Shown piece after piece: positions 1-64,000 of a stretch of 64,000 nucleotides of DNA. Position numbers and translations under genes: made by a program. Position 1 is the first letter of the stretch. Each line of letters begins with the position of its first letter. Origin of the DNA: a virus; IMG/VR virus record IMGVR_UViG_3300042868_007959, positions 62,001-126,000 of that record; one strand, given 5' to 3'. Under the pieces are notes generated by a model that was not told the DNA's origin, ran no database searches, and worked only from the letters and a program-made list of their open reading frames with translations.

Positions 1-850
1 CATCATCATTATCGTCATCATCACCTATAAATGGTGAATAACTATTACTATATGTTTCAGTAATTATTTTTTTCTTATGAATATATTTTATATTACCCAA
101 ATGAGAAATTAATTTTTCACCTGCAATGAGAGAATCTGATACTTCACTGATAACCACATATTCTTGATTAGTATGTTGTTTGTAATAACCACAACCCAAA
201 TTAAGACAGTTGAAGTCGTATTTAGTTGCCAATTGATTAACGTCAGTAAATGGATCATTACTAAATTTAGTATAACCAGATTCGTTTAAAGTCGCCTTAA
301 TTTTATCCTTAAAATCTAAATCGAAAAGATTAACTCCCCAACAAACTTCACTTATCCAATTATTAGATGGTGCATCAAACTGAATTGCGTACCCCACATT
401 ATCAAAGAAGGCATCATCAGATTCTTTAGAACCTTTCATACCTATCTCTTCTTCAACAAAGAAAGCCCCTTTTAAGTTATCGAATTTGTTGAAGAGTTCT
501 AAACAAACAAAGACACCACACTTATCATCCCCACCAATACCTGTTTGTATTTCTGTAGTGGGATGAAAGGCAATTAGATTATCGTCATTTTCTTTAATGA
601 TTAGACGTTCTTTATTTTCAATTAAGGTAATATGTGATCTATGAACTGTATCCATATGTGAAACGACACAAGGGAAATGTTCTTGCGGATAGGTTACCAT
701 ACCCTTAGTAAGATAGAGATTACCTTTTTTATCGGTGTAATACTCTATACCGTTAGTTTTTGCAAACTCTATTATGTAGTCTCTAACCATACTTTCATCA
801 CCAGATATTGATGGTAGGGACAAAACTTCTTTTAAAAAATCTAAATTCAT
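1..850 (-). CDS. M20-type metallopeptidase (peptidase T-like), C-terminus cut by window edge
   Basis: Reading from the ATG at 850 the frame stays open to the window edge, about 283 codons, so the end is missing. The protein has the M20 dinuclear-zinc signature: SHMDTVH (first metal ligands), GGDDKCGV and FVEEEIG, the order seen in peptidase T and related aminotripeptidases that trim short peptides in the cytoplasm. The last visible residues are Asp-rich. A good Bacteroidetes promoter lies at 865-896, 15 bases upstream. Family assignment is fairly sure; substrate is not known. A peptidase of this kind in a phage may recycle amino acids. Confidence 0.8.
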   Translation of the reverse strand, partial: MNLDFLKEVLSLPSISGDESMVRDYIIEFAKTNGIEYYTDKKGNLYLTKGMVTYPQEHFPCVVSHMDTVHRSHITLIENKERLIIKENDDNLIAFHPTTEIQTGIGGDDKCGVFVCLELFNKFDNLKGAFFVEEEIGMKGSKESDDAFFDNVGYAIQFDAPSNNWISEVCWGVNLFDLDFKDKIKATLNESGYTKFSNDPFTDVNQLATKYDFNCLNLGCGYYKQHTNQEYVVISEVSDSLIAGEKLISHLGNIKYIHKKKIITETYSNSYSPFIGDDDDNDD

Positions 851-864
851 ATCTTATTTTTAGA

Positions 865-896
865 CAAATATATGGAATAGATTCCGAATAACCAAA
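865..896 (-). promoter_or_regulatory. Bacteroidetes-type promoter for the M20 peptidase
   Basis: On the minus strand TTTG is followed after 20 bases by TATATTTG, matching the Bacteroidetes primary-sigma consensus (TTTG, about 19 bases, TAnnTTTG). It sits just upstream of the ATG at 850. Confidence 0.75.
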
Positions 897-974
897 TTTT
901 TATTGATTTATTATTTACAAAATAATATTAATACTGATATTTATAATAATAACATTTTAAAAAAACTTAATCAA

Positions 975-1076
975 ATGGGTTGCGGTTGTAAAAAGAAAAA
1001 ACCAGTGGTTACTACTCAAAGTAGTAATCAAAGTACTACTCAAAGTAGTAATCAGTCAAATAATAGTGGTAACTAA
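975..1076 (+). CDS. Small Cys/Lys-headed Ser/Thr/Gln-rich protein (33 aa)
   Basis: ATG at 975 to TAA at 1074-1076. The peptide starts MGCGCKKKK and continues as a low-complexity tail built from TTQSSNQS repeats. It lies tail-to-tail with the minus-strand gene ending at 1077, with no spacer. The Gly-Cys-Gly-Cys-Lys head could be a metal or lipid attachment site, but there is no hydrophobic signal segment. Function unknown. It is one of few plus-strand genes here. Confidence 0.6.
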   Translation: MGCGCKKKKPVVTTQSSNQSTTQSSNQSNNSGN

Positions 1077-1499
1077 TTAAGTTAATTGATTTGCGGGTCC
1101 TCTAGCAGGCTCAACCGACCACGGTGAGCTATCTATTGGATTCGCAACTCCCCTATTTACATCTTTAAGAGGCCAAACAGTAGAAGATCCACCAGCAGGT
1201 GCACCTTCATCCTCCTCGTCTAATATTTCTTCATCAGTATAATCATCAATACCGATACCATATTCAGTTACGACAAGTCCGTACCCACCTTCTTTATCAT
1301 AGTACCCTAAATAGATATCATTATCATCATACACTACTGTTTCGTATGCATTACTATCAAACCTAAGTCTTTTAGGTTCACCATTAACCCATTTAAGTAT
1401 TTTCTTATACCAACTTTTAGGATCTTTGATTGTTTCACCAAATTCCCTAATTAGTATTTTTTTATATTGACTTTCTGTAATTATTATTTTCATCACCAA
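1077..1499 (-). CDS. Hypothetical protein with shared N-terminal ITESQY peptide
   Basis: 140 aa. Begins MVMKIIITESQYKKILIRE, the same leader found on five or more otherwise unrelated proteins in this window. The rest is acidic, with DDYTDEEILDEEDEG near residue 90, and no domain I recognise. The start overlaps the stop of the gene upstream (1493..1843). A second Met at residue 3 is an equally good start. By analogy with T4 capsid-targeting peptides it may be a packaged internal protein (inference). Confidence 0.7.
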   Translation of the reverse strand: MVMKIIITESQYKKILIREFGETIKDPKSWYKKILKWVNGEPKRLRFDSNAYETVVYDDNDIYLGYYDKEGGYGLVVTEYGIGIDDYTDEEILDEEDEGAPAGGSSTVWPLKDVNRGVANPIDSSPWSVEPARGPANQLT

Positions 1500-1843
1500 T
1501 TTCTTTCTTTATTGTTAATAACATTTAGCAATTTAACTTTTATGTTTTTATTTCCAGTCATATCCATTATTTCCCCTTTTATATCATAGAAAAAACTACC
1601 TACATCTGCACTATCAAAAATAGAATCAATATAAATTATTAAACCAATTTCATTATCAAAAGAAGTTGCAACTTCGACATTTTCTACTATATCCAATATT
1701 TCACAATCAACATCCTCATCAGCATAATCCCAATCCTCATCTTCTGTAGCGTGTTCACACTTATCCCTTAAATTATTTAATGAGATGTCCACTATTTTTT
1801 GATAAACAGTTTTAAGTTGGTTTTCAGTTATTAAAACTTTCAT
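1493..1843 (-). CDS. Hypothetical acidic protein with shared N-terminal ITENQ peptide
   Basis: 116 aa. Begins MKVLITENQLKTVYQKI, then an acidic stretch (DEDWDYADEDVD) and an alternating hydrophobic C-terminal half. No recognised domain. It overlaps its neighbours by a few bases on each side, so the genes between 1077 and 3114 form one compact operon. Confidence 0.7.
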   Translation of the reverse strand: MKVLITENQLKTVYQKIVDISLNNLRDKCEHATEDEDWDYADEDVDCEILDIVENVEVATSFDNEIGLIIYIDSIFDSADVGSFFYDIKGEIMDMTGNKNIKVKLLNVINNKERNW

Positions 1844-2421
1844 TCTATTAATTTTATATAGGATTTATATTGATCTGGCGTCCAATCAGTTGAAAAATCA
1901 AATAAAGTATCTCTAGCCATATCCCTCACAAGTTCTGCATCATCCAAATCCCAATCCAAATCAGGAAACTGATTGGGGTATGTGTCCACTAACTCTATAT
2001 CATTAAAATTTCGATCTCTAATTTTAGAAATGACATTTTTTAATGCCTCTTGACGTGATCCTGCCCTAACAGTAATTTCATAATCTAAAAATGATCTAGC
2101 AGTAATTACAGTTGGTAAGTTAGCCTTTATTACATAAGTACCTTGAAATTCCAACGGAGTATTTAAAAATGTTTCATATTCCCCATCAGGTAAATCTCTA
2201 AATGTTTTTTCATAGTTATGTACTATTGTAGTTGCATCAACATCACTCAAATCCCAATTAAACATTAAATCTTCAATAGTTTTATCGGCATTAGTATAGA
2301 TATTTTTTAATGCCCTCATAATTCTTAGGACTTTTGGAGTGATTAAATCTCCAACAGACGATGATTCAGTATCCTCTTTAAATAATTTTTTATATTGTTT
2401 TTCAGTTAATTTAATTTTCAT
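1840..2421 (-). CDS. Hypothetical protein with shared N-terminal LTEKQY peptide
   Basis: 193 aa. Begins MKIKLTEKQYKKLFKED. A residue block around 85-150 (VITARSFLDYEITVRAGSRQ) looks like a small alpha/beta fold. No known family recognised. Overlaps the next gene by 4 bases (translational coupling). Confidence 0.7.
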   Translation of the reverse strand: MKIKLTEKQYKKLFKEDTESSSVGDLITPKVLRIMRALKNIYTNADKTIEDLMFNWDLSDVDATTIVHNYEKTFRDLPDGEYETFLNTPLEFQGTYVIKANLPTVITARSFLDYEITVRAGSRQEALKNVISKIRDRNFNDIELVDTYPNQFPDLDWDLDDAELVRDMARDTLFDFSTDWTPDQYKSYIKLIE

Positions 2422-2422
2422 C

Positions 2423-2803
2423 TTAAACGGTTTTTGTTAAAGTTAAATCTACACTAGATGATTTAATTGTGAATGTATTTAATTGTTTTTTGACATGTGA
2501 AATTATATCATTCATTTGATTCGTGTCTATATTAAAAGTTTTACCTGTACTATCTTTTACACCATAACCATCTTCAGTCTCCCATATATTTTTGATTAAA
2601 ACTCCACCATCATAAAATAAAGTGTTTACCTTTAATTTATAATAGTAAACCATATCTTTATACATCACTTTAAGTTGTCCAGAGTATTTACCATATTTCG
2701 GATCATCCCAATTAATAGGTACTGCACTAACCTTAGTATTGGAAACTATAATAGTTTCTATAAGTAAATTATTAAATTGACTTTCTGTAATAACTATTCT
2801 CAT
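2423..2803 (-). CDS. Hypothetical protein with shared N-terminal ITESQF peptide
   Basis: 126 aa. Begins MRIVITESQFNNLLIE. The remainder is beta-rich (VSAVPINWDDP, QLKVMYKDMVYYYK) with no recognised domain. Its ATG overlaps the stop of the membrane gene at 2803. Same operon and same leader peptide as the three genes downstream. Confidence 0.7.
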   Translation of the reverse strand: MRIVITESQFNNLLIETIIVSNTKVSAVPINWDDPKYGKYSGQLKVMYKDMVYYYKLKVNTLFYDGGVLIKNIWETEDGYGVKDSTGKTFNIDTNQMNDIISHVKKQLNTFTIKSSSVDLTLTKTV

Positions 2804-3114
2804 TAATTAGTCTTTTCCTCGTCTTTATTTTTATGTCTTAATGAACCAATTGTTTCGATTACATTTAAAAATTTACCACCAAAAGTATAACCCGCAAATA
2901 AAACCATTGCATATTCTAAGGCATCTATGATAATTTGGAACTTATTTAAATCCAATGTATTTTCTTTACTAACACCTTTAAACATTAACACACCTAGTGT
3001 AATATAATATGCGATGATTGCCCACAACAGATATACTCTACTTTGAGAGTACATACCTTTTTCTGTAAGCATGTCTTTAAATATTTTCATAATTAATTTA
3101 ATTTTATTACTCAT
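2803..3114 (-). CDS. Small membrane protein, holin-like
   Basis: 103 aa with two predicted membrane spans (about residues 27-46 and 68-85) separated by a short polar loop and followed by a charged tail (RHKNKDEEKTN). Size and topology fit phage holins but also many unnamed phage membrane proteins. An internal Met (MKIFKDMLTEKG, residue 9) could be the true start. It heads the operon of leader-peptide proteins. Confidence 0.55.
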   Translation of the reverse strand: MSNKIKLIMKIFKDMLTEKGMYSQSRVYLLWAIIAYYITLGVLMFKGVSKENTLDLNKFQIIIDALEYAMVLFAGYTFGGKFLNVIETIGSLRHKNKDEEKTN

Positions 3115-3164
3115 AAAATAAAACGTTTAAATTGTTATTATAATAAATATCTTTAAAAACAAAA

Positions 3165-3184
3165 AACCCAACTAATGTTGGGTT
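3165..3184 (-). terminator. Terminator after thioredoxin
   Basis: Inverted repeat AACCCAAC/GTTGGGTT with a 4-base loop just past the stop of the thioredoxin gene. On the minus strand it is followed by a T-rich run. Confidence 0.8.
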
Positions 3185-3190
3185 TTGATA

Positions 3191-3481
3191 TTATAAAATT
3201 TCTTTTATTTTTTTATTTAAGACAGATTCACTGAGAACACCACTATTCCTCCAAATCTGTTTACCCTCTTTAACTAAGACTATGGTAGGTATAGTCCTTA
3301 TCTGAAATTGAGCGGCGACACTCCTATCCTCATCTATGTTAATTTTTACTACTTCAATATCACTATTATTTTTTTTAAAACTTTCTATAATAGGATTCAT
3401 CATCCTACAAGGTCCGCACCATTCTGCCCAAAAATCAATCAAAACAGGTTTTTCTGATTGTAATATAGTTTCTAATTCCAT
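3191..3481 (-). CDS. trxA: Thioredoxin
   Basis: 96 aa, close to the usual 105. The redox site FWAEWCGPCRMM is at about residues 17-28, and the cis-Pro segment RTIPTIVLVKEG at about 61-72. Cytoplasmic disulfide reductase; in phages it can supply reductant to ribonucleotide reductase or serve as a polymerase clamp, but neither partner is in this window. It is flanked by terminators, so it is probably a single-gene unit. Confidence 0.95.
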   Translation of the reverse strand: MELETILQSEKPVLIDFWAEWCGPCRMMNPIIESFKKNNSDIEVVKINIDEDRSVAAQFQIRTIPTIVLVKEGKQIWRNSGVLSESVLNKKIKEIL

Positions 3482-3523
3482 CTATAAATTTTATTTAATT
3501 ATTATTATATTATAAATATAAAA

Positions 3524-3540
3524 GGGGATTAAAAATCCCC
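3524..3540 (-). terminator. Terminator after the FKBP gene
   Basis: GGGGATT/AATCCCC hairpin with A-rich loop, 15 bases past the stop of the peptidyl-prolyl isomerase gene, followed on the minus strand by a T-rich stretch. Confidence 0.75.
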
Positions 3541-3554
3541 CTCTGAAATAATAT

Positions 3555-3980
3555 TTATTTTACTTCTAATACCTCTACGTCAAAAATTAATTTTTTACCT
3601 GCCATAGGATGGTTGGCATCAATTTTAACACCTTCCTCATTAATTTCGGTAACAACTACGTTTATTGTACCCTTATCTCCAGTAGATTGTAAGAAATCAC
3701 CTACATTAACTCCTTCAGGTGCTCTGTCATTAGGGATAATTGTTACTAACCCATCAAGATACTCACCATAACCTTCTTCAGGATCAATCTCGATAGTTTT
3801 TTTATCTCCCTTATTTAAACCAACTAAACCTTTTTCAAATCCATTGATTAATGTACCCTGTCCTAAAACTATATTTAAAGGTTCTCTACCTTCCGCTAAA
3901 GAAGTGTCGAATACTGTACCGTCCTCAAATCTTCCTGTGTAGTGGACTACTACACCCTTACCATTTTCTACTGTCATCAT
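3555..3980 (-). CDS. slyD: FKBP-type peptidyl-prolyl isomerase, SlyD-like
   Basis: 141 aa. FKBP core VVVHYTGRFEDGTVFDTS (residues 10-27), LGQGTLINGFEKGLVG (39-54), then an inserted flap region and NHPMAGKKLIFDVEVLEV (120-140), the order typical of SlyD-type proteins. It lacks the His-rich metal tail of E. coli SlyD. Cytoplasmic prolyl isomerase and chaperone; here probably helps fold phage proteins. Met1 or Met2 may be the start. Confidence 0.93.
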   Translation of the reverse strand: MMTVENGKGVVVHYTGRFEDGTVFDTSLAEGREPLNIVLGQGTLINGFEKGLVGLNKGDKKTIEIDPEEGYGEYLDGLVTIIPNDRAPEGVNVGDFLQSTGDKGTINVVVTEINEEGVKIDANHPMAGKKLIFDVEVLEVK

Positions 3981-4028
3981 TTTATTTTTTTTAAATTATA
4001 ATGATAAAAAAATAAATAGTAAAGTATT

Positions 4029-4451
4029 TTATAATTTTATTTCGAACCTATCTTTCATTATTTGAATTTTGTCTTCAGGAACACCATGTTCATTTATACC
4101 TTCGTGTCTATTTTCTACAATAATTGAGAACACTTTATAATCATACTGTTTTGCCAACTCATAATAACGTTCCATTTCCCATTCTTGTGTAAATGTATTA
4201 GAAACTGCAATCTCTCTGTAGAAGTTATCGTTAATCAGTGAATCCTTCATATATGTTTCAACTGTATCCTGACAGAATTTATGTGCGTCTTTGATTTTAC
4301 TAAAATCAAAATTATATTCTCCAGTCTCTTTATCGACAAAATATTTGTCCGCCTCACAAACTAAAAAATCGTGTTCCACTAATCTTTTGGCGAATGTAGA
4401 TTTACCTGAACCAGGTACTCCTCTTACTATATATAAAATTTTATCATCCAT
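4029..4451 (-). CDS. P-loop kinase / ATPase (polynucleotide-kinase-like)
   Basis: 140 aa. Walker A GVPGSGKSTFAKRL at residues 11-24 with VRGVPGSGKST typical of zeta-toxin/PNK-type AAA_33 kinases; EADKYFVD (33-40) and AVSNTFTQEWEME (83-95) match the later motifs of this group. Only the kinase domain is present, no phosphatase domain. It could phosphorylate RNA or DNA 5' ends and support the RNA ligase at 6315, but the substrate is not shown by sequence. Confidence 0.8.
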   Translation of the reverse strand: MDDKILYIVRGVPGSGKSTFAKRLVEHDFLVCEADKYFVDKETGEYNFDFSKIKDAHKFCQDTVETYMKDSLINDNFYREIAVSNTFTQEWEMERYYELAKQYDYKVFSIIVENRHEGINEHGVPEDKIQIMKDRFEIKL

Positions 4452-4469
4452 TTTATTCTGATTTAAAGG

Positions 4470-4685
4470 TTAACAACTTTCTTGATATTCTTTTCCTCCT
4501 TGTGTAATAGCATCTAATACTCTAAATAAAGGAACTAATATAGTACCATTGGTATAGACTTCTTCTTTATCTTTAAAACTATAATCAATTATAAAATCAA
4601 TAATCTTAAGCTGCTCATCTGTCAATGTTGTAGAATCTAATCTACTTTTTACAGATATATCATTTTTTATTTCTTCTTTGTCCAT
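4470..4685 (-). CDS. Hypothetical protein (71 aa)
   Basis: I place the start at the internal Met (MDKEEIKNDISVKSRL) because the 25 codons upstream overlap another small gene (4711..4794) and because the leader before this ATG (TTTGATTTAG) resembles the one before the kinase gene. The protein is helical and acidic, ending in TQGGKEYQESC. No family recognised. Confidence 0.6.
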   Translation of the reverse strand: MDKEEIKNDISVKSRLDSTTLTDEQLKIIDFIIDYSFKDKEEVYTNGTILVPLFRVLDAITQGGKEYQESC

Positions 4686-4710
4686 CTTATTTTGATTTAG
4701 GTAGTTTTTA

Positions 4711-4794
4711 TTAGGATACGGATATTGCAATAATAGCGATAAAAGTAAACCATATGACAACTACGATTATTGTTACTAAATTTGGGTTTTTCAT
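4711..4794 (-). CDS. Tiny single-span membrane peptide (27 aa)
   Basis: ATG at 4794 overlaps the TGA of the gene upstream (ATGA). The peptide is MKNPNLVTIIVVV followed by a hydrophobic segment, essentially one membrane helix. Too short for ORF callers; the ATGA coupling supports it. Function unknown. Confidence 0.5.
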   Translation of the reverse strand: MKNPNLVTIIVVVIWFTFIAIIAISVS

Positions 4795-4973
4795 CTTTTA
4801 TATATCAAATAAGTTACTACCAAAATAACGATTAAAAGTAATACTGGTATCCACAATGGTGCAGTTACCCACCACCAACTCCAATCAACGTGATTAGTTA
4901 GTTTTAGAACCATAAAAATAAGGAATAGAATCATACCTAATCCTATCCCACTTGATGAACTGTTTTCACTCAT
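4791..4973 (-). CDS. Small two-span membrane protein
   Basis: 60 aa. Ser-rich N-terminus, then a span at about residues 10-25, a loop with NHVDWSWWWVTAPLWIP and a second span to the KR end. The WSWWWVTAPLW block is common in small phage membrane proteins of the TM Fragile-X-F-associated type. Function unknown. Confidence 0.7.
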   Translation of the reverse strand: MSENSSSSGIGLGMILFLIFMVLKLTNHVDWSWWWVTAPLWIPVLLLIVILVVTYLIYKR

Positions 4974-4987
4974 AATTTATTATTTAT

Positions 4988-5644
4988 TTATATTCTTTTT
5001 TCGTGATGATCTTTTGGTAAACATAATTTTTTAATTGGTTGATTTTTAACAATGGTTAAAATTTCATCCAAAGATAAGGGACATAAATTATTACCATCTA
5101 CACCCACATCCAATGATTTACCGTCACCCAATCTTAAATTAGTTGGTAGGTGTACGTGACCATGTAAATGTATTGTACCATCATTCATACTATCCCACGA
5201 TGCAATTGGGTAGTGCATACAGACAAAAGAGTATTTGTCCATCAACCCCTTACCCAAAATAGATGGTCTACGAACATCTAAAAACAAATAGTCGTGTGTT
5301 GAGGAAAAAATATCTTGTATATCTTCTTTGTTTTTGCGAATGTGGTGATCGTGATTCCCATAAGTTAAATGAACATTCTTACAGATTATTCTATTACGAA
5401 ATTCCTCTATTTTCTCAAATCCACCAAAACTCCAATCACCCAAATGAATCAATACATCATCTTCACCAACAACCTCATTAATATTATTCACTAATGTGTC
5501 ATTCATATGATTGAGTGAATTAAACTTACGTGTTAGCTTTTCTGCACCAACCCAACCAGTTGTTGCAGAACAAATATTTGCGTGATTATAATGTGTATCA
5601 CTCGTAAAAAATAACCGTTGCCCTTTTTCTAATACTAATTTCAT
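4988..5644 (-). CDS. Calcineurin-like metallophosphoesterase
   Basis: 218 aa. Dimetal phosphoesterase motifs in order: FFTSDTHYNHAN (12-23), LIHLGDWSFGG (65-75), YGNHDHH (95-101), CMHYP (141-145) and HLHGHVH (158-164). Phage relatives are predicted phosphodiesterases or phosphatases acting on nucleic-acid ends or nucleotides. A -7 box (TATATTTG) lies just upstream near 5649. It is followed on the transcript by small membrane genes and the P-loop kinase. Confidence 0.88.
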   Translation of the reverse strand: MKLVLEKGQRLFFTSDTHYNHANICSATTGWVGAEKLTRKFNSLNHMNDTLVNNINEVVGEDDVLIHLGDWSFGGFEKIEEFRNRIICKNVHLTYGNHDHHIRKNKEDIQDIFSSTHDYLFLDVRRPSILGKGLMDKYSFVCMHYPIASWDSMNDGTIHLHGHVHLPTNLRLGDGKSLDVGVDGNNLCPLSLDEILTIVKNQPIKKLCLPKDHHEKRI

Positions 5645-5667
5645 TTTACAAATATATTTATAATTTT

Positions 5668-6318
5668 TTAATATTCCAAACTTTTAGGTAAAAATAATAG
5701 GGTTGGGTTCTTCTTTTGAATATCTAAGTTTGGGTATTCCTCTTTAAATTTCATCACGTCAAACTTCTTAGTGATTAAATGGTACCCATTTTTAGTTGGG
5801 ATAATAGCTTCAATCTTTGGACCAACTTCATGTCCAATTGGTATTCCTACCTCGTCAAATTTAACTTTGGTAATTGGATTACATTTATATTCAATAAATG
5901 CCATCATTACTGGACTAGGTATATGACTATCATCGATATCTATAATCCACCTCTTCTCGTGAGTTTTAATTTGACCAACAACTGAGTCAAATAAACCTTG
6001 TTGTTTATCTACACCATCTCTAATACGTTCTGCCAGTATCGCCAACATATTAAGGGAAACATCCTTATGGTTTTGTTTCTGAACATGAATATATGCCCTC
6101 GCCTTAAACATTTCACAAAGTTGTTTAATCTCGTCATACCTCTTTTCAAGATGATCAATAGATTCTATACAGTAAGTTTTAATTGTTCTTACTGACTGAT
6201 GATTATCTCTTTCCCCTTCAGGTTGATCCTTTTTACGTTTAAAAACATATAACATATAAAAATCACCTTTATCAGTGAAATGTAATAGTGGTTTTATTAA
6301 TTCTAAGTTATCTATCAT
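5668..6318 (-). CDS. Hypothetical protein with primase-polymerase-like motifs
   Basis: 216 aa. I see WIIDIDDSHIP (about 124-134) and TKNGYHLITKKFD (about 175-187), resembling the hhDhD and sxH motifs of archaeo-eukaryotic primase (AEP) domains; a third catalytic motif is not clear. The start overlaps the stop of the RNA ligase gene. It could be a small AEP-type nucleotidyltransferase working with the ligase, or an unrelated fold. Family call is weak. Confidence 0.6.
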   Translation of the reverse strand: MIDNLELIKPLLHFTDKGDFYMLYVFKRKKDQPEGERDNHQSVRTIKTYCIESIDHLEKRYDEIKQLCEMFKARAYIHVQKQNHKDVSLNMLAILAERIRDGVDKQQGLFDSVVGQIKTHEKRWIIDIDDSHIPSPVMMAFIEYKCNPITKVKFDEVGIPIGHEVGPKIEAIIPTKNGYHLITKKFDVMKFKEEYPNLDIQKKNPTLLFLPKSLEY

Positions 6319-7370
6319 AGTTTCCTAAATTTTGGTTTTAAAGCACTCCATATAATTTTATCATAATCTTTACCATCCCACATCGCAAACATAATTGCCT
6401 TTGCAATTGGATGGTGATTCTTAATATGTTCCGCAAATTCTTTCTTAGTTGGTTCTACTTCTATATCACCGTATTTACCAAATCTAAAATAATCATAAGT
6501 TTTACCTAGTTGGTTATAGTATTGGTACCAATGATACCCCAAACTACTGGCGTAAGTTTTAATCTTACCATAAAATTCATCAGGAACATCTTTAAGAAAA
6601 TCTTCTATTTTACCACCACTAGATAAAATTTCCCATACAGTTGTAGTTGATACATTTGTCATTATTTTATGTAATCTGAGATATTCTTCACCCTTTATCT
6701 TCATTCTGTCACCATTAGAAAATTTAACTACATAACCCTCTTCATCATCTTTTATTATATTTTTTAAGGTAGTAAAATCAGTTATGCCATCATATTTTTT
6801 AACTACTCTGAATCCTATATTTTGAATTAAATTTTTTAATCTTAAATCTACATCTTCACTATGTAAGACAACTTCATTTTCGGTTTTAGTATTTATCATA
6901 CCTAATAACACTAAATCCTCAAAATCATACTGTACCACTATTCGATTATCATCGTATATGATTTCAAATAAATAAGTATAATCTTTATGTAACTTATCGT
7001 AATCATATTTTTGTAATAAATCAAAACCCTTTATAGATTGTTCAGAAGTGAATGAACCTCTAGTTGCCAATACCCATTGATCACCATAATGAAATAGAAT
7101 TCCTAATGAACCATCCATTTTATCATAAACGTCAAATTCAGATGTGGTAGTATGTTTACCTTCTTCCATATTAAAGAATTTTTTAAATGGTCTACCAACA
7201 ATATCACCATCGGAATTTGTTACTAATCCCCTACACATCAGAGTTATATTATCCCATAATGATTCGTATTGTACTTTTTCACTATAATTCCAAATAGTTA
7301 GATCCAAAGTAGGGTGAACTTGTTTATGTAATAAACCCTTATCAAAATATTCATTTAAAATTTCATTCAT
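6315..7370 (-). CDS. rnlA: RNA ligase, T4 Rnl1-like
   Basis: 351 aa, near T4 Rnl1 (374). Ligase motif I is KMDGSL with the nucleotidyl lysine at residue 84; upstream RGLV and GRPFKKFFNMEE (59-70) match Rnl1; ATRGSFTSEQ and YLFEIIY are later motifs; EGYVVKF (about 215) is motif IV and MKIK motif V. ATP-dependent joining of RNA ends, in T4 used to repair host tRNA cut by anticodon nucleases. Nearby kinase and phosphoesterases, and tRNA clusters further on, fit an RNA repair role. Confidence 0.9.
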   Translation of the reverse strand: MNEILNEYFDKGLLHKQVHPTLDLTIWNYSEKVQYESLWDNITLMCRGLVTNSDGDIVGRPFKKFFNMEEGKHTTTSEFDVYDKMDGSLGILFHYGDQWVLATRGSFTSEQSIKGFDLLQKYDYDKLHKDYTYLFEIIYDDNRIVVQYDFEDLVLLGMINTKTENEVVLHSEDVDLRLKNLIQNIGFRVVKKYDGITDFTTLKNIIKDDEEGYVVKFSNGDRMKIKGEEYLRLHKIMTNVSTTTVWEILSSGGKIEDFLKDVPDEFYGKIKTYASSLGYHWYQYYNQLGKTYDYFRFGKYGDIEVEPTKKEFAEHIKNHHPIAKAIMFAMWDGKDYDKIIWSALKPKFRKL

Positions 7371-7403
7371 AATGCAAATATACTATTTTTTTTTATATAA
7401 AAA

Positions 7404-7421
7404 AACCCACATATGTGGGTT
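7404..7421 (-). terminator. Terminator after NAMPT-like gene
   Basis: Perfect AACCCACAT/ATGTGGGTT inverted repeat followed on the minus strand by a T run, between the NAMPT-like gene and the RNA ligase gene. A TATATTTG -7 box for the ligase gene follows at about 7374-7381. Confidence 0.8.
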
Positions 7422-7444
7422 TTTCTAAATATATGTTATTTTTT

Positions 7445-8959
7445 TTAAACATTTTCTAAAACCTTAGTCAATCTTTCTCTAATTTGAGTAAGGGTTGTTT
7501 GGTTATAAAATACACCATCTTCATAGATTGCTTTTAAATCACCAGTATTTTCACCCGACCAAGTTTGTTGATCAACTAATTTATACCCACCTTCACCTGT
7601 TGTTACTCTAAGTAATCCAGTTGCAGATTTTTTGGTACCATCGTCAGTGATTGGATCTTTGAATATTTCACGACCCTCAATTGAGAATGATGGACTTCCT
7701 GACTCCGCCATATGTTTAACTTCAACATAGGTTGCTTTCATTGCGAATCCAAATGTATCACGTGTGTTGTATTGGTAAGTGAATGAACCGATACCCAAAA
7801 CAACATTTGTTGATGCAAATCCTTTTGCTTCTAATCTAGCGCAAATTTCATTTGCTCTATCGATTGTAATTGAGTCGCCATAGATTGCTCCGATATGTGG
7901 ATCAAGTACTTTATAACCTTGTTCGTTTATTGTTCCACCGAATACATCCCAAAGCAATTCAATAACACCTTTAAGTTCAGGCATTAATTCGGTTCCTTTT
8001 TCATTACCTAATTTAATTCCACAAATAATATCAACTGGATCACCAGAGTCAGGACGAATAACCAATTTACCATCACGACTCATAATTTCTTCTTTCAAAG
8101 TAACTACGTGTTCAGTACATACTTTCCACAAGTCCCATGTATCGGATACTACTGAAAGGATTCCAGTTGGGTATGTTTCTAATAATCTACGGAATGTTTC
8201 TATTTCATCTTCTTTACCACCAGCACACATTACTGAATGTTCTGTCGCATTTACTGAACCACCAACAAAACCTTCTTCACCGTAATATTTACGAGCCCCA
8301 TAAATTGCTGGAAGTGAATCTGTTCCTGAGAATGATGTTAGATGTCCAATACCTGATGAAATAGTTGCATCGATTGAGTCTAATCCTCTCATTGAGAAGT
8401 CGTGTCCTTGCCAATCAACAAACCAAGCTCTTTCAGTATCGGTTTTTTCTTGCCAAGATGTTAATACCTTTCTGTAGTTATGTGCAATGGTTGCTGAAGT
8501 CATTGGTTTCCAAAGTAAGTTAGAGATAATCGTCTCCAAATAATTAGTTACCCAATAAAAATCAGGATGTGTATTGTAGATTGTTAACACAGGAATCTTT
8601 TCCCCAATTACAGAACCCTCCTCAATTGACTTTACCTTAATAGGTAAGTATTGTAAATCCCAAAGAGCTTCAAAATGTGATACATCATAATCTGTGTTAA
8701 GATACATAGATAATTCTTTTTTCATTTCTCCACAAACATGTTCTTTTGGTTGGTGGAAGAAATCTTTCTCGAATGATTCATGAATTATTTTCATAACCAT
8801 TTGTTGACCAAAAGACACTATCTCTTTACAGTGTTTTGGTGCGTGTTTCAAACTTCTAGGTGTGAAATTTGAATAGACTAATGTTGTACCCTTTGGATAC
8901 TGCTGATGATGTCCTGTTTTGTAACCATCTGTTAAAAGTAACGGATTGATGTTTCTCAT
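7445..8959 (-). CDS. nadV: Nicotinamide phosphoribosyltransferase family (NAMPT / Namat-like)
   Basis: 504 aa, the normal length. N-terminal NPLLLTDGYKTGHHQQYPKGT is the NAMPT signature; later blocks include GHDFSMRGLDS, ATEHSVM, VSDTWD, IRPDSGDP and YGDSIT, which line the PRPP and nicotinamide site. Reaction in the classic family: nicotinamide + PRPP to NMN. Because a PRPP-synthetase homologue lies in the same operon (9876..10757), it may instead be the Namat enzyme of NARP1, which joins nicotinamide to ADP-ribose pyrophosphate. The sequence alone cannot decide. Confidence 0.93.
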   Translation of the reverse strand: MRNINPLLLTDGYKTGHHQQYPKGTTLVYSNFTPRSLKHAPKHCKEIVSFGQQMVMKIIHESFEKDFFHQPKEHVCGEMKKELSMYLNTDYDVSHFEALWDLQYLPIKVKSIEEGSVIGEKIPVLTIYNTHPDFYWVTNYLETIISNLLWKPMTSATIAHNYRKVLTSWQEKTDTERAWFVDWQGHDFSMRGLDSIDATISSGIGHLTSFSGTDSLPAIYGARKYYGEEGFVGGSVNATEHSVMCAGGKEDEIETFRRLLETYPTGILSVVSDTWDLWKVCTEHVVTLKEEIMSRDGKLVIRPDSGDPVDIICGIKLGNEKGTELMPELKGVIELLWDVFGGTINEQGYKVLDPHIGAIYGDSITIDRANEICARLEAKGFASTNVVLGIGSFTYQYNTRDTFGFAMKATYVEVKHMAESGSPSFSIEGREIFKDPITDDGTKKSATGLLRVTTGEGGYKLVDQQTWSGENTGDLKAIYEDGVFYNQTTLTQIRERLTKVLENV

Positions 8960-8979
8960 TTTTTATTTTTATTTATTTA

Positions 8980-9456
8980 TTATTCAAAGTTAGTGATAAA
9001 AAAGTTATCAGTCAAAAGATTTTCAATATTTTCATATAAAGGTATATTATATCTTTCACAAACTATTTCAACATTACCCTTTCTCCAAAAACCTTCTGGA
9101 CAACAAACCAATAGTTTCCCACTAGACGCATATAATCCTAATTCCAATAAAGATATCGGTGATTTTGAATCAGGTAATAAGTAAAGGATTATAATATCCG
9201 ATTTATTAAGTGCGTCTAATTCCCAATTAACTTGTTGATAGAACTGTGGGTTTTCTATTTTTTGTTCCCAAGAAGAATCCCATTCGTCTCTGCGTGGGTT
9301 TAGAATAGTATAAGGTATGTCTTTTAAAATTACAGTTACTTTCGTTTGCCAATCTTCTGAATTACCCATTTCAATTGTACCCGCCAAAAATACTTTAGTA
9401 AACCCTTTTTTACTATTTTTAACTACTGACTGAGGTGCTTTAATTACATTTTTCAT
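8980..9456 (-). CDS. Nucleoside 2-deoxyribosyltransferase-like protein
   Basis: 158 aa. VFLAGTIEM (residues 23-31), ILNPRRDEW (51-59), WELDALNKSDIIILYLLPDS (78-97) and SPISLLELGLYASSGK (99-114) follow the Nuc_deoxyrib_tr pattern, with the Glu of LLELGLY as the likely nucleophile. Members cleave or exchange N-glycosidic bonds of nucleosides; some act on NAD-like substrates. It lies between the NAMPT-like and Prs-like genes, so a part in NAD+ or nucleotide turnover is plausible. Confidence 0.8.
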   Translation of the reverse strand: MKNVIKAPQSVVKNSKKGFTKVFLAGTIEMGNSEDWQTKVTVILKDIPYTILNPRRDEWDSSWEQKIENPQFYQQVNWELDALNKSDIIILYLLPDSKSPISLLELGLYASSGKLLVCCPEGFWRKGNVEIVCERYNIPLYENIENLLTDNFFITNFE

Positions 9457-9632
9457 TATTGTTTTTTTATATAAAATTTTCTATTAGGTTCATCATAATC
9501 TAAAGACATATCTCTAATTAGTGCCGAATATACCCAATTACATAACATTTCATTAGGACATATACAGACTAACTGATCATTTATTATTTCTCCATTATCA
9601 GGATCAATATCATTATATCTAATCTCTATCAT
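9456..9632 (-). CDS. Small hypothetical protein (58 aa)
   Basis: ATG at 9632 lies inside the end of the gene upstream and its TAA overlaps the ATG of the deoxyribosyltransferase-like gene (TAATG). Starts MIEIRYNDIDPDNGE and contains CICPNEMLCNWVYSAL. Coupling at both ends supports it. No family recognised. Confidence 0.6.
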   Translation of the reverse strand: MIEIRYNDIDPDNGEIINDQLVCICPNEMLCNWVYSALIRDMSLDYDEPNRKFYIKKQ

Positions 9633-9873
9633 TTAGTTCTGTGATTACTTTTATTCTTTGTGTAGGAACTTCTATTATTGATTTATCGCATGATTTGATA
9701 GTAGTAATACCACTATCACTACTACTTACTGAAGTACAATCCATTTCCGTTCCATCAGTGAAAACAACGTGTTGATCACATTTTTTATCATCTTCAATTA
9801 TTAGATATAAAATGATACCATAACCTAATGATATAGTTAATGCAATTAGTATAATTCTTGTTATTCTATTCAT
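9619..9873 (-). CDS. Small membrane-anchored protein
   Basis: 84 aa. One N-terminal membrane helix (about residues 5-27) followed by a soluble domain with three Cys (KKCDQHVVF, EMDCTSV, KSCDK). Ends in TAG, two bases before the prs gene on the transcript side. Topology suggests a periplasmic domain; function unknown. Confidence 0.65.
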   Translation of the reverse strand: MNRITRIILIALTISLGYGIILYLIIEDDKKCDQHVVFTDGTEMDCTSVSSSDSGITTIKSCDKSIIEVPTQRIKVITELNDRD

Positions 9874-9875
9874 AA

Positions 9876-10757
9876 TTAAAATACATTAATTTGTGTTAAA
9901 TAATCTTTGTTAACAGTATAGTCTGAATTATATTCTACATCATAATTTGATCTTGAATTAGTACAATATATGTGTTTAATATGCTGACTTAATTCATATA
10001 ATCCGTTTGAGAAAATACCGTGAGTTATTGCTAATGAAACATTTGCCAATGGTCTTTCTTTATGTATTGCCTTAGCGATTTCGATAAAGGTTCTTCCACC
10101 GTCACAAATATCATCAACAATTAAAAAGTCATTAATTTTAGAATCGATAAAATCTAATGGAACATGAGTACTTAAAATTTTACCACTTTTAATGTCTCTA
10201 TGTTTTGACGCAATTAAAATATCTCTATCGTATTCTAATTTTTCTGCCAAATTATAAACCTTTTTCAATGCTCCCGCATCTGGTGAAACCAAAGTAAATG
10301 AATCAACTGCATTCCTTAGACTAATTTTATTATATTCTGTTAATGCAACTTTGATGAACCAAGAATTATCTGAAACTATTAAGTTGTTAATACAGGCAGG
10401 CGCTACATCACTATGAACATCAATACATGTTACTGATTCATAATTTTGTGCATTTATAATAGGTGCAATAACATCTCTTAAATAAGATGTACCACCAGTT
10501 ACAAATTGTCTATCACTTCTCGCCCCTAATATGTATGGGATGTATAAATGTATTTTCTCCACTTTTAGATTTCTAAGTGCCTTAGTTGCACATAATATTA
10601 ATTCTAAATCTTTAAAAGAATTAAACCTAGACTTAATGGTTACTTCTTTTATAGGAAAAGTATGACTCCCAATAACGATATCTTGTTGTCCATCAGGAAA
10701 TTTAGATATCTTATATTTTATATTACTATTTTCTAAATTTTCTAAATTTAATTTCAT
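9876..10757 (-). CDS. prs: Ribose-phosphate pyrophosphokinase family (Prs / Adps-like)
   Basis: 293 aa, a little short of the usual 310-320. IPYILGARSDRQF (78-90) is the ATP-binding region, CIDVHSDVAPA (124-134) the metal site, SPDAGALKK (165-173) and IVDDICDGGRTFIE (214-227) the PRPP loop. Classic reaction: ribose-5-P + ATP to PRPP. In phage NARP1 systems such a homologue makes ADP-ribose pyrophosphate from ADP-ribose instead. It shares an operon with the NAMPT-like gene, which supports NAD+ rebuilding. Confidence 0.92.
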   Translation of the reverse strand: MKLNLENLENSNIKYKISKFPDGQQDIVIGSHTFPIKEVTIKSRFNSFKDLELILCATKALRNLKVEKIHLYIPYILGARSDRQFVTGGTSYLRDVIAPIINAQNYESVTCIDVHSDVAPACINNLIVSDNSWFIKVALTEYNKISLRNAVDSFTLVSPDAGALKKVYNLAEKLEYDRDILIASKHRDIKSGKILSTHVPLDFIDSKINDFLIVDDICDGGRTFIEIAKAIHKERPLANVSLAITHGIFSNGLYELSQHIKHIYCTNSRSNYDVEYNSDYTVNKDYLTQINVF

Positions 10758-10769
10758 ATATGTTTTTTA

Positions 10770-12371
10770 TTAAAGTGGTAAAGTAGTAAAATCTATTTTA
10801 TTATTTTTATCTCTACTAAAGATGATATGTTGTGCCCTACCATCATTATGGATGATAACATGTGTCTGTAACCAACCACTAGGACCATTATTATACCCAA
10901 CTCTTAGTTTTGTACTCGTACCTACTGCCAATGCCCCATCTTTACGTCCTGGTGAGTGATAATGTCCAACAACAATTTTAGTATTCAATTTACGAAATTG
11001 TTGTAAAGAACCTCTACTACCATTAGATCCAACGTCACCATGTTGTCCTAGTTCCCAATTCTTCACTTTGTAAGAATCATTTCTACCTAATGTGATAAAT
11101 TTAGGGTATCTCTCATTGATGATGTCAGGTATTACACCTTTAACGTCACTAGGATTTTCACCGTATTGTTTTAAAAGTCTGGAACTTAAATCCATATACA
11201 ATGGTGCGTTTTTAAATGTAGGTTGTTTTTTCCAATCCTCATTTTTTAACCATCTATCTACAAAGTCATCATGATTTGATCTAACTATAACCACATTTTC
11301 AAAATCACTAAATCTATCTAGTTGATCCATCATAGTGAATATTTCTTTACCTAAATCATTAGTCCCATTCATTTCTTTACCATATTGTACAAATGGATCT
11401 TTCATCTGGTGGTGACTTATAGAGTCTCCATCAAATACATCATGTAGAATAACATGTTTAGGGACTAAATCTACCATTAAATCAAATGTAGATTCTAATA
11501 CATCTTCATCGTGATGTCCGTAGTGAAGGTCACCTAAAATTATCGCAGATACGGATGAATTTTTATTAACGACACCTTTTTCTACTCTATTATATAAGTC
11601 TGAAAAATTACCACTCTTATCATCGGCAGTTACTTGTCTGACAAAAAATGTATCTTCATCTTTAATTTCCACAATAACAAAACCAAAAGTATGATGAAAT
11701 TCACCTTTCTTACCTGATTTAGAATCAGTGTAATTCTTTTTAGTTATTGATCCTGTCGTTAACATCATCTTAGGTTTTTGTTTAACTAAAACAGGTATTG
11801 TCTCCATATGTACCTTTGGTGAACCAAAAATACAAGAATTAATTCCACTCAAACCTTGTAATCCTGTCATAGGATCAACTGCGGTTGGTTGTATTTTAAC
11901 ATCTGATAGAATAGAAACATATTTATGTATGTCATGTCTATTAGCATCTAAGTACTTAACTATCTTACTATCCCAAAATTCGTTATTTTCTTGATTACTA
12001 GTCCATACAGATGTTGGATTTTTGTATCTACCTGCAATAACATGTATATCAGCACCCAAATGATTTGCGTATGCCTCCATATTGGTGAGTAATCCGTTAT
12101 GGACAGGTGTATTATTTTGTGCCCAAGTAATTAAAAATATCTTTTTATCTTTATCATACTTTTTTAATTTGGCAGCCTCAAATTGTTCCGACTCTTTATC
12201 TACTTTCTCTTTGAAATTAAATTTCTCCGAACACCATTTTCTTATAGTCCTTTCCGATCTATCGAAATACTCAATTAGAATTGACATTCTCTCATCCCAC
12301 TTTAAGTTTTTGTCAGTGTAGATGGAATAAGCATGTTCTATGTCTTTTTCTGTTACATCTTTAAATTTCAT
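10770..12371 (-). CDS. Metallophosphoesterase with N-terminal HTH, possibly T5 A1-like
   Basis: 533 aa. Residues about 20-48 (RMSILIEYFDRSERTIRKWC) look like a helix-turn-helix. The C-terminal half holds phosphoesterase motifs LGDLHYGHHDED (about 279-290), HDVFDGDSISHH (about 309-320), RSNHDDF (about 359-365), GQHGD and VGHYHSPG (about 461). Length and the FLITWAQNNTPVHNGLL block are reminiscent of the T5 A1 family involved in host DNA breakdown; that link is from memory and tentative. Probably a nuclease. Confidence 0.75.
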   Translation of the reverse strand: MKFKDVTEKDIEHAYSIYTDKNLKWDERMSILIEYFDRSERTIRKWCSEKFNFKEKVDKESEQFEAAKLKKYDKDKKIFLITWAQNNTPVHNGLLTNMEAYANHLGADIHVIAGRYKNPTSVWTSNQENNEFWDSKIVKYLDANRHDIHKYVSILSDVKIQPTAVDPMTGLQGLSGINSCIFGSPKVHMETIPVLVKQKPKMMLTTGSITKKNYTDSKSGKKGEFHHTFGFVIVEIKDEDTFFVRQVTADDKSGNFSDLYNRVEKGVVNKNSSVSAIILGDLHYGHHDEDVLESTFDLMVDLVPKHVILHDVFDGDSISHHQMKDPFVQYGKEMNGTNDLGKEIFTMMDQLDRFSDFENVVIVRSNHDDFVDRWLKNEDWKKQPTFKNAPLYMDLSSRLLKQYGENPSDVKGVIPDIINERYPKFITLGRNDSYKVKNWELGQHGDVGSNGSRGSLQQFRKLNTKIVVGHYHSPGRKDGALAVGTSTKLRVGYNNGPSGWLQTHVIIHNDGRAQHIIFSRDKNNKIDFTTLPL

Positions 12372-12425
12372 AATGTTTTTTTTTAAATTTAATTATAATT
12401 TTATTAAAAATCAATAGATTAGATT

Positions 12426-13160
12426 TTATAATTCAAATGTGGGTTTTAACCAAAGTCCTCTACTGAATATTAATTTAGTAAAACCTGGTATTCTTTGTTC
12501 CACCATACCAAATAAAGTTAATGTCGCCACAGTATCATGTTTCATCATTTTTAAAACTTCCTCTCTGATTCTTTCTGCAGATACAACATCTTTAAGTTTA
12601 TCCATTATTTCAGGTTGTTCCATAGCCCTAAAAATAGACTGGTGTATGAAGAATCCTTTAGTGATAGAAAATCTTAATGCCCTAAGAAATCTGAGTGGAT
12701 CATCCATCATTGTTTGTTCGGCAGGTAAAGGAGTTTTTAGTAGTCTCGCACTTAAATGACCTTTACCGCCAAATAAATCAATTAGATTCCCATTTTCATC
12801 TTCCGCCATCGAATTCAATGTGAAATCTCTTCTAATTAGATCATCTTCTAATGTCCCTAATTCTAAAATAGGTTGTCTAGTCCCTTCTTTGTAACCGACC
12901 TCTTTTCTTGCGAGAACAAAGTCCGCAACTAATCCTTCGTTAACATCACCTTTAGGAAATTTAGCTCTGATAGTGAACATCTCTGGAGTAGAAAGGAATA
13001 TAGTAAACTCTTTATGTTCCATCCATTGTTTCATTATTTCGAAACCTTCATCTACTGTTCTATCTATGTTGTCGAGTACAAATGTGAAGTCAATATCTTT
13101 AGATTCAACACCTAAGATACTATCTCTTACACAACCACCAACTTTATATATCTGAGGCAT
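12426..13160 (-). CDS. cca: CCA-adding / poly(A) polymerase-type tRNA nucleotidyltransferase
   Basis: 244 aa, truncated relative to full enzymes (400+): head and neck only. VGGCVRDSILG (7-17), KDIDFTFV (21-28) with the catalytic Asp pair, RRDFTLNSMA (about 111-120), DPLRFLRALRF (about 156-166) and ERIREEVLKM. Most tRNA genes in this window lack an encoded 3' CCA, so a CCA-adding role fits well. The missing C-terminal tail could limit it or reflect a compact phage form. Confidence 0.88.
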   Translation of the reverse strand: MPQIYKVGGCVRDSILGVESKDIDFTFVLDNIDRTVDEGFEIMKQWMEHKEFTIFLSTPEMFTIRAKFPKGDVNEGLVADFVLARKEVGYKEGTRQPILELGTLEDDLIRRDFTLNSMAEDENGNLIDLFGGKGHLSARLLKTPLPAEQTMMDDPLRFLRALRFSITKGFFIHQSIFRAMEQPEIMDKLKDVVSAERIREEVLKMMKHDTVATLTLFGMVEQRIPGFTKLIFSRGLWLKPTFEL

Positions 13161-13162
13161 AA

Positions 13163-13399
13163 CTATTCAGGTAATAATCCAACTCTCTCAATGAGATTCC
13201 AAACTCTTTCTTTGTATTGATCAACTGTTTCATCACCAATTTCAGTTATTCCACGATCAGTCATTTCAGCTAGATAATCTAAAAGTTCTCTAGTAACTTT
13301 ATCGATATCTTCGATAGATAGTTCACCTCTCTTAACTCCGTTTTTTAGGATTTGGTACTTTACCATAACCATTTTAGAAACTTTTACACCCATAGTCAT
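13163..13399 (-). CDS. Hypothetical protein (78 aa)
   Basis: Helical, charged protein ending in VWNLIERVGLLPE, lying 2 bases upstream of the nucleotidyltransferase gene. Several Met codons near the start (residues 1, 3, 10, 12) make the true start uncertain. No family recognised. Confidence 0.55.
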   Translation of the reverse strand: MTMGVKVSKMVMVKYQILKNGVKRGELSIEDIDKVTRELLDYLAEMTDRGITEIGDETVDQYKERVWNLIERVGLLPE

Positions 13400-13476
13400 T
13401 TGTTTTATTTTATCAAAGATATATATAATACTTCAATCTGCCAAATTTTTTGGTTATTTATATTGGTTATAAATAA

Positions 13477-13624
13477 GGTGATAGTGATGGAGTACCCGTC
13501 TCGCTCCAATCTTAAGTGCTTAATCGTAGTTTTACGAGGCCTCGGCACTGTCCTTTTCAGGGGGTGATGAATTCCTGATCCACTCTGGATTGTCGACATC
13601 CGTTGAGTGGGGAAAACCACTATC
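13477..13624 (-). ncRNA. Structured spacer RNA downstream of tRNA-Met
   Basis: GC-richer non-coding stretch whose ends pair (GATAGTG near 13477 with CACTATC near 13617-13623). It contains a 31-base hairpin at 13580-13610 with the core GGATGTCGACAATCC, matched by a second hairpin at 13814-13844. An overlapping 71-codon frame here looks accidental. Could be processing leader or a small structured RNA. Confidence 0.35.
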
Positions 13625-13643
13625 AGTATTTTAATTGTTTATG

Positions 13644-13717
13644 TGGTCCTTGTTGGAATCGAACCAACCACCTACTGATTATGAGTCAGTTGCTCTAACC
13701 GAATGAGCTAAAGGACC
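13644..13717 (-). tRNA. tRNA-Met (CAT)
   Basis: Canonical cloverleaf: acceptor GGTCCTT/AAGGACC, anticodon loop CTCATAA, T-loop TTCGATT. No CCA encoded after the discriminator A. Confidence 0.9.
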
Positions 13718-13813
13718 AATTAGCGGAGATTTCATCCCATCCATTGATCACCCAAGGACTCGTTTCTAATGTATTTGGCACTCCGCCATTGTAAGTTTTC
13801 TGTTGCTTACGCC

Positions 13814-13844
13814 CTCATTCGTGGACTTCCGACATCCCAATGAG
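13814..13844 (-). other. Hairpin with GGATGTCG loop motif (copy 2)
   Basis: On the minus strand CTCATT/AATGAG closes a loop containing GGGATGTCGGAAGTCC. The first copy at 13580-13610 has different stem bases but the same loop core, so the pairing is kept while sequence changes. It lies in the 160-base spacer upstream of tRNA-Met. Confidence 0.4.
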
Positions 13845-13878
13845 TTTTACCGTCCTATCGGAGTCAGGTAACCGCTTG

Positions 13879-13970
13879 TAGTCAGGACAGGACTCGAACC
13901 TGTATGTACAGTTATACAGAACTGCACATCCCTGTATGGATATTTGCGTCTACCATTTCGCCACCTGACT
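13879..13970 (-). tRNA. tRNA-like element, Leu-type D arm, irregular anticodon arm
   Basis: Acceptor AGTCAGG/CCTGACT and T arm ACAGG-TTCGAGT-CCTGT are perfect and the D arm GGCGAAATGGTAGACGC is Leu-like. The anticodon region does not fold canonically: the best stem TATCC/GGATG has a 6-base loop. No CCA encoded. Related copies lie at 16402, 16613 and 16954. Confidence 0.5.
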
Positions 13971-14092
13971 ATAAAAACACACTCTTCAGCTTTCTACTTC
14001 CAGCTCCGAGAAATTATATATAACTTAGCCCATCTCACCGCTGTATGGGAACTGAAGTTTATGTGTCTTAAGGTTGAGAGCCTCTGTGTTGT

Positions 14093-14154
14093 AATGTTAA
14101 TTCTACATTTACATTATTTATTACGTTTAATTCCTTTCTCAAGGGAACAACACA
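14093..14154 (-). repeat. TGTGTTGT hairpin repeat, copy 1
   Basis: Seven-base arms (TGTTGT with ACAACA context) enclose CCCTTGAGAAAGG. A second copy with the same arms and inner hairpin is at 15606-15672. The ACAACACAGAGG arm also occurs in the tag region of the tmRNA near 38085. Confidence 0.45.
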
Positions 14155-14161
14155 ATAATTA

Positions 14162-14237
14162 TAGATAGGGTGGGATTCGAACCCACAATGAACAACCTTA
14201 AAAGGACTCGGCACCGTGCCTCATTACGCTCCTACCT
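14162..14237 (-). tRNA. tRNA-like element, possible tRNA-Lys (TTT)
   Basis: Acceptor AGGTAGG/CCTATCT and T arm GTGGG-TTCGAAT-CCCAC pair well. The best anticodon loop is CTTTTAA on a weak stem (4 of 5, two wobble pairs) and the D arm is poor. Possibly degenerate. Confidence 0.45.
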
Positions 14238-14243
14238 ACACTG

Positions 14244-14320
14244 AACTACCCATAGGACTCGAACCTACAACCCTTCGGCCTTAGTGACCAATGTGCAAAC
14301 CAATTTACACCATAAGTAGT
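14244..14320 (-). tRNA. tRNA-like element, loop CACTAAG
   Basis: Acceptor ACTACTT/GGGTAGT and T arm are intact. Anticodon stem TTGGT/GCCGA pairs fully but the loop CACTAAG lacks the universal U33; positions 34-36 would read CTA (amber). Identity is therefore uncertain. Confidence 0.5.
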
Positions 14321-14416
14321 TAATCAAGAAAACATATCAGAAATTACTGGTACCAAATCTCACTGCGATATATGATACATCTTCTTGTTAGGATTGGTTA
14401 ATTACTCCTATCTTTG

Positions 14417-14488
14417 TACTCCCACGGAGAATCGAACTCCGATTTTCAGGATGAAAACCTGATGTCCTAACCGTTAGACGATGGGAGC
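14417..14488 (-). tRNA. tRNA-Glu (TTC)
   Basis: Canonical: acceptor GCTCCCA/TGGGAGT, anticodon stem-loop TCAGG-TTTTCAT-CCTGA, T-loop TTCGATT. CCA not encoded. Confidence 0.92.
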
Positions 14489-14707
14489 AAATTGTGACAA
14501 CCTTTGGGTTCGATTGTCACTTTTACGTGAAAGGAGTGATCAGACCCTCTAACATCACGAGTGTAAGTTTTTCACATTAAACTATCTCTACAAAACGTCA
14601 GTTTTTATCGCCCTTAAACTGAATAAACGGTTTGACACTTTGTATCCCCTTTTTTAAGTGCGTGATACATCTTCTCTCAAACTGAACTCTACTGAGAACA
14701 CTCCCTG
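14489..14707 (-). other. Spacer between tRNA-Asp and tRNA-Glu
   Basis: About 220 bases with no ORF. It holds a strong hairpin (GTGACAA/TTGTCAC, 14495-14521) directly upstream of tRNA-Glu, possibly a processing signal. No tRNA recognised in it. Confidence 0.4.
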
Positions 14708-14779
14708 CGGTCTATGAGAGAATCGAACTCTCGGCACATCCGTGACAGGGATGTATGTTAGCCACTACACTAATAAACC
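14708..14779 (-). tRNA. tRNA-Asp (GTC)
   Basis: Acceptor GGTTTAT/ATAGACC, anticodon stem-loop CATCC-CTGTCAC-GGATG, T-loop TTCGATT, discriminator G. CCA not encoded. Confidence 0.92.
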
Positions 14780-15004
14780 AAGTTTCCCCACTCTGAGATT
14801 ACAAGTGAGTAGTCGTATCGGTTTTTTTTCTATTTGAAAAACCTGATGGGCATCCCCGTTGAAAAAGTCAGCTCTATACGTCAGCAGTGCAGAACCTCGC
14901 TACTGTTATTCTGAATCGATTGCCTTAGGGAGGCGTTTTTTAACCCTATCCATTGTTAAATGAGTCTTGGATAAAAGACTACTGAGTATCTCTTACTCAT
15001 TATG
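14780..15004 (-). other. Spacer, no gene recognised
   Basis: About 225 bases, GC-richer than coding DNA around it, with several short inverted repeats but no ORF and no T-loop signature. Probably tRNA-operon spacer RNA. Confidence 0.35.
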
Positions 15005-15161
15005 TAGTTGGGGTAGGACTCGAACCTACATAAACACTTTGAAATTTACCTACGCACCGTGAGGTAGTGTTCTTCATCATTTGCATTGCCTAACCATTGA
15101 TCGATTTTACGTTTCGGCTGCCGTGCGTGTCAATAAGCGTCTACCATTTCGCCACCCAACC
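15005..15161 (-). tRNA. Oversized tRNA-Leu-like element (157 nt)
   Basis: Acceptor GGTTGGG/CCCAACT, Leu-type D arm GGCGAAATGGTAGACGC and T arm GTAGG-TTCGAGT-CCTAC are intact, but about 105 bases separate D arm and T arm, some 70 more than in a normal Leu tRNA. The insert contains CGGC/GCCG and ATTGA/TCAAT stems. Could be an intron-like insertion or a tRNA-like processing unit. Confidence 0.45.
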
Positions 15162-15209
15162 ATACTACATCTCCTTTCGATTCTATAAGGAATCTACTCC
15201 GTTCTGTTG

Positions 15210-15283
15210 TACACCCGCCAGGATTCGAACCTGGGACCTATTCATTAGAAGTGAATTGCTCTATCCAGCTGAGCTACGGGTGC
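15210..15283 (-). tRNA. tRNA-Arg (TCT)
   Basis: Canonical: acceptor GCACCCG/CGGGTGT, anticodon arm ATTCA-CTTCTAA-TGAAT, T-loop TTCGAAT. CCA not encoded. Confidence 0.93.
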
Positions 15284-15502
15284 AAATAAAAGATGATAAA
15301 TGGATTTATCAGGAATCTGGCTATAACCATAAACACTTCCTATAATTTCTATACTATTGTCATTAGCGTATATGAGCTTCACACACCATTAGAGAGTCGG
15401 GTTGTTACATCAATACAATTAAGATCGAATACCTTTCCTTAGTGTGTACCTTTGCGTCACGTCTCTCCACGCTTACCATTCTACGCTTTGTATCATCTTT
15501 TG

Positions 15503-15586
15503 TACTCGAATCGGGACTTGAACCCGAACGGGCAATTGCCCACAAGATTTTAAGTCTGGCGTGTCTACCGATTCCACCATCCGAGC
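15503..15586 (-). tRNA. tRNA-Leu (TAA)
   Basis: Class II tRNA with long variable arm (GGGCAATTGCCC), anticodon arm CCAGA-CTTAAAA-TCTTG, T-loop TTCAAGT. This normal Leu tRNA contrasts with the irregular Leu-like elements around it. Confidence 0.92.
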
Positions 15587-15605
15587 TTATGAGGGTGAGA
15601 AGTCC

Positions 15606-15672
15606 TCTGTGTTGTGAGTTTTAGAACCAAAGGAACCGCACCCATCCATCCTTTCTCAAGGGAACAACACAA
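15606..15672 (-). repeat. TGTGTTGT hairpin repeat, copy 2
   Basis: GTGTTGT/ACAACAC arms enclosing CCCTTGAGAAAGG, as in copy 1 at 14093. It lies between the boxA-like site at 15684 and tRNA-Leu(TAA), in a leader position. Confidence 0.45.
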
Positions 15673-15683
15673 TATTCTTTATA

Positions 15684-15702
15684 ACCAATATGTCAATGAA
15701 CT
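15684..15702 (-). promoter_or_regulatory. boxA-like antitermination element
   Basis: Minus-strand GTTCATTGACATATTGG resembles bacterial rRNA boxA (E. coli TGCTCTTTAACA; Bacillus GTTCTTTGAAAAC). It leads into the tRNA-Leu...tRNA-Met part of cluster 1. Four similar elements head other stable RNAs in this window. Confidence 0.55.
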
Positions 15703-15764
15703 TATTTTCTTTTTCAAAGTTAAATATAAAAAACCAAATTGTCAATTATTTTTAAACTTTTTTT

Positions 15765-16025
15765 TTATTTCCTTTTTGATAATATGTCATCAATCTTCTG
15801 TAATGTTTCTGGATCTGTTATTGGTAAAAGAGAAATAATATCTAATCGTGTTTTCATTTCTTCTTTTAACCCCCAACCACTACCACAGGTTTTTGCTTGT
15901 TCACCAAACATATTAATAAACTGATCCTCAACAACACTTCTCAATGGATAATCACCACCAAAAGGTACTTTACTTCTGTCAATAGGACCTATTTTACAAA
16001 ACCAATATTCTAAATTATTTTCCAT
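15765..16025 (-). CDS. Hypothetical protein (86 aa) inside tRNA cluster
   Basis: Begins MENNLEYWFCKIGPIDRSK; mid part QFINMFGEQAKTCGSGWG; C-terminus helical (TDPETLQKIDDILSKRK). The ATG is 17 bases downstream of the 3' end of a degenerate tRNA-like element. No family recognised. Confidence 0.65.
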   Translation of the reverse strand: MENNLEYWFCKIGPIDRSKVPFGGDYPLRSVVEDQFINMFGEQAKTCGSGWGLKEEMKTRLDIISLLPITDPETLQKIDDILSKRK

Positions 16026-16041
16026 TTATTTTATTTTTTGT

Positions 16042-16111
16042 AGTTAGAGTAGAACTCTAACCTACGACTTAGATATTATGAGGATCTAGATATACCACTG
16101 TTCTACCCCGA
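16042..16111 (-). tRNA. Degenerate tRNA-like element (CAT loop)
   Basis: The central CTCATAA loop sits on an AGATC/TATCT stem with one mismatch, and a T-like arm GTAGG-TTAGAGT-TCTAC is present, but the T-loop is non-canonical and no acceptor partner for TCTAACT is found at the 5' side. Probably a decayed or processing-only tRNA upstream of the 86-aa ORF. Confidence 0.35.
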
Positions 16112-16117
16112 TATATA

Positions 16118-16387
16118 TTATTTCAATAAACTTATAACATACGGTTTAAATATGGTTAATTTAGTTCCGTCTGAATTATAATACCAGACAGAATCCTTGT
16201 TCATACCGTATATCGTATCAGTATATGCAACTGCTGGTCGAAGTTCTTGTGTTACATTTACTTCATTCCAATCAACTTGTCTTTCGATCATGACTGGAAC
16301 TTGACCTTCAATTTTGTACTTATAAGTTTTACCTTTACAAGAAAGGAATAAAACCGTTAATACTGTTGTATAAAATACCTTTTTCAT
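16118..16387 (-). CDS. Small lipoprotein
   Basis: 89 aa. Signal peptide MKKVFYTTVLTVLFLSCKGK with a lipobox LFLSC, so it should be exported and lipidated. The mature part (VMIERQVDWNEVN, KDSVWYYNSDGTK) is beta-rich. Lies between two tRNA-like elements; the ATG is 15 bases after the 3' end of one of them. Function unknown; surface-exposed phage lipoproteins can block superinfection. Confidence 0.7.
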   Translation of the reverse strand: MKKVFYTTVLTVLFLSCKGKTYKYKIEGQVPVMIERQVDWNEVNVTQELRPAVAYTDTIYGMNKDSVWYYNSDGTKLTIFKPYVISLLK

Positions 16388-16401
16388 AACTATTTGTTTT
16401 G

Positions 16402-16518
16402 TAGTCAGAACAGGATTCGAACCTGTGTTTACACTTTACTTGTATTAGTTGTGTCCGATAGATTGGGTATCAATACATTTCCCGCACCACCTGCTCTTAA
16501 CCACTGAGCTACCTGACT
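16402..16518 (-). tRNA. Oversized tRNA-like element (117 nt)
   Basis: Acceptor AGTCAGG/TCTGACT, D arm GCTCAGTGGTTAAGAGC and T arm ACAGG-TTCGAAT-CCTGT are intact; about 66 bases lie between D and T arms instead of about 23. A TGATA-CCCAATC-TATCG stem-loop is present but lacks U33. Followed directly by the lipoprotein ORF. Confidence 0.45.
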
Positions 16519-16525
16519 ATTTTAT

Positions 16526-16597
16526 TTAACGATTCGGAAACCAATATTCCCCTATATAGTAACCATTTTCATTACACCATTGTTCTAATTCATTCAT
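16526..16597 (-). CDS. Tiny ORF between tRNA-like elements (23 aa)
   Basis: ATG at 16597 to TAA at 16526-16528, peptide MNELEQWCNENGYYIGEYW plus four residues. It sits exactly between two tRNA-like elements with the same 15-18-base leader as its neighbours, which is the main reason to list it. Confidence 0.4.
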   Translation of the reverse strand: MNELEQWCNENGYYIGEYWFPNR

Positions 16598-16612
16598 AAT
16601 TTTTATTTTTTG

Positions 16613-16737
16613 TAGTCAGGACAGGATTCGAACCTGTATGATAACTTATGAGCAGTCTTAACGGGTCTTTCGAGGTTACTCGCGTTATCTTTACTATTAA
16701 CCTTTATTCATGCGTCTACCAATTCCGCCACCTGACT
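16613..16737 (-). tRNA. Oversized Leu-type tRNA-like element (125 nt)
   Basis: Acceptor AGTCAGG/CCTGACT, D arm GGCGGAATTGGTAGACGC and T arm ACAGG-TTCGAAT-CCTGT are perfect. The anticodon region is expanded by about 40 bases and contains nested stems GATAAC/GTTATC, TAACG/CGTTA and CGAG/CTCG. A spliced canonical arm could not be reconstructed. Confidence 0.45.
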
Positions 16738-16742
16738 ATTTG

Positions 16743-16937
16743 TTAATCTTGTCTTGAGTTAATATAACCAAATACATTTTCACCAAAAACAGATTTCATT
16801 GCCGTTTCAAAAATGTAATGGTTGTAATCATTGTCTTCATAGTATTCTTCATCATTATCAACGAAATCAAGGTATTCTTGACAGATTTTTTTTAATTCAT
16901 CTAAATTTGGTTTTTCTAATTGATGTGGTTTTTCCAT
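16743..16937 (-). CDS. Hypothetical acidic protein (64 aa)
   Basis: Begins MEKPHQLEKPNLDELKK and is strongly acidic (DNDEEYYEDNDYNHY). ATG lies 16 bases downstream of a tRNA-like element. No family recognised. Confidence 0.65.
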   Translation of the reverse strand: MEKPHQLEKPNLDELKKICQEYLDFVDNDEEYYEDNDYNHYIFETAMKSVFGENVFGYINSRQD

Positions 16938-16953
16938 GTTATTTTATTTTTTG

Positions 16954-17035
16954 TAGTCAGGACAGGATTCGAACCTGTAACATAACAATCGCTTTCAACC
17001 TTCTAGTTAGCGTCTACCAATTCCGCCACCTGACT
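16954..17035 (-). tRNA. Leu-type tRNA-like element, irregular anticodon arm
   Basis: 82 nt, a normal Leu length, with intact acceptor, D arm and T arm identical to the elements at 16613 and 13879. The anticodon arm only gives TAAC/GTTG with a 6-base loop TAGAAG. No CCA encoded. Confidence 0.5.
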
Positions 17036-17045
17036 ATATTAAAAA

Positions 17046-17070
17046 GGGAGTGATGTTAACGACTCACCCC
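17046..17070 (-). terminator. Possible terminator after SPFH gene
   Basis: Imperfect GGGGTGA/TCACTCCC hairpin followed on the minus strand by TTTTTAATA, between the SPFH gene and the first tRNA-like element. Confidence 0.45.
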
Positions 17071-17079
17071 CATTATTTA

Positions 17080-18027
17080 TTACTTAATGTTTAGGAATGT
17101 TCCTGATCCACCTGCTACAGTAGTTGGTAATTTTCCATCCCATTTCTGAGCCTTTAAAAACTCAACGTATAAAGGTGTAATCTCTTTTTGTTTGAGTTTC
17201 ATTGTTAAGGCAGATGCTTGTGCATCAATCACTGATTTCGCAGAATCACCTCTAGCAATTGCAATTTTCTCAAACGCCTCTGCCTGTGCAACCAAAGTAC
17301 GTTGCTGAGCCGCCTGTGCCTCTTGTACCGCTTTAGTTTTACCTTCGATAGCTTTTTGTAGTGACTTAGGTGGGATAATATTAGTACGTAACTGAGATAC
17401 TGTAAACCACTTAGATACTCTTTTATTACACTCCACTATGATAGCTGATTCAAATTCTTCTCTTTTATTAAAGATTGCGTCAACTTCCCAACGATTGGCT
17501 ACATCATTAACAGATGATACGATAGCGTTCTTTAACCATCCCTGCTCAATCTCTTTAATGTCTAATCGAAGGTTGGTAAACATATCCCCAATCGCATCTT
17601 CTCTAAGTGAATAGTTAAAAGACGGTTTGATTGTTGCGGCAAACCCACCTTTTGTGATAACTTGTTGTGCATCGTACTCAATGTGTTGTTGAAACAGTGG
17701 GAATTCTTTTACTTGTTCCGTCCAATCGTTATAAACAACCCATCCTGTTTTGTACTGATACTTTGCAACACCTCTTTCAGAACCAGTTAAATTAACTTTA
17801 AGTCCTTTGTTACCCGCATCAATTCTCTCAATTGCGAATGGTTGTAATAATCCAACCAAAATCGATAAAAATAAAATTCCGATAGGTTTTACTAACCACT
17901 TTGAGTTAAAATTGTCACTATCATCACCCCATCGATCCTTTCCTGTAATATACATTACATCTTTTGTTGTAAACGCAGTAAATACTGCGACTAATAACCC
18001 AATAATAAAAATACTAAATCCAATCAT
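17080..18027 (-). CDS. SPFH / prohibitin-like membrane protein
   Basis: 315 aa. N-terminal membrane helix (residues 2-20), second hydrophobic stretch (50-65, KPIGILFLSILVGLL), then an SPFH-type domain (AGNKGLKVNLTGSERGV through SQLRTNIIPPKSLQKAIEGK) and an Ala/Gln-rich coiled coil (AVQEAQAAQQRTLVAQAEA). Such proteins scaffold inner-membrane proteases or microdomains. A phage copy could protect phage proteins from FtsH or alter lysis; that is inference. Confidence 0.8.
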   Translation of the reverse strand: MIGFSIFIIGLLVAVFTAFTTKDVMYITGKDRWGDDSDNFNSKWLVKPIGILFLSILVGLLQPFAIERIDAGNKGLKVNLTGSERGVAKYQYKTGWVVYNDWTEQVKEFPLFQQHIEYDAQQVITKGGFAATIKPSFNYSLREDAIGDMFTNLRLDIKEIEQGWLKNAIVSSVNDVANRWEVDAIFNKREEFESAIIVECNKRVSKWFTVSQLRTNIIPPKSLQKAIEGKTKAVQEAQAAQQRTLVAQAEAFEKIAIARGDSAKSVIDAQASALTMKLKQKEITPLYVEFLKAQKWDGKLPTTVAGGSGTFLNIK

Positions 18028-18218
18028 TTTTCTTTGTTTTTGTTTTTAAATAAAATACTTGCGGTTATGCCTACTAAATATATAAGGACTCCTACCAACC
18101 CGACAAACCCTAAAAGTTGGAGGTACCCGTTAACTTCTCTATTTACGATGTACTCACCGTAAAGTGATATGATTACTATAAAACCTAACCACATCAATAC
18201 TAATTTAAAATAATTCAT
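18024..18218 (-). CDS. Small membrane protein (64 aa)
   Basis: Two membrane spans (about 4-20 and 35-54) and a Lys/Asn-rich tail (FKNKNKEK). Overlaps the ATG of the SPFH gene by 4 bases, so the two are probably co-translated and may act together. A TATATTTG -7 box lies upstream near 18232. Confidence 0.65.
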   Translation of the reverse strand: MNYFKLVLMWLGFIVIISLYGEYIVNREVNGYLQLLGFVGLVGVLIYLVGITASILFKNKNKEK

Positions 18219-18245
18219 TTTCTTTTTTTTACAAATATATGTTAT

Positions 18246-18581
18246 TTAATCCATAACTCCTAATTTATTTTCTAAAAAATAACATTCTTTTAAATCATAA
18301 AAAATTCCATTGGTTGATTCAATCTGAAATGTAGGCTGGAATGCCATATATTTTATCTCACCTTTAGACTCTGGTTTTTCCATTGTCCTAGTACCTTTAA
18401 CTGAATGATCCGCAATATATATTAATGACTTTTCTGTGTCTTCATCAAAAATAAAAGACTGTTGTACAGATATACGTTTGACTATACCTTTGGCTCTACC
18501 GTATTTACTTTTATAAACAAATTCTCTACCAACATACATCTCATTAAAGGTATCTCTTAATTTACTTAAATTTTCTTCCAT
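18246..18581 (-). CDS. Hypothetical protein (111 aa)
   Basis: Starts MEENLSKLRDTFNEMY; beta-rich middle (VGREFVYKSKYGRAKGIVKRI). No family recognised. Co-directional with the genes around it. Confidence 0.65.
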   Translation of the reverse strand: MEENLSKLRDTFNEMYVGREFVYKSKYGRAKGIVKRISVQQSFIFDEDTEKSLIYIADHSVKGTRTMEKPESKGEIKYMAFQPTFQIESTNGIFYDLKECYFLENKLGVMD

Positions 18582-18584
18582 ATA

Positions 18585-18947
18585 TTATATTTTTTTTACT
18601 AATACTGATACTGTTCCGATATTTTTTTTAGATATCTTTTCAAAACAGGATAAACTCAAATCAATGTGTCTATTACCACCGTTACTAACATCAGTTATCT
18701 CAACGGTATCTATTTTATTATTTGTGGTGTTGGTTACTTTTAAAAGACTACCCTTTGTTATTCTGTCACCATATACCCTACCGACATTTAAATTCAGATC
18801 CCTTATTAAATCGTTACTTACTGCCGCAGTTGAGTGTTTTCGGTATACTTTTTTATGTTTAGTGGTATCATACCAAGTTGCCCTACATTTATATTCATTT
18901 GTAGTTAGTAACATTAATGTAGTACACATTATTAAAATTTTAATCAT
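18585..18947 (-). CDS. RlpA-like double-psi beta-barrel protein, exported
   Basis: I place the start at the internal Met (MIKILIMCTTLMLLTTNEY), which gives a signal-like hydrophobic segment and overlaps the stop of a small upstream ORF (ATGATTAA). The mature part follows RlpA: ATWYDTTKHKKVYRKHSTAAVS, GSLLKVTNTTNNK, VEITDV and HIDLSLSCFEKI. RlpA proteins bind or cut peptidoglycan lacking stem peptides. About 120 aa, so only the catalytic-type domain. Confidence 0.75.
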   Translation of the reverse strand: MIKILIMCTTLMLLTTNEYKCRATWYDTTKHKKVYRKHSTAAVSNDLIRDLNLNVGRVYGDRITKGSLLKVTNTTNNKIDTVEITDVSNGGNRHIDLSLSCFEKISKKNIGTVSVLVKKI

Positions 18948-19092
18948 ATATTTTTTTATGTTTAGATTTTCTATTATATAAATTTTTAGGTGTTTCTGAC
19001 CTAGATACAAAACGACCATCAAAAAATCCTGCCTCAATTTGTTGATAACGCATTTGAGTTCTTACCATTTTATGTTGATCATATTTTTTCAT
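18940..19092 (-). CDS. Small basic protein (50 aa)
   Basis: ATG at 19092, stop TAA overlapping the RlpA start (ATGATTAA). Peptide begins MKKYDQHKMVRTQMRYQQ and ends in NRKSKHKKIYD. Coupling to the next gene supports it. No family recognised. Confidence 0.55.
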   Translation of the reverse strand: MKKYDQHKMVRTQMRYQQIEAGFFDGRFVSRSETPKNLYNRKSKHKKIYD

Positions 19093-19286
19093 ACTAATCT
19101 ATTATATATTTTAAATGACATAAAAAAAATATCTATGTAAAGAAAATTTTTACTAAAATTAATACCAAATAATGAATTATCCAAAGATCTATTAAAAATA
19201 TCCCCATCGTAATGGAATAAATGTAAAACAAAACCGTTCCAACTACTCCATTCACTACAAAATATTATAAAATTATTTATTTTCAT
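19089..19286 (-). CDS. Hypothetical protein (65 aa), uncertain
   Basis: Aromatic-rich frame (FIIFCSEWSSWNGFVLHLFHY) linking the gene ending at 19273 and the ORF starting at 19092 with short overlaps at both ends. Composition is odd but the packing fits a real gene. Confidence 0.4.
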   Translation of the reverse strand: MKINNFIIFCSEWSSWNGFVLHLFHYDGDIFNRSLDNSLFGINFSKNFLYIDIFFMSFKIYNRLV

Positions 19287-19878
19287 CCTTATCTATATTT
19301 AATTCACATCTAATTTTGTTTGAGGAGTTATCCTTTCTATGAGTGAAATGTGTATGAGAGTCAACTGTCATAGTATTTCTATCAGGATTATTCTTCCACT
19401 TTTCATGTCTTATAACTTGTACAATATCAAACGCCATTCTACAACTATCATCAACAGATGGGTGATGAATACCCCAAGAACCATTACTATTCATCGTTGT
19501 ATCATTTATTAATAAATTACGAGGTTGTACCAACATCATATCTACATTATCTCTAATTCTATGATACCTAGAATAATCGGTACTTAATTTAACATCCTTT
19601 AATTTCTTCCATTCTTTTTTATCACACCAACGATTCAATTTCTTATCAACTGAACCATTTATTAATGCCTTTCCGTTTTTGATTTCGAGAATTTCACCTT
19701 GTGGTGTTCTATCACCGACTTCAGGTTCTTTAGTAGGTCTACATACATCCTCCAAATATATTTCAAATGTAGGGTGTTCTTTTATAACGTTAAATTGTCC
19801 TATACCTACTCTAGAATAGAAATCTAACGCTTGTTGTACCAACCAAAGTTGTTCATCTGTTAATTCTAATTTATTCAT
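19273..19878 (-). CDS. Hypothetical protein (201 aa)
   Basis: Starts MNKLELTDEQLWLVQQALDF. Contains a block DRTPQGEILEIKNGKALI (about 57-74) and several His (SHTHFTHRKDN). No domain recognised. Overlaps neighbours by a few bases. Confidence 0.7.
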   Translation of the reverse strand: MNKLELTDEQLWLVQQALDFYSRVGIGQFNVIKEHPTFEIYLEDVCRPTKEPEVGDRTPQGEILEIKNGKALINGSVDKKLNRWCDKKEWKKLKDVKLSTDYSRYHRIRDNVDMMLVQPRNLLINDTTMNSNGSWGIHHPSVDDSCRMAFDIVQVIRHEKWKNNPDRNTMTVDSHTHFTHRKDNSSNKIRCELNIDKDENK

Positions 19879-20257
19879 CTTTTTTATATTTTAAATATTG
19901 TTTAACATATTCATATGTAGACTCAAATGAAAAACATATAGGGTTACCATTCTCATCGTGTGCACCATATGATTTTACAGGGTCTTTCTCAATTATTTTT
20001 CCAGTTTCTTTATCAAATGTAGGCATCGAAGACCAATCTTTAGTACCCCAATCATTCTCATATATAAACCAAGTAATCCAATCAATACCTTCATCTGTAT
20101 AATGAGAACTTAATGTTGCATTTAACATTCCTTCTACTTTGGTTTCCAATCGATATTTACCTTCAAAAAAATCAAAACCCATTCCGTATAACTCACTAAA
20201 ATCTTCACTTAGACTTTTATATGACATCAGTACCCCTAAAAATTCTTCGTATTTCAT
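19871..20257 (-). CDS. Hypothetical protein (128 aa)
   Basis: Starts MKYEEFLGVLMSYKSLSEDF, with IDWITWFIYENDWGTKDW in the middle, a pattern frequent in small phage proteins that I cannot name. ATGA-type overlap with the gene upstream at 20254-20257. Confidence 0.7.
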   Translation of the reverse strand: MKYEEFLGVLMSYKSLSEDFSELYGMGFDFFEGKYRLETKVEGMLNATLSSHYTDEGIDWITWFIYENDWGTKDWSSMPTFDKETGKIIEKDPVKSYGAHDENGNPICFSFESTYEYVKQYLKYKKDE

Positions 20258-20538
20258 ATTAATTTTGTTTTTAACAATATTTTACCTTCACCTTCTTTAG
20301 ATCTTTCGATAGACTCAATCACTAAACCTTTTAAGTCTTCATGTATATATTCCATATCCATATCAACACTAATAAAAGGTCCACCAGATGGATCAATCGC
20401 ATGATAATTTAAAAAATTACCTTCTTCGTCCACATTGAATAGGTATCGGTAATAGTCACCACCCTTCATTTCAAACGTATCACCTTCTCTAATAAAAAGT
20501 ATTTCGTTTCTATATCTGTTTATAAATTTATATTCCAT
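20254..20538 (-). CDS. Hypothetical protein (94 aa)
   Basis: Beta-rich acidic protein starting MEYKFINRYRNEILFIREGD. No family recognised. First gene after the methyltransferase on the transcript. Confidence 0.65.
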   Translation of the reverse strand: MEYKFINRYRNEILFIREGDTFEMKGGDYYRYLFNVDEEGNFLNYHAIDPSGGPFISVDMDMEYIHEDLKGLVIESIERSKEGEGKILLKTKLI

Positions 20539-20557
20539 CTTTTTTATTTTTTATTAT

Positions 20558-21310
20558 TCATAAACCTCTTTCTTTCATTAAATCAACATATTCTTTTTGT
20601 TTCTCAATTAAAATATATTGTCTATTATTATTTTTTGCTGCTAGTCCTGTAGTCCCCGTTCCAGCAAAACAATCTAAAACAACCTCACCTTCTTTTGTTG
20701 TTAATAATAAACAAGTTTCAGGTAGGGCTATGGGAAATCCTCCGTGCCCATATTGTGATTTAGTTTCTTTTCTACCAAAATCATTTTTGGATACTTTATT
20801 ACCTTGATTAAATGGTATTTCCCAAACATTACCCACATTTTTTGTTTTGAAGATAGTAGGATTTTTATTATATGCTCCATCTTTATTTAAATCAACACCA
20901 GCCGATGTATGTCTTAACATAAACACATACTCAACCTGATTGGTTAATTGTCTATTAGAATTACAAGGTTGTTGATTAAATCTATACCATATTACCGTAT
21001 CGTGTAATTTATACATCAATTCTTCTGTTGCAATATTTAATATCTCAAATGCTCTAGTAGTTACTTCACTATCATTTATTACATTTAACCATAATGTTCC
21101 TGTTGGTTTAAGAACTCTCTTACATTCAATTAACCACTTCTTAGTCCATCTAATATATTGGGCATAAGAATTGAAATATGCTTCATAAGCAAATCCCTTC
21201 CAATAAGGAGGTGATGTGATAATACAATCAATACTACCATCCTTTAATTTTTTTAATTCTTCTATACAATCCCCTTCTATTATTGATTGGTGATTTACTT
21301 TTTTTTCCAT
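20558..21310 (-). CDS. DNA methyltransferase, N4-cytosine/N6-adenine beta-class
   Basis: 250 aa. Catalytic motif TSPPYW (about residue 34-39) precedes the SAM-binding DCFAGTGTTGLAA (about 217), the order of beta-group amino-methyltransferases; GFPIALPE supports it. No cognate endonuclease is adjacent, so it probably protects phage DNA. One of three methyltransferases in the window. Confidence 0.88.
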   Translation of the reverse strand: MEKKVNHQSIIEGDCIEELKKLKDGSIDCIITSPPYWKGFAYEAYFNSYAQYIRWTKKWLIECKRVLKPTGTLWLNVINDSEVTTRAFEILNIATEELMYKLHDTVIWYRFNQQPCNSNRQLTNQVEYVFMLRHTSAGVDLNKDGAYNKNPTIFKTKNVGNVWEIPFNQGNKVSKNDFGRKETKSQYGHGGFPIALPETCLLLTTKEGEVVLDCFAGTGTTGLAAKNNNRQYILIEKQKEYVDLMKERGL

Positions 21311-21312
21311 AA

Positions 21313-21471
21313 TTACCTTTTATTTTTTAATTCTTCTTTTAATGATTCGTAAATATCAGTTAACAGATTTACATCATGTAATTTTTTTACAGTTTCCACT
21401 GTGTCTTGATTAACGGTTGAAGATATTAATACGTTATCTTCATCATCAAGTAGTTGTAGTTTAATTTTCAT
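21313..21471 (-). CDS. Small hypothetical protein (52 aa)
   Basis: ATG at 21471, TAA at 21313-21315, just upstream of the methyltransferase ATG. Starts MKIKLQLLDDEDNVLISS and ends in a Lys-rich helix. No family recognised. Confidence 0.55.
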   Translation of the reverse strand: MKIKLQLLDDEDNVLISSTVNQDTVETVKKLHDVNLLTDIYESLKEELKNKR

Positions 21472-21480
21472 ATTTTTTAA

Positions 21481-21861
21481 TTATCTATTTTTAAATTTTT
21501 CATATTCTTCATCACAAAGAGTTCTGTACCAACCAAGATCCTTTCTCAACTCACCTGGTTTTCCTGTTTCTTCACAAATTTCATAACTTTTTCTCTCTGC
21601 CTCAGTTATTTTTTTGAATATTTCATCACTACCTCCATTGATGTAGAATCTAAGTCCACCAAATTTTTCTTTTACTTGACAAGTTTGTTTATCCCAACCC
21701 AAAGTTATTAGATCTTCAATTAATTCCTTTATCAATTCAAACCAACCATTATTAACATCAAAAAAGTTACAATCTTTAATGGGTTCCCTATCTGAATAGA
21801 AACCGTTTTCTAATCCCCCAATGGAAACTAAAAATTCGTTCATTTGTTCATTAGTCATCAT
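21481..21861 (-). CDS. Hypothetical protein (126 aa)
   Basis: Contains CQVKEKFGGLRFYINGG and KSYEICEETGKPG, a pattern I associate with small phage or bacterial hypothetical proteins with one CxxTG-like pair. Met1 or Met2 may be the start. Function unknown. Confidence 0.7.
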   Translation of the reverse strand: MMTNEQMNEFLVSIGGLENGFYSDREPIKDCNFFDVNNGWFELIKELIEDLITLGWDKQTCQVKEKFGGLRFYINGGSDEIFKKITEAERKSYEICEETGKPGELRKDLGWYRTLCDEEYEKFKNR

Positions 21862-21876
21862 ATTTTTTATTTAAAG

Positions 21877-22167
21877 TTAAAGATTATTTTTGTCTTTGTC
21901 AAATTCATCTAGATTATCATACAATCCGTTTTCCTGATCCATTCTCATAATTTCGGATAGATGAAATTCTTGACATTTTTTCAAATCAATCCCATGATTT
22001 AATCCTGAAATAAAATCATCCTTTTCCCAACCAAAAGAACCCTCAGAGAAATATAACCCTAAAACTATACCTATCTCATTTCCTATATCAGAAGAATCCC
22101 CATTATCATATGGTAGGTTAGATAACCTTTCAGAAATTTCTTTACAAACTGTTAAAAAATCACTCAT
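21877..22167 (-). CDS. Hypothetical protein (96 aa)
   Basis: Acidic helical protein starting MSDFLTVCKEISERLSNL and containing FISGLNHGIDL. No family recognised. Confidence 0.65.
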   Translation of the reverse strand: MSDFLTVCKEISERLSNLPYDNGDSSDIGNEIGIVLGLYFSEGSFGWEKDDFISGLNHGIDLKKCQEFHLSEIMRMDQENGLYDNLDEFDKDKNNL

Positions 22168-22170
22168 AAC

Positions 22171-22263
22171 TTAATAAAAATTTCTACCACAATGAATCAT
22201 AGAATTAATTTTTTCTTTTTCTAAAAAATTAATGTAGTTAATTATCTTTTTTAGTATTTTCAT
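22171..22263 (-). CDS. Tiny hypothetical protein (30 aa)
   Basis: MKILKKIINYINFLEKEK start and a MIHCGRNFY end. Fills the only gap between two genes, which is the main support. Confidence 0.4.
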   Translation of the reverse strand: MKILKKIINYINFLEKEKINSMIHCGRNFY

Positions 22264-22264
22264 A

Positions 22265-22525
22265 TCAAACAATTAATTTATCTATTACTATACCTTTTTC
22301 ATTTAATTCTTCGATTAAAAGTTCTAAGAATGAATCAACACCATCATATACGGTTGGTTTTTCATCTTTTTCCTCCATATCCTCAAATTTATAATATAAT
22401 TTTTTCTTTGTATTATAAACCATTTCCCACAATACCATCGCCATATCAGTTGATTTAGTCATCCTCTCAAATTCCATTCTATCATCGAAATCTGTTAAAT
22501 CAAATTCTAATTTTGCCTTACTCAT
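22265..22525 (-). CDS. Hypothetical protein (86 aa)
   Basis: Starts MSKAKLEFDLTDFDDRMEFER, a pattern common in phage proteins of unknown function; charged and helical with two Trp-flanked segments. Function unknown. Confidence 0.65.
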   Translation of the reverse strand: MSKAKLEFDLTDFDDRMEFERMTKSTDMAMVLWEMVYNTKKKLYYKFEDMEEKDEKPTVYDGVDSFLELLIEELNEKGIVIDKLIV

Positions 22526-22536
22526 CGTTTTCCATT

Positions 22537-23085
22537 TTATATATTTAAAAATTTTATTATTCTTTCTTTAATCCCACTTTGTTTAATACCTTCTGTACTC
22601 TTAGGTGTCAACACAAAATTATCAAGTCCCCAATCTCTCCAATTCTCACCATTCTTACCCATATCCAAATCATCAACTGCAACCCAATGAGTTATTTCTG
22701 GATGATTATGTAGATATTGTTTTATTTCAATTGATCTAGTTTGTTCTAAATCCCATTGTGGTGACCACATAAAATTGTTTCCATGAACGGTACATTCACT
22801 TAACATCGGTGTTAAGTCTATTGGTGGTTTAATACCTCTAGTTATATACATTTCTTTCATTTGTTCTAATGTACCCCATCTTTTCCAGTCTGAAGAGATA
22901 ACTAATTCACATCCTGTTTCCTCAATAATTTTTTTGAGTACTTTAATTGCCTTATCGTCAAAATTATCCATTCTTACATCTAAAGGGGTTTCGGGATTAC
23001 TATCGTATCCTTTTTTCTTAAACCTACCTCCCCAGTTGTTTGCCAAACATATCACACCATCGTGATCTAAAAATATTACTTTCAT
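22537..23085 (-). CDS. HAD-family phosphatase, RNA-repair (Swiss Army Knife) type
   Basis: 182 aa. HAD motif I VIFLDHDGVI (residues 3-12), motif II VISSDWKRW (about 62-70), and the late acidic motif AVDDLDMG (about 142-149). The DHDGV form and the downstream neighbour match the HAD_SAK type found with RNA repair enzymes. Likely removes phosphates from nucleic acid ends. Lies one base from a cyclic-phosphate receiver protein. Confidence 0.82.
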   Translation of the reverse strand: MKVIFLDHDGVICLANNWGGRFKKKGYDSNPETPLDVRMDNFDDKAIKVLKKIIEETGCELVISSDWKRWGTLEQMKEMYITRGIKPPIDLTPMLSECTVHGNNFMWSPQWDLEQTRSIEIKQYLHNHPEITHWVAVDDLDMGKNGENWRDWGLDNFVLTPKSTEGIKQSGIKERIIKFLNI

Positions 23086-23086
23086 A

Positions 23087-23524
23087 TTAAACTGTGTGTT
23101 CTATTTGTACTCTTACACAATCTTGTGGTAGTCTATGTAAGTGTAAGTAATTATTTATATAACCCATAATATTTGCACTACCAACTGCGTTAGCGGAATG
23201 AGTTACTACTCTAACAACTGTCTTACCATCCAGCCATTGATTAACTAACCATTTGGCACAATCGTATCCAGTCTTTTCTGTAATGTTATCATAGTTGATT
23301 GTATAATTCTTAACTACACCATAATGCCATTCCTGCATTGCAGAATCACCCAAATCGTGATCTAATGAAATTAGATCAATGTTATCCAATCCTACCGTAT
23401 TTACTTTTTGGACGAACTCATCATAAGAACGAACAACTGTCCATTCCTCAATACCATCAACCCATTCATTATTAGGACTTAACGGTGTCCTAACGTCATC
23501 TAAATATATTCTATACTTTTCCAT
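23087..23524 (-). CDS. Cyclic-phosphate processing receiver-domain protein
   Basis: 145 aa. IYLDDVRTP (6-14), VVRSYDEFVQ (30-39), ISLDHDLGD (55-63), GYDCAKWLV (about 88-96) and VTHSANAVGSANI (about 109-121) give the receiver-like DD...D...HS pattern of proteins predicted to open 2',3'-cyclic phosphates at RNA ends. Adjacent HAD phosphatase and metallophosphoesterase fit an RNA end-healing set. Confidence 0.8.
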   Translation of the reverse strand: MEKYRIYLDDVRTPLSPNNEWVDGIEEWTVVRSYDEFVQKVNTVGLDNIDLISLDHDLGDSAMQEWHYGVVKNYTINYDNITEKTGYDCAKWLVNQWLDGKTVVRVVTHSANAVGSANIMGYINNYLHLHRLPQDCVRVQIEHTV

Positions 23525-23533
23525 ATTTTTTAT

Positions 23534-23842
23534 TTATAAATTTATTTTATTATCCAAACAATATTTTATTATGTATTCCCTCAAATTAACTATAGATTCT
23601 TTAAAATCAATTTTTTCGAAATCATTCGACCATCTTTCAGACTTTTTATCATCCTCTAATAATTCAAAACAACTTTTATTAATTTCAGAAATAAGTTGTT
23701 TTAATATAATAGTTTGATCACTTTTTTGTTTATTTTCAACAACCTCATCCTCCAATTCCCTACAATAATCGATCAAACTATCAACTGGTTCTAAATCCAT
23801 TAAATGTTCATTACCTTTGAATATCTGATTTATTGATCTCAT
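23534..23842 (-). CDS. Hypothetical helical protein (102 aa)
   Basis: Coiled-coil-like, charged, starting MRSINQIFKGNEHLMDLEP. Overlaps the stop of the metallophosphoesterase gene by 4 bases. Function unknown. Confidence 0.65.
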   Translation of the reverse strand: MRSINQIFKGNEHLMDLEPVDSLIDYCRELEDEVVENKQKSDQTIILKQLISEINKSCFELLEDDKKSERWSNDFEKIDFKESIVNLREYIIKYCLDNKINL

Positions 23843-24531
23843 AGAAATACTATTTCATTAGTAAACATATCCCATTCTACATTAACGGGTTTATTTCTGA
23901 ATTCATATCTACCATTAAGAACTGCCGCATTTATATAGTGAGTATTACCATCGAATACATAACCATAACCTTCGTGAATATGTCCAAATATATGTATTTT
24001 AGGTTTCATATCCTCCACAACTTTTAATAGTTCTTCACAACCAACATTTACATTATCATAATAAACATAATCTAATTTACCGTATGGTGGACCATGTGTG
24101 ATAAGTATATCAGTATCTTTAGGAATCATATCCCATTTTTCTTTTATCTTTTCACCTCTAGGTAGATTAAATGCCCAATTATGGAACTCTGGTTGCCAAG
24201 GTGATCCATAAATAACTAATTGTTGATCTTCTTCATCATACAGATCCAATCTTTCGTCTTGAAGGTACTCAATAGTTTTATATCCTGTTAATAAACCTCT
24301 TATTTTTTCGTTATCATCTTGAAACCCAAAATCATGATTACCCGCAATAAATACTTTGGTATCATAATTATCTATTTCATCAAACCACTTCATAAAGTTT
24401 TCAATCTCTGTTATATATCCCCTACTAGTGATGTCACCACCACAAATAAGTAAATCACCACCAGGAAGAAAATCTTTTATCTGTAAATGTTTGGTGTGTG
24501 TATCACTAATAAATGTTATCTTTTTTTTCAT
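23839..24531 (-). CDS. Calcineurin-like metallophosphoesterase
   Basis: 230 aa. ITFISDTHTKH (5-15), LLICGGDITSRG (27-38), VFIAGNHDFGF (about 59-69), LITHGPPYG (about 144-152) and IFGHIHEGYG (about 188-197) are all present. Probable nucleic-acid or nucleotide phosphodiesterase. In the same run as the HAD and cyclic-phosphate proteins. Confidence 0.88.
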   Translation of the reverse strand: MKKKITFISDTHTKHLQIKDFLPGGDLLICGGDITSRGYITEIENFMKWFDEIDNYDTKVFIAGNHDFGFQDDNEKIRGLLTGYKTIEYLQDERLDLYDEEDQQLVIYGSPWQPEFHNWAFNLPRGEKIKEKWDMIPKDTDILITHGPPYGKLDYVYYDNVNVGCEELLKVVEDMKPKIHIFGHIHEGYGYVFDGNTHYINAAVLNGRYEFRNKPVNVEWDMFTNEIVFL

Positions 24532-24533
24532 AC

Positions 24534-25277
24534 CTACTTCTTTTTAAATTGTTCAAACCATTCTTTAAATGCTCCAAAGTATTTGAATTCTTTTTCACCA
24601 AATGTATATGCAGCTCTTACCATTTTTTCAACTTCTTCCTCACTATACATTCTTTCAGCTTGCCATTTAGCACCTTCAATAAAACACTCTTTTGATGCAT
24701 CACATATATCAATACCATTTATAACATAAACTCCTTCAATATATCTTTTCTTAGCTGCTTCTTCAAGTGTTTCTTGTTTAGGTCCAGTATTACAAGTGCA
24801 AATATCCTTAATACAACCATACTCTTTTATATGTTCGCATTCTTGTTTAGGTTCTTCTTGTGGAATGATGATTTTGTATCCCACAAAAGGTTCAACCGTA
24901 AAATCAGAATATCTTTTCTGAACAGAAACGTGCTCACAACTCGGATTCTTAACAAACCATTGTAAAAAAGTATCATCAATAACTTGTACACCATCTTTGA
25001 TTAAGTCTTGGTCGGTTGTTAGGATGATTTTTTTAAAAGTAATATCTTCAAATTGAGTATCAATAAATGAATACTTTTGTACGTTACCACCCCCCTTATA
25101 AAGAGAACTAATCTTAACAACCCAATCATCTTCTTTAATTTCTTCATCAGAAGTGATATAGATGTTTTGATATTCTGAACCATTATAAAAATCAAAGTTC
25201 CTAGTAAGTTTTAATTCACCACTCACTTTAAATAACCTACTTGGTTTATCTGTTGGTACTAAATGTATGTTTTTCAT
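24534..25277 (-). CDS. Hypothetical protein with C-terminal YSEEEV...WFEQFKKK module
   Basis: 247 aa. N-terminal half is beta-rich with PTDKPSRLFKVSG; a Cys-containing linker (QECEHIKEYGCIKDICTC) follows; the C-terminal about 75 residues (KQETLEEAAKKRY, MYSEEEVEKMV, WFEQFKKK) recur as a stand-alone protein at 33796..34017. Module function unknown. Confidence 0.7.
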   Translation of the reverse strand: MKNIHLVPTDKPSRLFKVSGELKLTRNFDFYNGSEYQNIYITSDEEIKEDDWVVKISSLYKGGGNVQKYSFIDTQFEDITFKKIILTTDQDLIKDGVQVIDDTFLQWFVKNPSCEHVSVQKRYSDFTVEPFVGYKIIIPQEEPKQECEHIKEYGCIKDICTCNTGPKQETLEEAAKKRYIEGVYVINGIDICDASKECFIEGAKWQAERMYSEEEVEKMVRAAYTFGEKEFKYFGAFKEWFEQFKKK

Positions 25278-25278
25278 A

Positions 25279-25779
25279 TCAAATCTTTCTAAGTATTAAA
25301 CAACCATCTGAATCAAGTTTTGGATTACCTGTAGTTATACACTCACCTTTTCTGTTTACACCATCACAAGTAGGATCTAAACATTCTTCAACTATCTCAA
25401 CATCCCATTCAGTTTGTTGTAGTGATGTAATATATTCACCCAATGTTTCCTTATGATCTTGAAACTTTAATGCCTTGTTCCAACAATTCATCATATCTTC
25501 TAAAGTGAATAATTTATTTTTATTCAATTCGATTGATTTTTGGAATCCTTGTTTGAATGATCCGTAGTTATCTCCAACCTCATTATTATTGTTTGACCAT
25601 TTATGACTATTCACGTCAATCCATTCTTCAGCCAACTCATCCAAATCATAACCACGCTCAATTGATTCACAGTTTTTAACAGATAACCTAGCATAAGGTG
25701 CGTTCTCATCTGTAGCATACATAATGTTGTTTACTAATAGCATCCAACCATTATCTAATTTATTTAGTTTTGTTTTCAT
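25279..25779 (-). CDS. Hypothetical protein (166 aa)
   Basis: Contains ARLSVKNCESIERGYDLDELA and YGSFKQGFQKSIELNKNKLFT, then EECLDPTCDGVNRKGEC. Often found beside proteins of the 24534 type in phage genomes as far as I recall. No function. Confidence 0.7.
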   Translation of the reverse strand: MKTKLNKLDNGWMLLVNNIMYATDENAPYARLSVKNCESIERGYDLDELAEEWIDVNSHKWSNNNNEVGDNYGSFKQGFQKSIELNKNKLFTLEDMMNCWNKALKFQDHKETLGEYITSLQQTEWDVEIVEECLDPTCDGVNRKGECITTGNPKLDSDGCLILRKI

Positions 25780-25933
25780 ACCTTTTAATTTTTTCTAACT
25801 CTTCCTTCAATACATCAACTTCGTATTCCCATTTTTCCATATCATAAAGATGATCATTATATTGACATCTTTTGACATTGAACTCCATAATATAGAGTTC
25901 TCTTTCTACGTCTTTTATAGTTCTTTTATTCAT
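25760..25933 (-). CDS. Small coiled protein (57 aa)
   Basis: ATG at 25933; starts MNKRTIKDVERELYIMEF, helical throughout; its end overlaps the start of the next gene by 20 bases. Function unknown. Confidence 0.55.
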   Translation of the reverse strand: MNKRTIKDVERELYIMEFNVKRCQYNDHLYDMEKWEYEVDVLKEELEKIKRYENKTK

Positions 25934-25938
25934 AATGT

Positions 25939-26103
25939 TTAACCAAAAAAACCACCAAAGTATAAAATAGAAGTATAAATTAAAACACTGATAAATGTCA
26001 CAAAAAAATCATGATCACCAGTTTTTGGTTTACCGTGCAAGTGTGCACCGAATAATAAGTTTGTCCCCAAAAGTATTATCATTAAAATTTGACTCATTCC
26101 CAT
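25939..26103 (-). CDS. Small two-span membrane protein (54 aa)
   Basis: MSQILMIILLGTNLLFGAHL then HGKPKTGDHDFFVT and a second hydrophobic helix ending GGFFG. This pattern recurs in phage genomes as an unnamed membrane protein. The second Met (26097) may be the true start. Confidence 0.65.
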   Translation of the reverse strand: MGMSQILMIILLGTNLLFGAHLHGKPKTGDHDFFVTFISVLIYTSILYFGGFFG

Positions 26104-26155
26104 ATTAAAATTTTAGTTAATACAAAACTAATAATTATTTTCCAATAAAACAAAT

Positions 26156-26536
26156 TTATTTGAATTTACCAACTGGACATTCATCAATAAGTTGTTTTAG
26201 TTTGTCTTTTAACTTGTTGAACTCTTTTCTACCTTTTATCAATGTTTTACACTTTGGATAAAATCGTATTGTGTCTTCAAATTTTTCAGTTTCAATTTCA
26301 AAATCAAAAATAATATTTTCAATATTCTTATAATACCCAATATCAATATCAAACCAAGGAAAGTTTTCACCCCAATTTTTATGTCCCCAACAAGATTGTG
26401 TTGTCCCAATGTTGTTATAATTCAATAAAACAATTAATTCTCTAATACCCTCATCAATACCACAACCCAATCCATCGGTAATTATTTTTGATTTCTCATC
26501 TATTTTTTTATATCTATCATTCATAGGATAAAACAA
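26156..26536 (-). CDS. Hypothetical protein (126 aa)
   Basis: Contains GTTQSCWGH near residue 50 and a pattern of conserved Trp/Phe (WGENFPWFDIDIGYY). Probably starts at Met1 or Met5. No family recognised. It is the last gene before the attC-like array. Confidence 0.65.
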   Translation of the reverse strand: MFYPMNDRYKKIDEKSKIITDGLGCGIDEGIRELIVLLNYNNIGTTQSCWGHKNWGENFPWFDIDIGYYKNIENIIFDFEIETEKFEDTIRFYPKCKTLIKGRKEFNKLKDKLKQLIDECPVGKFK

Positions 26537-26551
26537 ATTAATAACTAAAAA

Positions 26552-26603
26552 TATAACAAATGATAAACAACATTAAAACGATTGTTTATCATCGGACGTT
26601 ATA
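26552..26603 (+). repeat. attC-like palindromic site E1
   Basis: TATAACAA, then 10-bp perfect arms ATGATAAACA/TGTTTATCAT around a 13-base loop, then CGGAC and GTTATA. This is the R-L-loop-L-R layout of integron attC sites. It is identical over 52 bases to site E2. It lies 25 bases past the stop of the minus-strand ORF 26629. Confidence 0.65.
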
Positions 26604-26628
26604 ACCAATACTACGAAAGTGTTCCAAA

Positions 26629-26826
26629 TTAAGTTTTTTCAAGTAATGAATTATCCAATTCTATATCTAAACCAAATAGTGATTTTTCAATTACTTCACG
26701 TATTGTTAATGTTGGTTCATCTTTCATAATATTTAAACAAACTAACATTAACTCATTTGTTCTATCAGTTTGATTGGTGAATTTAATCACATAATCAATA
26801 AATTTTAAATCATCAAAATGTTTCAT
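26629..26826 (-). CDS. Hypothetical cassette protein (65 aa)
   Basis: Starts MKHFDDLKFIDYVIKFTNQT; small helical protein. Two bases downstream of the 122-aa ORF and directly followed by attC-like site E1, so the two ORFs form one cassette. Confidence 0.6.
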   Translation of the reverse strand: MKHFDDLKFIDYVIKFTNQTDRTNELMLVCLNIMKDEPTLTIREVIEKSLFGLDIELDNSLLEKT

Positions 26827-26828
26827 AA

Positions 26829-27197
26829 TTAATTAAGTATTATTTCACCACACATTCTTTCATTATTTATAAATTCCTCACCATCAAACAATTTATCACT
26901 GAATTTAACACCAGCACCAATAATTTCACCTTCTTTTCTTTGAATAAAATGTTTTAATTCAAAAATATCATTACGATAAATAAAGATTCTATCAATCTCA
27001 TTTTCAAAAATAACATCATATTTATCATCAAAAATACTTGTATCAACAATGTCTAATAAACTAGTTGGTATTTTTATAATATTTTGTCCATTCATTAAAC
27101 ACGCTTTACTGATTTGTGCCGAAATTTGATTTGATTTAGTTAGTAATAACTGTGATGTTATCTCACCAGTTAATTTAATTTTCCAAGATGTTTCCAT
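26829..27197 (-). CDS. Hypothetical cassette protein (122 aa)
   Basis: Starts METSWKIKLTGEITSQLLL; beta-rich (KYDVIFENEIDRIFIYR). No family recognised. It has its own promoter -7 box (TATATTTG, about 27217-27224). Confidence 0.6.
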   Translation of the reverse strand: METSWKIKLTGEITSQLLLTKSNQISAQISKACLMNGQNIIKIPTSLLDIVDTSIFDDKYDVIFENEIDRIFIYRNDIFELKHFIQRKEGEIIGAGVKFSDKLFDGEEFINNERMCGEIILN

Positions 27198-27216
27198 AAT
27201 TTTTCTTTTTTTTTTA

Positions 27217-27284
27217 CAAATATACTAATTATTTTTCATTTAATCAAGTTTTATCTTAAAATCACCGTACTGGTTATAACCAAT
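27217..27284 (-). repeat. Recombinant junction E5 with shared promoter block
   Basis: A block from TATATTTG to the core GGTTATAAC is repeated at 27828-27892 almost unchanged, but here the core is joined to CAATACTAC (as at site E1) rather than to an attC hairpin. This looks like the product of recombination at the GTTATAAC core. Confidence 0.6.
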
Positions 27285-27297
27285 ACTACTTTTGTTC

Positions 27298-27678
27298 TTA
27301 GATGTTAGTATCTGAGTTAAAACTTTTTAAAATTTCTTGACATTTCCTCCAAGAAAAACAATCTTCACCCTCATAAAACCAATCATCAGTTTTAAAATTT
27401 GGATGTTTCTTATCATTATCATACTCTTCACCAAAATCTCTGGTTAATGAATATACCTCATTGTTAATAATTAAAGTAACTGTCATAGTACCAATCCACG
27501 CACCTTTCATATATTCATCTTCAATGATCCTATTGGTTGATGTTACGTTAACTGAATCTGGTTCGTGTTTGAATATGACTTTAAAATCATCTTTTATCAT
27601 AGTTTCCAGTGATTGTGGGGAACCTTCCATTAACCCATATAATCTACTTACAATAAATTCTTTGTATTTGTTTTCCAT
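27298..27678 (-). CDS. Hypothetical cassette protein (126 aa)
   Basis: Starts MENKYKEFIVSRLYGLMEG; contains MTVTLIINNEVYSLTRDFGEEY and a Trp-rich end (DDWFYEGEDCFSWRKC). No family recognised. Partner of the small ORF upstream. Confidence 0.6.
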   Translation of the reverse strand: MENKYKEFIVSRLYGLMEGSPQSLETMIKDDFKVIFKHEPDSVNVTSTNRIIEDEYMKGAWIGTMTVTLIINNEVYSLTRDFGEEYDNDKKHPNFKTDDWFYEGEDCFSWRKCQEILKSFNSDTNI

Positions 27679-27812
27679 TGTTTTAGTATTTCTTTAATAA
27701 CATCTTCCCATTGATTGGTTTCGGTTATATGTTTAATTTTGTTTTCTGAAAAAGAAGATACTTGTCTATGACCTTCTTTATCAGTAATAATAATCTCCAT
27801 TTTAGATTCCAT
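27648..27812 (-). CDS. Small hypothetical cassette protein (54 aa)
   Basis: ATG at 27812; MESKMEIIITDKEGHRQVSS start and basic tail. Overlaps the 126-aa ORF by 31 bases and sits just after a promoter block (27828 onward). A toxin-antitoxin-like two-gene layout is possible but not shown. Confidence 0.5.
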   Translation of the reverse strand: MESKMEIIITDKEGHRQVSSFSENKIKHITETNQWEDVIKEILKQWKTNTKNLL

Positions 27813-27827
27813 AATCTATTTTTTTTT

Positions 27828-27862
27828 ACAAATATACTAATTATTTCCCAATTAGTCAAGTT
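27828..27862 (-). promoter_or_regulatory. Cassette promoter
   Basis: Minus-strand CTTGAC, about 20 bases, TATATTTG, matching the promoter type in the window, immediately upstream of the ORF at 27812 and downstream of attC-like site E3. A near copy lies at 27217 and a weaker one near 28527. Confidence 0.55.
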
Positions 27863-27886
27863 TTATCTTAAAATCACCGTACTGGT

Positions 27887-27978
27887 TATAACAACGTGTA
27901 TATTCAAGTTTGCATCAGCATTTGTGCATAATTCAAATTTAATCAAAGCAAACCTGAAATATACACGCATCCGTTATA
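27887..27978 (+). repeat. attC-like palindromic site E3
   Basis: TATAACAA, arms CGTGTATATT/AATATACACG continuing to a GTTTGC/GCAAAC inner stem with one extrahelical base, then CATCC and GTTATA. Length 92, in the attC range. Twelve bases past the stop of ORF 27991. Confidence 0.65.
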
Positions 27979-27990
27979 CACAATATTTTT

Positions 27991-28179
27991 TTACCCACCC
28001 AAAACCCATTTCATTAACGCATTCATTGAGTGTTGTTCATTTTCACCATTAATGTGTTCTTGTATATTTTCAATAGTTACATCATCGTATTTATTTGGAT
28101 TTCTAACCTTATCCATTAATAATTCAAGATGTCTTAACATTTCATCGTATTTTTCTCTAATTTCGGTTTCCGTTCTCAT
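27991..28179 (-). CDS. Hypothetical cassette protein (62 aa)
   Basis: Starts MRTETEIREKYDEMLRHLELL; helical with ENEQHSMNALMKWVLGG end. Such small helical proteins are frequent in phage genomes. Overlaps the upstream ORF by 4 bases; followed at once by attC-like site E3. Confidence 0.6.
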   Translation of the reverse strand: MRTETEIREKYDEMLRHLELLMDKVRNPNKYDDVTIENIQEHINGENEQHSMNALMKWVLGG

Positions 28180-28511
28180 AATTTTTCAACCCATTCTAAA
28201 TTTTTAGTTAATGTCCATAAACAATTAACATCATCTACATCTTTACTAACAAATCTTTCTGTTATATCTTCACCAGTGTCAACATTCTTTACAGATTTTA
28301 TTTTTAAAAATGGATTTTGACCAACAAGTTCAACTAATAAATCAGATGGTTTTGGTGTTGGTTCTTCTTTGAAGATGTTTTTGAAAAACTCTTTATGTTC
28401 ACCACTAATTTCAAGCGAATTTATTTTACTTTCACGTTCTTCTGTTAATGAATAATCTTTATCATTACCTTTTATTAAGTAAACACCATTCTTTAATTCT
28501 TCTTTTTCCAT
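28176..28511 (-). CDS. Hypothetical cassette protein (111 aa)
   Basis: Starts MEKEELKNGVYLIKGND; no family recognised. Preceded by a TATATTTG -7 box near 28527-28534 and by attC-like site E2. Confidence 0.6.
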   Translation of the reverse strand: MEKEELKNGVYLIKGNDKDYSLTEERESKINSLEISGEHKEFFKNIFKEEPTPKPSDLLVELVGQNPFLKIKSVKNVDTGEDITERFVSKDVDDVNCLWTLTKNLEWVEKL

Positions 28512-28579
28512 AATTTATATTTTTTTTACAAATATACTAATTTATTTTTAATTTATCAACCCTCCCACAAAATACTGTG

Positions 28580-28631
28580 TATAACAAATGATAAACAACA
28601 TTAAAACGATTGTTTATCATCGGACGTTATA
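28580..28631 (+). repeat. attC-like palindromic site E2
   Basis: Identical over 52 bases to site E1 (arms ATGATAAACA/TGTTTATCAT, spacer CGGAC, end GTTATA) but with different flanks. Two bases from the stop of ORF 28633. Confidence 0.65.
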
Positions 28632-28632
28632 T

Positions 28633-28788
28633 TCAATTAAAAATTACTAACATAAGTAGAAAAATTACTATAAAAAGTTGTATTGTGTAATTATTTGTTG
28701 TTATGTAGTCATAACCAAGATTGATTGTTACTTCCTCATTTTCCCAATCATCCCACTTTTTATATAATTTTTTTATAAATTTAATCAT
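28633..28788 (-). CDS. Small membrane cassette protein (51 aa)
   Basis: MIKFIKKLYKKWDDWENEE start, then a C-terminal membrane helix (FIVIFLLMLVIF). Stop TGA abuts attC-like site E2. Sole ORF between sites E4 and E2, the smallest cassette. Confidence 0.55.
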   Translation of the reverse strand: MIKFIKKLYKKWDDWENEEVTINLGYDYITTNNYTIQLFIVIFLLMLVIFN

Positions 28789-28802
28789 AATTTTTAACTA
28801 AA

Positions 28803-28893
28803 TATAACAAGGTATATGTGAAATACCTCATAAAGTTTCTACTAAATTTTAAAGTTCTGTGGTAAGGTACTTCACATATACCCGACCGTTATA
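28803..28893 (+). repeat. attC-like palindromic site E4
   Basis: TATAACAA, 12-bp perfect arms GGTATATGTGAA/TTCACATATACC, long loop with further pairing, then CGACC and GTTATA. The stop codon of ORF 28889 lies inside the final GTTATA. Confidence 0.65.
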
Positions 28894-29155
28894 AAACATT
28901 ATAGTTGTTTTTTATTTTACTCCATAATTTTCCAAAAGCATTACCCATATTTCTATCATTAAAATCAATTGCACCTTGAATATACGCATCATTTACAATT
29001 TTCTCTAGTTCATAGTATGTAAATGAATATTTTTTTGATTCTTGCTTTACTATTTCTTTCTTTCTAAATAATTTTCCTATCATAATAAACGTTTTATAAC
29101 AACAAATATAGATATTAATTTCTATATAAACAAATTTTTTTAAAAATAGTACCAA
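28889..29155 (-). CDS. Hypothetical cassette protein, start uncertain
   Basis: The open frame is 88 codons; the Met at residue 25 (MIGKLFRKKEIVKQES, position 29083) is the more likely start because the TATATTTG promoter box lies between the two Met codons. Contains YYELEKIVNDAYIQGAIDF. Its stop is inside attC-like site E4. Confidence 0.55.
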   Translation of the reverse strand: MVLFLKKFVYIEINIYICCYKTFIMIGKLFRKKEIVKQESKKYSFTYYELEKIVNDAYIQGAIDFNDRNMGNAFGKLWSKIKNNYNVL

Positions 29156-29224
29156 AGGTGAGATTCGAACTCACAAACCTTTGTTTCTAAGACAAAGAGG
29201 TATACCGATTCCCGTCACTTTGGC
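29150..29224 (-). tRNA. tRNA-Leu (TAG)
   Basis: Acceptor GCCAAAG/CTTTGGT, anticodon arm TTTGT-CTTAGAA-ACAAA, T-loop TTCGAAT. Variable arm is short for a Leu tRNA, so identity rests on the anticodon. Confidence 0.85.
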
Positions 29225-29230
29225 ATTTTG

Positions 29231-29303
29231 AGCAGGTAGAGAGAATCGAACTCTCGTCCTCTGATTGGAAGTCAGACATAATAAGCCACTATACGATACC
29301 TGC
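29231..29303 (-). tRNA. tRNA-Gly (TCC)
   Basis: Acceptor GCAGGTA/TACCTGC, anticodon arm TCTGA-CTTCCAA-TCAGA, T-loop TTCGATT. CCA not encoded. Confidence 0.92.
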
Positions 29304-29310
29304 ATTAAGA

Positions 29311-29445
29311 TTATTTTCTCTTAATCTTTTTTTTTAATTTAATAAATTTTATTAATCTTATTAAATTAATAGAATTTTTTCTAGACTCGATAATATTAAA
29401 ATTATCTTTCGATGATCTACCAGAACCCGTCATTACCTCTCTCAT
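29311..29445 (-). CDS. Small basic protein between tRNAs (44 aa)
   Basis: ATG at 29445; MREVMTGSGRSSKDNFN start and a very Lys/Ile-rich tail. It fills the gap between tRNA-Ala and tRNA-Gly. Uncertain, but it repeats the ORF-in-tRNA-cluster pattern of cluster 1. Confidence 0.4.
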   Translation of the reverse strand: MREVMTGSGRSSKDNFNIIESRKNSINLIRLIKFIKLKKKIKRK

Positions 29446-29473
29446 ACTTATTTATTTTACTTTTTATTATTTG

Positions 29474-29548
29474 TGGATACATCTCGGCTTCGAACCGAGG
29501 ACTCCTGAGTGCAAATCAGGTGTGATAGCCAGCTTCACCAATGACCCA
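29474..29548 (-). tRNA. tRNA-Ala (TGC), weak acceptor
   Basis: Anticodon arm CCTGA-TTTGCAC-TCAGG and T arm CTCGG-TTCGAAG-CCGAG are good. The acceptor stem has mismatches in the middle. Confidence 0.75.
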
Positions 29549-29550
29549 AA

Positions 29551-29628
29551 TGGTTGCGGGACTGGGACTCGAACCCAGAACTTCGGCTTATGAGACCGAC
29601 GAGATAACCAATTTCTACATATCCCGCA
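29551..29628 (-). tRNA. tRNA-Met (CAT), CCA encoded
   Basis: Acceptor TGCGGGA/TCCCGCA, anticodon loop CTCATAA, T-loop TTCGAGT. Followed by an encoded CCA, unlike most tRNAs here. Could be initiator or elongator. Confidence 0.9.
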
Positions 29629-29661
29629 ATTTTTAATTACACCGAATTCGGTATAATTGAG

Positions 29662-29736
29662 TTCCCCCGACAGGATTCGAACCTGTGGCCCGTACATTAA
29701 AAGTGTAATGCTCTAAACCAACTGAGCTACGAGGGA
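29662..29736 (-). tRNA. tRNA-Lys (TTT)
   Basis: Acceptor TCCCTCG/CGGGGGA, anticodon arm TTACA-CTTTTAA-TGTAC, T-loop TTCGAAT. Confidence 0.9.
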
Positions 29737-29742
29737 TTGTTG

Positions 29743-29814
29743 AGGTTTCGCTCAGATTCGAACTGAGGACACTTGATTACAAATCAAGAGTTTTACCGAC
29801 TAAACTACAAAACC
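29743..29814 (-). tRNA. tRNA-Thr (TGT)
   Basis: Acceptor GGTTTTG/CGAAACC, anticodon arm CTTGA-TTTGTAA-TCAAG, T-loop TTCGAAT. Confidence 0.92.
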
Positions 29815-29820
29815 TAATTG

Positions 29821-29894
29821 TCACCCGTATGGGATTTGAACCCATGATCTTTTCCGTGAAAGGGAAACGACTTAAACCGCTTGTCCAACGGGCG
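29821..29894 (-). tRNA. tRNA-Glu (TTC), second copy
   Basis: Acceptor CGCCCGT/ACGGGTG, anticodon arm TTTCC-CTTTCAC-GGAAA, T-loop TTCAAAT. Sequence differs from the Glu tRNA at 14417. Confidence 0.88.
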
Positions 29895-29902
29895 ATATTT
29901 AG

Positions 29903-29975
29903 TAGTCTCTGTAGGGTTCGAACCTACGACAACTTGCATGTAAAACAAGTGCTCTACCAACTGAGCTAAGAGACT
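29903..29975 (-). tRNA. tRNA-Val (TAC)
   Basis: Acceptor AGTCTCT/AGAGACT, anticodon arm CTTGT-TTTACAT-GCAAG, T-loop TTCGAAC. Confidence 0.92.
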
Positions 29976-29976
29976 G

Positions 29977-30052
29977 TGGCGGTCCATGACGGTTACGATC
30001 CGTCTACTCTACCGTGACAGGGTAGGATGATAAGCCATTTCACCAATAGACC
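29977..30052 (-). tRNA. tRNA-Asp (GTC), second copy, CCA encoded
   Basis: Acceptor GGTCTAT/ATGGACC, anticodon arm CTACC-CTGTCAC-GGTAG; T-loop ATCGTAA is unusual at its first base. CCA follows the discriminator G. Confidence 0.88.
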
Positions 30053-30083
30053 ATTTAAATGATAATCAGGATTAGATTATATA

Positions 30084-30114
30084 CGTGCTCTACCAACTGA
30101 GCTACCGCCGCCCC
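30084..30114 (-). pseudogene. 5' half of a tRNA
   Basis: Reads GGGGCGGCGGTAGCTCAGTT and GGTAGAGCACG, a clean acceptor strand plus D arm, but no anticodon, T arm or 3' acceptor follows before tRNA-Asp. Most likely a remnant of a deleted tRNA. Confidence 0.6.
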
Positions 30115-30116
30115 GA

Positions 30117-30195
30117 AGGACAACGGACAGGATTCGAACCTGCGACACCGAGCTTAAAAGGCTAATGTAATTGTTGCTGAAACAATCCTTTTATT
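30117..30195 (-). tRNA. Degenerate tRNA-like element, TTT loop
   Basis: A T arm GCAGG-TTCGAAT-CCTGT and a loop CTTTTAA on a stem with one mismatch are visible; the D arm and 5' acceptor do not fit. Probably a decayed Lys-type tRNA. Confidence 0.4.
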
Positions 30196-30203
30196 ATCAT
30201 TTG

Positions 30204-30289
30204 AGGAAGAGGTAGGATTCGAACCTACGGTACCTTTCAGTACGCTAGTTTTCAAGACTAGTACAATAAACCAACTCTGTCACTCTTCC
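30204..30289 (-). tRNA. tRNA-Ser (TGA)
   Basis: Class II: long variable arm, acceptor GGAAGAG/CTCTTCC, anticodon arm CTAGT-CTTGAAA-ACTAG, T-loop TTCGAAT. Confidence 0.92.
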
Positions 30290-30296
30290 AATTTTT

Positions 30297-30315
30297 ACCA
30301 ATACGTCAAAGAACT
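30297..30315 (-). promoter_or_regulatory. boxA-like antitermination element
   Basis: Minus-strand AGTTCTTTGACGTATTGGT, just upstream of tRNA-Ser(TGA) and just downstream of a terminator. Confidence 0.6.
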
Positions 30316-30324
30316 AAAAACAAA

Positions 30325-30350
30325 AAACCCTAAGTTCTCACTTAGGGTTT
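30325..30350 (-). terminator. Terminator between leader ORF and tRNA operon
   Basis: AAACCCTAAG/CTTAGGGTTT inverted repeat followed on the minus strand by T-rich sequence. It separates the small ORF at 30380 from the boxA-like element and tRNA-Ser. Confidence 0.75.
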
Positions 30351-30379
30351 CCATTATATAGTATTTAAATTTTTAAATG

Positions 30380-30478
30380 TTATCTATTACAATATACCCT
30401 AAGATCTGGTTGCAGCGAATCCGCTCCCTCCATTTTCGTCTTAACGACCTCTAATCTGTATGTCATTGTATTTTTCAT
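30380..30478 (-). CDS. Small leader ORF (32 aa)
   Basis: MKNTMTYRLEVVKTKMEG start and a DLRVYCNR end. A near-consensus promoter lies upstream and a strong terminator downstream, so it is a discrete unit. The same promoter-ORF-terminator-boxA order recurs at 32.3-32.6 kb. Confidence 0.55.
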   Translation of the reverse strand: MKNTMTYRLEVVKTKMEGADSLQPDLRVYCNR

Positions 30479-30509
30479 TGAAATTTTTACCTTTTTAATT
30501 AAATATACA

Positions 30510-30541
30510 TAAAGTTACGAAAGTTTCTTCAAAAAGTCAAA
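30510..30541 (-). promoter_or_regulatory. Promoter of the 30380 leader ORF
   Basis: Minus-strand TTTG, 20 bases, TAACTTTA, close to the Bacteroidetes consensus. It lies between tRNA-Cys and the leader ORF. Confidence 0.6.
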
Positions 30542-30578
30542 TAATTTTTAATTTTTTTTAAAATTTATTTTATTTAAG

Positions 30579-30652
30579 AGGTCAGAGAGGGATTCGAACC
30601 CCCGAATAATGGATTTGCAGTCCACCCCTTTAAACCACTCAGGCATCTGACC
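30579..30652 (-). tRNA. tRNA-Cys (GCA)
   Basis: Acceptor GGTCAGA/TCTGACC, anticodon stem TGGA/TCCA with loop CTGCAAA, T-loop TTCGAAT. Confidence 0.9.
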
Positions 30653-30721
30653 ATTAGTTCACTAAACTATAATTTGCTCGATAAACTATATCTGTTTATT
30701 GTAGCAAAAATAAGTTTATTG

Positions 30722-30795
30722 TACACTCTGAGAGATTCGAACTCCCATCTTATAGTCCGTAGCCATATGTTCTGATCCGTTGAACTAAGAGTGTA
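30722..30795 (-). tRNA. tRNA-Arg (ACG)
   Basis: Acceptor ACACTCT/AGAGTGT, anticodon arm TATGG-CTACGGA-CTATA, T-loop TTCGAAT. An A34 tRNA needs TadA-type editing by the host. Confidence 0.88.
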
Positions 30796-30797
30796 TT

Positions 30798-30871
30798 GGT
30801 AGGGATGGGTGGAGTCGAACCACCGAGACAACTGTATAAGAGTTGCATGTTCACCGTTACATCACATCCCC
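30798..30871 (-). tRNA. tRNA-Ile (TAT), CCA encoded
   Basis: Acceptor GGGGATG/CATCCCT, anticodon arm CAACT-CTTATAC-AGTTG, T-loop TTCGACT, followed by CCA. Reads AUA, a codon common in this AT-rich genome. Confidence 0.9.
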
Positions 30872-30878
30872 ATTTTTG

Positions 30879-30966
30879 CGGAAAGAATAGGATTCGAACC
30901 TATGGTACCCTTACGAGTACAACACCTTAGCAGGGTGCCTCAATAAACCAACTCTGACATCTTTCC
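30879..30966 (-). tRNA. tRNA-Ser (GCT)
   Basis: Class II with long variable arm, anticodon arm GCACC-CTGCTAA-GGTGT, acceptor GGAAAGA/TCTTTCC, T-loop TTCGAAT. Confidence 0.92.
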
Positions 30967-30971
30967 ATTTG

Positions 30972-31045
30972 GGTGTATGACGGGAATTGAACCCGTGACC
31001 TTTTGATTCACAATCAAACACTCTAACCAACTGAGCTACATACAC
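30972..31045 (-). tRNA. tRNA-His (GTG)
   Basis: Acceptor GTGTATG/CATACAC with discriminator C, anticodon arm TTTGA-TTGTGAA-TCAAA, T-loop TTCAATT. No encoded G-1. Confidence 0.9.
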
Positions 31046-31047
31046 AG

Positions 31048-31118
31048 TTGTCTCCCAAGGATTCGAACCTCGATTCAGTGGTCCAAAACCACTTGTCCTG
31101 CCTTTAGACGAGGAGACA
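31048..31118 (-). tRNA. tRNA-Gln (TTG)
   Basis: Acceptor TGTCTCC/GGAGACA with U1-A72 as in Gln tRNAs, anticodon arm AGTGG-TTTTGGA-CCACT, T-loop TTCGAAT. Confidence 0.9.
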
Positions 31119-31181
31119 ATTTAAAATTATTCACTACCCAAATATCGAATTTTTTACTACTTTTGGGAAGTTAATAATTAG

Positions 31182-31256
31182 TCTGGGTAGCGAGACTCGA
31201 ACTCACATTATGTCCACATCCCAAATGTGGCGGCTTACCAATTAGCCAATACCCAG
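31182..31256 (-). tRNA. tRNA-Pro (TGG)
   Basis: Acceptor CTGGGTA/TACCCAG, anticodon arm CCACA-TTTGGGA-TGTGG, T-loop TTCGAGT. Confidence 0.92.
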
Positions 31257-31263
31257 TTAAAAG

Positions 31264-31337
31264 TGGTGATGGGTGGAATCGAACCACCGACAACCTAGAT
31301 CTTCAATCTAGTGCTCTACCAACTGAGCTACATCACC
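31264..31337 (-). tRNA. tRNA-Phe (GAA)
   Basis: Acceptor GGTGATG/CATCACC, anticodon arm CTAGA-TTGAAGA-TCTAG, T-loop TTCGATT. Confidence 0.93.
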
Positions 31338-31341
31338 ATTT

Positions 31342-31416
31342 GCACATCTCCAAGGATTCGAACCCTGATCAAACGATTTGGAGTCGTTTATGCTAAACCA
31401 TTACACCAGAGATGTG
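31342..31416 (-). tRNA. tRNA-Trp (CCA)
   Basis: Acceptor CACATCT/AGATGTG, anticodon arm AACGA-CTCCAAA-TCGTT, T-loop TTCGAAT. Confidence 0.92.
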
Positions 31417-31499
31417 TATAAATGTTCAGGAAGACTTTTTGTTTTCAAATTTCCGATCTTGATTTTTTTATTTTGCTGAAATCTTCCTTTTAACATTTG

Positions 31500-31582
31500 T
31501 GAGGGTAGTAGGATTCGAACCTACTCAGTCATAGACAACAGATTTACAGTCTGCCCCAACTCTCCAACTTTGGCGTACCCCC
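31500..31582 (-). tRNA. tRNA-Tyr (GTA)
   Basis: Class II tRNA with long variable arm, anticodon stem CAGA/TCTG with loop CTGTAAA, T-loop TTCGAAT. Confidence 0.92.
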
Positions 31583-31598
31583 ATTATTAATTTAATCA

Positions 31599-32138
31599 CT
31601 AAACATTTATTAAACCCGCATGTATTTCTGAATGACAATTAGAACACACTAAAATACATTTATCTACTTCATATTTTAATTTTTCGAAGGATAAACTTTT
31701 ACCTGATATTGTAAAATCTTTACTATTAGGATTTAAATGGTGGAATTCTAACGCATTAAAACATTTGTTATATCCACAAATTTGACACTTACCACCTTTA
31801 TATTCTACTAATCTAATTTTCACTCTCTTTCTCCATAAAATAACAGATTCAGAAGATGTCATTGTTTTAATTCTATCTTTAGTTTTAATATATTTTTTTA
31901 AAGTATCAAAAGAACGTTTAGTTATTTTAGATACTTTTTTTATTGAACCTAGTTCATCATATAATTTTTGATATAATTCAATGTCCTCTTTAGTAGTTTT
32001 TTGATTATTATCACCTAAACCATTCATTTTACAATGATAAGAAACTGTAGACATTGCACACCCTAAAATCTTAGTTATCTCTTTATACGTTTTACCTTCT
32101 TTTCTTAATTCTAAAATTTTTTTCGAATACCTTTCCAT
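31599..32138 (-). CDS. HNH endonuclease with N-terminal HTH (homing-type)
   Basis: 179 aa. N-terminal HTH (TYKEITKILGCAMSTVSYHC, residues about 18-37), a second HTH-like stretch, then HNH core CQICGYNKCFNALEFHHLNP (about 119-138) and CILVCSNCHSEIHAG (about 160-174) with paired CxxC zinc ligands. Sits inside the tRNA cluster with its own direction unchanged, as free-standing homing endonucleases often do. Confidence 0.88.
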   Translation of the reverse strand: MERYSKKILELRKEGKTYKEITKILGCAMSTVSYHCKMNGLGDNNQKTTKEDIELYQKLYDELGSIKKVSKITKRSFDTLKKYIKTKDRIKTMTSSESVILWRKRVKIRLVEYKGGKCQICGYNKCFNALEFHHLNPNSKDFTISGKSLSFEKLKYEVDKCILVCSNCHSEIHAGLINV

Positions 32139-32215
32139 AAGATTAACATTTTTAATTAATAAATATGGTATAATACTAATAATTTAATTTTAAAAAATCA
32201 ATAGGTAAAAAATTG

Positions 32216-32302
32216 CTGACGGGGTGGGATTCGAACCCACGGTGGAGAAATTCTCGTCGGATTAACAGTCCGATGCGTTCGGCCTACTACGCGAACCCGT
32301 CA
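32216..32302 (-). tRNA. tRNA-Asn (GTT) with long variable arm
   Basis: Acceptor TGACGGG/CCCGTCA, anticodon arm TCGGA-CTGTTAA-TCCGA, T-loop TTCGAAT. Unusually for Asn the variable region is long (GAGAA/TTCTC stem), giving 87 nt. Confidence 0.85.
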
Positions 32303-32315
32303 TTTACTTTCATAA

Positions 32316-32332
32316 CAATATGTCAAAGAACT
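32316..32332 (-). promoter_or_regulatory. boxA-like antitermination element
   Basis: Minus-strand AGTTCTTTGACATATTG between tRNA-Ile(GAT) and tRNA-Asn. It matches the boxA region of Bacteroidetes rRNA operons as I recall it. Confidence 0.6.
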
Positions 32333-32341
32333 TTTGTTCTG

Positions 32342-32417
32342 TCGGTATGGTAGGGATCGAACCTACGAATCTTCTCGATATCAGCGAGATGCCTTAAACC
32401 AACTTGGCCACATACCG
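32342..32417 (-). tRNA. tRNA-Ile (GAT)
   Basis: Acceptor CGGTATG/CATACCG, anticodon arm TCTCG-CTGATAT-CGAGA, T-loop TTCGATC. First tRNA of cluster 2 on the transcript. Confidence 0.92.
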
Positions 32418-32430
32418 TAATAAATTAAAA

Positions 32431-32458
32431 AACCCCAACTCATTTCTGAATTGGGGTT
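32431..32458 (-). terminator. Terminator between leader ORF and tRNA-Ile
   Basis: AACCCCAA/TTGGGGTT inverted repeat followed on the minus strand by a T-rich stretch, upstream of tRNA-Ile. Confidence 0.75.
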
Positions 32459-32484
32459 CCACTTTGGTTTTATTTAATATCTAC

Positions 32485-32571
32485 TTAAAATTTATCCATA
32501 ATATACCCCAATCCGCCGCTATACGGTTGACACCATTGACTAAAATTAATATGTATATTATTTGTTTTCAT
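32485..32571 (-). CDS. Small leader ORF (28 aa)
   Basis: MKTNNIHINFSQWCQPYSGG start and GYIMDKF end. Perfect-consensus promoter upstream, terminator downstream, same layout as the 30380 ORF. May be a leader peptide or simply a small phage protein. Confidence 0.5.
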   Translation of the reverse strand: MKTNNIHINFSQWCQPYSGGLGYIMDKF

Positions 32572-32596
32572 TTTTACTGTTATAATTAAATATATA

Positions 32597-32628
32597 CAAA
32601 TATAGGAAAGTTTCATTTAAAAGTCAAA
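32597..32628 (-). promoter_or_regulatory. Consensus Bacteroidetes promoter
   Basis: Minus-strand TTTG, 20 bases, TATATTTG. It drives the leader ORF at 32485 and possibly, by read-through, tRNA cluster 2. Confidence 0.7.
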
Positions 32629-32713
32629 TATATTTTAAAATTTTTTTTTATTGGTAATATGGTACGTATTTTGTTAAGGTTATTTTCTTAATAACTAACA
32701 CCGTAAAAATATA

Positions 32714-32741
32714 AAACCCCCTTACACTAATAAGGGGGTTT
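32714..32741 (-). terminator. Terminator after the small lipoprotein gene
   Basis: AAACCCCC/GGGGGTTT inverted repeat with 12-base loop and following minus-strand T-rich run. Confidence 0.75.
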
Positions 32742-32768
32742 ATTTTTAATAACCAACAAAGTTTATTA

Positions 32769-32939
32769 CTACTTAACTTCGTTTGAAGTTGCTTCTACTG
32801 AAGTACTATCACTAGTAGTTACATTAGAAGTTGCTTCTGAAGTTGCTTCTGTACTTGCGTTTTCAGATGCTTCTGTTGAGTTACCTCCGCAAGACACTAA
32901 CAATGACATTACGGTTAATACTAAAAAAATTTTTTTCAT
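32769..32939 (-). CDS. Small Thr/Ser/Glu-rich lipoprotein (56 aa)
   Basis: ATG at 32939. Signal peptide MKKIFLVLTVMSLLVSC with lipobox LLVSC followed by GGN, then a repetitive EATSEATS-type tail. Should be exported and lipidated; may be surface-exposed and act in superinfection exclusion, though function is not shown. Strong promoter at 33019-33049 and its own terminator. Confidence 0.7.
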   Translation of the reverse strand: MKKIFLVLTVMSLLVSCGGNSTEASENASTEATSEATSNVTTSDSTSVEATSNEVK

Positions 32940-33018
32940 TTTAAAAAATTTAATTTAATTGTTATTAAGGCTTTTCACCCATCGGAGATTATAAGTATCT
33001 CTAACTTCTTTTATGTTA

Positions 33019-33049
33019 CAAATTTAACATAAATATATTAAATGTCAAA
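33019..33049 (-). promoter_or_regulatory. Consensus promoter with structured leader
   Basis: Minus-strand TTTG, 19 bases, TAAATTTG. The roughly 70-base leader before the lipoprotein ATG contains a GAGAT/ATCTC hairpin near 32982-32998. Leader function unknown. Confidence 0.7.
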
Positions 33050-33090
33050 ATATTATAACACTATTGTTAAATATTTTAACATATTTTAGG

Positions 33091-33393
33091 TTATTCCTTA
33101 CCATATTTTTTTCTTAAATATTCTCCCCAATCTGACTGTTTCCTTCCATTTACAAAGAACCATCCTAAATTTAGTTCAAACCATTTAATAAATTTATTTA
33201 CTAAAATCATAATTAAAAAATTTAAAGTTACTACAAAAAATACAACATATGGTAATAAAGGGATCCAACTGATAACTTTACCATACCATTTTAAACTATC
33301 CTTCATTACCCCTTCACAAACCAATATATACTGGATGAATAATAGAAAGAAAATAAATAAAAAAACAACTGTTATTCCAATAATCTCAAACAT
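33091..33393 (-). CDS. Membrane protein (100 aa)
   Basis: Two to three membrane helices (about 5-28, 40-62) and a charged C-terminus (GRKQSDWGEYLRKKYGKE). No family recognised. Confidence 0.65.
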   Translation of the reverse strand: MFEIIGITVVFLFIFFLLFIQYILVCEGVMKDSLKWYGKVISWIPLLPYVVFFVVTLNFLIMILVNKFIKWFELNLGWFFVNGRKQSDWGEYLRKKYGKE

Positions 33394-33401
33394 AACTAAT
33401 C

Positions 33402-33635
33402 TTATTCTGATTTTTTAATAATTTCACAATCAACTAAATATTTAGAAGGTATTGTGACTCTGTGTTTTCCTCTAGGTGGTGAAAGTTTAATTAAATGACT
33501 ATCATCCGCTTCTAAAATTAAACAATCATTTGTTTTTTCAATTACAAACCAAATTTTAGTTTTATCATTATGACTGTAAAATCTTTTAGATGTAAAAGTT
33601 ACAACATCACCAACAATACATTCTTCTTCTGTCAT
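33402..33635 (-). CDS. Hypothetical small beta-rich protein (77 aa)
   Basis: Starts MTEEECIVGDVVTFTSKRFYS; SH3-like strand pattern (VIEKTNDCLILEADD). No family recognised. Confidence 0.6.
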   Translation of the reverse strand: MTEEECIVGDVVTFTSKRFYSHNDKTKIWFVIEKTNDCLILEADDSHLIKLSPPRGKHRVTIPSKYLVDCEIIKKSE

Positions 33636-33793
33636 ATCATTTCTTTTTTTGTGAGTTTAACACGTATTACTTCTCCACCTTCAAAATTTTCAAAAATATT
33701 TTGTGTAAAAACATTACCTATTTTTATAGATTTATCTTTTGTAAAAAATGATGTTATTTTACCTCGTTTACTTTTCATATATATGTAAGGCAT
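33632..33793 (-). CDS. Small hypothetical protein (53 aa)
   Basis: ATG at 33793; MPYIYMKSKRGKITSFFTK start; stop overlaps the next ATG (ATGA). Met6 is an alternative start. Coupled with neighbours on both sides. Confidence 0.55.
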   Translation of the reverse strand: MPYIYMKSKRGKITSFFTKDKSIKIGNVFTQNIFENFEGGEVIRVKLTKKEMI

Positions 33794-33795
33794 AG

Positions 33796-34017
33796 TTATT
33801 TCTTTTTAAATTGTTCAAACCACTGTGTTAACGACATTCTTTCTCCACCACCTAAGAAATATTCTGTATGTTTAAATAAAATATCATATACTTCTTCCTC
33901 ACTATAACTATTTTCTTTACATTCTGTATAACCACGTTTGAATGCAATTCTTTCCATCAATTGATTTTCATCTGAGTAAAAATCTTTTGCAAGTTCTTCA
34001 AGTGTTTCTTGTTTCAT
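33796..34017 (-). CDS. Stand-alone YSEEEV...WFEQFKKK module protein (73 aa)
   Basis: Starts MKQETLEELAKDFYSDEN and ends TQWFEQFKKK, matching the last 75 residues of the 24534..25277 product. Overlaps the upstream gene by 4 bases. Function unknown. Confidence 0.65.
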   Translation of the reverse strand: MKQETLEELAKDFYSDENQLMERIAFKRGYTECKENSYSEEEVYDILFKHTEYFLGGGERMSLTQWFEQFKKK

Positions 34018-34478
34018 AACTTTTCTTTTACAAGTTCAATTAGTTTTGTTAGACAAGCAAGTTCTGCGTCTTCGTATGTTCTATATATGTCAGAATATTG
34101 ACCTATATTATTTTCCCAACCCCACTCTTGTTCAGTTAGATCTTTTGGGTTTCCATAAAATGTGTTATAGGTAAAAACAAATTTAGGTTCTGTGGTACAA
34201 TCGGTTAACACTTCGGGAAATATCAGGTACTTCTCTCTAAACCATCTAAATGCTTGTGAGTATGTTGGTGCTGCAACTCTAAGTGAATTAAAATCGTTGA
34301 CATAAAACTTGCTACTTTGTGTACCATTAATTCTAAATCCTGAAGAATACAATCTTACCGTATCTGTTATGCTAAAATTTTGTTCATCAAATCCTGACCA
34401 TATAGCAAAACATGATCCATCATATCTAAGTTGCTTCATTCTTAAAGCTAACTCATAAGGTACAAATTCTTTTTCCAT
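34014..34478 (-). CDS. Hypothetical protein, paralogue A of a tandem pair
   Basis: 154 aa. Starts MEKEFVPYELALRMKQLRYD and contains APTYSQAFRWFREKYLIFPE and YEDAELACLTKLIELVKEK. Clearly homologous over its length to the next gene. Common in phages of this host group as far as I recall; function unknown. Confidence 0.7.
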   Translation of the reverse strand: MEKEFVPYELALRMKQLRYDGSCFAIWSGFDEQNFSITDTVRLYSSGFRINGTQSSKFYVNDFNSLRVAAPTYSQAFRWFREKYLIFPEVLTDCTTEPKFVFTYNTFYGNPKDLTEQEWGWENNIGQYSDIYRTYEDAELACLTKLIELVKEKL

Positions 34479-34481
34479 AAC

Positions 34482-34910
34482 TTATTTATTTTCTACAATT
34501 TCAATTAGTTTTTCAAGACAAGCAAGTTCTGCTTCAGGATAAGTATCAAATGTTGGATGACCATTGTTTATAGTAGCAACTATATAACCACTAATTTCAG
34601 TTTCATTACTAATAGTAGATTTGATTACACACAACCACTTATCATTATAAATGTTGATTGAAGGATATAAATTATGCTTCTCTCTAAACCATCTAAATAC
34701 TTGTGAGAATGTTGGTGCTGAAATATAGTGTTCAGGTATCTCTGAATTTTTACAAGTTCTATATCCTGTTAACAAATATTGTTCATTATCATCAACCATA
34801 ATAGGTCTGATTTCGGCAGATTCTTTTTGATAAAAACCAAAACAAGGTTCATCAAATCTAATTGCTTTTAATCTTAATGCTCTATCATAAGGTACAAATT
34901 CTTTTTCCAT
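34482..34910 (-). CDS. Hypothetical protein, paralogue B of a tandem pair
   Basis: 142 aa. Starts MEKEFVPYDRALRLKAIRFD; APTFSQVFRWFREKHNLYP and YPEAELACLEKLIEIVENK align with paralogue A three bases away, indicating tandem duplication with much divergence in the middle. Confidence 0.7.
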   Translation of the reverse strand: MEKEFVPYDRALRLKAIRFDEPCFGFYQKESAEIRPIMVDDNEQYLLTGYRTCKNSEIPEHYISAPTFSQVFRWFREKHNLYPSINIYNDKWLCVIKSTISNETEISGYIVATINNGHPTFDTYPEAELACLEKLIEIVENK

Positions 34911-34922
34911 ACTTTTATATAT

Positions 34923-35030
34923 TTAACGGTATTTTTCAGAAAATTCTTCATCTACTAATTCAGTAGGATATTCATCCACAATATGACGTTTCCACCAAGA
35001 TATGATATATAATTTAATTTTTTTTATCAT
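34923..35030 (-). CDS. Tiny hypothetical protein (35 aa)
   Basis: MIKKIKLYIISWWKRHIVDE start, acidic end. Fills an otherwise empty gap in the operon. Confidence 0.45.
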   Translation of the reverse strand: MIKKIKLYIISWWKRHIVDEYPTELVDEEFSEKYR

Positions 35031-35035
35031 AATTA

Positions 35036-35164
35036 CTAATGTTGATTACTGTATAGATTTGCCAATATTAGTCTAACCATTCTGAATTCTCTAACTTTTT
35101 TCAAATTCAGATCGTACTTATCGGCAATATATTTTAAATGAGGATACGCCTCACTTATTGTCAT
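35036..35164 (-). CDS. Small helical protein (42 aa)
   Basis: MTISEAYPHLKYIADKYDL start; overlaps the stop of the upstream gene. HTH-like spacing but too short to be sure. Confidence 0.5.
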   Translation of the reverse strand: MTISEAYPHLKYIADKYDLNLKKVREFRMVRLILANLYSNQH

Positions 35165-35333
35165 TTCCCCTATTCGCATATTCTTCATAATCTTCTTTAT
35201 TTACACAAACATAAACATCCTGATACCAACCAAAAACACATTCATCATACATTTTATATGGTTTGAATTCATCCCAATTAAAGTTATCGATAGTGTCATA
35301 ATATGACTCATTAGGGAAACGTACTCTAGTCAT
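35151..35333 (-). CDS. Hypothetical protein (60 aa)
   Basis: Starts MTRVRFPNESYYDTIDNFNW; aromatic and acidic. Its ATG directly follows the TAA of the upstream gene. No family recognised. Confidence 0.6.
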   Translation of the reverse strand: MTRVRFPNESYYDTIDNFNWDEFKPYKMYDECVFGWYQDVYVCVNKEDYEEYANRGNDNK

Positions 35334-35507
35334 TTAATTAGGGTATTTTTTAACATACTCCACCATTAAATTAGATAGGTATTTCATATTTCTCGATAAT
35401 TCTATTTTTCTAACTTGTTCTTCTGCAGTTAGTCTTTTATGGTTACTTCTACCATTTCTGTTTAACCATTCTTCAAACATTCTTTCGTAATATCCTTCTG
35501 GTGGCAT
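35334..35507 (-). CDS. Small hypothetical protein (57 aa)
   Basis: MPPEGYYERMFEEWLNRNG start, helical. Preceded by a perfect-spacing promoter at 35525-35555. First gene of the operon running down to the paralogue pair. Confidence 0.6.
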   Translation of the reverse strand: MPPEGYYERMFEEWLNRNGRSNHKRLTAEEQVRKIELSRNMKYLSNLMVEYVKKYPN

Positions 35508-35524
35508 AGTCTTTTATTTTAAAA

Positions 35525-35555
35525 CAAATATATAAATTATTTTTGAATAAACAAA
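35525..35555 (-). promoter_or_regulatory. Consensus Bacteroidetes promoter
   Basis: Minus-strand TTTG, 19 bases, TATATTTG, 18 bases before the ATG at 35507. Confidence 0.7.
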
Positions 35556-35571
35556 GTAATTTAAAAAATAA

Positions 35572-36141
35572 TTAATCCCACCATCTTTCGATGTGATTAC
35601 TAATTATATTAAATAACAATTTATGACATCTTTCTTGATTCTCATGTGCAATTTCCATCGCAATTAATTTTTTATCCTTTTCCTCAATAGGACGGTTATA
35701 TCTATTTATTACTCCACTTAAAACTTTTTTATACTGTATCGGATACTTTTTGAAGTATTCGTCAAAATTTTCAGATATTAACTCATCTTCCATTGTATAA
35801 TATTCCTCAGTCTCGTCAGTAGGTACAAACTCAAATTTAGATTTATGATAATCCATATATTCCATACCATAAGTGTCATCCTGCTGAAGTTTTATTAGTC
35901 TAGATACTAACAACATACGTTCCGCATCACGTTTGGCTTCAGTATGGAAATTCCTATCACCTATATATTTCGCCTGATTCTCAATTTTAACTCTAAGAAT
36001 CTCATATATGAAAAAAGAATCCCAATCCCTATCTTTCCAAATAGTAGGGAACCATTTCCATAGGTTTTTTACACCTTTAATAAAGTCTTTATGGTAGTAT
36101 CTTGCTTCAAACCTCCACCAATATCTTATTTTATCTATCAT
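35572..36141 (-). CDS. Hypothetical protein (189 aa)
   Basis: Trp/Tyr-rich start (DKIRYWWRFEARYYHKDFIKG), then WDSFFIYEILRVKIENQAKY and AKRDAERMLLVSRLIKL. I recognise this as a common phage protein without known function. Confidence 0.75.
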   Translation of the reverse strand: MIDKIRYWWRFEARYYHKDFIKGVKNLWKWFPTIWKDRDWDSFFIYEILRVKIENQAKYIGDRNFHTEAKRDAERMLLVSRLIKLQQDDTYGMEYMDYHKSKFEFVPTDETEEYYTMEDELISENFDEYFKKYPIQYKKVLSGVINRYNRPIEEKDKKLIAMEIAHENQERCHKLLFNIISNHIERWWD

Positions 36142-36142
36142 A

Positions 36143-36313
36143 TTAAAATTTATTAGGTTTTAAAAAACTAATTATAAATCCGTAAAAGTAAATGTATTTT
36201 ACATAACCTTGCATTTGACTAAATGTGAATTTATTTGAAATGGATAATCCATACCCAAATATTCTGAACCAAAAAAGTCCACTTCCTTTATACCAACTAA
36301 AAATTTTTTTCAT
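36143..36313 (-). CDS. Small aromatic protein (56 aa)
   Basis: ATG at 36313; MKKIFSWYKGSGLFWFRIFG start, of a type often seen beside the previous protein in phage genomes. Function unknown. Confidence 0.6.
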   Translation of the reverse strand: MKKIFSWYKGSGLFWFRIFGYGLSISNKFTFSQMQGYVKYIYFYGFIISFLKPNKF

Positions 36314-36314
36314 A

Positions 36315-36809
36315 TTATACCATTAAAAATTGTTTCCATTCTTCTTTAATTATACCATTCATTCTTTCTATGAATTGGATGTATGTCGGAGTAAATGGTT
36401 TTCTTAAAAATACCATATCCGCTTCTTCAGGTGTTCTATCATCTTTTTTTAGATTGCATATTCCACAACAAGTAACTAAATTTTTCCAACTATTATCCCC
36501 ACCTCTAGACTTAGGAAGAACATGATCGATAGTTAAATTTTTATTTGTTCCACAGTATACACATTTATGTCCATCTCTCCTAAAAATATTAAATCTACTT
36601 AAAGGAACTTTTTTATATGGCATATAAATAAATCTATTTAATCTTATAACTGAAGGTCTATTAAAATTCTTAAAACTCGATATGATAGGGTTAGACTCGT
36701 CAGAATATACTATCTCCGCCTTTCCCTTGTAAACTAATTTAAACCCTCTATTAAGTGTGGTTACATTTAATGGGGTATAGTCATTATTTAAAACTAATAC
36801 CTTTTCCAT
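36315..36809 (-). CDS. HNH endonuclease
   Basis: 164 aa. CVYCGTNKNLTIDHVLPKSRGG (about 83-104) and WKNLVTCCGICNLKKDDRTPEEA hold the HNH ββα-metal core with two CxxC zinc pairs. The N-terminal half (VLNNDYTPLNV) matches the widespread HNH family found in phages and bacteria. May serve in DNA packaging, recombination or mobility. Confidence 0.9.
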   Translation of the reverse strand: MEKVLVLNNDYTPLNVTTLNRGFKLVYKGKAEIVYSDESNPIISSFKNFNRPSVIRLNRFIYMPYKKVPLSRFNIFRRDGHKCVYCGTNKNLTIDHVLPKSRGGDNSWKNLVTCCGICNLKKDDRTPEEADMVFLRKPFTPTYIQFIERMNGIIKEEWKQFLMV

Positions 36810-36824
36810 AAAACTCTATTTTTT

Positions 36825-37445
36825 TTATAAATGGGATTGTAAAATATCCCTACAATACATTTCTAAATTTGGGTACTCATTTAACACTTCTTTATTTAAA
36901 ACCATACCCCCACTAAACTCTAATTCAGATTTGACAACATGTGTTTGGTTAAATTCATCATTCAATAGTTGGTTATATATTCTAACCCTCTTCGTGTTGA
37001 ATAAATCTGTTTCTTCCCCCAATTTATAATCTGGTGCCCCAAAATACCCAAAAGACGCATAAGGGTGATCCTTTAAAATATTTTTTATTTCACCTACTAA
37101 TAATGAGAATATTTTAAAGGGGATATTCTCTTTAGTTTGGTAACTATATTTATCATAAAACTTTTGTCCTTTATCTGCCAATCTTTGTTGTCTTACATAA
37201 AAATCAGTATTAAGTTTGGGGAAAAAAGAAATAAGGAAATAATCATATTCATACTCCTCTATATGTACAATGTATTTGTATTTAGGAGTATGAAAAGTAT
37301 ACACTCTTAATTTTTTATACTTATTATCAGTCTTAGGATTTTGTGTTTGAACATATCTCCAACCAAACTTATCCCTAAGTTCATCCGATTGTTCTTGTGA
37401 AAATTTAATTTCGTTTAATATCCTTTTAATTTTTTTCTGTAACAT
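36825..37445 (-). CDS. Hypothetical protein (206 aa)
   Basis: Starts MLQKKIKRILNEIKFSQEQS; the ILNE near the start resembles the leader peptides of putative virion proteins in this window. Central ASFGYFGAPD and a DLFNTKRVRIYNQLL block. Function unknown. Confidence 0.65.
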   Translation of the reverse strand: MLQKKIKRILNEIKFSQEQSDELRDKFGWRYVQTQNPKTDNKYKKLRVYTFHTPKYKYIVHIEEYEYDYFLISFFPKLNTDFYVRQQRLADKGQKFYDKYSYQTKENIPFKIFSLLVGEIKNILKDHPYASFGYFGAPDYKLGEETDLFNTKRVRIYNQLLNDEFNQTHVVKSELEFSGGMVLNKEVLNEYPNLEMYCRDILQSHL

Positions 37446-37623
37446 GATCTCTCTTCACCTTTAATTTCTCATTATATTCTGGCGAATCGAAAACTACCAA
37501 ATCCCAATTACCGTAAAACTTTGGGTTAGTCATAGGACATTCATTAGATTCCATAAGTTCTTTGTTAAACTTATCTGACATTTCTTTCGTATAATTTACA
37601 ACAAATGGAAGTTTTGAGTTCAT
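37426..37623 (-). CDS. Hypothetical protein (65 aa)
   Basis: Starts MNSKLPFVVNYTKEMSDKF; overlaps the downstream gene by 20 bases. No family recognised. Confidence 0.55.
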   Translation of the reverse strand: MNSKLPFVVNYTKEMSDKFNKELMESNECPMTNPKFYGNWDLVVFDSPEYNEKLKVKRDHVTEKN

Positions 37624-37705
37624 AATCTTTTTATCTATAAAGTAAAATTAATAAAAAAATCCGAATCTGCCAAATTTTTTTATATAAATATTTGTTAAAA
37701 ATAAA

Positions 37706-37729
37706 AAAGTCCCGAATTAACGGGACTTT
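37706..37729 (-). terminator. Terminator of the tmRNA transcript
   Basis: AAAGTCCCG/CGGGACTTT hairpin, 65 bases past the 3' end of the tmRNA, followed on the minus strand by a T run. Confidence 0.85.
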
Positions 37730-37793
37730 AAAGGGCCGATAGGATCACTATCAACTTCCACCACTTCGTTTTTAAGGAACAAAGAAACCTAAT

Positions 37794-38192
37794 GTGGAGA
37801 TGGAGGGAGTCGAACCCTCGTCCAATCAAATTGCCATTAAAAATTCATTCACAAGCTTAGTTCATTTTTCTTAATGAACAAAATATTTGGTTTTATTTAT
37901 AACATGGTTACCAACAACCCTGTTTCGATAATTGTTTAGAGAGTTTTACCGTCAACTCTATTTTTTACACCTTTCTGTTTCTAGGTAAGTGTGACCCACC
38001 GATTAAACTAATTCCATTAATTCAATCTCTTCAACCACCGCTGAGCGAGTGATAGAAGTTGGGATACTCATCATATCCTCTGTGTTGTATGCGTTTGCAT
38101 TTATATTTTGATAGGTGTTTAAGGGTTTCCATCTAACCCTGCTTGCATCATTTCAAACTCAACCTTTGACTGTCAAATCCAAAACCATCCCC
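37794..38192 (-). ncRNA. ssrA: Phage tmRNA (transfer-messenger RNA)
   Basis: About 399 nt. The 5' end GGGGATGGTTTTGGATTTGAC and the 3' end with T arm and CATCTCC plus discriminator A form the tRNA-like domain (GGGGATG/CATCTCC). No CCA is encoded. The likely tag frame starts GCA AAC GCA TAC (ANAY) near 38099 and stays open for 31 codons to a TAA near 38004, ending ELMELV rather than the usual LAA. RNA identity is sure; the tag reading is inference. Confidence 0.92.
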
Positions 38193-38318
38193 AGTTTTCA
38201 AAGAACTTTTCTTTATTTTATCTTTAGTGTATAATATTCTATCCATCCATTCTCTATCATCATAACGATCTTTTTCTCTATATTTTTCGTCTTCGTATAT
38301 TTTTTTAGATGCTCCCAT
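38148..38318 (-). CDS. Small charged ORF reading into the tmRNA (56 aa)
   Basis: ATG at 38318, MGASKKIYEDEKYREKDRYD, continuing across the boxA-like site into the first 45 bases of the tmRNA, where it stops at TGA. The N-terminal half looks like real protein; the C-terminal end is probably forced by overlap. Could be a leader gene of the tmRNA transcript. Confidence 0.45.
   Translation of the reverse strand: MGASKKIYEDEKYREKDRYDDREWMDRILYTKDKIKKSSLKTGDGFGFDSQRLSLK
38193..38207 (-). promoter_or_regulatory. boxA-like element at the tmRNA 5' end
   Basis: Minus-strand AGTTCTTTGAAAACT directly abuts the tmRNA 5' end. It matches the Bacillus-type rRNA boxA core nearly exactly. Confidence 0.6.
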
Positions 38319-38386
38319 ATTTAACACTTATTATATATATACAAATATATATACTTTTTTCCATAAAAACAAATATTTATAATAAA

Positions 38387-38719
38387 ATGTCATTAAAATT
38401 TTTAAATATAATAAACGAAGAAAAAGAAAGTTGCAAATATCAGATTCGTGATATAGGTGGTGACGTATATTATAAAAAATGTAAGGGTAATTCTAAATGG
38501 ATCTTTACTGATGAGGTGGACTTCTTAAAGAACTCTAAAAAATCTAATATAGAAAAATGGGAGAAACCTAAAGAAAAAAAATCCAAAATTAGACAATTAG
38601 ATGTCCCACAAAAAAAAGGGAATAAATTAGAAGATTTAAAAATCTATTATACTAATCTATCCCCAGATAATTATGAAATCAAAATAGAAGGTGGTAAAAT
38701 TATAATTCTTCCATCTTAA
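38387..38719 (+). CDS. Hypothetical basic protein, possible virion protein
   Basis: 110 aa from the Met at 38387 (the longer frame upstream is AT-rich non-coding sequence). Starts MSLKFLNIINEEKESCKYQ, with an INE motif like other leader peptides here; then Lys-rich. Plus-strand gene between minus-strand neighbours, overlapping the convergent gene by 20 bases. Confidence 0.65.
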   Translation: MSLKFLNIINEEKESCKYQIRDIGGDVYYKKCKGNSKWIFTDEVDFLKNSKKSNIEKWEKPKEKKSKIRQLDVPQKKGNKLEDLKIYYTNLSPDNYEIKIEGGKIIILPS

Positions 38720-38978
38720 TTTCTAAATCTTTAAAAGAATCATAATCGAATAAATCACTTTTCAAAAGATCAAAAACATCTTTAATCATTTTACCTTGCG
38801 TTTTATGATCTAAACCCTCACAAGCAATTTTAGTAGTCATAACTAATCCACTAACCATAATTGATAATAACTCAAATTTTGTTGGTCCTGAATCACCTTC
38901 ATACATTTCAAAATTTAAATATAATCTACCGTCTTCTTTTACTTCAGAAACAATAGTAACTTTTTTTTTACCTTTCAT
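38700..38978 (-). CDS. Hypothetical protein (92 aa)
   Basis: Starts MKGKKKVTIVSEVKEDGRLYL; beta then helix. No family recognised. Confidence 0.6.
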   Translation of the reverse strand: MKGKKKVTIVSEVKEDGRLYLNFEMYEGDSGPTKFELLSIMVSGLVMTTKIACEGLDHKTQGKMIKDVFDLLKSDLFDYDSFKDLEIKMEEL

Positions 38979-38979
38979 C

Positions 38980-39468
38980 TTAAACGATTTCTTCGATTAT
39001 ACCAATTAATTCACTAACAACTAATAAAGTTGTTGCAACAATTAAGTTATATGGTATAAAACAATACCCAACTATCCTAACACCAGATTTAATAAAAGAT
39101 ATTATCTGATGCCACTTTTGATTTGGTATCTTATCAATGTCTTTATCACTTTTATAATATTCCACTTTTTGTATCATTTTATCCCTATAAGAATTTAATG
39201 GGTTCTTTTTACCCGTCAATTCCTCATAAAAAGGATTTAACTCACCAGTTTGTGGATCGTGTGTGGGAATCTCAAAATTAGTTTTCCAATTAGAAGATTC
39301 ATTATCATTTAAATTAGATGCGATTTCAATATTACTTAAAACTACCCCAACATTTTCATAGTTAGGTACTGGTGTATTAAGTATCTCTTCTGATAAGACA
39401 TCAAATAATCTTTTAACATCCTCACCAATAAATTCTAATCTTCTTTTATAATCATTTTCTCTTTTCAT
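38980..39468 (-). CDS. Hypothetical protein with C-terminal hydrophobic helices (162 aa)
   Basis: N-terminal half soluble (TNFEIPTHDPQTGELNPFYEE); C-terminal 35 residues hydrophobic (GYCFIPYNLIVATTLLVV). No family recognised. Confidence 0.65.
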   Translation of the reverse strand: MKRENDYKRRLEFIGEDVKRLFDVLSEEILNTPVPNYENVGVVLSNIEIASNLNDNESSNWKTNFEIPTHDPQTGELNPFYEELTGKKNPLNSYRDKMIQKVEYYKSDKDIDKIPNQKWHQIISFIKSGVRIVGYCFIPYNLIVATTLLVVSELIGIIEEIV

Positions 39469-39847
39469 AAGGTTCTTTCATTTGAATTTTAATCATCAAA
39501 CTTGTTACTTCTTCAGGTGATAACCAACCCTCAACCTCTATACTATCATCAGAAAGAGGAAACCCTACCTCAAATGTTTTAACACCATCACCATATAAAC
39601 CTTGACCACCACCAATTACAGAAGCATAGTGTCCATTGTCGAAATTTAATACCGACTGAACTGCACCTTCCATCCATTCATTTCCGTGTTTCCCAAATTT
39701 TAAATCGGAAAACGTTTTAAGATCGTTAGGATATAATTCTTTAATGAAATTAAAATCATAACCCATTTCATTATGTAAAATACTAAATTTTTCGTAGTTA
39801 GGTTTACCACTCAAATAATCTAATAATTTTTGTGTCAGTTTTTCCAT
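39452..39847 (-). CDS. Hypothetical protein (131 aa)
   Basis: Contains NGHYASVIGGGQGLYGDGV and FEVGFPLSD. I recall similar phage hypotheticals but cannot name a function. Overlaps the downstream gene. Confidence 0.65.
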   Translation of the reverse strand: MEKLTQKLLDYLSGKPNYEKFSILHNEMGYDFNFIKELYPNDLKTFSDLKFGKHGNEWMEGAVQSVLNFDNGHYASVIGGGQGLYGDGVKTFEVGFPLSDDSIEVEGWLSPEEVTSLMIKIQMKEPYEKRK

Positions 39848-39897
39848 AGTTTAAAATTATTGGTAAATATAAGTAAAATAGTTTAATAAAAAAAATT

Positions 39898-40323
39898 TTA
39901 TTGTAAATTATTAATCTTATCATAAATTTTATGGAGTGTATTATCTATCTGAGATTTAATCTGATTTTCATACATTATCCTTTCCTCATCCACTTTTTTA
40001 TCAAAATGGTTAACTAATTTAACTATATCTTTTTTGGGTAATGTAATTACATAATGATATACGTGATTAGTTATTTCAACTTTACTATCTTCCATTATCA
40101 CAAAAATATCAATAGTTTTATTCACTAGATATCTCTTATTAGATAATGGGGCAATTGTATATTTAGTATCTTTGTGATTTATAGTCTTTCTAACTATTGC
40201 AGTACATATAGCTTCATAACCTGTATATTCAAACTTATCTTTAAAAATAGATGCTTCAAATAATTTATAGTTAACAACTATTTTTTTAAGTTTTTTTCTT
40301 AAATAATTTTTAAACCAACCCAT
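39898..40323 (-). CDS. Hypothetical protein (141 aa)
   Basis: Basic start (MGWFKNYLRKKLKKIVVNYK) and a helical end; next gene on the transcript after the methyltransferase. No family recognised. Confidence 0.6.
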   Translation of the reverse strand: MGWFKNYLRKKLKKIVVNYKLFEASIFKDKFEYTGYEAICTAIVRKTINHKDTKYTIAPLSNKRYLVNKTIDIFVIMEDSKVEITNHVYHYVITLPKKDIVKLVNHFDKKVDEERIMYENQIKSQIDNTLHKIYDKINNLQ

Positions 40324-40324
40324 A

Positions 40325-41230
40325 TTATTTATTTTCTTTATAAAGTTTCAATAGTCTTTCTTTAGCGTAATCACAATAATCCTCAACTAAATCAATCCCT
40401 ATATACTGTCTTCCCATTTTAGATGACGCATACGGTGTAGTTCCTGTACCTGAAAAATTATCTAAAACAATATCATTCGGTTTAGAATATAAGTCAATAA
40501 AATAATTTGCGAACTCTGTTGAGAAAGTTGCTTCGTGTCCTTCTACTTTACCATCATTATTTTTAGCCTCTATAAAATTATAATAGGTATTAAAATATTT
40601 TTGTCCTGTTTTAGAAAGTGACGATACTATTTTATTGGTGGCAAAATTAGGTGTTTTCGCAAATATATAAACCATCTCAACAATTCTAGTTAACCTATTT
40701 GGTTGACCACTTAATGGTACACAAGATTTCTTTTTCCAAGCTGCGGTATCATATATCTCTAATGAAGTGTTTTCAAATACTTCGTTAATTAATAGATAGG
40801 GTAACGATGGATTAAATGTAGTGTAACTATAATTAAATACGATTACACCATCATCAGTTAATATCCTTTCATATTGTTTAAAAACATCTATTAACCAACT
40901 AATGTATTCTTTAACAGGTTGGTTATCCTTTATAAGGTCTTTCGCACCTGGATATTTATGATTATCTTTTCTTATAGATGCTAAATAGGGTGGAGATGTT
41001 AAAATTAAATTAATACTCTTATCTTTAATTTTTTTCATTGTCTCAACAGTATCTCCACAGTATATCTGATTGGTTATTAATCCAACATCTACAGAATTAA
41101 CAACATTAGTTACTTCTTCAGTAGTGTCAACAATAACGTCATTTTGTTTATCGATAATAATTTTTTCCATAGTAATTTCATCAAACAAACTTAATTGTTC
41201 ATTTTTTCTTTTTTTAGGTATTCTTCCCAT
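40325..41230 (-). CDS. DNA methyltransferase, beta-class (TSPPY)
   Basis: 301 aa. TSPPYLASI near residue 90, then DNFSGTGTTPYASSKMGRQYIGID near 255-278. N4-cytosine or N6-adenine type. Shares order and class with 20558..21310 but is a different sequence. No restriction enzyme next to it. Confidence 0.88.
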   Translation of the reverse strand: MGRIPKKRKNEQLSLFDEITMEKIIIDKQNDVIVDTTEEVTNVVNSVDVGLITNQIYCGDTVETMKKIKDKSINLILTSPPYLASIRKDNHKYPGAKDLIKDNQPVKEYISWLIDVFKQYERILTDDGVIVFNYSYTTFNPSLPYLLINEVFENTSLEIYDTAAWKKKSCVPLSGQPNRLTRIVEMVYIFAKTPNFATNKIVSSLSKTGQKYFNTYYNFIEAKNNDGKVEGHEATFSTEFANYFIDLYSKPNDIVLDNFSGTGTTPYASSKMGRQYIGIDLVEDYCDYAKERLLKLYKENK

Positions 41231-41235
41231 AATAA

Positions 41236-42144
41236 TTAAAATATATGTTTAAATAAATCTAACTGAGTCCCATATGGTGGTAATATATATTTGTTTTCAC
41301 CATAATTCATAATGAGGATTTCTTGACCCATATTTTGTTTAACCCCACTTTTAGCGGCTGCCGCCTTTGCAAACTCTTTTGTTTCCCAAACATAATCGTT
41401 TTTAGGGAACCATTCCCTAAGTAATGGGAAATCATAATAACTTAAAGAGAATTTACCCTTTATAGATTTTAACGAAATTGCTAACCTTTCGTGATCACTT
41501 CTATCAAAATCATGATTAGAATAATAATTTTCTGTTTTCCAATAAGGTGGATCCACATAAAAATAAGTTGTTTCTGAATCATACTTCTGTATTACATCAT
41601 TAAAATCTAAATTTTCAACAAATGAAATCCTATCAAAGTGTTCTCTATATTTTGGATCTTTTAATTTGTCCATAAAAATTAAAATCTTACATCTATATTT
41701 ACCTTTATAATCCATATAATTAGATGTTTCAGGTTTAGATCCAGAAAATATTTGTGTTAAGACATACACATATTTTGCAGCAATTTCATATTTATTTTCT
41801 TCAGTAATTGGAATACCAAAGGAACCGAATAATTCCTTTTGGTATTCCGCAAACATTTCTGAATAAATTTGAGGTGTTTCTGATATACCTAATTGTTGGC
41901 AAGGATAGTTTGAAAGTTCATCCCATAACCTATCATAGTCTTTACAACAATTTAATAGATTCGCATTTAACCCATTAAAATCATTATAGACAACTGTTTT
42001 AAGATTTGGGTACTTTTTCAAATCCATCTTAAAGAATACCCAAAACATACCACTAAATGGTTCAACATATGTTTCTATGTCTTCTGAAATAAATGGAACG
42101 ATCCATTTAGATATTCTCGCCTTACCTCCAATATAACTTATCAT
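41236..42144 (-). CDS. dam: DNA adenine methyltransferase, Dam/D12 type
   Basis: 302 aa. ISYIGGKARISKWI (2-15), YVEPFSGMFW (26-35) and the catalytic FYVDPPYW (about 195-202) follow the D12 alpha-class order. Probably methylates adenine in phage DNA to avoid host restriction. Six bases upstream of the beta-class gene, so the two are likely co-expressed. Confidence 0.9.
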   Translation of the reverse strand: MISYIGGKARISKWIVPFISEDIETYVEPFSGMFWVFFKMDLKKYPNLKTVVYNDFNGLNANLLNCCKDYDRLWDELSNYPCQQLGISETPQIYSEMFAEYQKELFGSFGIPITEENKYEIAAKYVYVLTQIFSGSKPETSNYMDYKGKYRCKILIFMDKLKDPKYREHFDRISFVENLDFNDVIQKYDSETTYFYVDPPYWKTENYYSNHDFDRSDHERLAISLKSIKGKFSLSYYDFPLLREWFPKNDYVWETKEFAKAAAAKSGVKQNMGQEILIMNYGENKYILPPYGTQLDLFKHIF

Positions 42145-42353
42145 TAGTCTCTTCTACTTTTTTCGATATGCATTTTTATTCTCTCAACTTTTTGAAGTAG
42201 GAATTCTCTATCTTCACTACTGAGTTCAATGGTTTCTGACCATTTCATTCCTAACACACTCATCAACTCCCAATTCTTTTCTTGTATCGATAAAGTGGGA
42301 TCTGTAGCGAGTTTATTTATCGTATTTTCATTATTTGACTGCATCTTCTTCAA
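42144..42353 (-). CDS. Hypothetical protein (69 aa)
   Basis: Starts MKKMQSNNENTINKLATDP, helical; overlaps the Dam-like gene by one base. No family recognised. Confidence 0.6.
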   Translation of the reverse strand: MKKMQSNNENTINKLATDPTLSIQEKNWELMSVLGMKWSETIELSSEDREFLLQKVERIKMHIEKSRRD

Positions 42354-42756
42354 TTTGTTTTTGTTCTAAAAGTACTGAGATACTTTCTTTTATTGACTGG
42401 TACGTATCTATACCGTATTTTCTTAATACCCCACTAAATGTACTTACATCAGGATTGATAATTGTAATTTTATCTTTATCCATATCATATACAATCTTAG
42501 CTAAAAGATCATTTACGACATATTCTTTTTGGGTGTCCTCCAACTGATCAAATATTGGTTCGTTAACTTGAATTATGATATCATAATCAGTCATATATTT
42601 TACAATATCTTGTGATTTATTTACCAAACCAAAATCTTTCTTTATTTTGTTATTAGATAAGATTTTAATTTTAATAAATTTAGGAATGGAACTTTCATTA
42701 ATGTGTTTTTGAAACAATTCCAAAGTGTCTTCAAAAACTTCTTCAAATTTTGACAT
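42331..42756 (-). CDS. Hypothetical protein (141 aa)
   Basis: Contains NEPIFDQLEDTQKEYVVNDLLA and KITIINPDVSTFSGVLRKYG, a pattern I have seen annotated as a phage putative hydrolase or hypothetical. Function unknown. Confidence 0.65.
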   Translation of the reverse strand: MSKFEEVFEDTLELFQKHINESSIPKFIKIKILSNNKIKKDFGLVNKSQDIVKYMTDYDIIIQVNEPIFDQLEDTQKEYVVNDLLAKIVYDMDKDKITIINPDVSTFSGVLRKYGIDTYQSIKESISVLLEQKQIEEDAVK

Positions 42757-42811
42757 ATTTTTTTATTTTTTAATTATTAATGGACAATATTAATCATTTA
42801 TTTTCATAATA

Positions 42812-43807
42812 TCAAATTTTTAATGATTTTATTTTTTCTTTTTCTTCTTTATCTATATTTGAAGGTATGTCAACCCATATTTCTAATAACATATCCCCTG
42901 TCATATTATCCCTTACAAACCCTTTATTAGGAACTCTTAACATTGTACCTACTTTAGTACCTGAAGATATTTTAAATCTTATTTTTTTATCCATAGTATC
43001 TACCTCAATAGAATCATTACCTAATACTAAATCCTTATAGGAAAGATTTACTTTCTGGTATATGTCTAATCCCACCCTTTTAAATTTTTCATGTAGAATT
43101 TGTACTACATTAATTAATAAGTCACCTTCTAAACCATTCCTAATTGCGTTACCCATATTATAAACTCTCAATGTTTCACCATCCATAATTCCTTTAGGTG
43201 TATCAAATTCAAATGTCTTATCTTCTTTAATTACACCATTACCTACACAGGTACCACATTTTTTTGTAATTATATTCCCTTCACCATTACACTTAGGACA
43301 GTGAACAGTACTCTGCATTTTACCAAATGGGGTATTCTGAACTTGATTAACCATACCAATCCCATTACAAGTGTCACAACTAATACTATCACCACCAGTC
43401 CCACCACAAGGTGTACATTTTACAAATTTTTTATATATAATTTTTTTATTCGACCCATTATATATTTCTTCTAAAGTGAGTTTAAGATTTATCCTTATGT
43501 CCCCGCCTTTGGATCTCCTATTCTTAATACTACCGTAAAAAGAGGATAATATGTCTTCCATATTATCACCAGCAAATGGATTAGTCCTACCATCTGCAGT
43601 ACCAAACCTATCATAATTTAATTTTTTTTCTTTATCGGACAATACCGAATACGCTTCCGCAATAGATTTAAATTTTTCTTCTGACTCTTTATTATCTGGA
43701 TTTAGATCTGGATGATGTTCTTTAGATAGTTTCCTATACGCCTTTTTTATTTCAGTTTCATCGGCATTTTTACCCACACCTAAAATATTATAATAATCTT
43801 TACTCAT
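42812..43807 (-). CDS. dnaJ: DnaJ-type co-chaperone
   Basis: 331 aa. J domain with the HPD tripeptide ([11 protein letters not shown], about 29-39), then four CxxCxG zinc repeats (CTPCGG, CDTCNG, CPKCNG, CGTCVG; about 130-190) and a C-terminal substrate-binding domain. No Gly/Phe-rich linker of normal length. Stimulates Hsp70 (DnaK) ATPase in the cytoplasm; phage copies can redirect the host chaperone. Confidence 0.95.
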
Positions 43808-43861
43808 TCTTTATATTTATTTTTTATAAATTATAAGTATTTTTAATTAAAAAATAAAGGT

Positions 43862-44512
43862 ATGGTGTATAGAATTATTATTACCCAGAATGGTAAGAAA
43901 AGAAAAATACTTTATGAGGGGAGAAATGAGAATACTGCAAAGGAAAAATACTTTTCCTCAAAAGATGAAAATATAGTTTTATTACCTAAAAAAAACAATA
44001 CATATAAGAAAATTAAACCAGTGAGTTTTGAAATTCTTTTATTGAAAGAAAAGGAATGGAATGATGTGGATTACTTTGATAGGGATGACTTAGGTAGAAC
44101 TATACCTGTAACATTAAATAGTGATAAATGGAACTTAATACATAAATCAGAATATTTTTATGAGGAGAAATTTAGTGTGTTTGGTTATAAAGAAAGGATG
44201 GACACTAAAAAAATATTAAAACTTTTTTTACTTAATAGAACTAAAGAAGATAAAATTAAACAAGTTAATTACATTAACAATAAATTATTAATATATCAGA
44301 ATTATGATTTTGATATAATTATCTGTAAAAATTCTTATGATACTAAAAGACTATACAATGTCCTTATTGAATTTTGTGAAACGAATAATGTGGATAACAT
44401 TTTATTTACGGGATCAGTAAATAAAAAAAATAGGACTAAAACTTATAAAAGAATTGTAGAAAAAACTGGGTGGACAATTAATAAAACTTATAGATCATCC
44501 ACCCGTCCTTAA
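43862..44512 (+). CDS. Hypothetical protein (216 aa)
   Basis: Starts MVYRIIITQNGKKRKILYEG and contains DDLGRTIPVTLNSDKWNLI; C-terminal part resembles a nucleotide-binding alpha/beta pattern (DFDIIICKNSYDTKRL, NVDNILFTG). Plus-strand, convergent with the next gene with no gap. Similar proteins occur in many Bacteroidetes phage genomes as I recall; function unknown. Confidence 0.7.
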   Translation: MVYRIIITQNGKKRKILYEGRNENTAKEKYFSSKDENIVLLPKKNNTYKKIKPVSFEILLLKEKEWNDVDYFDRDDLGRTIPVTLNSDKWNLIHKSEYFYEEKFSVFGYKERMDTKKILKLFLLNRTKEDKIKQVNYINNKLLIYQNYDFDIIICKNSYDTKRLYNVLIEFCETNNVDNILFTGSVNKKNRTKTYKRIVEKTGWTINKTYRSSTRP

Positions 44513-44986
44513 TTATTCTACTCCCACTTGAAATTTATTTGATATATCCTCAATTAAATCATTAAGTCTATCAAACTCACTCTCATCTTTAATGTGGACA
44601 GGGTTAATACACTTAATTTCTTCCTTATCATCGGTAGGTAAAAAGAATAGTCTAACTTCATCCCCTTTATTTTCCAAATAGGTTCTCACACTCTCACCAT
44701 AAGTTTCTATCATCTCCCTATTGGCAAATAAATCTCTCTGTAAGTAAAAAACTAAAATTAAAGGTGTGTAACTACTATTTTGTGTTTTAAATTTCTCTAA
44801 CGTAACGTATTCGATATCCTTAGTCGATACATCATATGTTTCACTTAACATATTTTCTTTTTGAGTTCTATCTTCTTCACCAACCGCATCTTTACATTCG
44901 ATAGGATTTCCGTTATCATCATTTACATAAATTAAATAATGTCTAATCCCTTTTTCTAATCTGTTATTTTTAGTAACAATTTTCAT
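44513..44986 (-). CDS. Hypothetical protein (157 aa)
   Basis: Contains LILVFYLQRDLFANREMIETYGESVRTYLENKGDEV, read here as separate short motifs: a beta strand then helices. Stop abuts the stop of the plus-strand neighbour. No family recognised. Confidence 0.65.
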   Translation of the reverse strand: MKIVTKNNRLEKGIRHYLIYVNDDNGNPIECKDAVGEEDRTQKENMLSETYDVSTKDIEYVTLEKFKTQNSSYTPLILVFYLQRDLFANREMIETYGESVRTYLENKGDEVRLFFLPTDDKEEIKCINPVHIKDESEFDRLNDLIEDISNKFQVGVE

Positions 44987-45064
44987 AAATTATATTTTGT
45001 CAATTTTATTATTTTAAATAATTTTAATAAAAATATTTTAAACTGTAAATGTTATAAAATAAAA

Positions 45065-45092
45065 AAGGGAAAGTATTTCTACTCTCCCTTTT
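45065..45092 (-). terminator. Terminator of the large ncRNA
   Basis: AAGGGA/TCCCTT stem with a 14-base loop, then six T on the minus strand. Confidence 0.85.
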
Positions 45093-45593
45093 AAATTTTG
45101 GTGTCGGAATGGTGATCCTTCTTTTATTTTCGGTGGTAGAGTACCCACCCTAAGTATTTTAATCCGTTCTAGTTCGGATGTCTTATTATTTAGTTGAGAC
45201 AAAACCAACTACTATTTTTTACTTGTAGTAAACAAGAGGTATGTTTTACGACCTAAAGTGTAGGGGTTTCCTACGTTTAAACTCTCCTATGGTCGCCACT
45301 TTATATTTTTTTTCGAGTAAAGTGGTAAAACTCTGATCTATCTGCTTTTTTTCTAGTAAGTGTTTGCAGAAACCATTCGTTTATCGGACTTAAAGGGAAT
45401 TCGTATATTCCCAATCCATTACACCTAATAACATTGTGGTATCGGAATTGTCTGACACTTTACATAACTCTGAGTGGTCCCCCGCTTTCACGGTTTACAC
45501 CCTTATGGTTATATGGGTTATCAAAGCCCCTCTTTCTTAGCTGAATTGTAGTTTTTTAATTTTGCTGCAATTATTCCTTAGCTACCACAAATA

Positions 45594-45607
45594 TTTTCAA
45601 AGAACTT
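45594..45607 (-). promoter_or_regulatory. boxA-like element heading the large ncRNA
   Basis: Minus-strand AGTTCTTTGAAAAT, nearly identical to the element at the tmRNA 5' end (38193). Confidence 0.55.
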
Positions 45608-45608
45608 A

Positions 45609-47024
45609 TTATACAGTTATTACACTATATCTTTTATCATTAACAGTATCCATCATTATGGATTCTGGTGTCATATTTTTACCCCCTAATAGAGACTTTA
45701 GTATTGATGGACTAAATCCCGAAACTAATGCAGTTCCGTTTTTATCAAACTCAACTGGAAAGTTACCACCACTAGAATTTAAATTCCAATATACTACATT
45801 AGGCATTTTATATCCTGCCTCTTTATACATTTCCTCAATCATCGATTGTGCACCCAAACTATTTCTTCTAGTTGCCTGATTGAATTGCATATCAGATAAA
45901 ATTAATATCTTAGTCGGCATAAATTCCTCACTAATATTATTGTTTTTTGCCTGAGTTAGAATTAAGTTAAATACTTTTTCTAAATTAGTACTCATACCCC
46001 AATCTGAACTTATTAATTGTGATAGTCTTTGTTCTAAACTACCTTTTAAATACTGTAATTCAGGACTTTCGGAAAATGTAATAAATGCATCTTTGAAGTT
46101 ACCTTCACTTCTTTCAGAAATATACATACCTAATGATACTGCAATATCCATACAAGTTAGGTTTGGGTTACCTCCCGCTGGACATTCCATAGACCCTGAA
46201 ACGTCAACAACTGGTAAAATTCTTTCTTCAGATCCCTCCATCCAATTAGGTAGTGACTCCCACTGTTTACTATTTACTACTTCATCACCACCCATCTTCA
46301 TAGATTTTATAATGTCGTATGGGTAAACCGCACCTGCATTAACTTTTGCAGTTCCTTCAATTAGAGAATTTTTATACTCCTCATATCTTTCAATATCATT
46401 TCTTTTAAATGATTTTTGGTATCTTGATGATGCCAATGAAGGAATTTTTGAGTAGTCGATTGATTCCCAATCTTTTGAACACATCTTAGTTTCTACAACA
46501 TTAGTTAAATCAACTAACATTTTTCTATATTGTTTAGGAGTAGTTTTAAATAATCTTCTAAGTTTATTTGCCACTTCACCTTTTCTAGGCATCCATTTTG
46601 CACAAAGTCCATCACCGTTAGTTAATGCGGTTTTGATAATTTCAAACATTTCATCCTCTAATTCGGTACCCATAAGGACTAATATATCATCCCATCTACC
46701 AAACTCTGAAATAAAATTTATATTTTTTCTAAGTGTTATAGGTGAGTTGACAGATAGATACTCAATAACGTCTCTAAATACTTTTCTTTCACCCGCACCA
46801 CTTCTAATATCTCTAACCCAAAAAAGTATTTTTGTTGCCACTAAAGGATTTTCTAAAAAGGCTTGATTAAAAAGTTTATTAACCAATTCTTTAGATTTTC
46901 CTCTCATCGCCCCAATAGCGAAAAATAAATCCACACACTTATTAAGTGTCGTAGGATTGGTAACCATACCATTATCGGTTAATGTTACATTTTGTTCTTC
47001 CGTATTAGTTAACTGAGTGTCCAT
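45609..47024 (-). CDS. Ro60/TROVE-like protein with vWA domain (DUF2828 type)
   Basis: 471 aa. The helical N-terminal part (VATKILFWVRDIRSGAGERK, FISEFGRWDDI) is TROVE/DUF2828-like and the C-terminal part is a von Willebrand A domain with MIDAS DVSGSM (about 275), later TNLEKVF and ILILSDMQF. Ro proteins bind structured RNA (Y RNA, misfolded rRNA) and work with nucleases. Here a long structured RNA follows the gene immediately. Own promoter at 47050-47081. Confidence 0.82.
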   Translation of the reverse strand: MDTQLTNTEEQNVTLTDNGMVTNPTTLNKCVDLFFAIGAMRGKSKELVNKLFNQAFLENPLVATKILFWVRDIRSGAGERKVFRDVIEYLSVNSPITLRKNINFISEFGRWDDILVLMGTELEDEMFEIIKTALTNGDGLCAKWMPRKGEVANKLRRLFKTTPKQYRKMLVDLTNVVETKMCSKDWESIDYSKIPSLASSRYQKSFKRNDIERYEEYKNSLIEGTAKVNAGAVYPYDIIKSMKMGGDEVVNSKQWESLPNWMEGSEERILPVVDVSGSMECPAGGNPNLTCMDIAVSLGMYISERSEGNFKDAFITFSESPELQYLKGSLEQRLSQLISSDWGMSTNLEKVFNLILTQAKNNNISEEFMPTKILILSDMQFNQATRRNSLGAQSMIEEMYKEAGYKMPNVVYWNLNSSGGNFPVEFDKNGTALVSGFSPSILKSLLGGKNMTPESIMMDTVNDKRYSVITV

Positions 47025-47049
47025 AATCTTTTTTTATCGTTTGTGAATG

Positions 47050-47081
47050 TAAATATATATACTATTTTTTAAAAAGTCAAA
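47050..47081 (-). promoter_or_regulatory. Promoter of the Ro60-like gene
   Basis: Minus-strand TTTG, 20 bases, TATATTTA, 26 bases before the ATG. Confidence 0.65.
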
Positions 47082-47107
47082 TATTTTTTTAAAAAAATTT
47101 AAATTTT

Positions 47108-47734
47108 TTAATTGTCGAACCAAAAAACTATTCTAATATCCTTAGGATCACCTAATTCCAAAAGAGTGTCTACAACTGTCCTAAAAAAATAAGTTCCTAT
47201 CCCTATCTGATCTAATTCATTATCTGTCATATTATAATAATGACTTTCTATAATTTCATCTAAGTATAAAAAATTATGTGAATGTCCATCCATATCCCAT
47301 TGATCACTTAAGTTACAAATTTCTTCAGATACATCATCAGGTAAACCTCTATCCATATCAGCTATCAAATCCATAGAACTATCTCTAACACCTGCTAACG
47401 CACCAAACAAACTATAATTTCTACCATTATACGGTTGATCGGTTCTGGGATCAGATAATTTACCGTATACATGTATTTCTTTTGAGTCATCAGAAAATAA
47501 ATCTACTAAAAATTTATTAAAAACAAATTCTTCTATTTTATTAGAAGGTTGACCACCTTTAAAATATTTTTTTATCATACGATTAGATTCTTCCTTAGTC
47601 AAACCTAAATTATGTTCCATATACTCTTCAGCTTTCTCTAAACTGTAGTCATAGAAAAATTCATTACCGACCTTTTCCCATTTATTAGTTTTAGTATTTC
47701 TTTTTTCTGCAAACATATGTACATCACAACCCAT
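47108..47734 (-). CDS. Hypothetical protein (208 aa), MGCDVH type
   Basis: Starts MGCDVHMFAEKRNTKTNKWE and contains GRNYSLFGALAGVRD and SDQWDMDGHSHNFLYLDE. I recognise this as a widespread phage protein with conserved Asp/His residues but no assigned role; a metal-binding enzyme is possible. Confidence 0.75.
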   Translation of the reverse strand: MGCDVHMFAEKRNTKTNKWEKVGNEFFYDYSLEKAEEYMEHNLGLTKEESNRMIKKYFKGGQPSNKIEEFVFNKFLVDLFSDDSKEIHVYGKLSDPRTDQPYNGRNYSLFGALAGVRDSSMDLIADMDRGLPDDVSEEICNLSDQWDMDGHSHNFLYLDEIIESHYYNMTDNELDQIGIGTYFFRTVVDTLLELGDPKDIRIVFWFDN

Positions 47735-47780
47735 AATATTTTTTTTTACAAATATAATAAAAATTTTATTATAAACAAAT

Positions 47781-48791
47781 TTATTTATATAATTCTTTCA
47801 GATAATCCATATTCTTTTTAAGAACATTTTTACCCATAAATTTTTCAGTAAACTTTTCGTGTCTATTATATAACATAATACCGTTATAATCTGGAGATTC
47901 ACCTGAAAATATATCTATATACCTATATTTAGGATTCGATGTACTTTGTTTAGCGACATACGCTCTTCTTTTAACTTGAACTAAATAAATTTCACCTTCT
48001 TTTTCCATAATAAGATCGATACCATATATCATATCAATAAAATTACCATTACAACCTTCATAGAGTAAAACGTACCCATCTTCTTGTAAAAGTTCTTTAG
48101 TTAAGTTTTCCACATAATCACCTATCTTAGTATTATTTTTAGTGTTGTATGTGAAATCTTCATATTCGTCTAAAGTAAAATATTTTTCCAATAATTTAGT
48201 TAAGGTTTTACCTTTTATAGTTAATAAGAAATTTTTGATTTCAGTACTATTCATTTTAGATAATTTTTCTATTTGACCACCCTTAATGAACAATGTAGTT
48301 AAAAGTTCTGCTAAATCACTATAATTTGTATTTAATTTATTAACATAACTCCAATCACCATTTTGATCTTTAACTAAACAACAATTATTTAATTTCTGTG
48401 TGTAATATGTTCCATCAGATTTTTTTATGATATCTCCAATTATACCAGTCCTATGTAAATATTCTAATGGTTTCTGGTACATACCATTTAAATTTTCACA
48501 TTCGAATGCATCTCTCAAAACTGTATAGATATTATCTTTCATATCTAGTCCATCCTTATCACATACCCAACTACTCAGTTTTTTTATATTGTCACAAACT
48601 AATTTTTCATTACCATAAAATCTTTCACAACAATAGTATTCTATCATTCTATTTTCAATGATAATATCAGCTTCCTTACGTTCCTTGTCCTCAAATTCAA
48701 CACTTGGGTGACTCAATCCATTATCAAATGTTTCTTTATCATCATTTAAAAGGTAATCCATAAAATCTTTGTGGGTACTATTTTCTTCCAT
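47781..48791 (-). CDS. Putative PD-(D/E)xK nuclease-like protein
   Basis: 336 aa. N-terminal two thirds unrecognised. The C-terminal part has GDYVENLTKELLQEDGYVLL (about 225-244), GIDLIMEKEGEIYLVQVKRR (about 265-284), giving D...QVK, a PD-(D/E)xK core with Gln in place of Glu. Restriction-endonuclease-like fold is likely; activity uncertain. Confidence 0.65.
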   Translation of the reverse strand: MEENSTHKDFMDYLLNDDKETFDNGLSHPSVEFEDKERKEADIIIENRMIEYYCCERFYGNEKLVCDNIKKLSSWVCDKDGLDMKDNIYTVLRDAFECENLNGMYQKPLEYLHRTGIIGDIIKKSDGTYYTQKLNNCCLVKDQNGDWSYVNKLNTNYSDLAELLTTLFIKGGQIEKLSKMNSTEIKNFLLTIKGKTLTKLLEKYFTLDEYEDFTYNTKNNTKIGDYVENLTKELLQEDGYVLLYEGCNGNFIDMIYGIDLIMEKEGEIYLVQVKRRAYVAKQSTSNPKYRYIDIFSGESPDYNGIMLYNRHEKFTEKFMGKNVLKKNMDYLKELYK

Positions 48792-48843
48792 ATTATATTT
48801 TTTTATATGTATAATGATATGGAATTTTTAAGTAATTGTCAAA

Positions 48844-49065
48844 TTACTTGATTTCGAAAACAAATGTGATTCCTGCTATGTTAATTTCTATCACATTATT
48901 GTGGATGAAGTTGGTGAGGTTATTATTTGTATTATAAAATAATTCCTCATCTAACTTTTTATGTATTTCCGCATCTAACTTATATTGGATTGTTAATCCT
49001 TCCGTTGGAATTGACTCATTTTCCACACATTCATTTGCTATTTGTAAAACTTTGTCTAAATTCAT
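48844..49065 (-). CDS. Hypothetical protein (73 aa)
   Basis: Starts MNLDKVLQIANECVENESIP; alpha/beta small protein. No family recognised. Confidence 0.6.
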   Translation of the reverse strand: MNLDKVLQIANECVENESIPTEGLTIQYKLDAEIHKKLDEELFYNTNNNLTNFIHNNVIEINIAGITFVFEIK

Positions 49066-49066
49066 A

Positions 49067-49258
49067 TTAAAATATTTTCAAAAACTTTTCCCAAGTTCGT
49101 TTAAAAAACGACTTTTTTATTTTTTTTACTTTACCACCATTAAATTTAATGTGGTTACCTAATCCATTTTTTATTTCTTTGATAAAGTTTTCTTTTTTGA
49201 GTTCTGTCTTTAAGTTGTCCAACCTAATGTCAGATTCCACCTTTTTTAATTCGTTCAT
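49067..49258 (-). CDS. Hypothetical basic protein (63 aa)
   Basis: Starts MNELKKVESDIRLDNLKTEL and is Lys-rich (GGKVKKIKKSFFKR). One base upstream of the previous gene. No family recognised. Confidence 0.55.
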   Translation of the reverse strand: MNELKKVESDIRLDNLKTELKKENFIKEIKNGLGNHIKFNGGKVKKIKKSFFKRTWEKFLKIF

Positions 49259-49270
49259 ATTTAATAATAG

Positions 49271-49672
49271 TTAAAATATTCTAACAAGTGAAGAAAATAA
49301 GGTAGGAAATAATGGTTTTGGTAAATCATTTATATCAAACCAACCCCAATCTTGATTTTCTTCGTTTAAATCGCAATCATATTCTTGATCACAAAACCCA
49401 ATAAAAAAATGATAAGGGTACCCCATTTCCCATTGAGTTTCGAATAATATATATTTAATATTATCAGATTTTATATTAGTCTCTTCGTATAACTCTCTTT
49501 TAACCCCATCTAATTCTGTTTCACCATTTTCTATTTTACCACCAAATAAACTCCAAGTATTAGGAAAACTTCCATTTTTTCTTCTTTGCCCTAATAAAAA
49601 TCTATTTGTTGTGGTACATATTAATAAAACTCCACCATATATTTTTCTTTTCATTATAAACTTTCTTGCCAA
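49271..49672 (-). CDS. Nudix hydrolase
   Basis: 133 aa. Nudix box GGKIENGETELDGVKRELYE followed by ETNI (about 44-67) fits GX5EX7REUXEE. Small phage Nudix enzymes hydrolyse nucleoside diphosphate derivatives such as ADP-ribose, dGTP or RNA caps. ADP-ribose hydrolysis would interact with the NAD+ genes, but substrate is unknown. Met7 may be the start, as residues 1-6 overlap the next gene. Confidence 0.9.
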   Translation of the reverse strand: MARKFIMKRKIYGGVLLICTTTNRFLLGQRRKNGSFPNTWSLFGGKIENGETELDGVKRELYEETNIKSDNIKYILFETQWEMGYPYHFFIGFCDQEYDCDLNEENQDWGWFDINDLPKPLFPTLFSSLVRIF

Positions 49673-51909
49673 TAATAATATTTATCCATTGCGGTTGCAG
49701 GTCTTATTGTACCCCACCCATAAACTTCATTATAGGGTGATCCACCACCACACCTAGGTTTCAAATTTTTAGGTTTAGTAACTCTTTCCTCAAAGTGTAA
49801 ATGAGCACCATGAGATTTACCAGTATTACCCATTAACCCTATCGGATCACCTACTTTTATTTCCTGCCCATTTTTTACATATATCTTAGCTAAATGACCA
49901 TATGCGGAATATATTCCCCCACCATGATTTATAGATACGAAATTACCGTAACCACCACAAACAGATGCGTAATCCACAACACCTGATTTATTACAAACTA
50001 TAACATTTTTACCATAACCATATGGTCCAACAACATCATAACCGTGATGTGGTTTTCCCCACCTATTTGCAGTTGGTAATGAAGTCTTTTTACCTGATGA
50101 GGCACTCGCAACTTTTTTACCTAATACAGGTTTTGGTAGAGTTTTTTTATCAGGTTCAGTTTTTTTATCAGGTTCAGTTTTTTTACTATTACCACTTTTT
50201 ATTTCTCCCGTTTCCATATCGATGAACGAACTTAATTTCTGTAGTATCGGTTTATCTGGCAATCCAACATGTACATGATGGTATGTACCACTATCCCATC
50301 TTGATATTTCCCCAATCGGTGTCCCTAAATCAACTTTTTGTCCTTTAGATATTTTTAAATTCTGTAAATGCGTATAAAATATATCAGGATACCCATTTTC
50401 ACCTGTAACAGTTACTTGTGCACCATAAACTTTACCATCATGATCGTTTTGGTTTCCACCTATTTTACTAACAGTACCCTTTGTTATCGAATAAACAACA
50501 CTTCCAGGTTTTCCAGGTATATCCGTAGCGTTATCCGATTGCCAATTACCTAATTTTCTACTACCATGATTTGCAGGACCATTTTTATCAATTTTTACAC
50601 TTTTACCTATAATATATTTACCACTTCCAACAAATTCATCGTCTTCTGTTTGTGCGTCATAACCTGGTTTACCCTCTCTAACCCATTCTTTACCTTTATG
50701 TTTAAACGCAATTTCAACATAATCGTTTAATGATCCTGTTTTATCTAAACCTGTATTTTTATCACAATCAGATAACATTCTATTAACATAATTTAATCTA
50801 TAACTATCCTGATTAACCCAATTTCTAAATGCGTTACCATCTGCAGTACTTTTTATGTGTTGATTATACAATTTTCGTTCATCCACAGTTAATGTACAAT
50901 TATCATCTTCTATTGAACCCCCTCCATATTTTTCAATATGTTTAGGGTTAAGTGTACCATTATATTTAAGGATTTCTATTACCAGACCACCCGTACCCCA
51001 AGTTTTTAATTCACCAACTTCAGAAGCAATTGACATTGCAGTTATATCATTATTTTTTAATTTTGATACCACATTATTATATCTCCCATTAGTCAAAGTT
51101 TTAACAGTAGCATTTAATCCTGAATTATATGTCTTATAATTTCTTACACCTGGACTAGATCCTGAAGGACATGTTCTACAACCTGTAGGTGTATAACCAA
51201 CACCATTTTTTAAACAATTATAATAACAACCTTCATTTGCCTGATCTCTATATGTTGTAGCAAATGGATTATACGTTGATTCTGATGATTCTCCACTTCT
51301 CCATGCAAAGAAGAACATCATTTTTTCACATGTGACTTTTGTTCCAATAGATTTTAATATATCTTGATAAAATTTAATATCCATAGATGGTGGTAAAATA
51401 ACTTTTCGTCTATTACCTTTATTATTTTTACCAAAATTACACGCCTCTAATGTTTTAAACACTTCTTCTTCTGAATCATCTATTACCGCCACATCACTGT
51501 TATCCTCAACTTCTGCTACGTCACTATTTTCATTATCTACTACTGCGATATCACCACTAACAAAATCACTGTCAATACCACTATCGAATCCAAAAACATT
51601 AGGTAATACTTTATCCCTAGGGTTAATTTTAAAATCTACATAATCCTCTATGATTTTTTCTATCTGTTTCCTTTCCTCAGATGAATATTTAGTGGAATCT
51701 AAATAAACTACCCCATGTTCAATTTTATCGACATAAACATCTTTTGTGATTTTATTCATTGCGAAATAACCTGTTAAATGGGTTAGAGTGTCTAAAATAT
51801 CATGACTAACATCTTTTTCATCTTCAGGATTATTAAATATAAAAAATTGTTCATTTAATAATTTAACTAATTTACTATATTGACTTTCTGTGACTAAAAT
51901 TCTTTTCAT
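49654..51909 (-). CDS. Double M23 peptidase with lysozyme-like domain and leader peptide
   Basis: 751 aa. N-terminal leader MKRILVTESQYSKLVKLLNE. Residues about 195-330 (STYNPFATTYRDQ, YNSGLNATVKTLTNGRY) resemble a phage glycosidase domain. Two LytM/M23 domains follow: one near 450-550 (THLQNL, HHVHVG; degenerate) and one near 635-735 (HHGYDVV, GHLAKIYV, GAHLHFEE; intact zinc site). A Lys/Pro-rich linker KKTEPDKKTEPDKKT joins them. Likely virion-associated peptidoglycan hydrolase used on entry. Confidence 0.88.
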   Translation of the reverse strand: MKRILVTESQYSKLVKLLNEQFFIFNNPEDEKDVSHDILDTLTHLTGYFAMNKITKDVYVDKIEHGVVYLDSTKYSSEERKQIEKIIEDYVDFKINPRDKVLPNVFGFDSGIDSDFVSGDIAVVDNENSDVAEVEDNSDVAVIDDSEEEVFKTLEACNFGKNNKGNRRKVILPPSMDIKFYQDILKSIGTKVTCEKMMFFFAWRSGESSESTYNPFATTYRDQANEGCYYNCLKNGVGYTPTGCRTCPSGSSPGVRNYKTYNSGLNATVKTLTNGRYNNVVSKLKNNDITAMSIASEVGELKTWGTGGLVIEILKYNGTLNPKHIEKYGGGSIEDDNCTLTVDERKLYNQHIKSTADGNAFRNWVNQDSYRLNYVNRMLSDCDKNTGLDKTGSLNDYVEIAFKHKGKEWVREGKPGYDAQTEDDEFVGSGKYIIGKSVKIDKNGPANHGSRKLGNWQSDNATDIPGKPGSVVYSITKGTVSKIGGNQNDHDGKVYGAQVTVTGENGYPDIFYTHLQNLKISKGQKVDLGTPIGEISRWDSGTYHHVHVGLPDKPILQKLSSFIDMETGEIKSGNSKKTEPDKKTEPDKKTLPKPVLGKKVASASSGKKTSLPTANRWGKPHHGYDVVGPYGYGKNVIVCNKSGVVDYASVCGGYGNFVSINHGGGIYSAYGHLAKIYVKNGQEIKVGDPIGLMGNTGKSHGAHLHFEERVTKPKNLKPRCGGGSPYNEVYGWGTIRPATAMDKYYYWQESL

Positions 51910-52817
51910 ATTACTGTTATTAATCTTAATAATTTTCTTTTAAATGATTCACCTAAAATATTAAATTTTCTTTCTAAATCAATTAAGAATCTATCGGTTG
52001 ATTTTATCTTTGGTAAATTACCTTCTGTATAATAGAAACACATTATTATTTTGTAAAGTTCACTTTTTCTATCATCTGTGAGATTAGTTATCTCTTTTAA
52101 ATATTCATCTGATTTAAAATTTATCATAGTTTCTGCAAATATATACATTGGTAACCCCTTTAAGATGTCAATAAAATCATTGTAGTCTTTAGGTTCCGCT
52201 TTTGATATCATACTTCCAGCTTGTTGTATAAATGCATTTATTTCAAATGATTGCGAAATATATAACATATATGCGATCCTATCAACTGCGTCCCCATTAA
52301 TATCTCCATTTTTGTAGACTTCTTCACACCCTTTAATTTCTTTTGGTGTTTCTAAATTCCTATTTACCCATTCATATACATGCATAAACTCATGTGATAA
52401 AAAAGATGAAAAATAATAATGTAGTGTACCATAATCAATCTCATCTCTATTTTTAGGTAATTTCATTATAACGTCAAATTCAACATCTAAAATATTATAC
52501 GTATCATCATCATTTTCTATTATTTGAGTATAGAAAGGATTATACCCCATACTAACATCTGCAAAATCGTCATCTATATCATCAATAATCACTGTCATTA
52601 TTATACTATCAATTGGTACATCTTTATAAAAATCTTTCCCCTTAAGTTTTAATGATAATTTTTTTAATGTGTAGACATCCTCTTCCACATCTTGTTTCAT
52701 AATAGTGGGTAGTAATTCGTCAGTTACATAATCCGCCCAATTTTCAACAGTTTTAGAATAACCTCTATTTTCTTTGAGTATTTTTTTATATTGACTTCTA
52801 TTTACAATTACCTTCAT
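51906..52817 (-). CDS. Putative zinc metalloprotease with leader peptide
   Basis: 303 aa. Leader MKVIVNRSQYKKILKEN matches the shared N-terminal pattern. FLSHEFMHVYEWVNR near residue 145 is an HExxH zinc-protease motif; a downstream Glu ligand is likely but I cannot pick it. ATGA overlap with the M23 gene. Could mature virion proteins or act after injection. Confidence 0.7.
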   Translation of the reverse strand: MKVIVNRSQYKKILKENRGYSKTVENWADYVTDELLPTIMKQDVEEDVYTLKKLSLKLKGKDFYKDVPIDSIIMTVIIDDIDDDFADVSMGYNPFYTQIIENDDDTYNILDVEFDVIMKLPKNRDEIDYGTLHYYFSSFLSHEFMHVYEWVNRNLETPKEIKGCEEVYKNGDINGDAVDRIAYMLYISQSFEINAFIQQAGSMISKAEPKDYNDFIDILKGLPMYIFAETMINFKSDEYLKEITNLTDDRKSELYKIIMCFYYTEGNLPKIKSTDRFLIDLERKFNILGESFKRKLLRLITVI

Positions 52818-52871
52818 ATTTAGTATACTTTATAAATAAATATCAATTTTTTTAATAAAAAAGTAAGCATT

Positions 52872-53192
52872 ATGGAATTATTATTATTAATTTTAGTTAG
52901 TTACGGGATTTCTAACATCATTGTATACGGTACAATATTCGAAAGTTTAAGAGAGACTGCCGAAGTATATAACCCTAGTTTTTTTGGTAAACTCTTAGGT
53001 TGTATGATGTGTACCCCTTGGTGGGTTGGATTTTTCTTATCTTTAGGTTCACAATTAAGTGGATTCACCCAATTTTCACCGTTCTACCATTATGGTTTAG
53101 AATTTGCACCTGTATCGATTTTCTTAGATGCCTGTTTAATATCAGGAACTTCTTGGTTAATCCATACAGTACAAGAAAAATTAGAGGTATAA
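52872..53192 (+). CDS. Membrane protein (106 aa), DUF1360-like
   Basis: Hydrophobic N-terminus, then GKLLGCMMCTPWWVGFFLSL (about 38-57) with the CxxC/WW pattern of small phage and bacterial membrane proteins of the DUF1360 kind, and another membrane helix near 80-97. Function unknown. Plus-strand gene ending at a bidirectional terminator. Confidence 0.75.
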   Translation: MELLLLILVSYGISNIIVYGTIFESLRETAEVYNPSFFGKLLGCMMCTPWWVGFFLSLGSQLSGFTQFSPFYHYGLEFAPVSIFLDACLISGTSWLIHTVQEKLEV

Positions 53193-53197
53193 AAAAA

Positions 53198-53216
53198 GAG
53201 GGTTTTAAACCCTCTT
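53198..53216. terminator. Bidirectional terminator
   Basis: AGAGGGTTT/AAACCCTCT inverted repeat with A run on the left and T run on the right, serving the plus gene ending at 53192 and the minus gene ending at 53221. Confidence 0.85.
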
Positions 53217-53220
53217 TTTT

Positions 53221-53667
53221 TTATTCTTCAATTAAGACATTTTCTTTTGTAGGTGGTAGTTCAACACCATTATGTATTTTTGGTGTATTACTAATATCTT
53301 TTAAAGTTGGTTCATCAACTGTTTCCATAACAAACCTTAGTTTTTCTAATTCGTGTAAGGGTTTTTCACTAAATAAAAATTTAAGTTCTTCTATCTTAGC
53401 CTTTAGTAATGTCAATTTATTTTCTTTTTCAATATTGAAATCTATTACAAATTGTACATGTTCTATAACTCTATCAATAGTCCCACTATTTTCTTGTGAG
53501 AAAACCATAAAATAATTTTTATTATTGTTACTTGGTTTATAAGAAACAGTATCGGACTCAAACATATCCCATCCATCTAATAAAACGACATCTACAACAG
53601 GTAGATCTTTTACAAATCTAATACCTGTCACATAAGGTCTCATCTCATTTAATTTTTCGTGAAACAT
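53221..53667 (-). CDS. Hypothetical protein (148 aa)
   Basis: Helical C-terminal half (KLTLLKAKIEELKFLFSEKP). N-terminal VKDLPVVDVVLLDGWDMFES. I recognise it only as a phage hypothetical. Function unknown. Confidence 0.7.
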   Translation of the reverse strand: MFHEKLNEMRPYVTGIRFVKDLPVVDVVLLDGWDMFESDTVSYKPSNNNKNYFMVFSQENSGTIDRVIEHVQFVIDFNIEKENKLTLLKAKIEELKFLFSEKPLHELEKLRFVMETVDEPTLKDISNTPKIHNGVELPPTKENVLIEE

Positions 53668-53862
53668 TTATAAGTTTATTAATACTGTTATTATTGTCGT
53701 AATAAAATAAGAAATAGATATACCTAAAACTAAAAGGGGTAACTTTTCCATTATAAACCTTTCTTCGGTTCTTACATTACGCATCAAAAAGAATGTATTT
53801 CTTACTATATTTAATGTAGATAGTACGAATAAAAATAAATATATGTTATTAAGTATATCCAT
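53668..53862 (-). CDS. Small membrane protein (64 aa)
   Basis: Two membrane helices (about 5-22 and 43-63). Directly adjacent to its downstream neighbour with no gap. Confidence 0.65.
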   Translation of the reverse strand: MDILNNIYLFLFVLSTLNIVRNTFFLMRNVRTEERFIMEKLPLLVLGISISYFITTIITVLINL

Positions 53863-53868
53863 ATCTAA

Positions 53869-54051
53869 TTAATCGTTAGCTTCAGTTTTTTTACTGGATA
53901 CATCAACTCTGATGTCTTGACAAAGATTTTTAATGTCTTGACAAGTTTTTCTTACTCTAGTTCCTGCCGCCTTATTTTTTTTGTCATAAAATTTAGTTAC
54001 GTCCTCATTAAGTTCAGAAACTAATTTAGTTAATTGTTCATACAATTCCAT
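53869..54051 (-). CDS. Histone-H1/HU-like small basic helical protein (60 aa)
   Basis: Starts MELYEQLTKLVSELNEDVTK and contains FYDKKNKAAGTRVRKTCQDIKNLCQDIR, listed here in pieces; the KKNKAAGTRVRK block matches small histone H1-like proteins of Bacteroidetes (Hc1 type). It could bind DNA. Fairly confident of the resemblance, less of the role. Confidence 0.65.
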   Translation of the reverse strand: MELYEQLTKLVSELNEDVTKFYDKKNKAAGTRVRKTCQDIKNLCQDIRVDVSSKKTEAND

Positions 54052-54062
54052 TTTAATTTATT

Positions 54063-54305
54063 TTAAACATTGTTATTATTTTCAGTTTTATCATCCAAAT
54101 TAGCCAAAGTACCTAAATAATCACTTAACATCTGTATTTTATTATTTGTTACTGTGATAAATGATAATACAGAATCAAACTCGTTCTTTTTTGAAAGAAA
54201 ATTTTCTTCTTTATTAAGAATTCTATTTAATTCTAGTTCGTAAGTGTCTCTTTGGGATACTAAGTCAGATAAAACTATTTCCAAAAATTTTATTTTTGTA
54301 TTCAT
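54063..54305 (-). CDS. Coiled-coil protein (80 aa)
   Basis: Starts MNTKIKFLEIVLSDLVSQRD; helical throughout. No family recognised. Confidence 0.6.
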   Translation of the reverse strand: MNTKIKFLEIVLSDLVSQRDTYELELNRILNKEENFLSKKNEFDSVLSFITVTNNKIQMLSDYLGTLANLDDKTENNNNV

Positions 54306-54345
54306 ATATATACCAATATAGTTAAAAGAAGATTAAAAATCAATA

Positions 54346-54813
54346 CTAAATCACATTTTTTAATTTTTTATTCAAACTTTTTTCAAATAATTTATACAAT
54401 TCAATCATTATATCCATATCAGATCTTGATTTTAGTCTATAATAGTTAAAAGATAAGTTAGGTAAGTTATCTATCTTTTCTAGATTTTTATCTTTGTCTT
54501 TATAAAATAATTCATCGTAAAAGAAAAAAAAGTAATTTTTTAAATCATCAGTATCATTAAAAACTATTTTTTCTTTTTTAAAATTATCCATTACTTTTTT
54601 GAAACACCAGTTGTAATGTTCTATCTTTTGGGTATCGTTACCGATATATTCGTCACCCATATATGTGTCGGAAATTAATTTATTTAATGTTTTAATGACA
54701 TCATAATATAAATTACATTTTTCATATTTAACATCATTCGCCTTATACAATAGATTCATTTGTTCGTATGTTAACGGATCTATCATATAACTCATAAATT
54801 CAGAACTATTCAT
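54346..54813 (-). CDS. Hypothetical protein (155 aa)
   Basis: Starts MNSSEFMSYMIDPLTYEQMN; contains KIEHYNWCFKKVMDNFKKE and DLKNYFFFFYDELFY. No family recognised. The 90 bases upstream hold no gene. Confidence 0.65.
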   Translation of the reverse strand: MNSSEFMSYMIDPLTYEQMNLLYKANDVKYEKCNLYYDVIKTLNKLISDTYMGDEYIGNDTQKIEHYNWCFKKVMDNFKKEKIVFNDTDDLKNYFFFFYDELFYKDKDKNLEKIDNLPNLSFNYYRLKSRSDMDIMIELYKLFEKSLNKKLKNVI

Positions 54814-54902
54814 AAGATAAATATAATATAATTTATAGAATTATAAAGATAATAACATATCAATTAATTATTGTTGGGGAAACGTATCTTTTTTTTATTT
54901 TG

Positions 54903-55655
54903 TTATTTATTTTGAACCCATTTCATATATTCTTCTATTACCCACATATCTTCTAAAACAGTGTCTTGTATACTATTGAACAGTTGAGAGAAGTGTTTAT
55001 TTAAACTTTCGTTGGATAAATTTTTAAACGTAGGAATGTTCATATATCCACTATCTATTATTTCTTCATATTCACCTCTTTTCAATATTTGTTTGGCATT
55101 AAATTCAGCTAAATCATCATCATGTGTAATAAAATCCCAACCTATACCTTTTCCTGTATCATTAAAAACACCACAATAAAAAATTACATGTGGTAAAGTA
55201 TTCGATTCAAAATACCCTATTATTGAGTAGGATTCTTCCGCAAGTGACTCACTTAAATCCATCATTAACCCTACTTTAAATTCTCCATCACCAACTTTAA
55301 ATAATATTTTACCATTAAAATTATCATTAAAATATTTTAATAATAATGCTGATAACATATCTTTATCGTTAATGTCTAAAGTACCGTATTCAATATTTGA
55401 TACGTCATCTTTAAATAATATATCTTTATATTTTATAAAAAATTTATATAGTGAGTATATCTTATCTAAATCATTTACTCCTGTCATTTCAGAAACTTTA
55501 ATCATCTTTTCGCCATCACTTAAATCAAATTCCTTTGTAGAATATGTACTCTTATCATCATCTACAATATTAAAAGTTTTAAGGATTGCCTTTTCTTGTT
55601 TAGAAATATCTAAATTGTCTATAACGGATTCAGTAATTAATTTTTTAAACTTCAT
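54903..55655 (-). CDS. Hypothetical protein with KLITES leader (250 aa)
   Basis: Starts MKFKKLITESVIDNLDISKQ, the shared leader type; acidic soluble body (DDDKSTYSTKEFDLSDGEK). Probably a virion-associated phage protein by leader and position. Function unknown. Confidence 0.65.
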   Translation of the reverse strand: MKFKKLITESVIDNLDISKQEKAILKTFNIVDDDKSTYSTKEFDLSDGEKMIKVSEMTGVNDLDKIYSLYKFFIKYKDILFKDDVSNIEYGTLDINDKDMLSALLLKYFNDNFNGKILFKVGDGEFKVGLMMDLSESLAEESYSIIGYFESNTLPHVIFYCGVFNDTGKGIGWDFITHDDDLAEFNAKQILKRGEYEEIIDSGYMNIPTFKNLSNESLNKHFSQLFNSIQDTVLEDMWVIEEYMKWVQNK

Positions 55656-55760
55656 ATTAATAAATATTACTTAAATTAAAAAACCGTCAGACAATAAAGG
55701 TTGATTTAAAAAAGTCATTAAAAATTTGGTGGATTCAATTTAAATTAGTAATTTAGTTCT

Positions 55761-56177
55761 ATGAAAACTATCCTTTTAACCCTATCGTTATTTTTTGTGA
55801 ATTTAGTTAGTTCACAAGTTATTAAAATTCAAGTGTCTGAGGTTATGGATACCTATGGTTACGACACAAGTGTGACAAATTTTTTAAAAGACACAACCCT
55901 TATCTTTGAGACAAGAAAAGTTAATGGTGTTTATAATATCGATTTAACACATAAAACTTTTATCCACATAAAAGATAATGTAGTTGAGAGTGAGGGTGAG
56001 ATATCCTTTGAATGTAAAAATGGGGTTATATCGGTTAATTTTTTATTTGATGGATATAATATTTGGATGGTTATTAATACCGATATATATAATGAACAAG
56101 TAACTTGGTTCTCAGTATCCAATAATTTTATTGACTTAACTAAATTTACAGGATTTATAATTGTGAAAGGTTCTTAA
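55761..56177 (+). CDS. Exported protein (138 aa)
   Basis: Signal peptide MKTILLTLSLFFVNLVSSQ, then a small beta-rich domain (KVNGVYNIDLTHKTFIHI). Sec-type export to the periplasm or surface is likely. A possible promoter (TTTG, 20 bases, TAATTTAG) lies immediately upstream. Ends at a bidirectional terminator. Confidence 0.7.
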   Translation: MKTILLTLSLFFVNLVSSQVIKIQVSEVMDTYGYDTSVTNFLKDTTLIFETRKVNGVYNIDLTHKTFIHIKDNVVESEGEISFECKNGVISVNFLFDGYNIWMVINTDIYNEQVTWFSVSNNFIDLTKFTGFIIVKGS

Positions 56178-56184
56178 AATAAAA

Positions 56185-56204
56185 AACCCATCTTTTGATG
56201 GGTT
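56185..56204. terminator. Bidirectional terminator
   Basis: AACCCATC/GATGGGTT inverted repeat with A run left and T run right, between convergent genes ending at 56177 and 56211. Confidence 0.85.
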
Positions 56205-56210
56205 TTTTTA

Positions 56211-57608
56211 TTAAGATTTAGATGGTATTTTAGGAGTAGTAGTTAAAGCTGCCCTTGTCTGAATATCAGGTTTAATATACGTATCGTAAAACCAATTCCA
56301 TATAGTGTATTTTGGGTTTTTAGAATCGACAGGTTGATTCCATATTTTAAGTTTTTCATCCGTAACAAATTGTTGAGACTCAATAAATCCTTTTAAAGAC
56401 TTTAATCCGACAGATGCTTCAGAAAATAGACTTTGTATCATCTTAGAATTACCCCAAGAAAACTGTAATGGACTTCTTCCTATGAAAGCTAATGAATGCC
56501 ATATGTTCACAACAAATAGTACCATACCGTTATTGTCTCCCCCTCCCGCATAGAAACCTAATTTTTTTGCGTATGGGTTTTCAGTGGACGGATTAGAAGG
56601 TACACCTACAAATTTACTAAAAGTATCACTGTCTTTAAAATCTAATTTATATGTAATACCATCTGGAGTTTTATATACTTCCTTTAAATATTGTCTCGCA
56701 GTTACCGATTGGTTATTACCTAATACTCTACTTTTTTCTTCTTCCGTAATTAATAATTTATTCATATTCTTAGATGACTCATATAACCTTTTAAAATTAT
56801 TAGTTTCTTCACCATAGTTATTAGTTTTACCCATAGAATCTTCATATGAATAATTGAATAATTTTTTCATTTTATCCATATCTTCATTAATCATACTCTT
56901 ATTTTTATGGGATATTACAGTACCTTCGTTAATAGAATCGTCCCATCTTACTTTATATGTTTGGTTACCATCTGTCATTAAGAATACATTACCGTCTGTT
57001 TTATAACTTTCTGGAATCAATACTTTCATATCATACTCAGATTCAAATTCATTTTTAAAGTTTAATCTTTTCATTTTTTTTGTTTTTGATTCGTTTGTTA
57101 CTCTAACTTTAGGAGTTAAGTGATACTCTTCTGGTTTTCCGTATTTATGTTTAATATATTTTTTACTATTATCTTTTAATGTTTCATAGGTTTCATCTTC
57201 TTCATCAGTTTCACCAAAACCATCATGTGTCCCAAATTCTTTATCGTATTCAGAAGTATCATTTAATTTATCCATTCTTTCTGAAAAAGATTTAAATACT
57301 TCAGTATCCTCATTATCATACTTCAAACCTAACATTTTACCAGCACCAAGATCTTCTATTTCATATGCTTCTTCGTATTCTGATCTATTATATTTAGGTG
57401 ATTTAAAATCATCCTCATTATCAAATTTATAATAATCTGACAATTTTTTATCGAAATTCTTAAGGGCATCAGAATTAAATTCCCCACTTTTAGATCTAGC
57501 ATCCATTGCCTTAGCCAATCCCGCAGGTTGTTTATCTTCCCTTATAGTAATTTTACTTTTTTTAGTTAAGAATCTTCTTTCCATTTTTCTTTTATTTATA
57601 AATATCAC
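56211..57608 (-). CDS. Putative virion protein (465 aa)
   Basis: Charged N-terminal half without a clear fold; a leader-like MNKLLITEEEKSRVLG occurs in the middle (about residue 281), then a folded C-terminal part (KLGFYAGGGDNNGMVLFVVN). The internal leader-like motif with ITE suggests a processed polyprotein or a fusion of two virion proteins. Met8 is an alternative start. Confidence 0.6.
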   Translation of the reverse strand: MIFINKRKMERRFLTKKSKITIREDKQPAGLAKAMDARSKSGEFNSDALKNFDKKLSDYYKFDNEDDFKSPKYNRSEYEEAYEIEDLGAGKMLGLKYDNEDTEVFKSFSERMDKLNDTSEYDKEFGTHDGFGETDEEDETYETLKDNSKKYIKHKYGKPEEYHLTPKVRVTNESKTKKMKRLNFKNEFESEYDMKVLIPESYKTDGNVFLMTDGNQTYKVRWDDSINEGTVISHKNKSMINEDMDKMKKLFNYSYEDSMGKTNNYGEETNNFKRLYESSKNMNKLLITEEEKSRVLGNNQSVTARQYLKEVYKTPDGITYKLDFKDSDTFSKFVGVPSNPSTENPYAKKLGFYAGGGDNNGMVLFVVNIWHSLAFIGRSPLQFSWGNSKMIQSLFSEASVGLKSLKGFIESQQFVTDEKLKIWNQPVDSKNPKYTIWNWFYDTYIKPDIQTRAALTTTPKIPSKS

Positions 57609-57623
57609 TTTTTTATAAAAAAT

Positions 57624-57655
57624 TTTGGTAGATTAAAATATTTATACTATATTTG
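57624..57655 (+). promoter_or_regulatory. Consensus Bacteroidetes promoter
   Basis: TTTG, 20 bases, TATATTTG, 20 bases upstream of the plus-strand ATG at 57676. Confidence 0.75.
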
Positions 57656-57675
57656 TTCTTATAAAATCAAACATT

Positions 57676-57951
57676 ATGAAAAAGTCAATTTTAATTATCG
57701 CAATGATTACCCTTTCTAATTTAGGGTTTAGTCAAACTATCAGTAATCAAAATAATACTGATGTAAATACAAAAAATTTAGTTGTAAATGATTTAGGTTA
57801 TGACCCTAAAGTTTTAGGTGATAAAACTGTAGAATCACTTAACGGTAAAAGTCAAGAAGAAAAAGAATGGTTTAAAAATACTTTTGTTCATAAAAGAGGT
57901 CAATTTAAAATCCCCTCTACACCAATAGTAGACCCATACTCTGAAAGATAA
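57676..57951 (+). CDS. Small exported protein (91 aa)
   Basis: Signal peptide MKKSILIIAMITLSNLGFSQ, then Asn/Lys-rich mature part. Standalone plus-strand gene with a strong promoter, like the exported gene at 55761. Could be an early superinfection or envelope-acting protein (inference). Confidence 0.7.
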   Translation: MKKSILIIAMITLSNLGFSQTISNQNNTDVNTKNLVVNDLGYDPKVLGDKTVESLNGKSQEEKEWFKNTFVHKRGQFKIPSTPIVDPYSER

Positions 57952-57970
57952 TATCTAAGTCTTGGGTGGA

Positions 57971-58402
57971 TTAAAGACTATTAAAATAATCTTCCCAAGC
58001 TTTATCTGTACCACTATCCATAGTACAAAAATAAGGAAGACTTTTCATTGGTCCACTATATGATATTAATGCAATACTATCAACAGTTGCATCAATTTCA
58101 TTACTAAATCTATCACCTAAAGATTCGATAGGTACTATATCTAACATAAATTGTCCTTCATCACCTGCATTTCCTGCCACATTATCCATAGCACCAGCAA
58201 CACTTCTAGTTAAAAGAAGTCTTTTTATTCCTTTAGGTAAATTATATTGTTGATTATATGTTAAACCATTTTCTCTAAAAGATGTATTCCTTTCAGTGTT
58301 TTTACAAAAAATATTTAATTCGGCACCAACTGGTTGTTCATTTAATAATCTTTTATTCGCCTCCATTATCATTTCTCTCTTTATTTTATCAATTCTACCC
58401 AT
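57971..58402 (-). CDS. Putative virion protein with LLNEQ leader (143 aa)
   Basis: Starts MGRIDKIKREMIMEANKRLL then NEQPVG, a leader-like helix ending in LNE. The body (GLTYNQQYNLPKGIKRLLLT) is unrecognised. One base from the next gene. Confidence 0.65.
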   Translation of the reverse strand: MGRIDKIKREMIMEANKRLLNEQPVGAELNIFCKNTERNTSFRENGLTYNQQYNLPKGIKRLLLTRSVAGAMDNVAGNAGDEGQFMLDIVPIESLGDRFSNEIDATVDSIALISYSGPMKSLPYFCTMDSGTDKAWEDYFNSL

Positions 58403-58403
58403 T

Positions 58404-59693
58404 TTACTTCAATTTTAAATTACCTTTTTTTATTATTTTACTCTCACTATAAAATTCTATAGCTTCGGGACTTTGGTTACAATAAGGGAAAGTTTTACAT
58501 TTTTCTTTTACCCTCACTTTTTGATATCCTAAATTAGTCATATCTGGTTGTGTTTTTTTAACGGGTACTTTACCAGGACCCTTATCTGTTAACATAAATT
58601 TACTTTTTCCCCAACCTGATGTCGCATAAGTAGCGTTTGACGAAGCTCCAGTTGCTTCTTCAACTGAATTATCATCACACACACAATTTTCTTTAAGACT
58701 ATCACACTCATCACAGTAATTAACTACCTCATCCTCAGAAATCATTTTAGATTTATTTGGTTTATTAAATCTATTACTAAATAATCTATTAATTGGTCCA
58801 CCAGCTCTACCTACAAAAGATCCTGAAGATGATGCACCTGTGCCCTCATCAACCTCACCTTCTTCTGAATCAAAATCCTCTACCTCATTTTCGTCTTTAT
58901 ATCTTTGGAAGTCCTCTATTTCCTTTTTTCTTCTTTCTTGCTCTTCTTCTTTTCTTTTTCTAATTACATTAAAAATATCATCTTTACTAAATCTCTTTTC
59001 AGATTTCTGTTTTAATTGATCCCTAAGACTTTTAGTTATTTCATTATAATCTAAATCTTCGTTCATACCACCTTTAAATGATATTTCAACCCCATCTACA
59101 GTAATCTTACCTTTATTATGTAAATCTTTCATTTCTTTTTTAGAAAGTCGTAACGATTTTTTATTCTTTTGGTTTTTATCACCTATCGATATTATCCCAT
59201 ATTCAGAGTCACTATAAAAATTAGGTGTTTCTGATATATGATCCATAGCTATTTTTTTAGCTTCTTTTTTATCATCACTGTGTTCCATCTCTATCTTAGT
59301 ACCAATAAAGATTTCTTTCCTTATATCTTCTATATCTAAATTATGTTTCTCAGCAATTTCTTTCTCAGTTAAATTATTTTTAGATTCACTAAATCTTATC
59401 TTTTTTAAATCTGGTGTTCCTGATGATGATGCCGCAGCTTTAAATTGTTTACCAATTTCTGACATACCCTCCTCTAAATTTTCTTCACCAAGTTTAATTC
59501 TCATTAAACCAATAAGATTTTCTAATTTATCTAATTTGTCATCTGGTAACGAATGCATTTTATTTAATTGGTTATACATTTTAACTGCCACTTTTAATTG
59601 ACCAGAATTTTTACATGAAAGAATAACATCCTTAGTTCTTTCATAATCACCCATCATTTTATTAGTATCCATCATTTTATTGAGTTTATCCAA
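58404..59693 (-). CDS. Putative virion or scaffold-like protein (429 aa)
   Basis: Highly charged, with repeated ATGASSN/GTGASSSG segments (about 278 and 345) and a Cys cluster (NYCDECDSLKENCVCDDN). Long helical charged region (RKRKEEEQERRKKEIEDFQR). Looks like a structural or scaffold-type protein; no family named. Confidence 0.6.
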   Translation of the reverse strand: MDKLNKMMDTNKMMGDYERTKDVILSCKNSGQLKVAVKMYNQLNKMHSLPDDKLDKLENLIGLMRIKLGEENLEEGMSEIGKQFKAAASSSGTPDLKKIRFSESKNNLTEKEIAEKHNLDIEDIRKEIFIGTKIEMEHSDDKKEAKKIAMDHISETPNFYSDSEYGIISIGDKNQKNKKSLRLSKKEMKDLHNKGKITVDGVEISFKGGMNEDLDYNEITKSLRDQLKQKSEKRFSKDDIFNVIRKRKEEEQERRKKEIEDFQRYKDENEVEDFDSEEGEVDEGTGASSSGSFVGRAGGPINRLFSNRFNKPNKSKMISEDEVVNYCDECDSLKENCVCDDNSVEEATGASSNATYATSGWGKSKFMLTDKGPGKVPVKKTQPDMTNLGYQKVRVKEKCKTFPYCNQSPEAIEFYSESKIIKKGNLKLK

Positions 59694-59932
59694 AATTGTC
59701 TTTTAATCCACAATTCTTTATATAATTGTACTAAAACGTCTTTATTAATATCTAAGATATCTTTTCTTAAATTTTTACCTTTTAGTTCTTTTTGTATTAT
59801 TTTTAATACTTTTTTTTCTAAATCATCACCAAAAGCGTTTTTTATTTCTTTTCGTATCATAACCCCAATTTGATTTTCATCAGTTTGAGTTAAAGATTCT
59901 TTAATAGTATGCCTTAAGTGATTTTTATCCAT
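59672..59932 (-). CDS. Hypothetical helical protein (86 aa)
   Basis: Starts MDKNHLRHTIKESLTQTDEN; contains KEIKNAFGDDLEKKVLKIIQKELKG in part, a pattern common in phage small proteins. Overlaps the downstream gene. Confidence 0.65.
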   Translation of the reverse strand: MDKNHLRHTIKESLTQTDENQIGVMIRKEIKNAFGDDLEKKVLKIIQKELKGKNLRKDILDINKDVLVQLYKELWIKRQFWINSIK

Positions 59933-59977
59933 ATAAAATATTTCTATATAAATATTAAGAAAAAGTAAAAGATGTAA

Positions 59978-60763
59978 TTATTTATTTTTAAAATTCGATA
60001 AACGATAAAGATATTTCAACCCAACTTGTCTATTTGTATTACCATCTATCATCAACATATGTTTTTTATATTGAACTGCAAATGCTAAAGATACTGCATT
60101 TGGGATATCTTGATTGAAACTACTTTGGAATCCTCCACCCAATAACAATCCCCATTTACTTTGTTTCTCTGGTGTTGGTAAAGGTAAACTATTTATGTCC
60201 ATTGAGTCGACAATTAACCATTCAGGGCCAATAAGTCTAGATTTCCATATACCTCTATCTGTTTCTGTCATAACAATCTGTAGAGGTAATTTACCAAAAG
60301 TAAATTCACCTTTATAGAATGCAGTTTTTCTATTGACAAAACCATTCCATGTGATAAAACTATTCTTTTCATCAGGATAGTTTAATTTTAAGTCTATTCT
60401 ATTGGTGTCATTTTTATTAACTGACCCAAAACCTTCTGTCACTTTACCTTCTAACGTAACTATAGTATTGTTTATCATTAAAAGTCTCTCATCTTGTTTT
60501 TTAATCAATCTAAATAAATCTTCATTCTGTTCTTTTAACTGATTATTTAAATCTTTTTCACTATTAAAATAATTAACTAATTTTGCGTATTGACCGTCTG
60601 ATTCTTTAGTGGTTTTATCCATACTTAAAATCACCTTATTACCGTTATTGATTTCATCATATAATTTTTTTTGCATCTGGTTGTATTTAACCCAACCAAA
60701 TAGCATTAAAATTATTATCACAACAGATAATACTATCAATAATATATCTTTAATATTTTTCAT
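59978..60763 (-). CDS. Membrane-anchored coiled-coil protein (261 aa)
   Basis: N-terminal membrane helix (about 5-24), coiled coil (30-110), then a beta-rich C-terminal domain ending in a porin-like repeat (SLAFAVQYKKHMLMIDGNTN). Possibly a tail or spanin-type phage envelope protein. ATG overlaps the upstream stop. Confidence 0.65.
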   Translation of the reverse strand: MKNIKDILLIVLSVVIIILMLFGWVKYNQMQKKLYDEINNGNKVILSMDKTTKESDGQYAKLVNYFNSEKDLNNQLKEQNEDLFRLIKKQDERLLMINNTIVTLEGKVTEGFGSVNKNDTNRIDLKLNYPDEKNSFITWNGFVNRKTAFYKGEFTFGKLPLQIVMTETDRGIWKSRLIGPEWLIVDSMDINSLPLPTPEKQSKWGLLLGGGFQSSFNQDIPNAVSLAFAVQYKKHMLMIDGNTNRQVGLKYLYRLSNFKNK

Positions 60764-61290
60764 TACATTGCACCACTTTCTTCTTCTTCACCAGTTTCAG
60801 CGTTTTCTAATGGTTCAGGACCAGTCTCTTCATTTTCTTCGTCCCTTGTATCGTTTTTATATTCTTCTGCAATTTTAGTAGCCCATTCATTTGCCCAAGA
60901 TTCATAATAAGCAACTAACTTTTGAATTTGTGTAAGTGTTTGATCATTTAATTGTAACAAATCTGCAGTAATATAAACACCTCTTGTGTCATCTAAAGAA
61001 TAAAACCATTCAATACTACTATCAGTAAACTTACCACTGAACTCAACATTTTGTGCCTTAGGATATAATCTAAATCTATTAAATTTAACTCTAGGTGTTA
61101 CAGTATCTCTGAATTTCTTTTCTTCTTCAGAAAGTTCTGATGGATCCAAATCCTTATCTTCTTTAGATTCGTCAGCCTCTCTAAGGAGTCTACTTTTTTG
61201 TTTATTTTCTCTGATAAGTATATTTTTTCTATTTCTATCAGATTCTCTAATTAACTCTAACATTTTTTTAGTTACATCGTGTTCACTCAT
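60763..61290 (-). CDS. Putative virion protein (175 aa), N-terminal RE motifs
   Basis: Starts MSEHDVTKKMLELIRESDRN with repeated LIRE/LIRE/LLRE motifs in the first 40 residues, which could be leader-protease sites. Then NRFRLYPKAQNVEFSGKF and an acidic tail. I recall this type from phages without a known role. Confidence 0.65.
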   Translation of the reverse strand: MSEHDVTKKMLELIRESDRNRKNILIRENKQKSRLLREADESKEDKDLDPSELSEEEKKFRDTVTPRVKFNRFRLYPKAQNVEFSGKFTDSSIEWFYSLDDTRGVYITADLLQLNDQTLTQIQKLVAYYESWANEWATKIAEEYKNDTRDEENEETGPEPLENAETGEEEESGAM

Positions 61291-61300
61291 ATCTTTTTTT

Positions 61301-61909
61301 TTAATTTTCTATTAATTCTTTAAAATTTTTAAATTCCCAACTAGGATTTAAATCTGTACTATCTTTATAATAGTTGCTTCTGTACGTTATTCCTTCAAAA
61401 TACTCCACACCATCTATAAATGTATTATGTCCAACACAATTTTTAGGTATTTCATATTTTTCGCAAAGATATTTAACTAAATTTGCGCAAGAGATAATTT
61501 GTTTTTTAGTGTATGAGTCCCAATACGTAAACCCACGCCACCTTTTTTCAAATACATTCTTACTTTTATTATAAATATTGCCAACCCAATTAAAATACTC
61601 ATTGTTGAGTAAATCTTTTTGTAACCAACCTTGATTTTCTATCAAAATAGATATTATTTTCTTATCCATAGATTTATTCTCTAAAAAATCTGAGTACATC
61701 GATGGGTTAAAGTGTTGAACTATTTCACCATTCTTAAAAATAGTAAAGGTGGAGGTTTTTTTATAATCTCCACCCATTCTAGTTTTCCAACCTTTTATAT
61801 GATAATCTTTTTCAGAAAAACTGTTACCTATAACAATTTGTCTTTTATTAAACTCAGTCTTATAGAAATTTTTTTCATCTAACTCATATTTTTCTAAGTT
61901 AATATCCAT
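61301..61909 (-). CDS. N-acetylmuramoyl-L-alanine amidase-like endolysin
   Basis: 202 aa. IVIGNSFSEKDYHIKGWKTR, TIFKNGEIVQHFNP, IENQGWLQKDLL and VGHNTFIDGVEYFEGI follow the amidase_2 order, though the usual first His (HHT) appears changed. Probably the lysis endolysin, next to two membrane proteins of holin/spanin type. ATG overlaps the upstream stop. Confidence 0.72.
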   Translation of the reverse strand: MDINLEKYELDEKNFYKTEFNKRQIVIGNSFSEKDYHIKGWKTRMGGDYKKTSTFTIFKNGEIVQHFNPSMYSDFLENKSMDKKIISILIENQGWLQKDLLNNEYFNWVGNIYNKSKNVFEKRWRGFTYWDSYTKKQIISCANLVKYLCEKYEIPKNCVGHNTFIDGVEYFEGITYRSNYYKDSTDLNPSWEFKNFKELIEN

Positions 61910-62883
61910 TAATCTATTCTTTTAATATCACTTCTTTTATTTTTAGTCCCAACTGGAGGAGAATTTTTTTGTTCTTTATATTTTTTTAAGGCGTTTTGTA
62001 ATAACTCATTAGGACTTTGTTCTTCTTTAATTAGTGCATTAAAAAAAACTTCAGCATCTTTTTCACTTAATTCTTTATCAATACTCTCCATATCGGTAAT
62101 TAACTTTTCTTCATCATCTAACCCATCGTTTAATGTATTGTCCCAAACGCTCATATCGTCTTCGTCATCTTCGTCTTCAATTGGATCTACATAGTAAGGT
62201 GTAAATGCTAATGCGGAAGGTTCATCTTCAATATCCTCTTTTGTTGGTATGGGTAATTTACCTTCTTCCCTCAATCTATTAACTCTACCCCAAACTTCCT
62301 TTTGTATGTCATAATATTTACTTACTACATCGTCACCTACCACCTCTTCCATTTTAGTAGTGGTATCATCTATTGTTTCTTTTATTTCTTTAGTATCGAC
62401 TGTATCCTCATTCGTTGAATCTACTTTTTCGTATTTAACAAAAAAGTGTAGTGATGTTAATGATATTATTGGTAATAAACCACCTTCTAAAAATGCCAAC
62501 CATCTTTTCATAGAAGGTATGTCTGTTGGATCAGATCCTACCAATTCCCACATAGGACCAGTTAACTCAACCCAAGATTTAAATAGCTCACCATTGGGGT
62601 CTATTTCTTTATATGAAAAGAATATATTACCTATCATTTGGATTAATGTCACAATACCAAACATAAACCAAACACCACCCTTAATTTTATTAGTTGCCGC
62701 AACTAATGCAGTCATAGCACCAACCTCAATCGCAACTGATAAATAAATTGCCCAATTTAATGGGTTTGCGATATTATACCAAGTAACTACGTGCGAAATA
62801 GAAATTGCCGCAACTAGTAAAATCGGTACTAAAAACATTGCCCTATTAGGATTATTTTTAATCCATTCCCAGATTTTTTTCAT
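61909..62883 (-). CDS. Multi-span membrane protein (324 aa)
   Basis: Four membrane helices in the first 150 residues (about 13-32, 42-62, 70-88, 130-145), then an acidic cytoplasmic tail (DEDDEDDMSVWD). Common unnamed phage membrane protein; its place beside the amidase suggests a lysis or infection-membrane role. Confidence 0.7.
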   Translation of the reverse strand: MKKIWEWIKNNPNRAMFLVPILLVAAISISHVVTWYNIANPLNWAIYLSVAIEVGAMTALVAATNKIKGGVWFMFGIVTLIQMIGNIFFSYKEIDPNGELFKSWVELTGPMWELVGSDPTDIPSMKRWLAFLEGGLLPIISLTSLHFFVKYEKVDSTNEDTVDTKEIKETIDDTTTKMEEVVGDDVVSKYYDIQKEVWGRVNRLREEGKLPIPTKEDIEDEPSALAFTPYYVDPIEDEDDEDDMSVWDNTLNDGLDDEEKLITDMESIDKELSEKDAEVFFNALIKEEQSPNELLQNALKKYKEQKNSPPVGTKNKRSDIKRID

Positions 62884-62908
62884 TATAATTGATGTTATTA
62901 GTTTACTA

Positions 62909-63238
62909 TTATTTTTGGAGTTTTTTGATATTTTCCTTTACAACCATGTGTAACTCCATTAACTGTTCACTTCTGTTTTTTTCAGATATATAATCATCAT
63001 ATTCAGAATGTACTTTTAATTTCTCAACTCTGATTACTTCCGAAATATCTTTGATGGTGTCTTTTTGTCCATTAATGACAAAATTTAAACTATCAATAAC
63101 TTTAGAGTTATGTATTTCCTCTTTTTGTAATTTTTTTACTTCACTAGATTTAATACAAGACCTAAAGAAGAAAATAAATAACAATGTTGACAAGATGTGA
63201 ATCTTATACTTTTTCAAAAATTCGATAAAATTTTTCAT
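62909..63238 (-). CDS. Spanin-like membrane coiled-coil protein (109 aa)
   Basis: One N-terminal membrane helix (about 13-28) followed by a long coiled coil, the topology of inner-membrane spanins that disrupt the outer membrane at lysis. Sequence alone does not prove it. Confidence 0.6.
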   Translation of the reverse strand: MKNFIEFLKKYKIHILSTLLFIFFFRSCIKSSEVKKLQKEEIHNSKVIDSLNFVINGQKDTIKDISEVIRVEKLKVHSEYDDYISEKNRSEQLMELHMVVKENIKKLQK

Positions 63239-63293
63239 ACTTTTTTTTTAATAAATATAATATTTTTTACTTTTAAAGTAAATAGAAAAAAAA

Positions 63294-63310
63294 TGGGGGA
63301 TAATCCCCCA
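63294..63310 (-). terminator. Terminator after the sigma factor gene
   Basis: TGGGGGATAATCCCCCA hairpin just past the stop, then a minus-strand run CATTTTTTT. Confidence 0.8.
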
Positions 63311-63313
63311 AAT

Positions 63314-64000
63314 TTATATGTTAAATATTCCACCCATATTATTCCTAATTTTTCTGATGGCACCCTCTTTTATTTGTCTGACTCTTTCTTTTGTAAGTCC
63401 TACCTCATCTCCTATCATTTCCAGTGTCATAGGTTCACCATTAATACCGTAATAACAATTAATTATCTCAATCTCTCTAGCGGATAAACCTCTAATTATT
63501 CGATTCATTTCTTTAGCTTTAAGATATTCTTCTTCCTCAGTGAAAATGTCTGGTCTTTTAAAGAAATTATCTTCTAATAGATTAATCATTTCTTCACCAT
63601 CCTCATTAATAGTCATATTATATGATATACAAATAGGTGTAGATATTTGTTCTACTTCATCATTTTGAGGATTTCTTTGGTTTTCTTTTTCAAAAGATTC
63701 TATTTGTTTCTTTATTTTAGATAGTTTATTTATAATATTACCTGGTAATCTAACAGTTCTAGAATTATCATTCAAAGATTGTAATATAGATTGTTTAATC
63801 CACCATATCGCATATGATATAAATCTGAAACCTTTAGTATGATCAAATCTTTTTGCTGCCGTAATTAATCCATAATTACCTTCAGAAATTAAATCTGCAA
63901 TTGGTAATCCTTGATTTTGGTATTCCTTAGCCACTTTAATAACAAATCTTAAATTTGCCTTAACTAATTGGTTTAGGGCATTTTGATCCCCATCTTTAAT
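63314..64000 (-). CDS. rpoD: Sigma-70 family RNA polymerase sigma factor, N-terminus beyond window
   Basis: The frame is open to the window edge (229 codons visible). Region 2 ANLRFVIKVAKEYQNQG and RFDHTKGFRFISYAIWWIKQ, region 3 then region 4 with MTLEMIGDEVGLTKERVRQI (HTH) are all present, so promoter -10 and -35 recognition domains remain. A phage sigma of RpoD type could redirect host RNA polymerase to phage promoters such as the TTTG/TAnnTTTG sites seen here. Confidence 0.93.
   Translation of the reverse strand: MKDGDQNALNQLVKANLRFVIKVAKEYQNQGLPIADLISEGNYGLITAAKRFDHTKGFRFISYAIWWIKQSILQSLNDNSRTVRLPGNIINKLSKIKKQIESFEKENQRNPQNDEVEQISTPICISYNMTINEDGEEMINLLEDNFFKRPDIFTEEEEYLKAKEMNRIIRGLSAREIEIINCYYGINGEPMTLEMIGDEVGLTKERVRQIKEGAIRKIRNNMGGIFNI

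Follow-up and report, generated by a model that had tools for sequence, protein, structure and literature searches.

An integrase-less array of attC-like sites and cassettes in a contractile-tailed phage and its probable place in a phage-borne integron system

The window analyzed here, a 64,000-nucleotide stretch (G000:62001-126000) of a 253,879-base virus record, very probably carries an array that belongs to a phage-borne integron system, has no integrase, and consists of five cassettes, four of which retain their sites. A preliminary description of this DNA had proposed an attC-like array without an integrase in a phage. That proposal stands in an extended form, related phages having these sites next to an integrase, together with an attI-like site and cassettes in shuffled order. 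The array is not one of the CALINs of ordinary bacterial integrons. The phenomenon is larger than was first seen, the four sites and the putative scar of a fifth very probably belonging to a phage system with many relatives.

Integrons are gene-swapping platforms best known for the spread of antibiotic resistance. The I2 patch of their integrase, IntI, is regarded as the innovation through which a Xer-like enzyme became able to recombine attC sites as folded single strands; extrahelical bases are docked in the process, the I2 helix docking the bulged attC bases (PMC7790495). Patch and extrahelical bases are regarded as required for attC recombination (PMC7790495, PMC8138268), and tools recognize integron integrases by the I2 patch (PMC9024848). 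Phage integrons and CALINs were described by Qi et al. in 2023, the complete ones being IntI integrons in temperate phages (PMC9892861).

RESULTS

Four sites of one geometry and a scar

All four sites in the window (Table 1) have the layout first reported for them, namely, TATAACAA, arms of 10 to 12 perfect pairs, a five-base spacer (CGGAC in E1 and E2, CATCC in E3, and CGACC in E4), and GTTATA. The identity of E1 and E2 over 52 nt holds, and the 92-nt E3 and 91-nt E4 are present where they had been placed. The arms begin two bases past TATAAC, and the four sites share one rigid geometry and a single orientation. E4 has the conserved pair at arm position 13, G.T on the bottom strand and A.C on the top strand. 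When the entire record was scanned strictly for the geometry of the sites, the scan returned E1 to E4 and one weak 7-pair match elsewhere; ten shuffles of the record gave 0 to 3 weak matches each. Folding of the sites, which the preliminary description had suggested as a check, gave hairpin z-scores of −2.8 to −4.7, with the minus strand folding better than the plus strand. E3 has a one-base bulge and is in this one exception to the bulge-free pairing of most long sites.

Between E1 and E3 lies a hairpin-less junction that had been overlooked. On the simplest reading, a fifth hairpin would have dropped out between its two GTTATAAC boxes, leaving flanks of two site types.

Table 1. Positions of sites, cassettes, and promoter-like stretches in the window
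Feature	Position	Strand	Remarks
attC-like site E1 (52 nt)	26552-26603	+	Own site of the left-hand cassette (ORF 26156-26536); G|TT switch point after 26598
attC-like site E3 (92 nt)	27887-27978	+	Switch point after 27973
attC-like site E2, identical to E1	28580-28631	+	Switch point after 28626
attC-like site E4 (91 nt)	28803-28893	+	Switch point after 28888
Scar of a putative lost fifth site	27256-27290	+	E3-type left flank CACCGTACTGG and E1-type right flank TTATAACCAATACTAC, meeting at one GTTATAAC
Cassette 1 ORF (126 aa)	26156-26536	-	Site is E1
Cassette 2	26599-27273	-	ORFs 26629-26826 and 26829-27197; own site apparently lost at the scar
Cassette 3	27274-27973	-	ORFs 27298-27678 and 27648-27812; includes E3
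Cassette 4	27974-28626	-	ORFs 27991-28179 and 28176-28511; includes E2
Cassette 5	28627-28888	-	ORF 28633-28788; includes E4
Promoter-like stretch, cassette 2	27207-27262	-	TTG...TATATTTG; sequence reading
Promoter-like stretch, cassette 3	27819-27874	-	Repeat D2; sequence reading
Promoter-like stretch, cassette 4	28519-28565	-	Sequence reading

Cassette genes of the window

As had been stated, the ORFs around E1 to E4 are all on the minus strand. Each set had also been credited with its own promoter; Bacteroidota-type stretches (TTG...TAnnTTTG) were found by eye in three window cassettes, and the claim is weakly supported for the cassettes of other phages (48 of 158). The stretch in cassette 2 sits in a 74-nt repeat (D2) that is 95% identical to the copy in cassette 3.

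A search for the same ORFs at other loci, also suggested earlier, showed that cassettes 1 and 4 recur in other contigs. Cassette 1 (26188-26601) is 99.5% identical to a cassette, C38, of loci L044 and L049 and about 95% identical to copies in L050 and L051. Cassette 4 (28001-28631) is 98.1% identical to a copy in L019, an 8.1-kb locus with almost nothing else in common with the record of the window. For the cassette 3 ORF at 27648-27812, array locus L045 contains a 74% relative. L051 and the window's phage are related over many kilobases (74 to 81% identity) and differ in gene order. None of the eight window cassette ORFs had a match in PHROGs. A DNA similarity search of the 24.5- to 31.5-kb region against isolate phages had tRNA genes among the matches listed and nothing informative.

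A contractile-tailed phage and its relatives

The record encodes a tail sheath, a T4-type major head protein, a DnaB-like helicase, and a ribonucleotide reductase, and its source is a contractile-tailed phage. Because the T4 portal was not found in this record, its phage nature rests on the head and tail proteins. Of 26 array contigs, 12 had the portal, versus 0 of 14 control genomes; the PF17289 terminase had no match in any contig and was thus not informative. Judging from the promoter form and the relatives, the hosts of these large phages are apparently Bacteroidota. In agreement with the claim that the array is integrase free, neither PF00589 nor IntI matched anywhere in the record, which may be incomplete, and no attI-like site was present in it.

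A search with the E1 arm pattern found the site in other viral contigs, in 35 stretches altogether. The 52 nt hardly vary across these stretches, most of the flanks are unrelated, and similarity stops at the boxes. Further sites that have this geometry with different arms are carried by the same contigs, with as many as 13 sites in a row (L014), and a published phage genome of 462 kb, LR756500.1, contains an array as well. In 84,980 genomes of bacteria and archaea, the 38-nt core was found in 1 contig, in a scan for one exact pattern of one site type that would not reach relatives with other arms. We looked for phage identity of a contig from a "Gallicola" metagenome-assembled genome (L086) and found no support for it. 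The cassette system appears to be almost confined to viruses. An apparent tRNA in the loops of two sites in L045 was not confirmed by ARAGORN.

A linked tyrosine recombinase and an attI-like site

In the 33 records searched, the IntI model matched ten and PF00589 matched nine. These matches comprise eight intact tyrosine recombinases (~270 aa), which score far under the IntI cutoff, one split copy, and one contig-end fragment. The linked enzyme is about 267 to 270 aa long. Ten copies are 66 to 82% identical to the first copy and conserve the catalytic residues (R, H-x-x-R-H, and Y) of a tyrosine recombinase, not of a Y1 transposase. A search with an alignment of the copies yielded 107 viral relatives, of which 80 loci were kept. 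The integrase-bearing contigs are all metagenome derived, and the contigs in general are mostly metagenomic and may be fragments.

Of 149 strict sites in the 80 integrase loci, 146 lie on the 5′ side of the integrase and on the opposite strand. The relation of attC to intI in the controls (Vibrio, class 1, and class 2) is the same. The array adjoins the integrase in most loci that have enough upstream sequence, and no strict site was found in some integrase loci despite kilobases upstream (e.g., L125/L126, L149, and L158). Just upstream of the integrase start is an attI-like site, ATATAtaaTaG|TTRRRY in site orientation, represented by 64 unique sequences. Sequence upstream of the integrase start is variable as far as RYYAAC and conserved beyond it.

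By alignment, the I2 patch, an IntI-specific insert, is missing in 78 of 78 phage integrases. The distance from the K-beta motif to HxLRH is 59 to 60 residues in all 78, compared with 107 to 108 in IntI and 69 to 73 in XerC/XerD. IntI forms its own clade in the tree (support, 99/95). The phage enzymes form a group that also contains two flavophage integrases (99/99), and support is weak for the deeper split (75/96). The best-matching family is the XerA-like NF040815, with a score under its cutoff. A fold search gave IntI4 and XerA equal, low TM-scores (about 0.55), and the fold therefore does not discriminate between them.

Cassettes switch at G|TT

Cutting at G|TT defined 209 cassettes in 158 clusters, with a median length of 625 bp. 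The orders and neighbors of C1, C2, C8, C15, C38, and C39 differ between loci. Reading from the integrase, L044 has c151-C38-C39-C1-C15, L049 has C1-C14-C2-C38-C39, L099 has C1-C14-C2-C15-c41, and L134 has C2-C8-c84; L018 has C35-C8-C36. C1 and C2 occur at attI and also behind another attC, and the switching is base exact at G|TT.

Among the unique 3′ ends of homology between contigs, 58 of 169 fall at G|TT, whereas 300 random shifts gave 0.54 on average and never more than 4. The corresponding figure at 5′ ends is 12 of 158, versus 0.66; it is lower because homology can extend into a neighboring identical site. R″ and R′ are exact complements in just 70 of 195 contexts, and the mismatch in most contexts is expected if R′ is supplied by the neighbor cassette. 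Comparison between loci thus points to cassette capture and shuffling with a switch at G|TT. Together, the sites, the attI-like site, the fixed orientation, and the shuffling argue for an integron-type cassette system.

It is highly improbable that cassettes were instead exchanged by homologous recombination between phages at short shared repeats, with the integrase used for phage integration only. The identical 52-nt repeats could act as crossovers, and T4-like phages recombine heavily. However, G|TT switches also occur between attI and attC, which have almost no common sequence, and in cassettes whose sites differ in arms; also against it, the integrase adjoins the array in most loci that extend far enough upstream.

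Departures from known integrons

The sites have the integron R″ and R′ boxes (RYYYAAC and GTTRRRY) and a foldable stem, and attI lies beside the integrase in the related phages, though not in the window. Extrahelical bases are generally absent, most long sites pairing without bulges. An A.C pair on the top strand, which makes G.T on the bottom strand, occupies arm position 13 in 90 of 102 unique long sites and arm position 8 in 44. Of the wobbles that form on one strand only, 148 form on the bottom strand and 4 on the top. The missing parts match, the patch being absent from the protein and the extrahelical bases from the site, which fits one coherent system.

The cassette genes also depart from the integron plan, in which they have the orientation of attC and are read from Pc at attI. 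In the 158 cassettes, 281 ORFs of at least 50 aa are antiparallel to the sites and 24 are parallel, and the cassette ORFs point toward the integrase. That the sites face away from the genes had been raised as a caveat, possibly marking a terminator or another kind of recombination element. The opposition is real and family-wide, but it is not a sign of a terminator. Since the genes are antiparallel and at least some cassettes have their own promoter, array position should matter little, and transcription should run toward the integrase.

If accepted as attC, the four sites of the window form a CALIN in the formal sense of at least two attC sites with no nearby integrase. An ordinary IntI integron or CALIN taken from a bacterial host, as known for some phages (PMC9892861), would account for the R boxes, the G|TT switch, and a layout of integron type, and the TATAACAA...GTTAT ends are seen in Vibrio sites too. 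Such an origin is nonetheless very unlikely. The recombinase is without the IntI patch in every linked integrase aligned and falls outside the IntI clade, the sites are without extrahelical bases, the core of the 52-nt site was found in one contig of the 84,980 genomes, and the ORFs run opposite to the sites. Because it lacks the patch, the phage system is not a classical integron, although it behaves like one.

Terminators and transposable palindromes

The preliminary description had named an outcome that would speak against it, namely, that the sites would turn out to be generic terminators or MITE-like repeats while the order of the ORFs would be fixed; comparison of loci showed cassettes in variable order instead. 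Every site does sit at the 3′ end of a set of ORFs, with the transcribed sense as the better-folding strand, as would be expected of transcription terminators or mRNA 3′-end stabilizers of minus-strand operons whose likeness to attC is convergence. We consider this explanation highly unlikely. An intrinsic terminator is a hairpin without mobility or an enzyme partner, and by comparison between loci these hairpins have both. A terminator has no need for a constant TAACAA...GTT frame, for near-invariant 52-nt copies in unrelated phages, for an integrase linked in fixed orientation or an attI site, or for base-exact cassette switching at G|TT, and an Rfam search of seven array loci gave no family match. 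The hairpins may have a secondary role as terminators.

The sharp ends and unrelated flanks of the near-identical 52-nt palindromes could suggest a palindromic element, a MITE or one like IS200/IS605, that transposition spread among phages. This is hardly credible, since the mobile unit is gene plus site and not the site alone, sites with entirely different arms have only ends and geometry in common, R″ and R′ vary independently, and the linked enzyme is a tyrosine recombinase.

DISCUSSION

Our preferred reading is that the window holds part of an integron system whose full platform, in related large phages, consists of a Xer/XerA-type recombinase of ~267 aa, an attI-like site, and a cassette array. 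Each cassette runs from TTRRRY through the reversed genes and the promoter to the attC hairpin and a final G. The recombinase would cut at G|TT, on the far side of the G, both in attI and in the attC R′ box. Recombination between two attC sites would free a cassette circle, which could reenter at attI or at another attC. The G.T pairs form only on the minus strand, and we infer from this that the folded minus strand is the substrate. Phages without an integrase keep their arrays, and a second phage could supply the enzyme in trans for remodeling; the sites of the window could be recombined in this way.

On the origin of the system, we see an even chance that it represents a viral integron lineage, from a second origin or by ancestral persistence. 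The I2 patch would never have been acquired, the hairpins would correspondingly lack extrahelical bases, and the strand would be chosen by G.T wobbles or by the 2/5 spacer. If true, a viral lineage without the I2 patch would bear on the proposal that integrons arose in viruses. A system that has the boxes, attI, and the G|TT switch of integrons but neither patch nor extrahelical bases makes integron origin experimentally testable. Large phages with their own gene-capture platform could swap small accessory genes between unrelated phages, and current integron searches may miss such a cassette system. We found no earlier report of it in the open-access literature, preprints and subscription papers being outside the scope of that search.

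Classical integrons (class 1 and Vibrio chromosomal) resemble the phage system in having attI beside the integrase, tandem cassettes, RYYYAAC...GTTRRRY boxes, the G|TT switch, the same site orientation relative to the integrase, hairpins of variable loop length, and mostly unknown small genes. Unlike them, the phage system has an integrase without the I2 patch, a G.T wobble at arm position 13 in place of extrahelical bases, a 2/5 spacer, ORFs antiparallel to the sites, and a distribution almost limited to phages. Published phage CALINs likewise are attC clusters without an integrase, in virulent phages (PMC9892861). In contrast to the window, flavobacterial phage P12002L, the one scanned, is without any site of this geometry, and the description of those CALINs included neither a linked phage integrase nor an attI family (PMC9892861).

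XerA/XerD-like recombinases (NF040815; 4a8e; xerD/TnpF beside tet(X); the Ingeline phage integrase), which include the best-matching family and closest sequences of the phage integrase, share its catalytic core without the IntI patch. No sites of this kind were found beside the Ingeline, Freya, Chryseobacterium, and Persicobacter relatives. In the reverse integron of Treponema (PMC7691350), as in the phages, integrase and cassette genes are read in one direction. There, the integrase gene is inverted and the cassettes lie downstream, whereas in the phages the cassette genes are inverted and the relation of integrase to site is classical.

Sequence features of the attC-like sites and their surroundings

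At all loci, a CAAT motif is conserved 2 to 3 bases past R′, the right-hand box, in both the attC-like and the attI sites, with conservation at its four positions of about 0.5, 0.76, 0.95, and 0.85. The motif is also present on the cassette side of attI. CAAT is perhaps part of the recombinase binding site. Two attC-like sites in another array (L045) have loops resembling a tRNA T-arm, and no tRNA was detected in the loops of either by using ARAGORN.

Scanning the window with ARAGORN identified 28 tRNA genes. They form two groups, and the second directly adjoins the attC-like array. A tmRNA was also called, with an unusually long tag of 31 residues, and the call is doubtful as it stands. A half-site candidate lies just upstream of where ORF 28889-29083 starts; a right half to pair with it is absent from positions 29086 to 29137.

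Features in the window and at other loci
Feature	Locus	Position	Remark
tRNA genes, first group	Window	13643-15586	ARAGORN
tRNA genes, second group	Window	29149-32417	ARAGORN
tmRNA call (doubtful)	Window	37794-38192	ARAGORN
Half-site candidate TATAACAACAAATATAG	Window	29095 (within 29086-29137)	Similar to the left half of a different site type (TATAACAACAAATAT...)
Near-identical attC-like sites	L045	2203-2334 and 2594-2725	T-arm-like loop sequence GGTGGGAGTCGAACCCAC
TnpF/XerD-type recombinase	Plasmid pHH1107 (L183)	4001-4708	
Interrupted integrase gene	L092	13306-14735	Contig G019, 464,605 bases

Cassette proteins

Pfam matches were scarce among the longer cassette proteins (n = 92; L108, L148, L099, and other arrays) and comprised RNA ligase, C5 DNA methylase, ADP-ribosyltransferase, GNAT acetyltransferase, and exoribonuclease. 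Short N-terminal leaders (MKDL..IKRFNESEENLNISDVSDS, MSKEMREQIDRVKNWKQFLNE, and MKDLRQFIKTTIREFLNE) recur among cassette proteins (L102, L103, L014, L018, L031, L099, L143, and other loci), and the bodies behind them are unrelated to one another. These leaders are similar to the capsid-targeting leaders of T4 internal proteins; because of this resemblance, the phages may package and inject the products of some cassettes.

Relatives of the phage integrases

The plasmid-borne recombinase of pHH1107 is closely related to the phage integrases (~47% identity), and has near-identical matches in Acinetobacter plasmids. On pHH1107, its gene adjoins tet(X3). In G019, the integrase gene is interrupted by an ORF resembling a GIY-YIG endonuclease.
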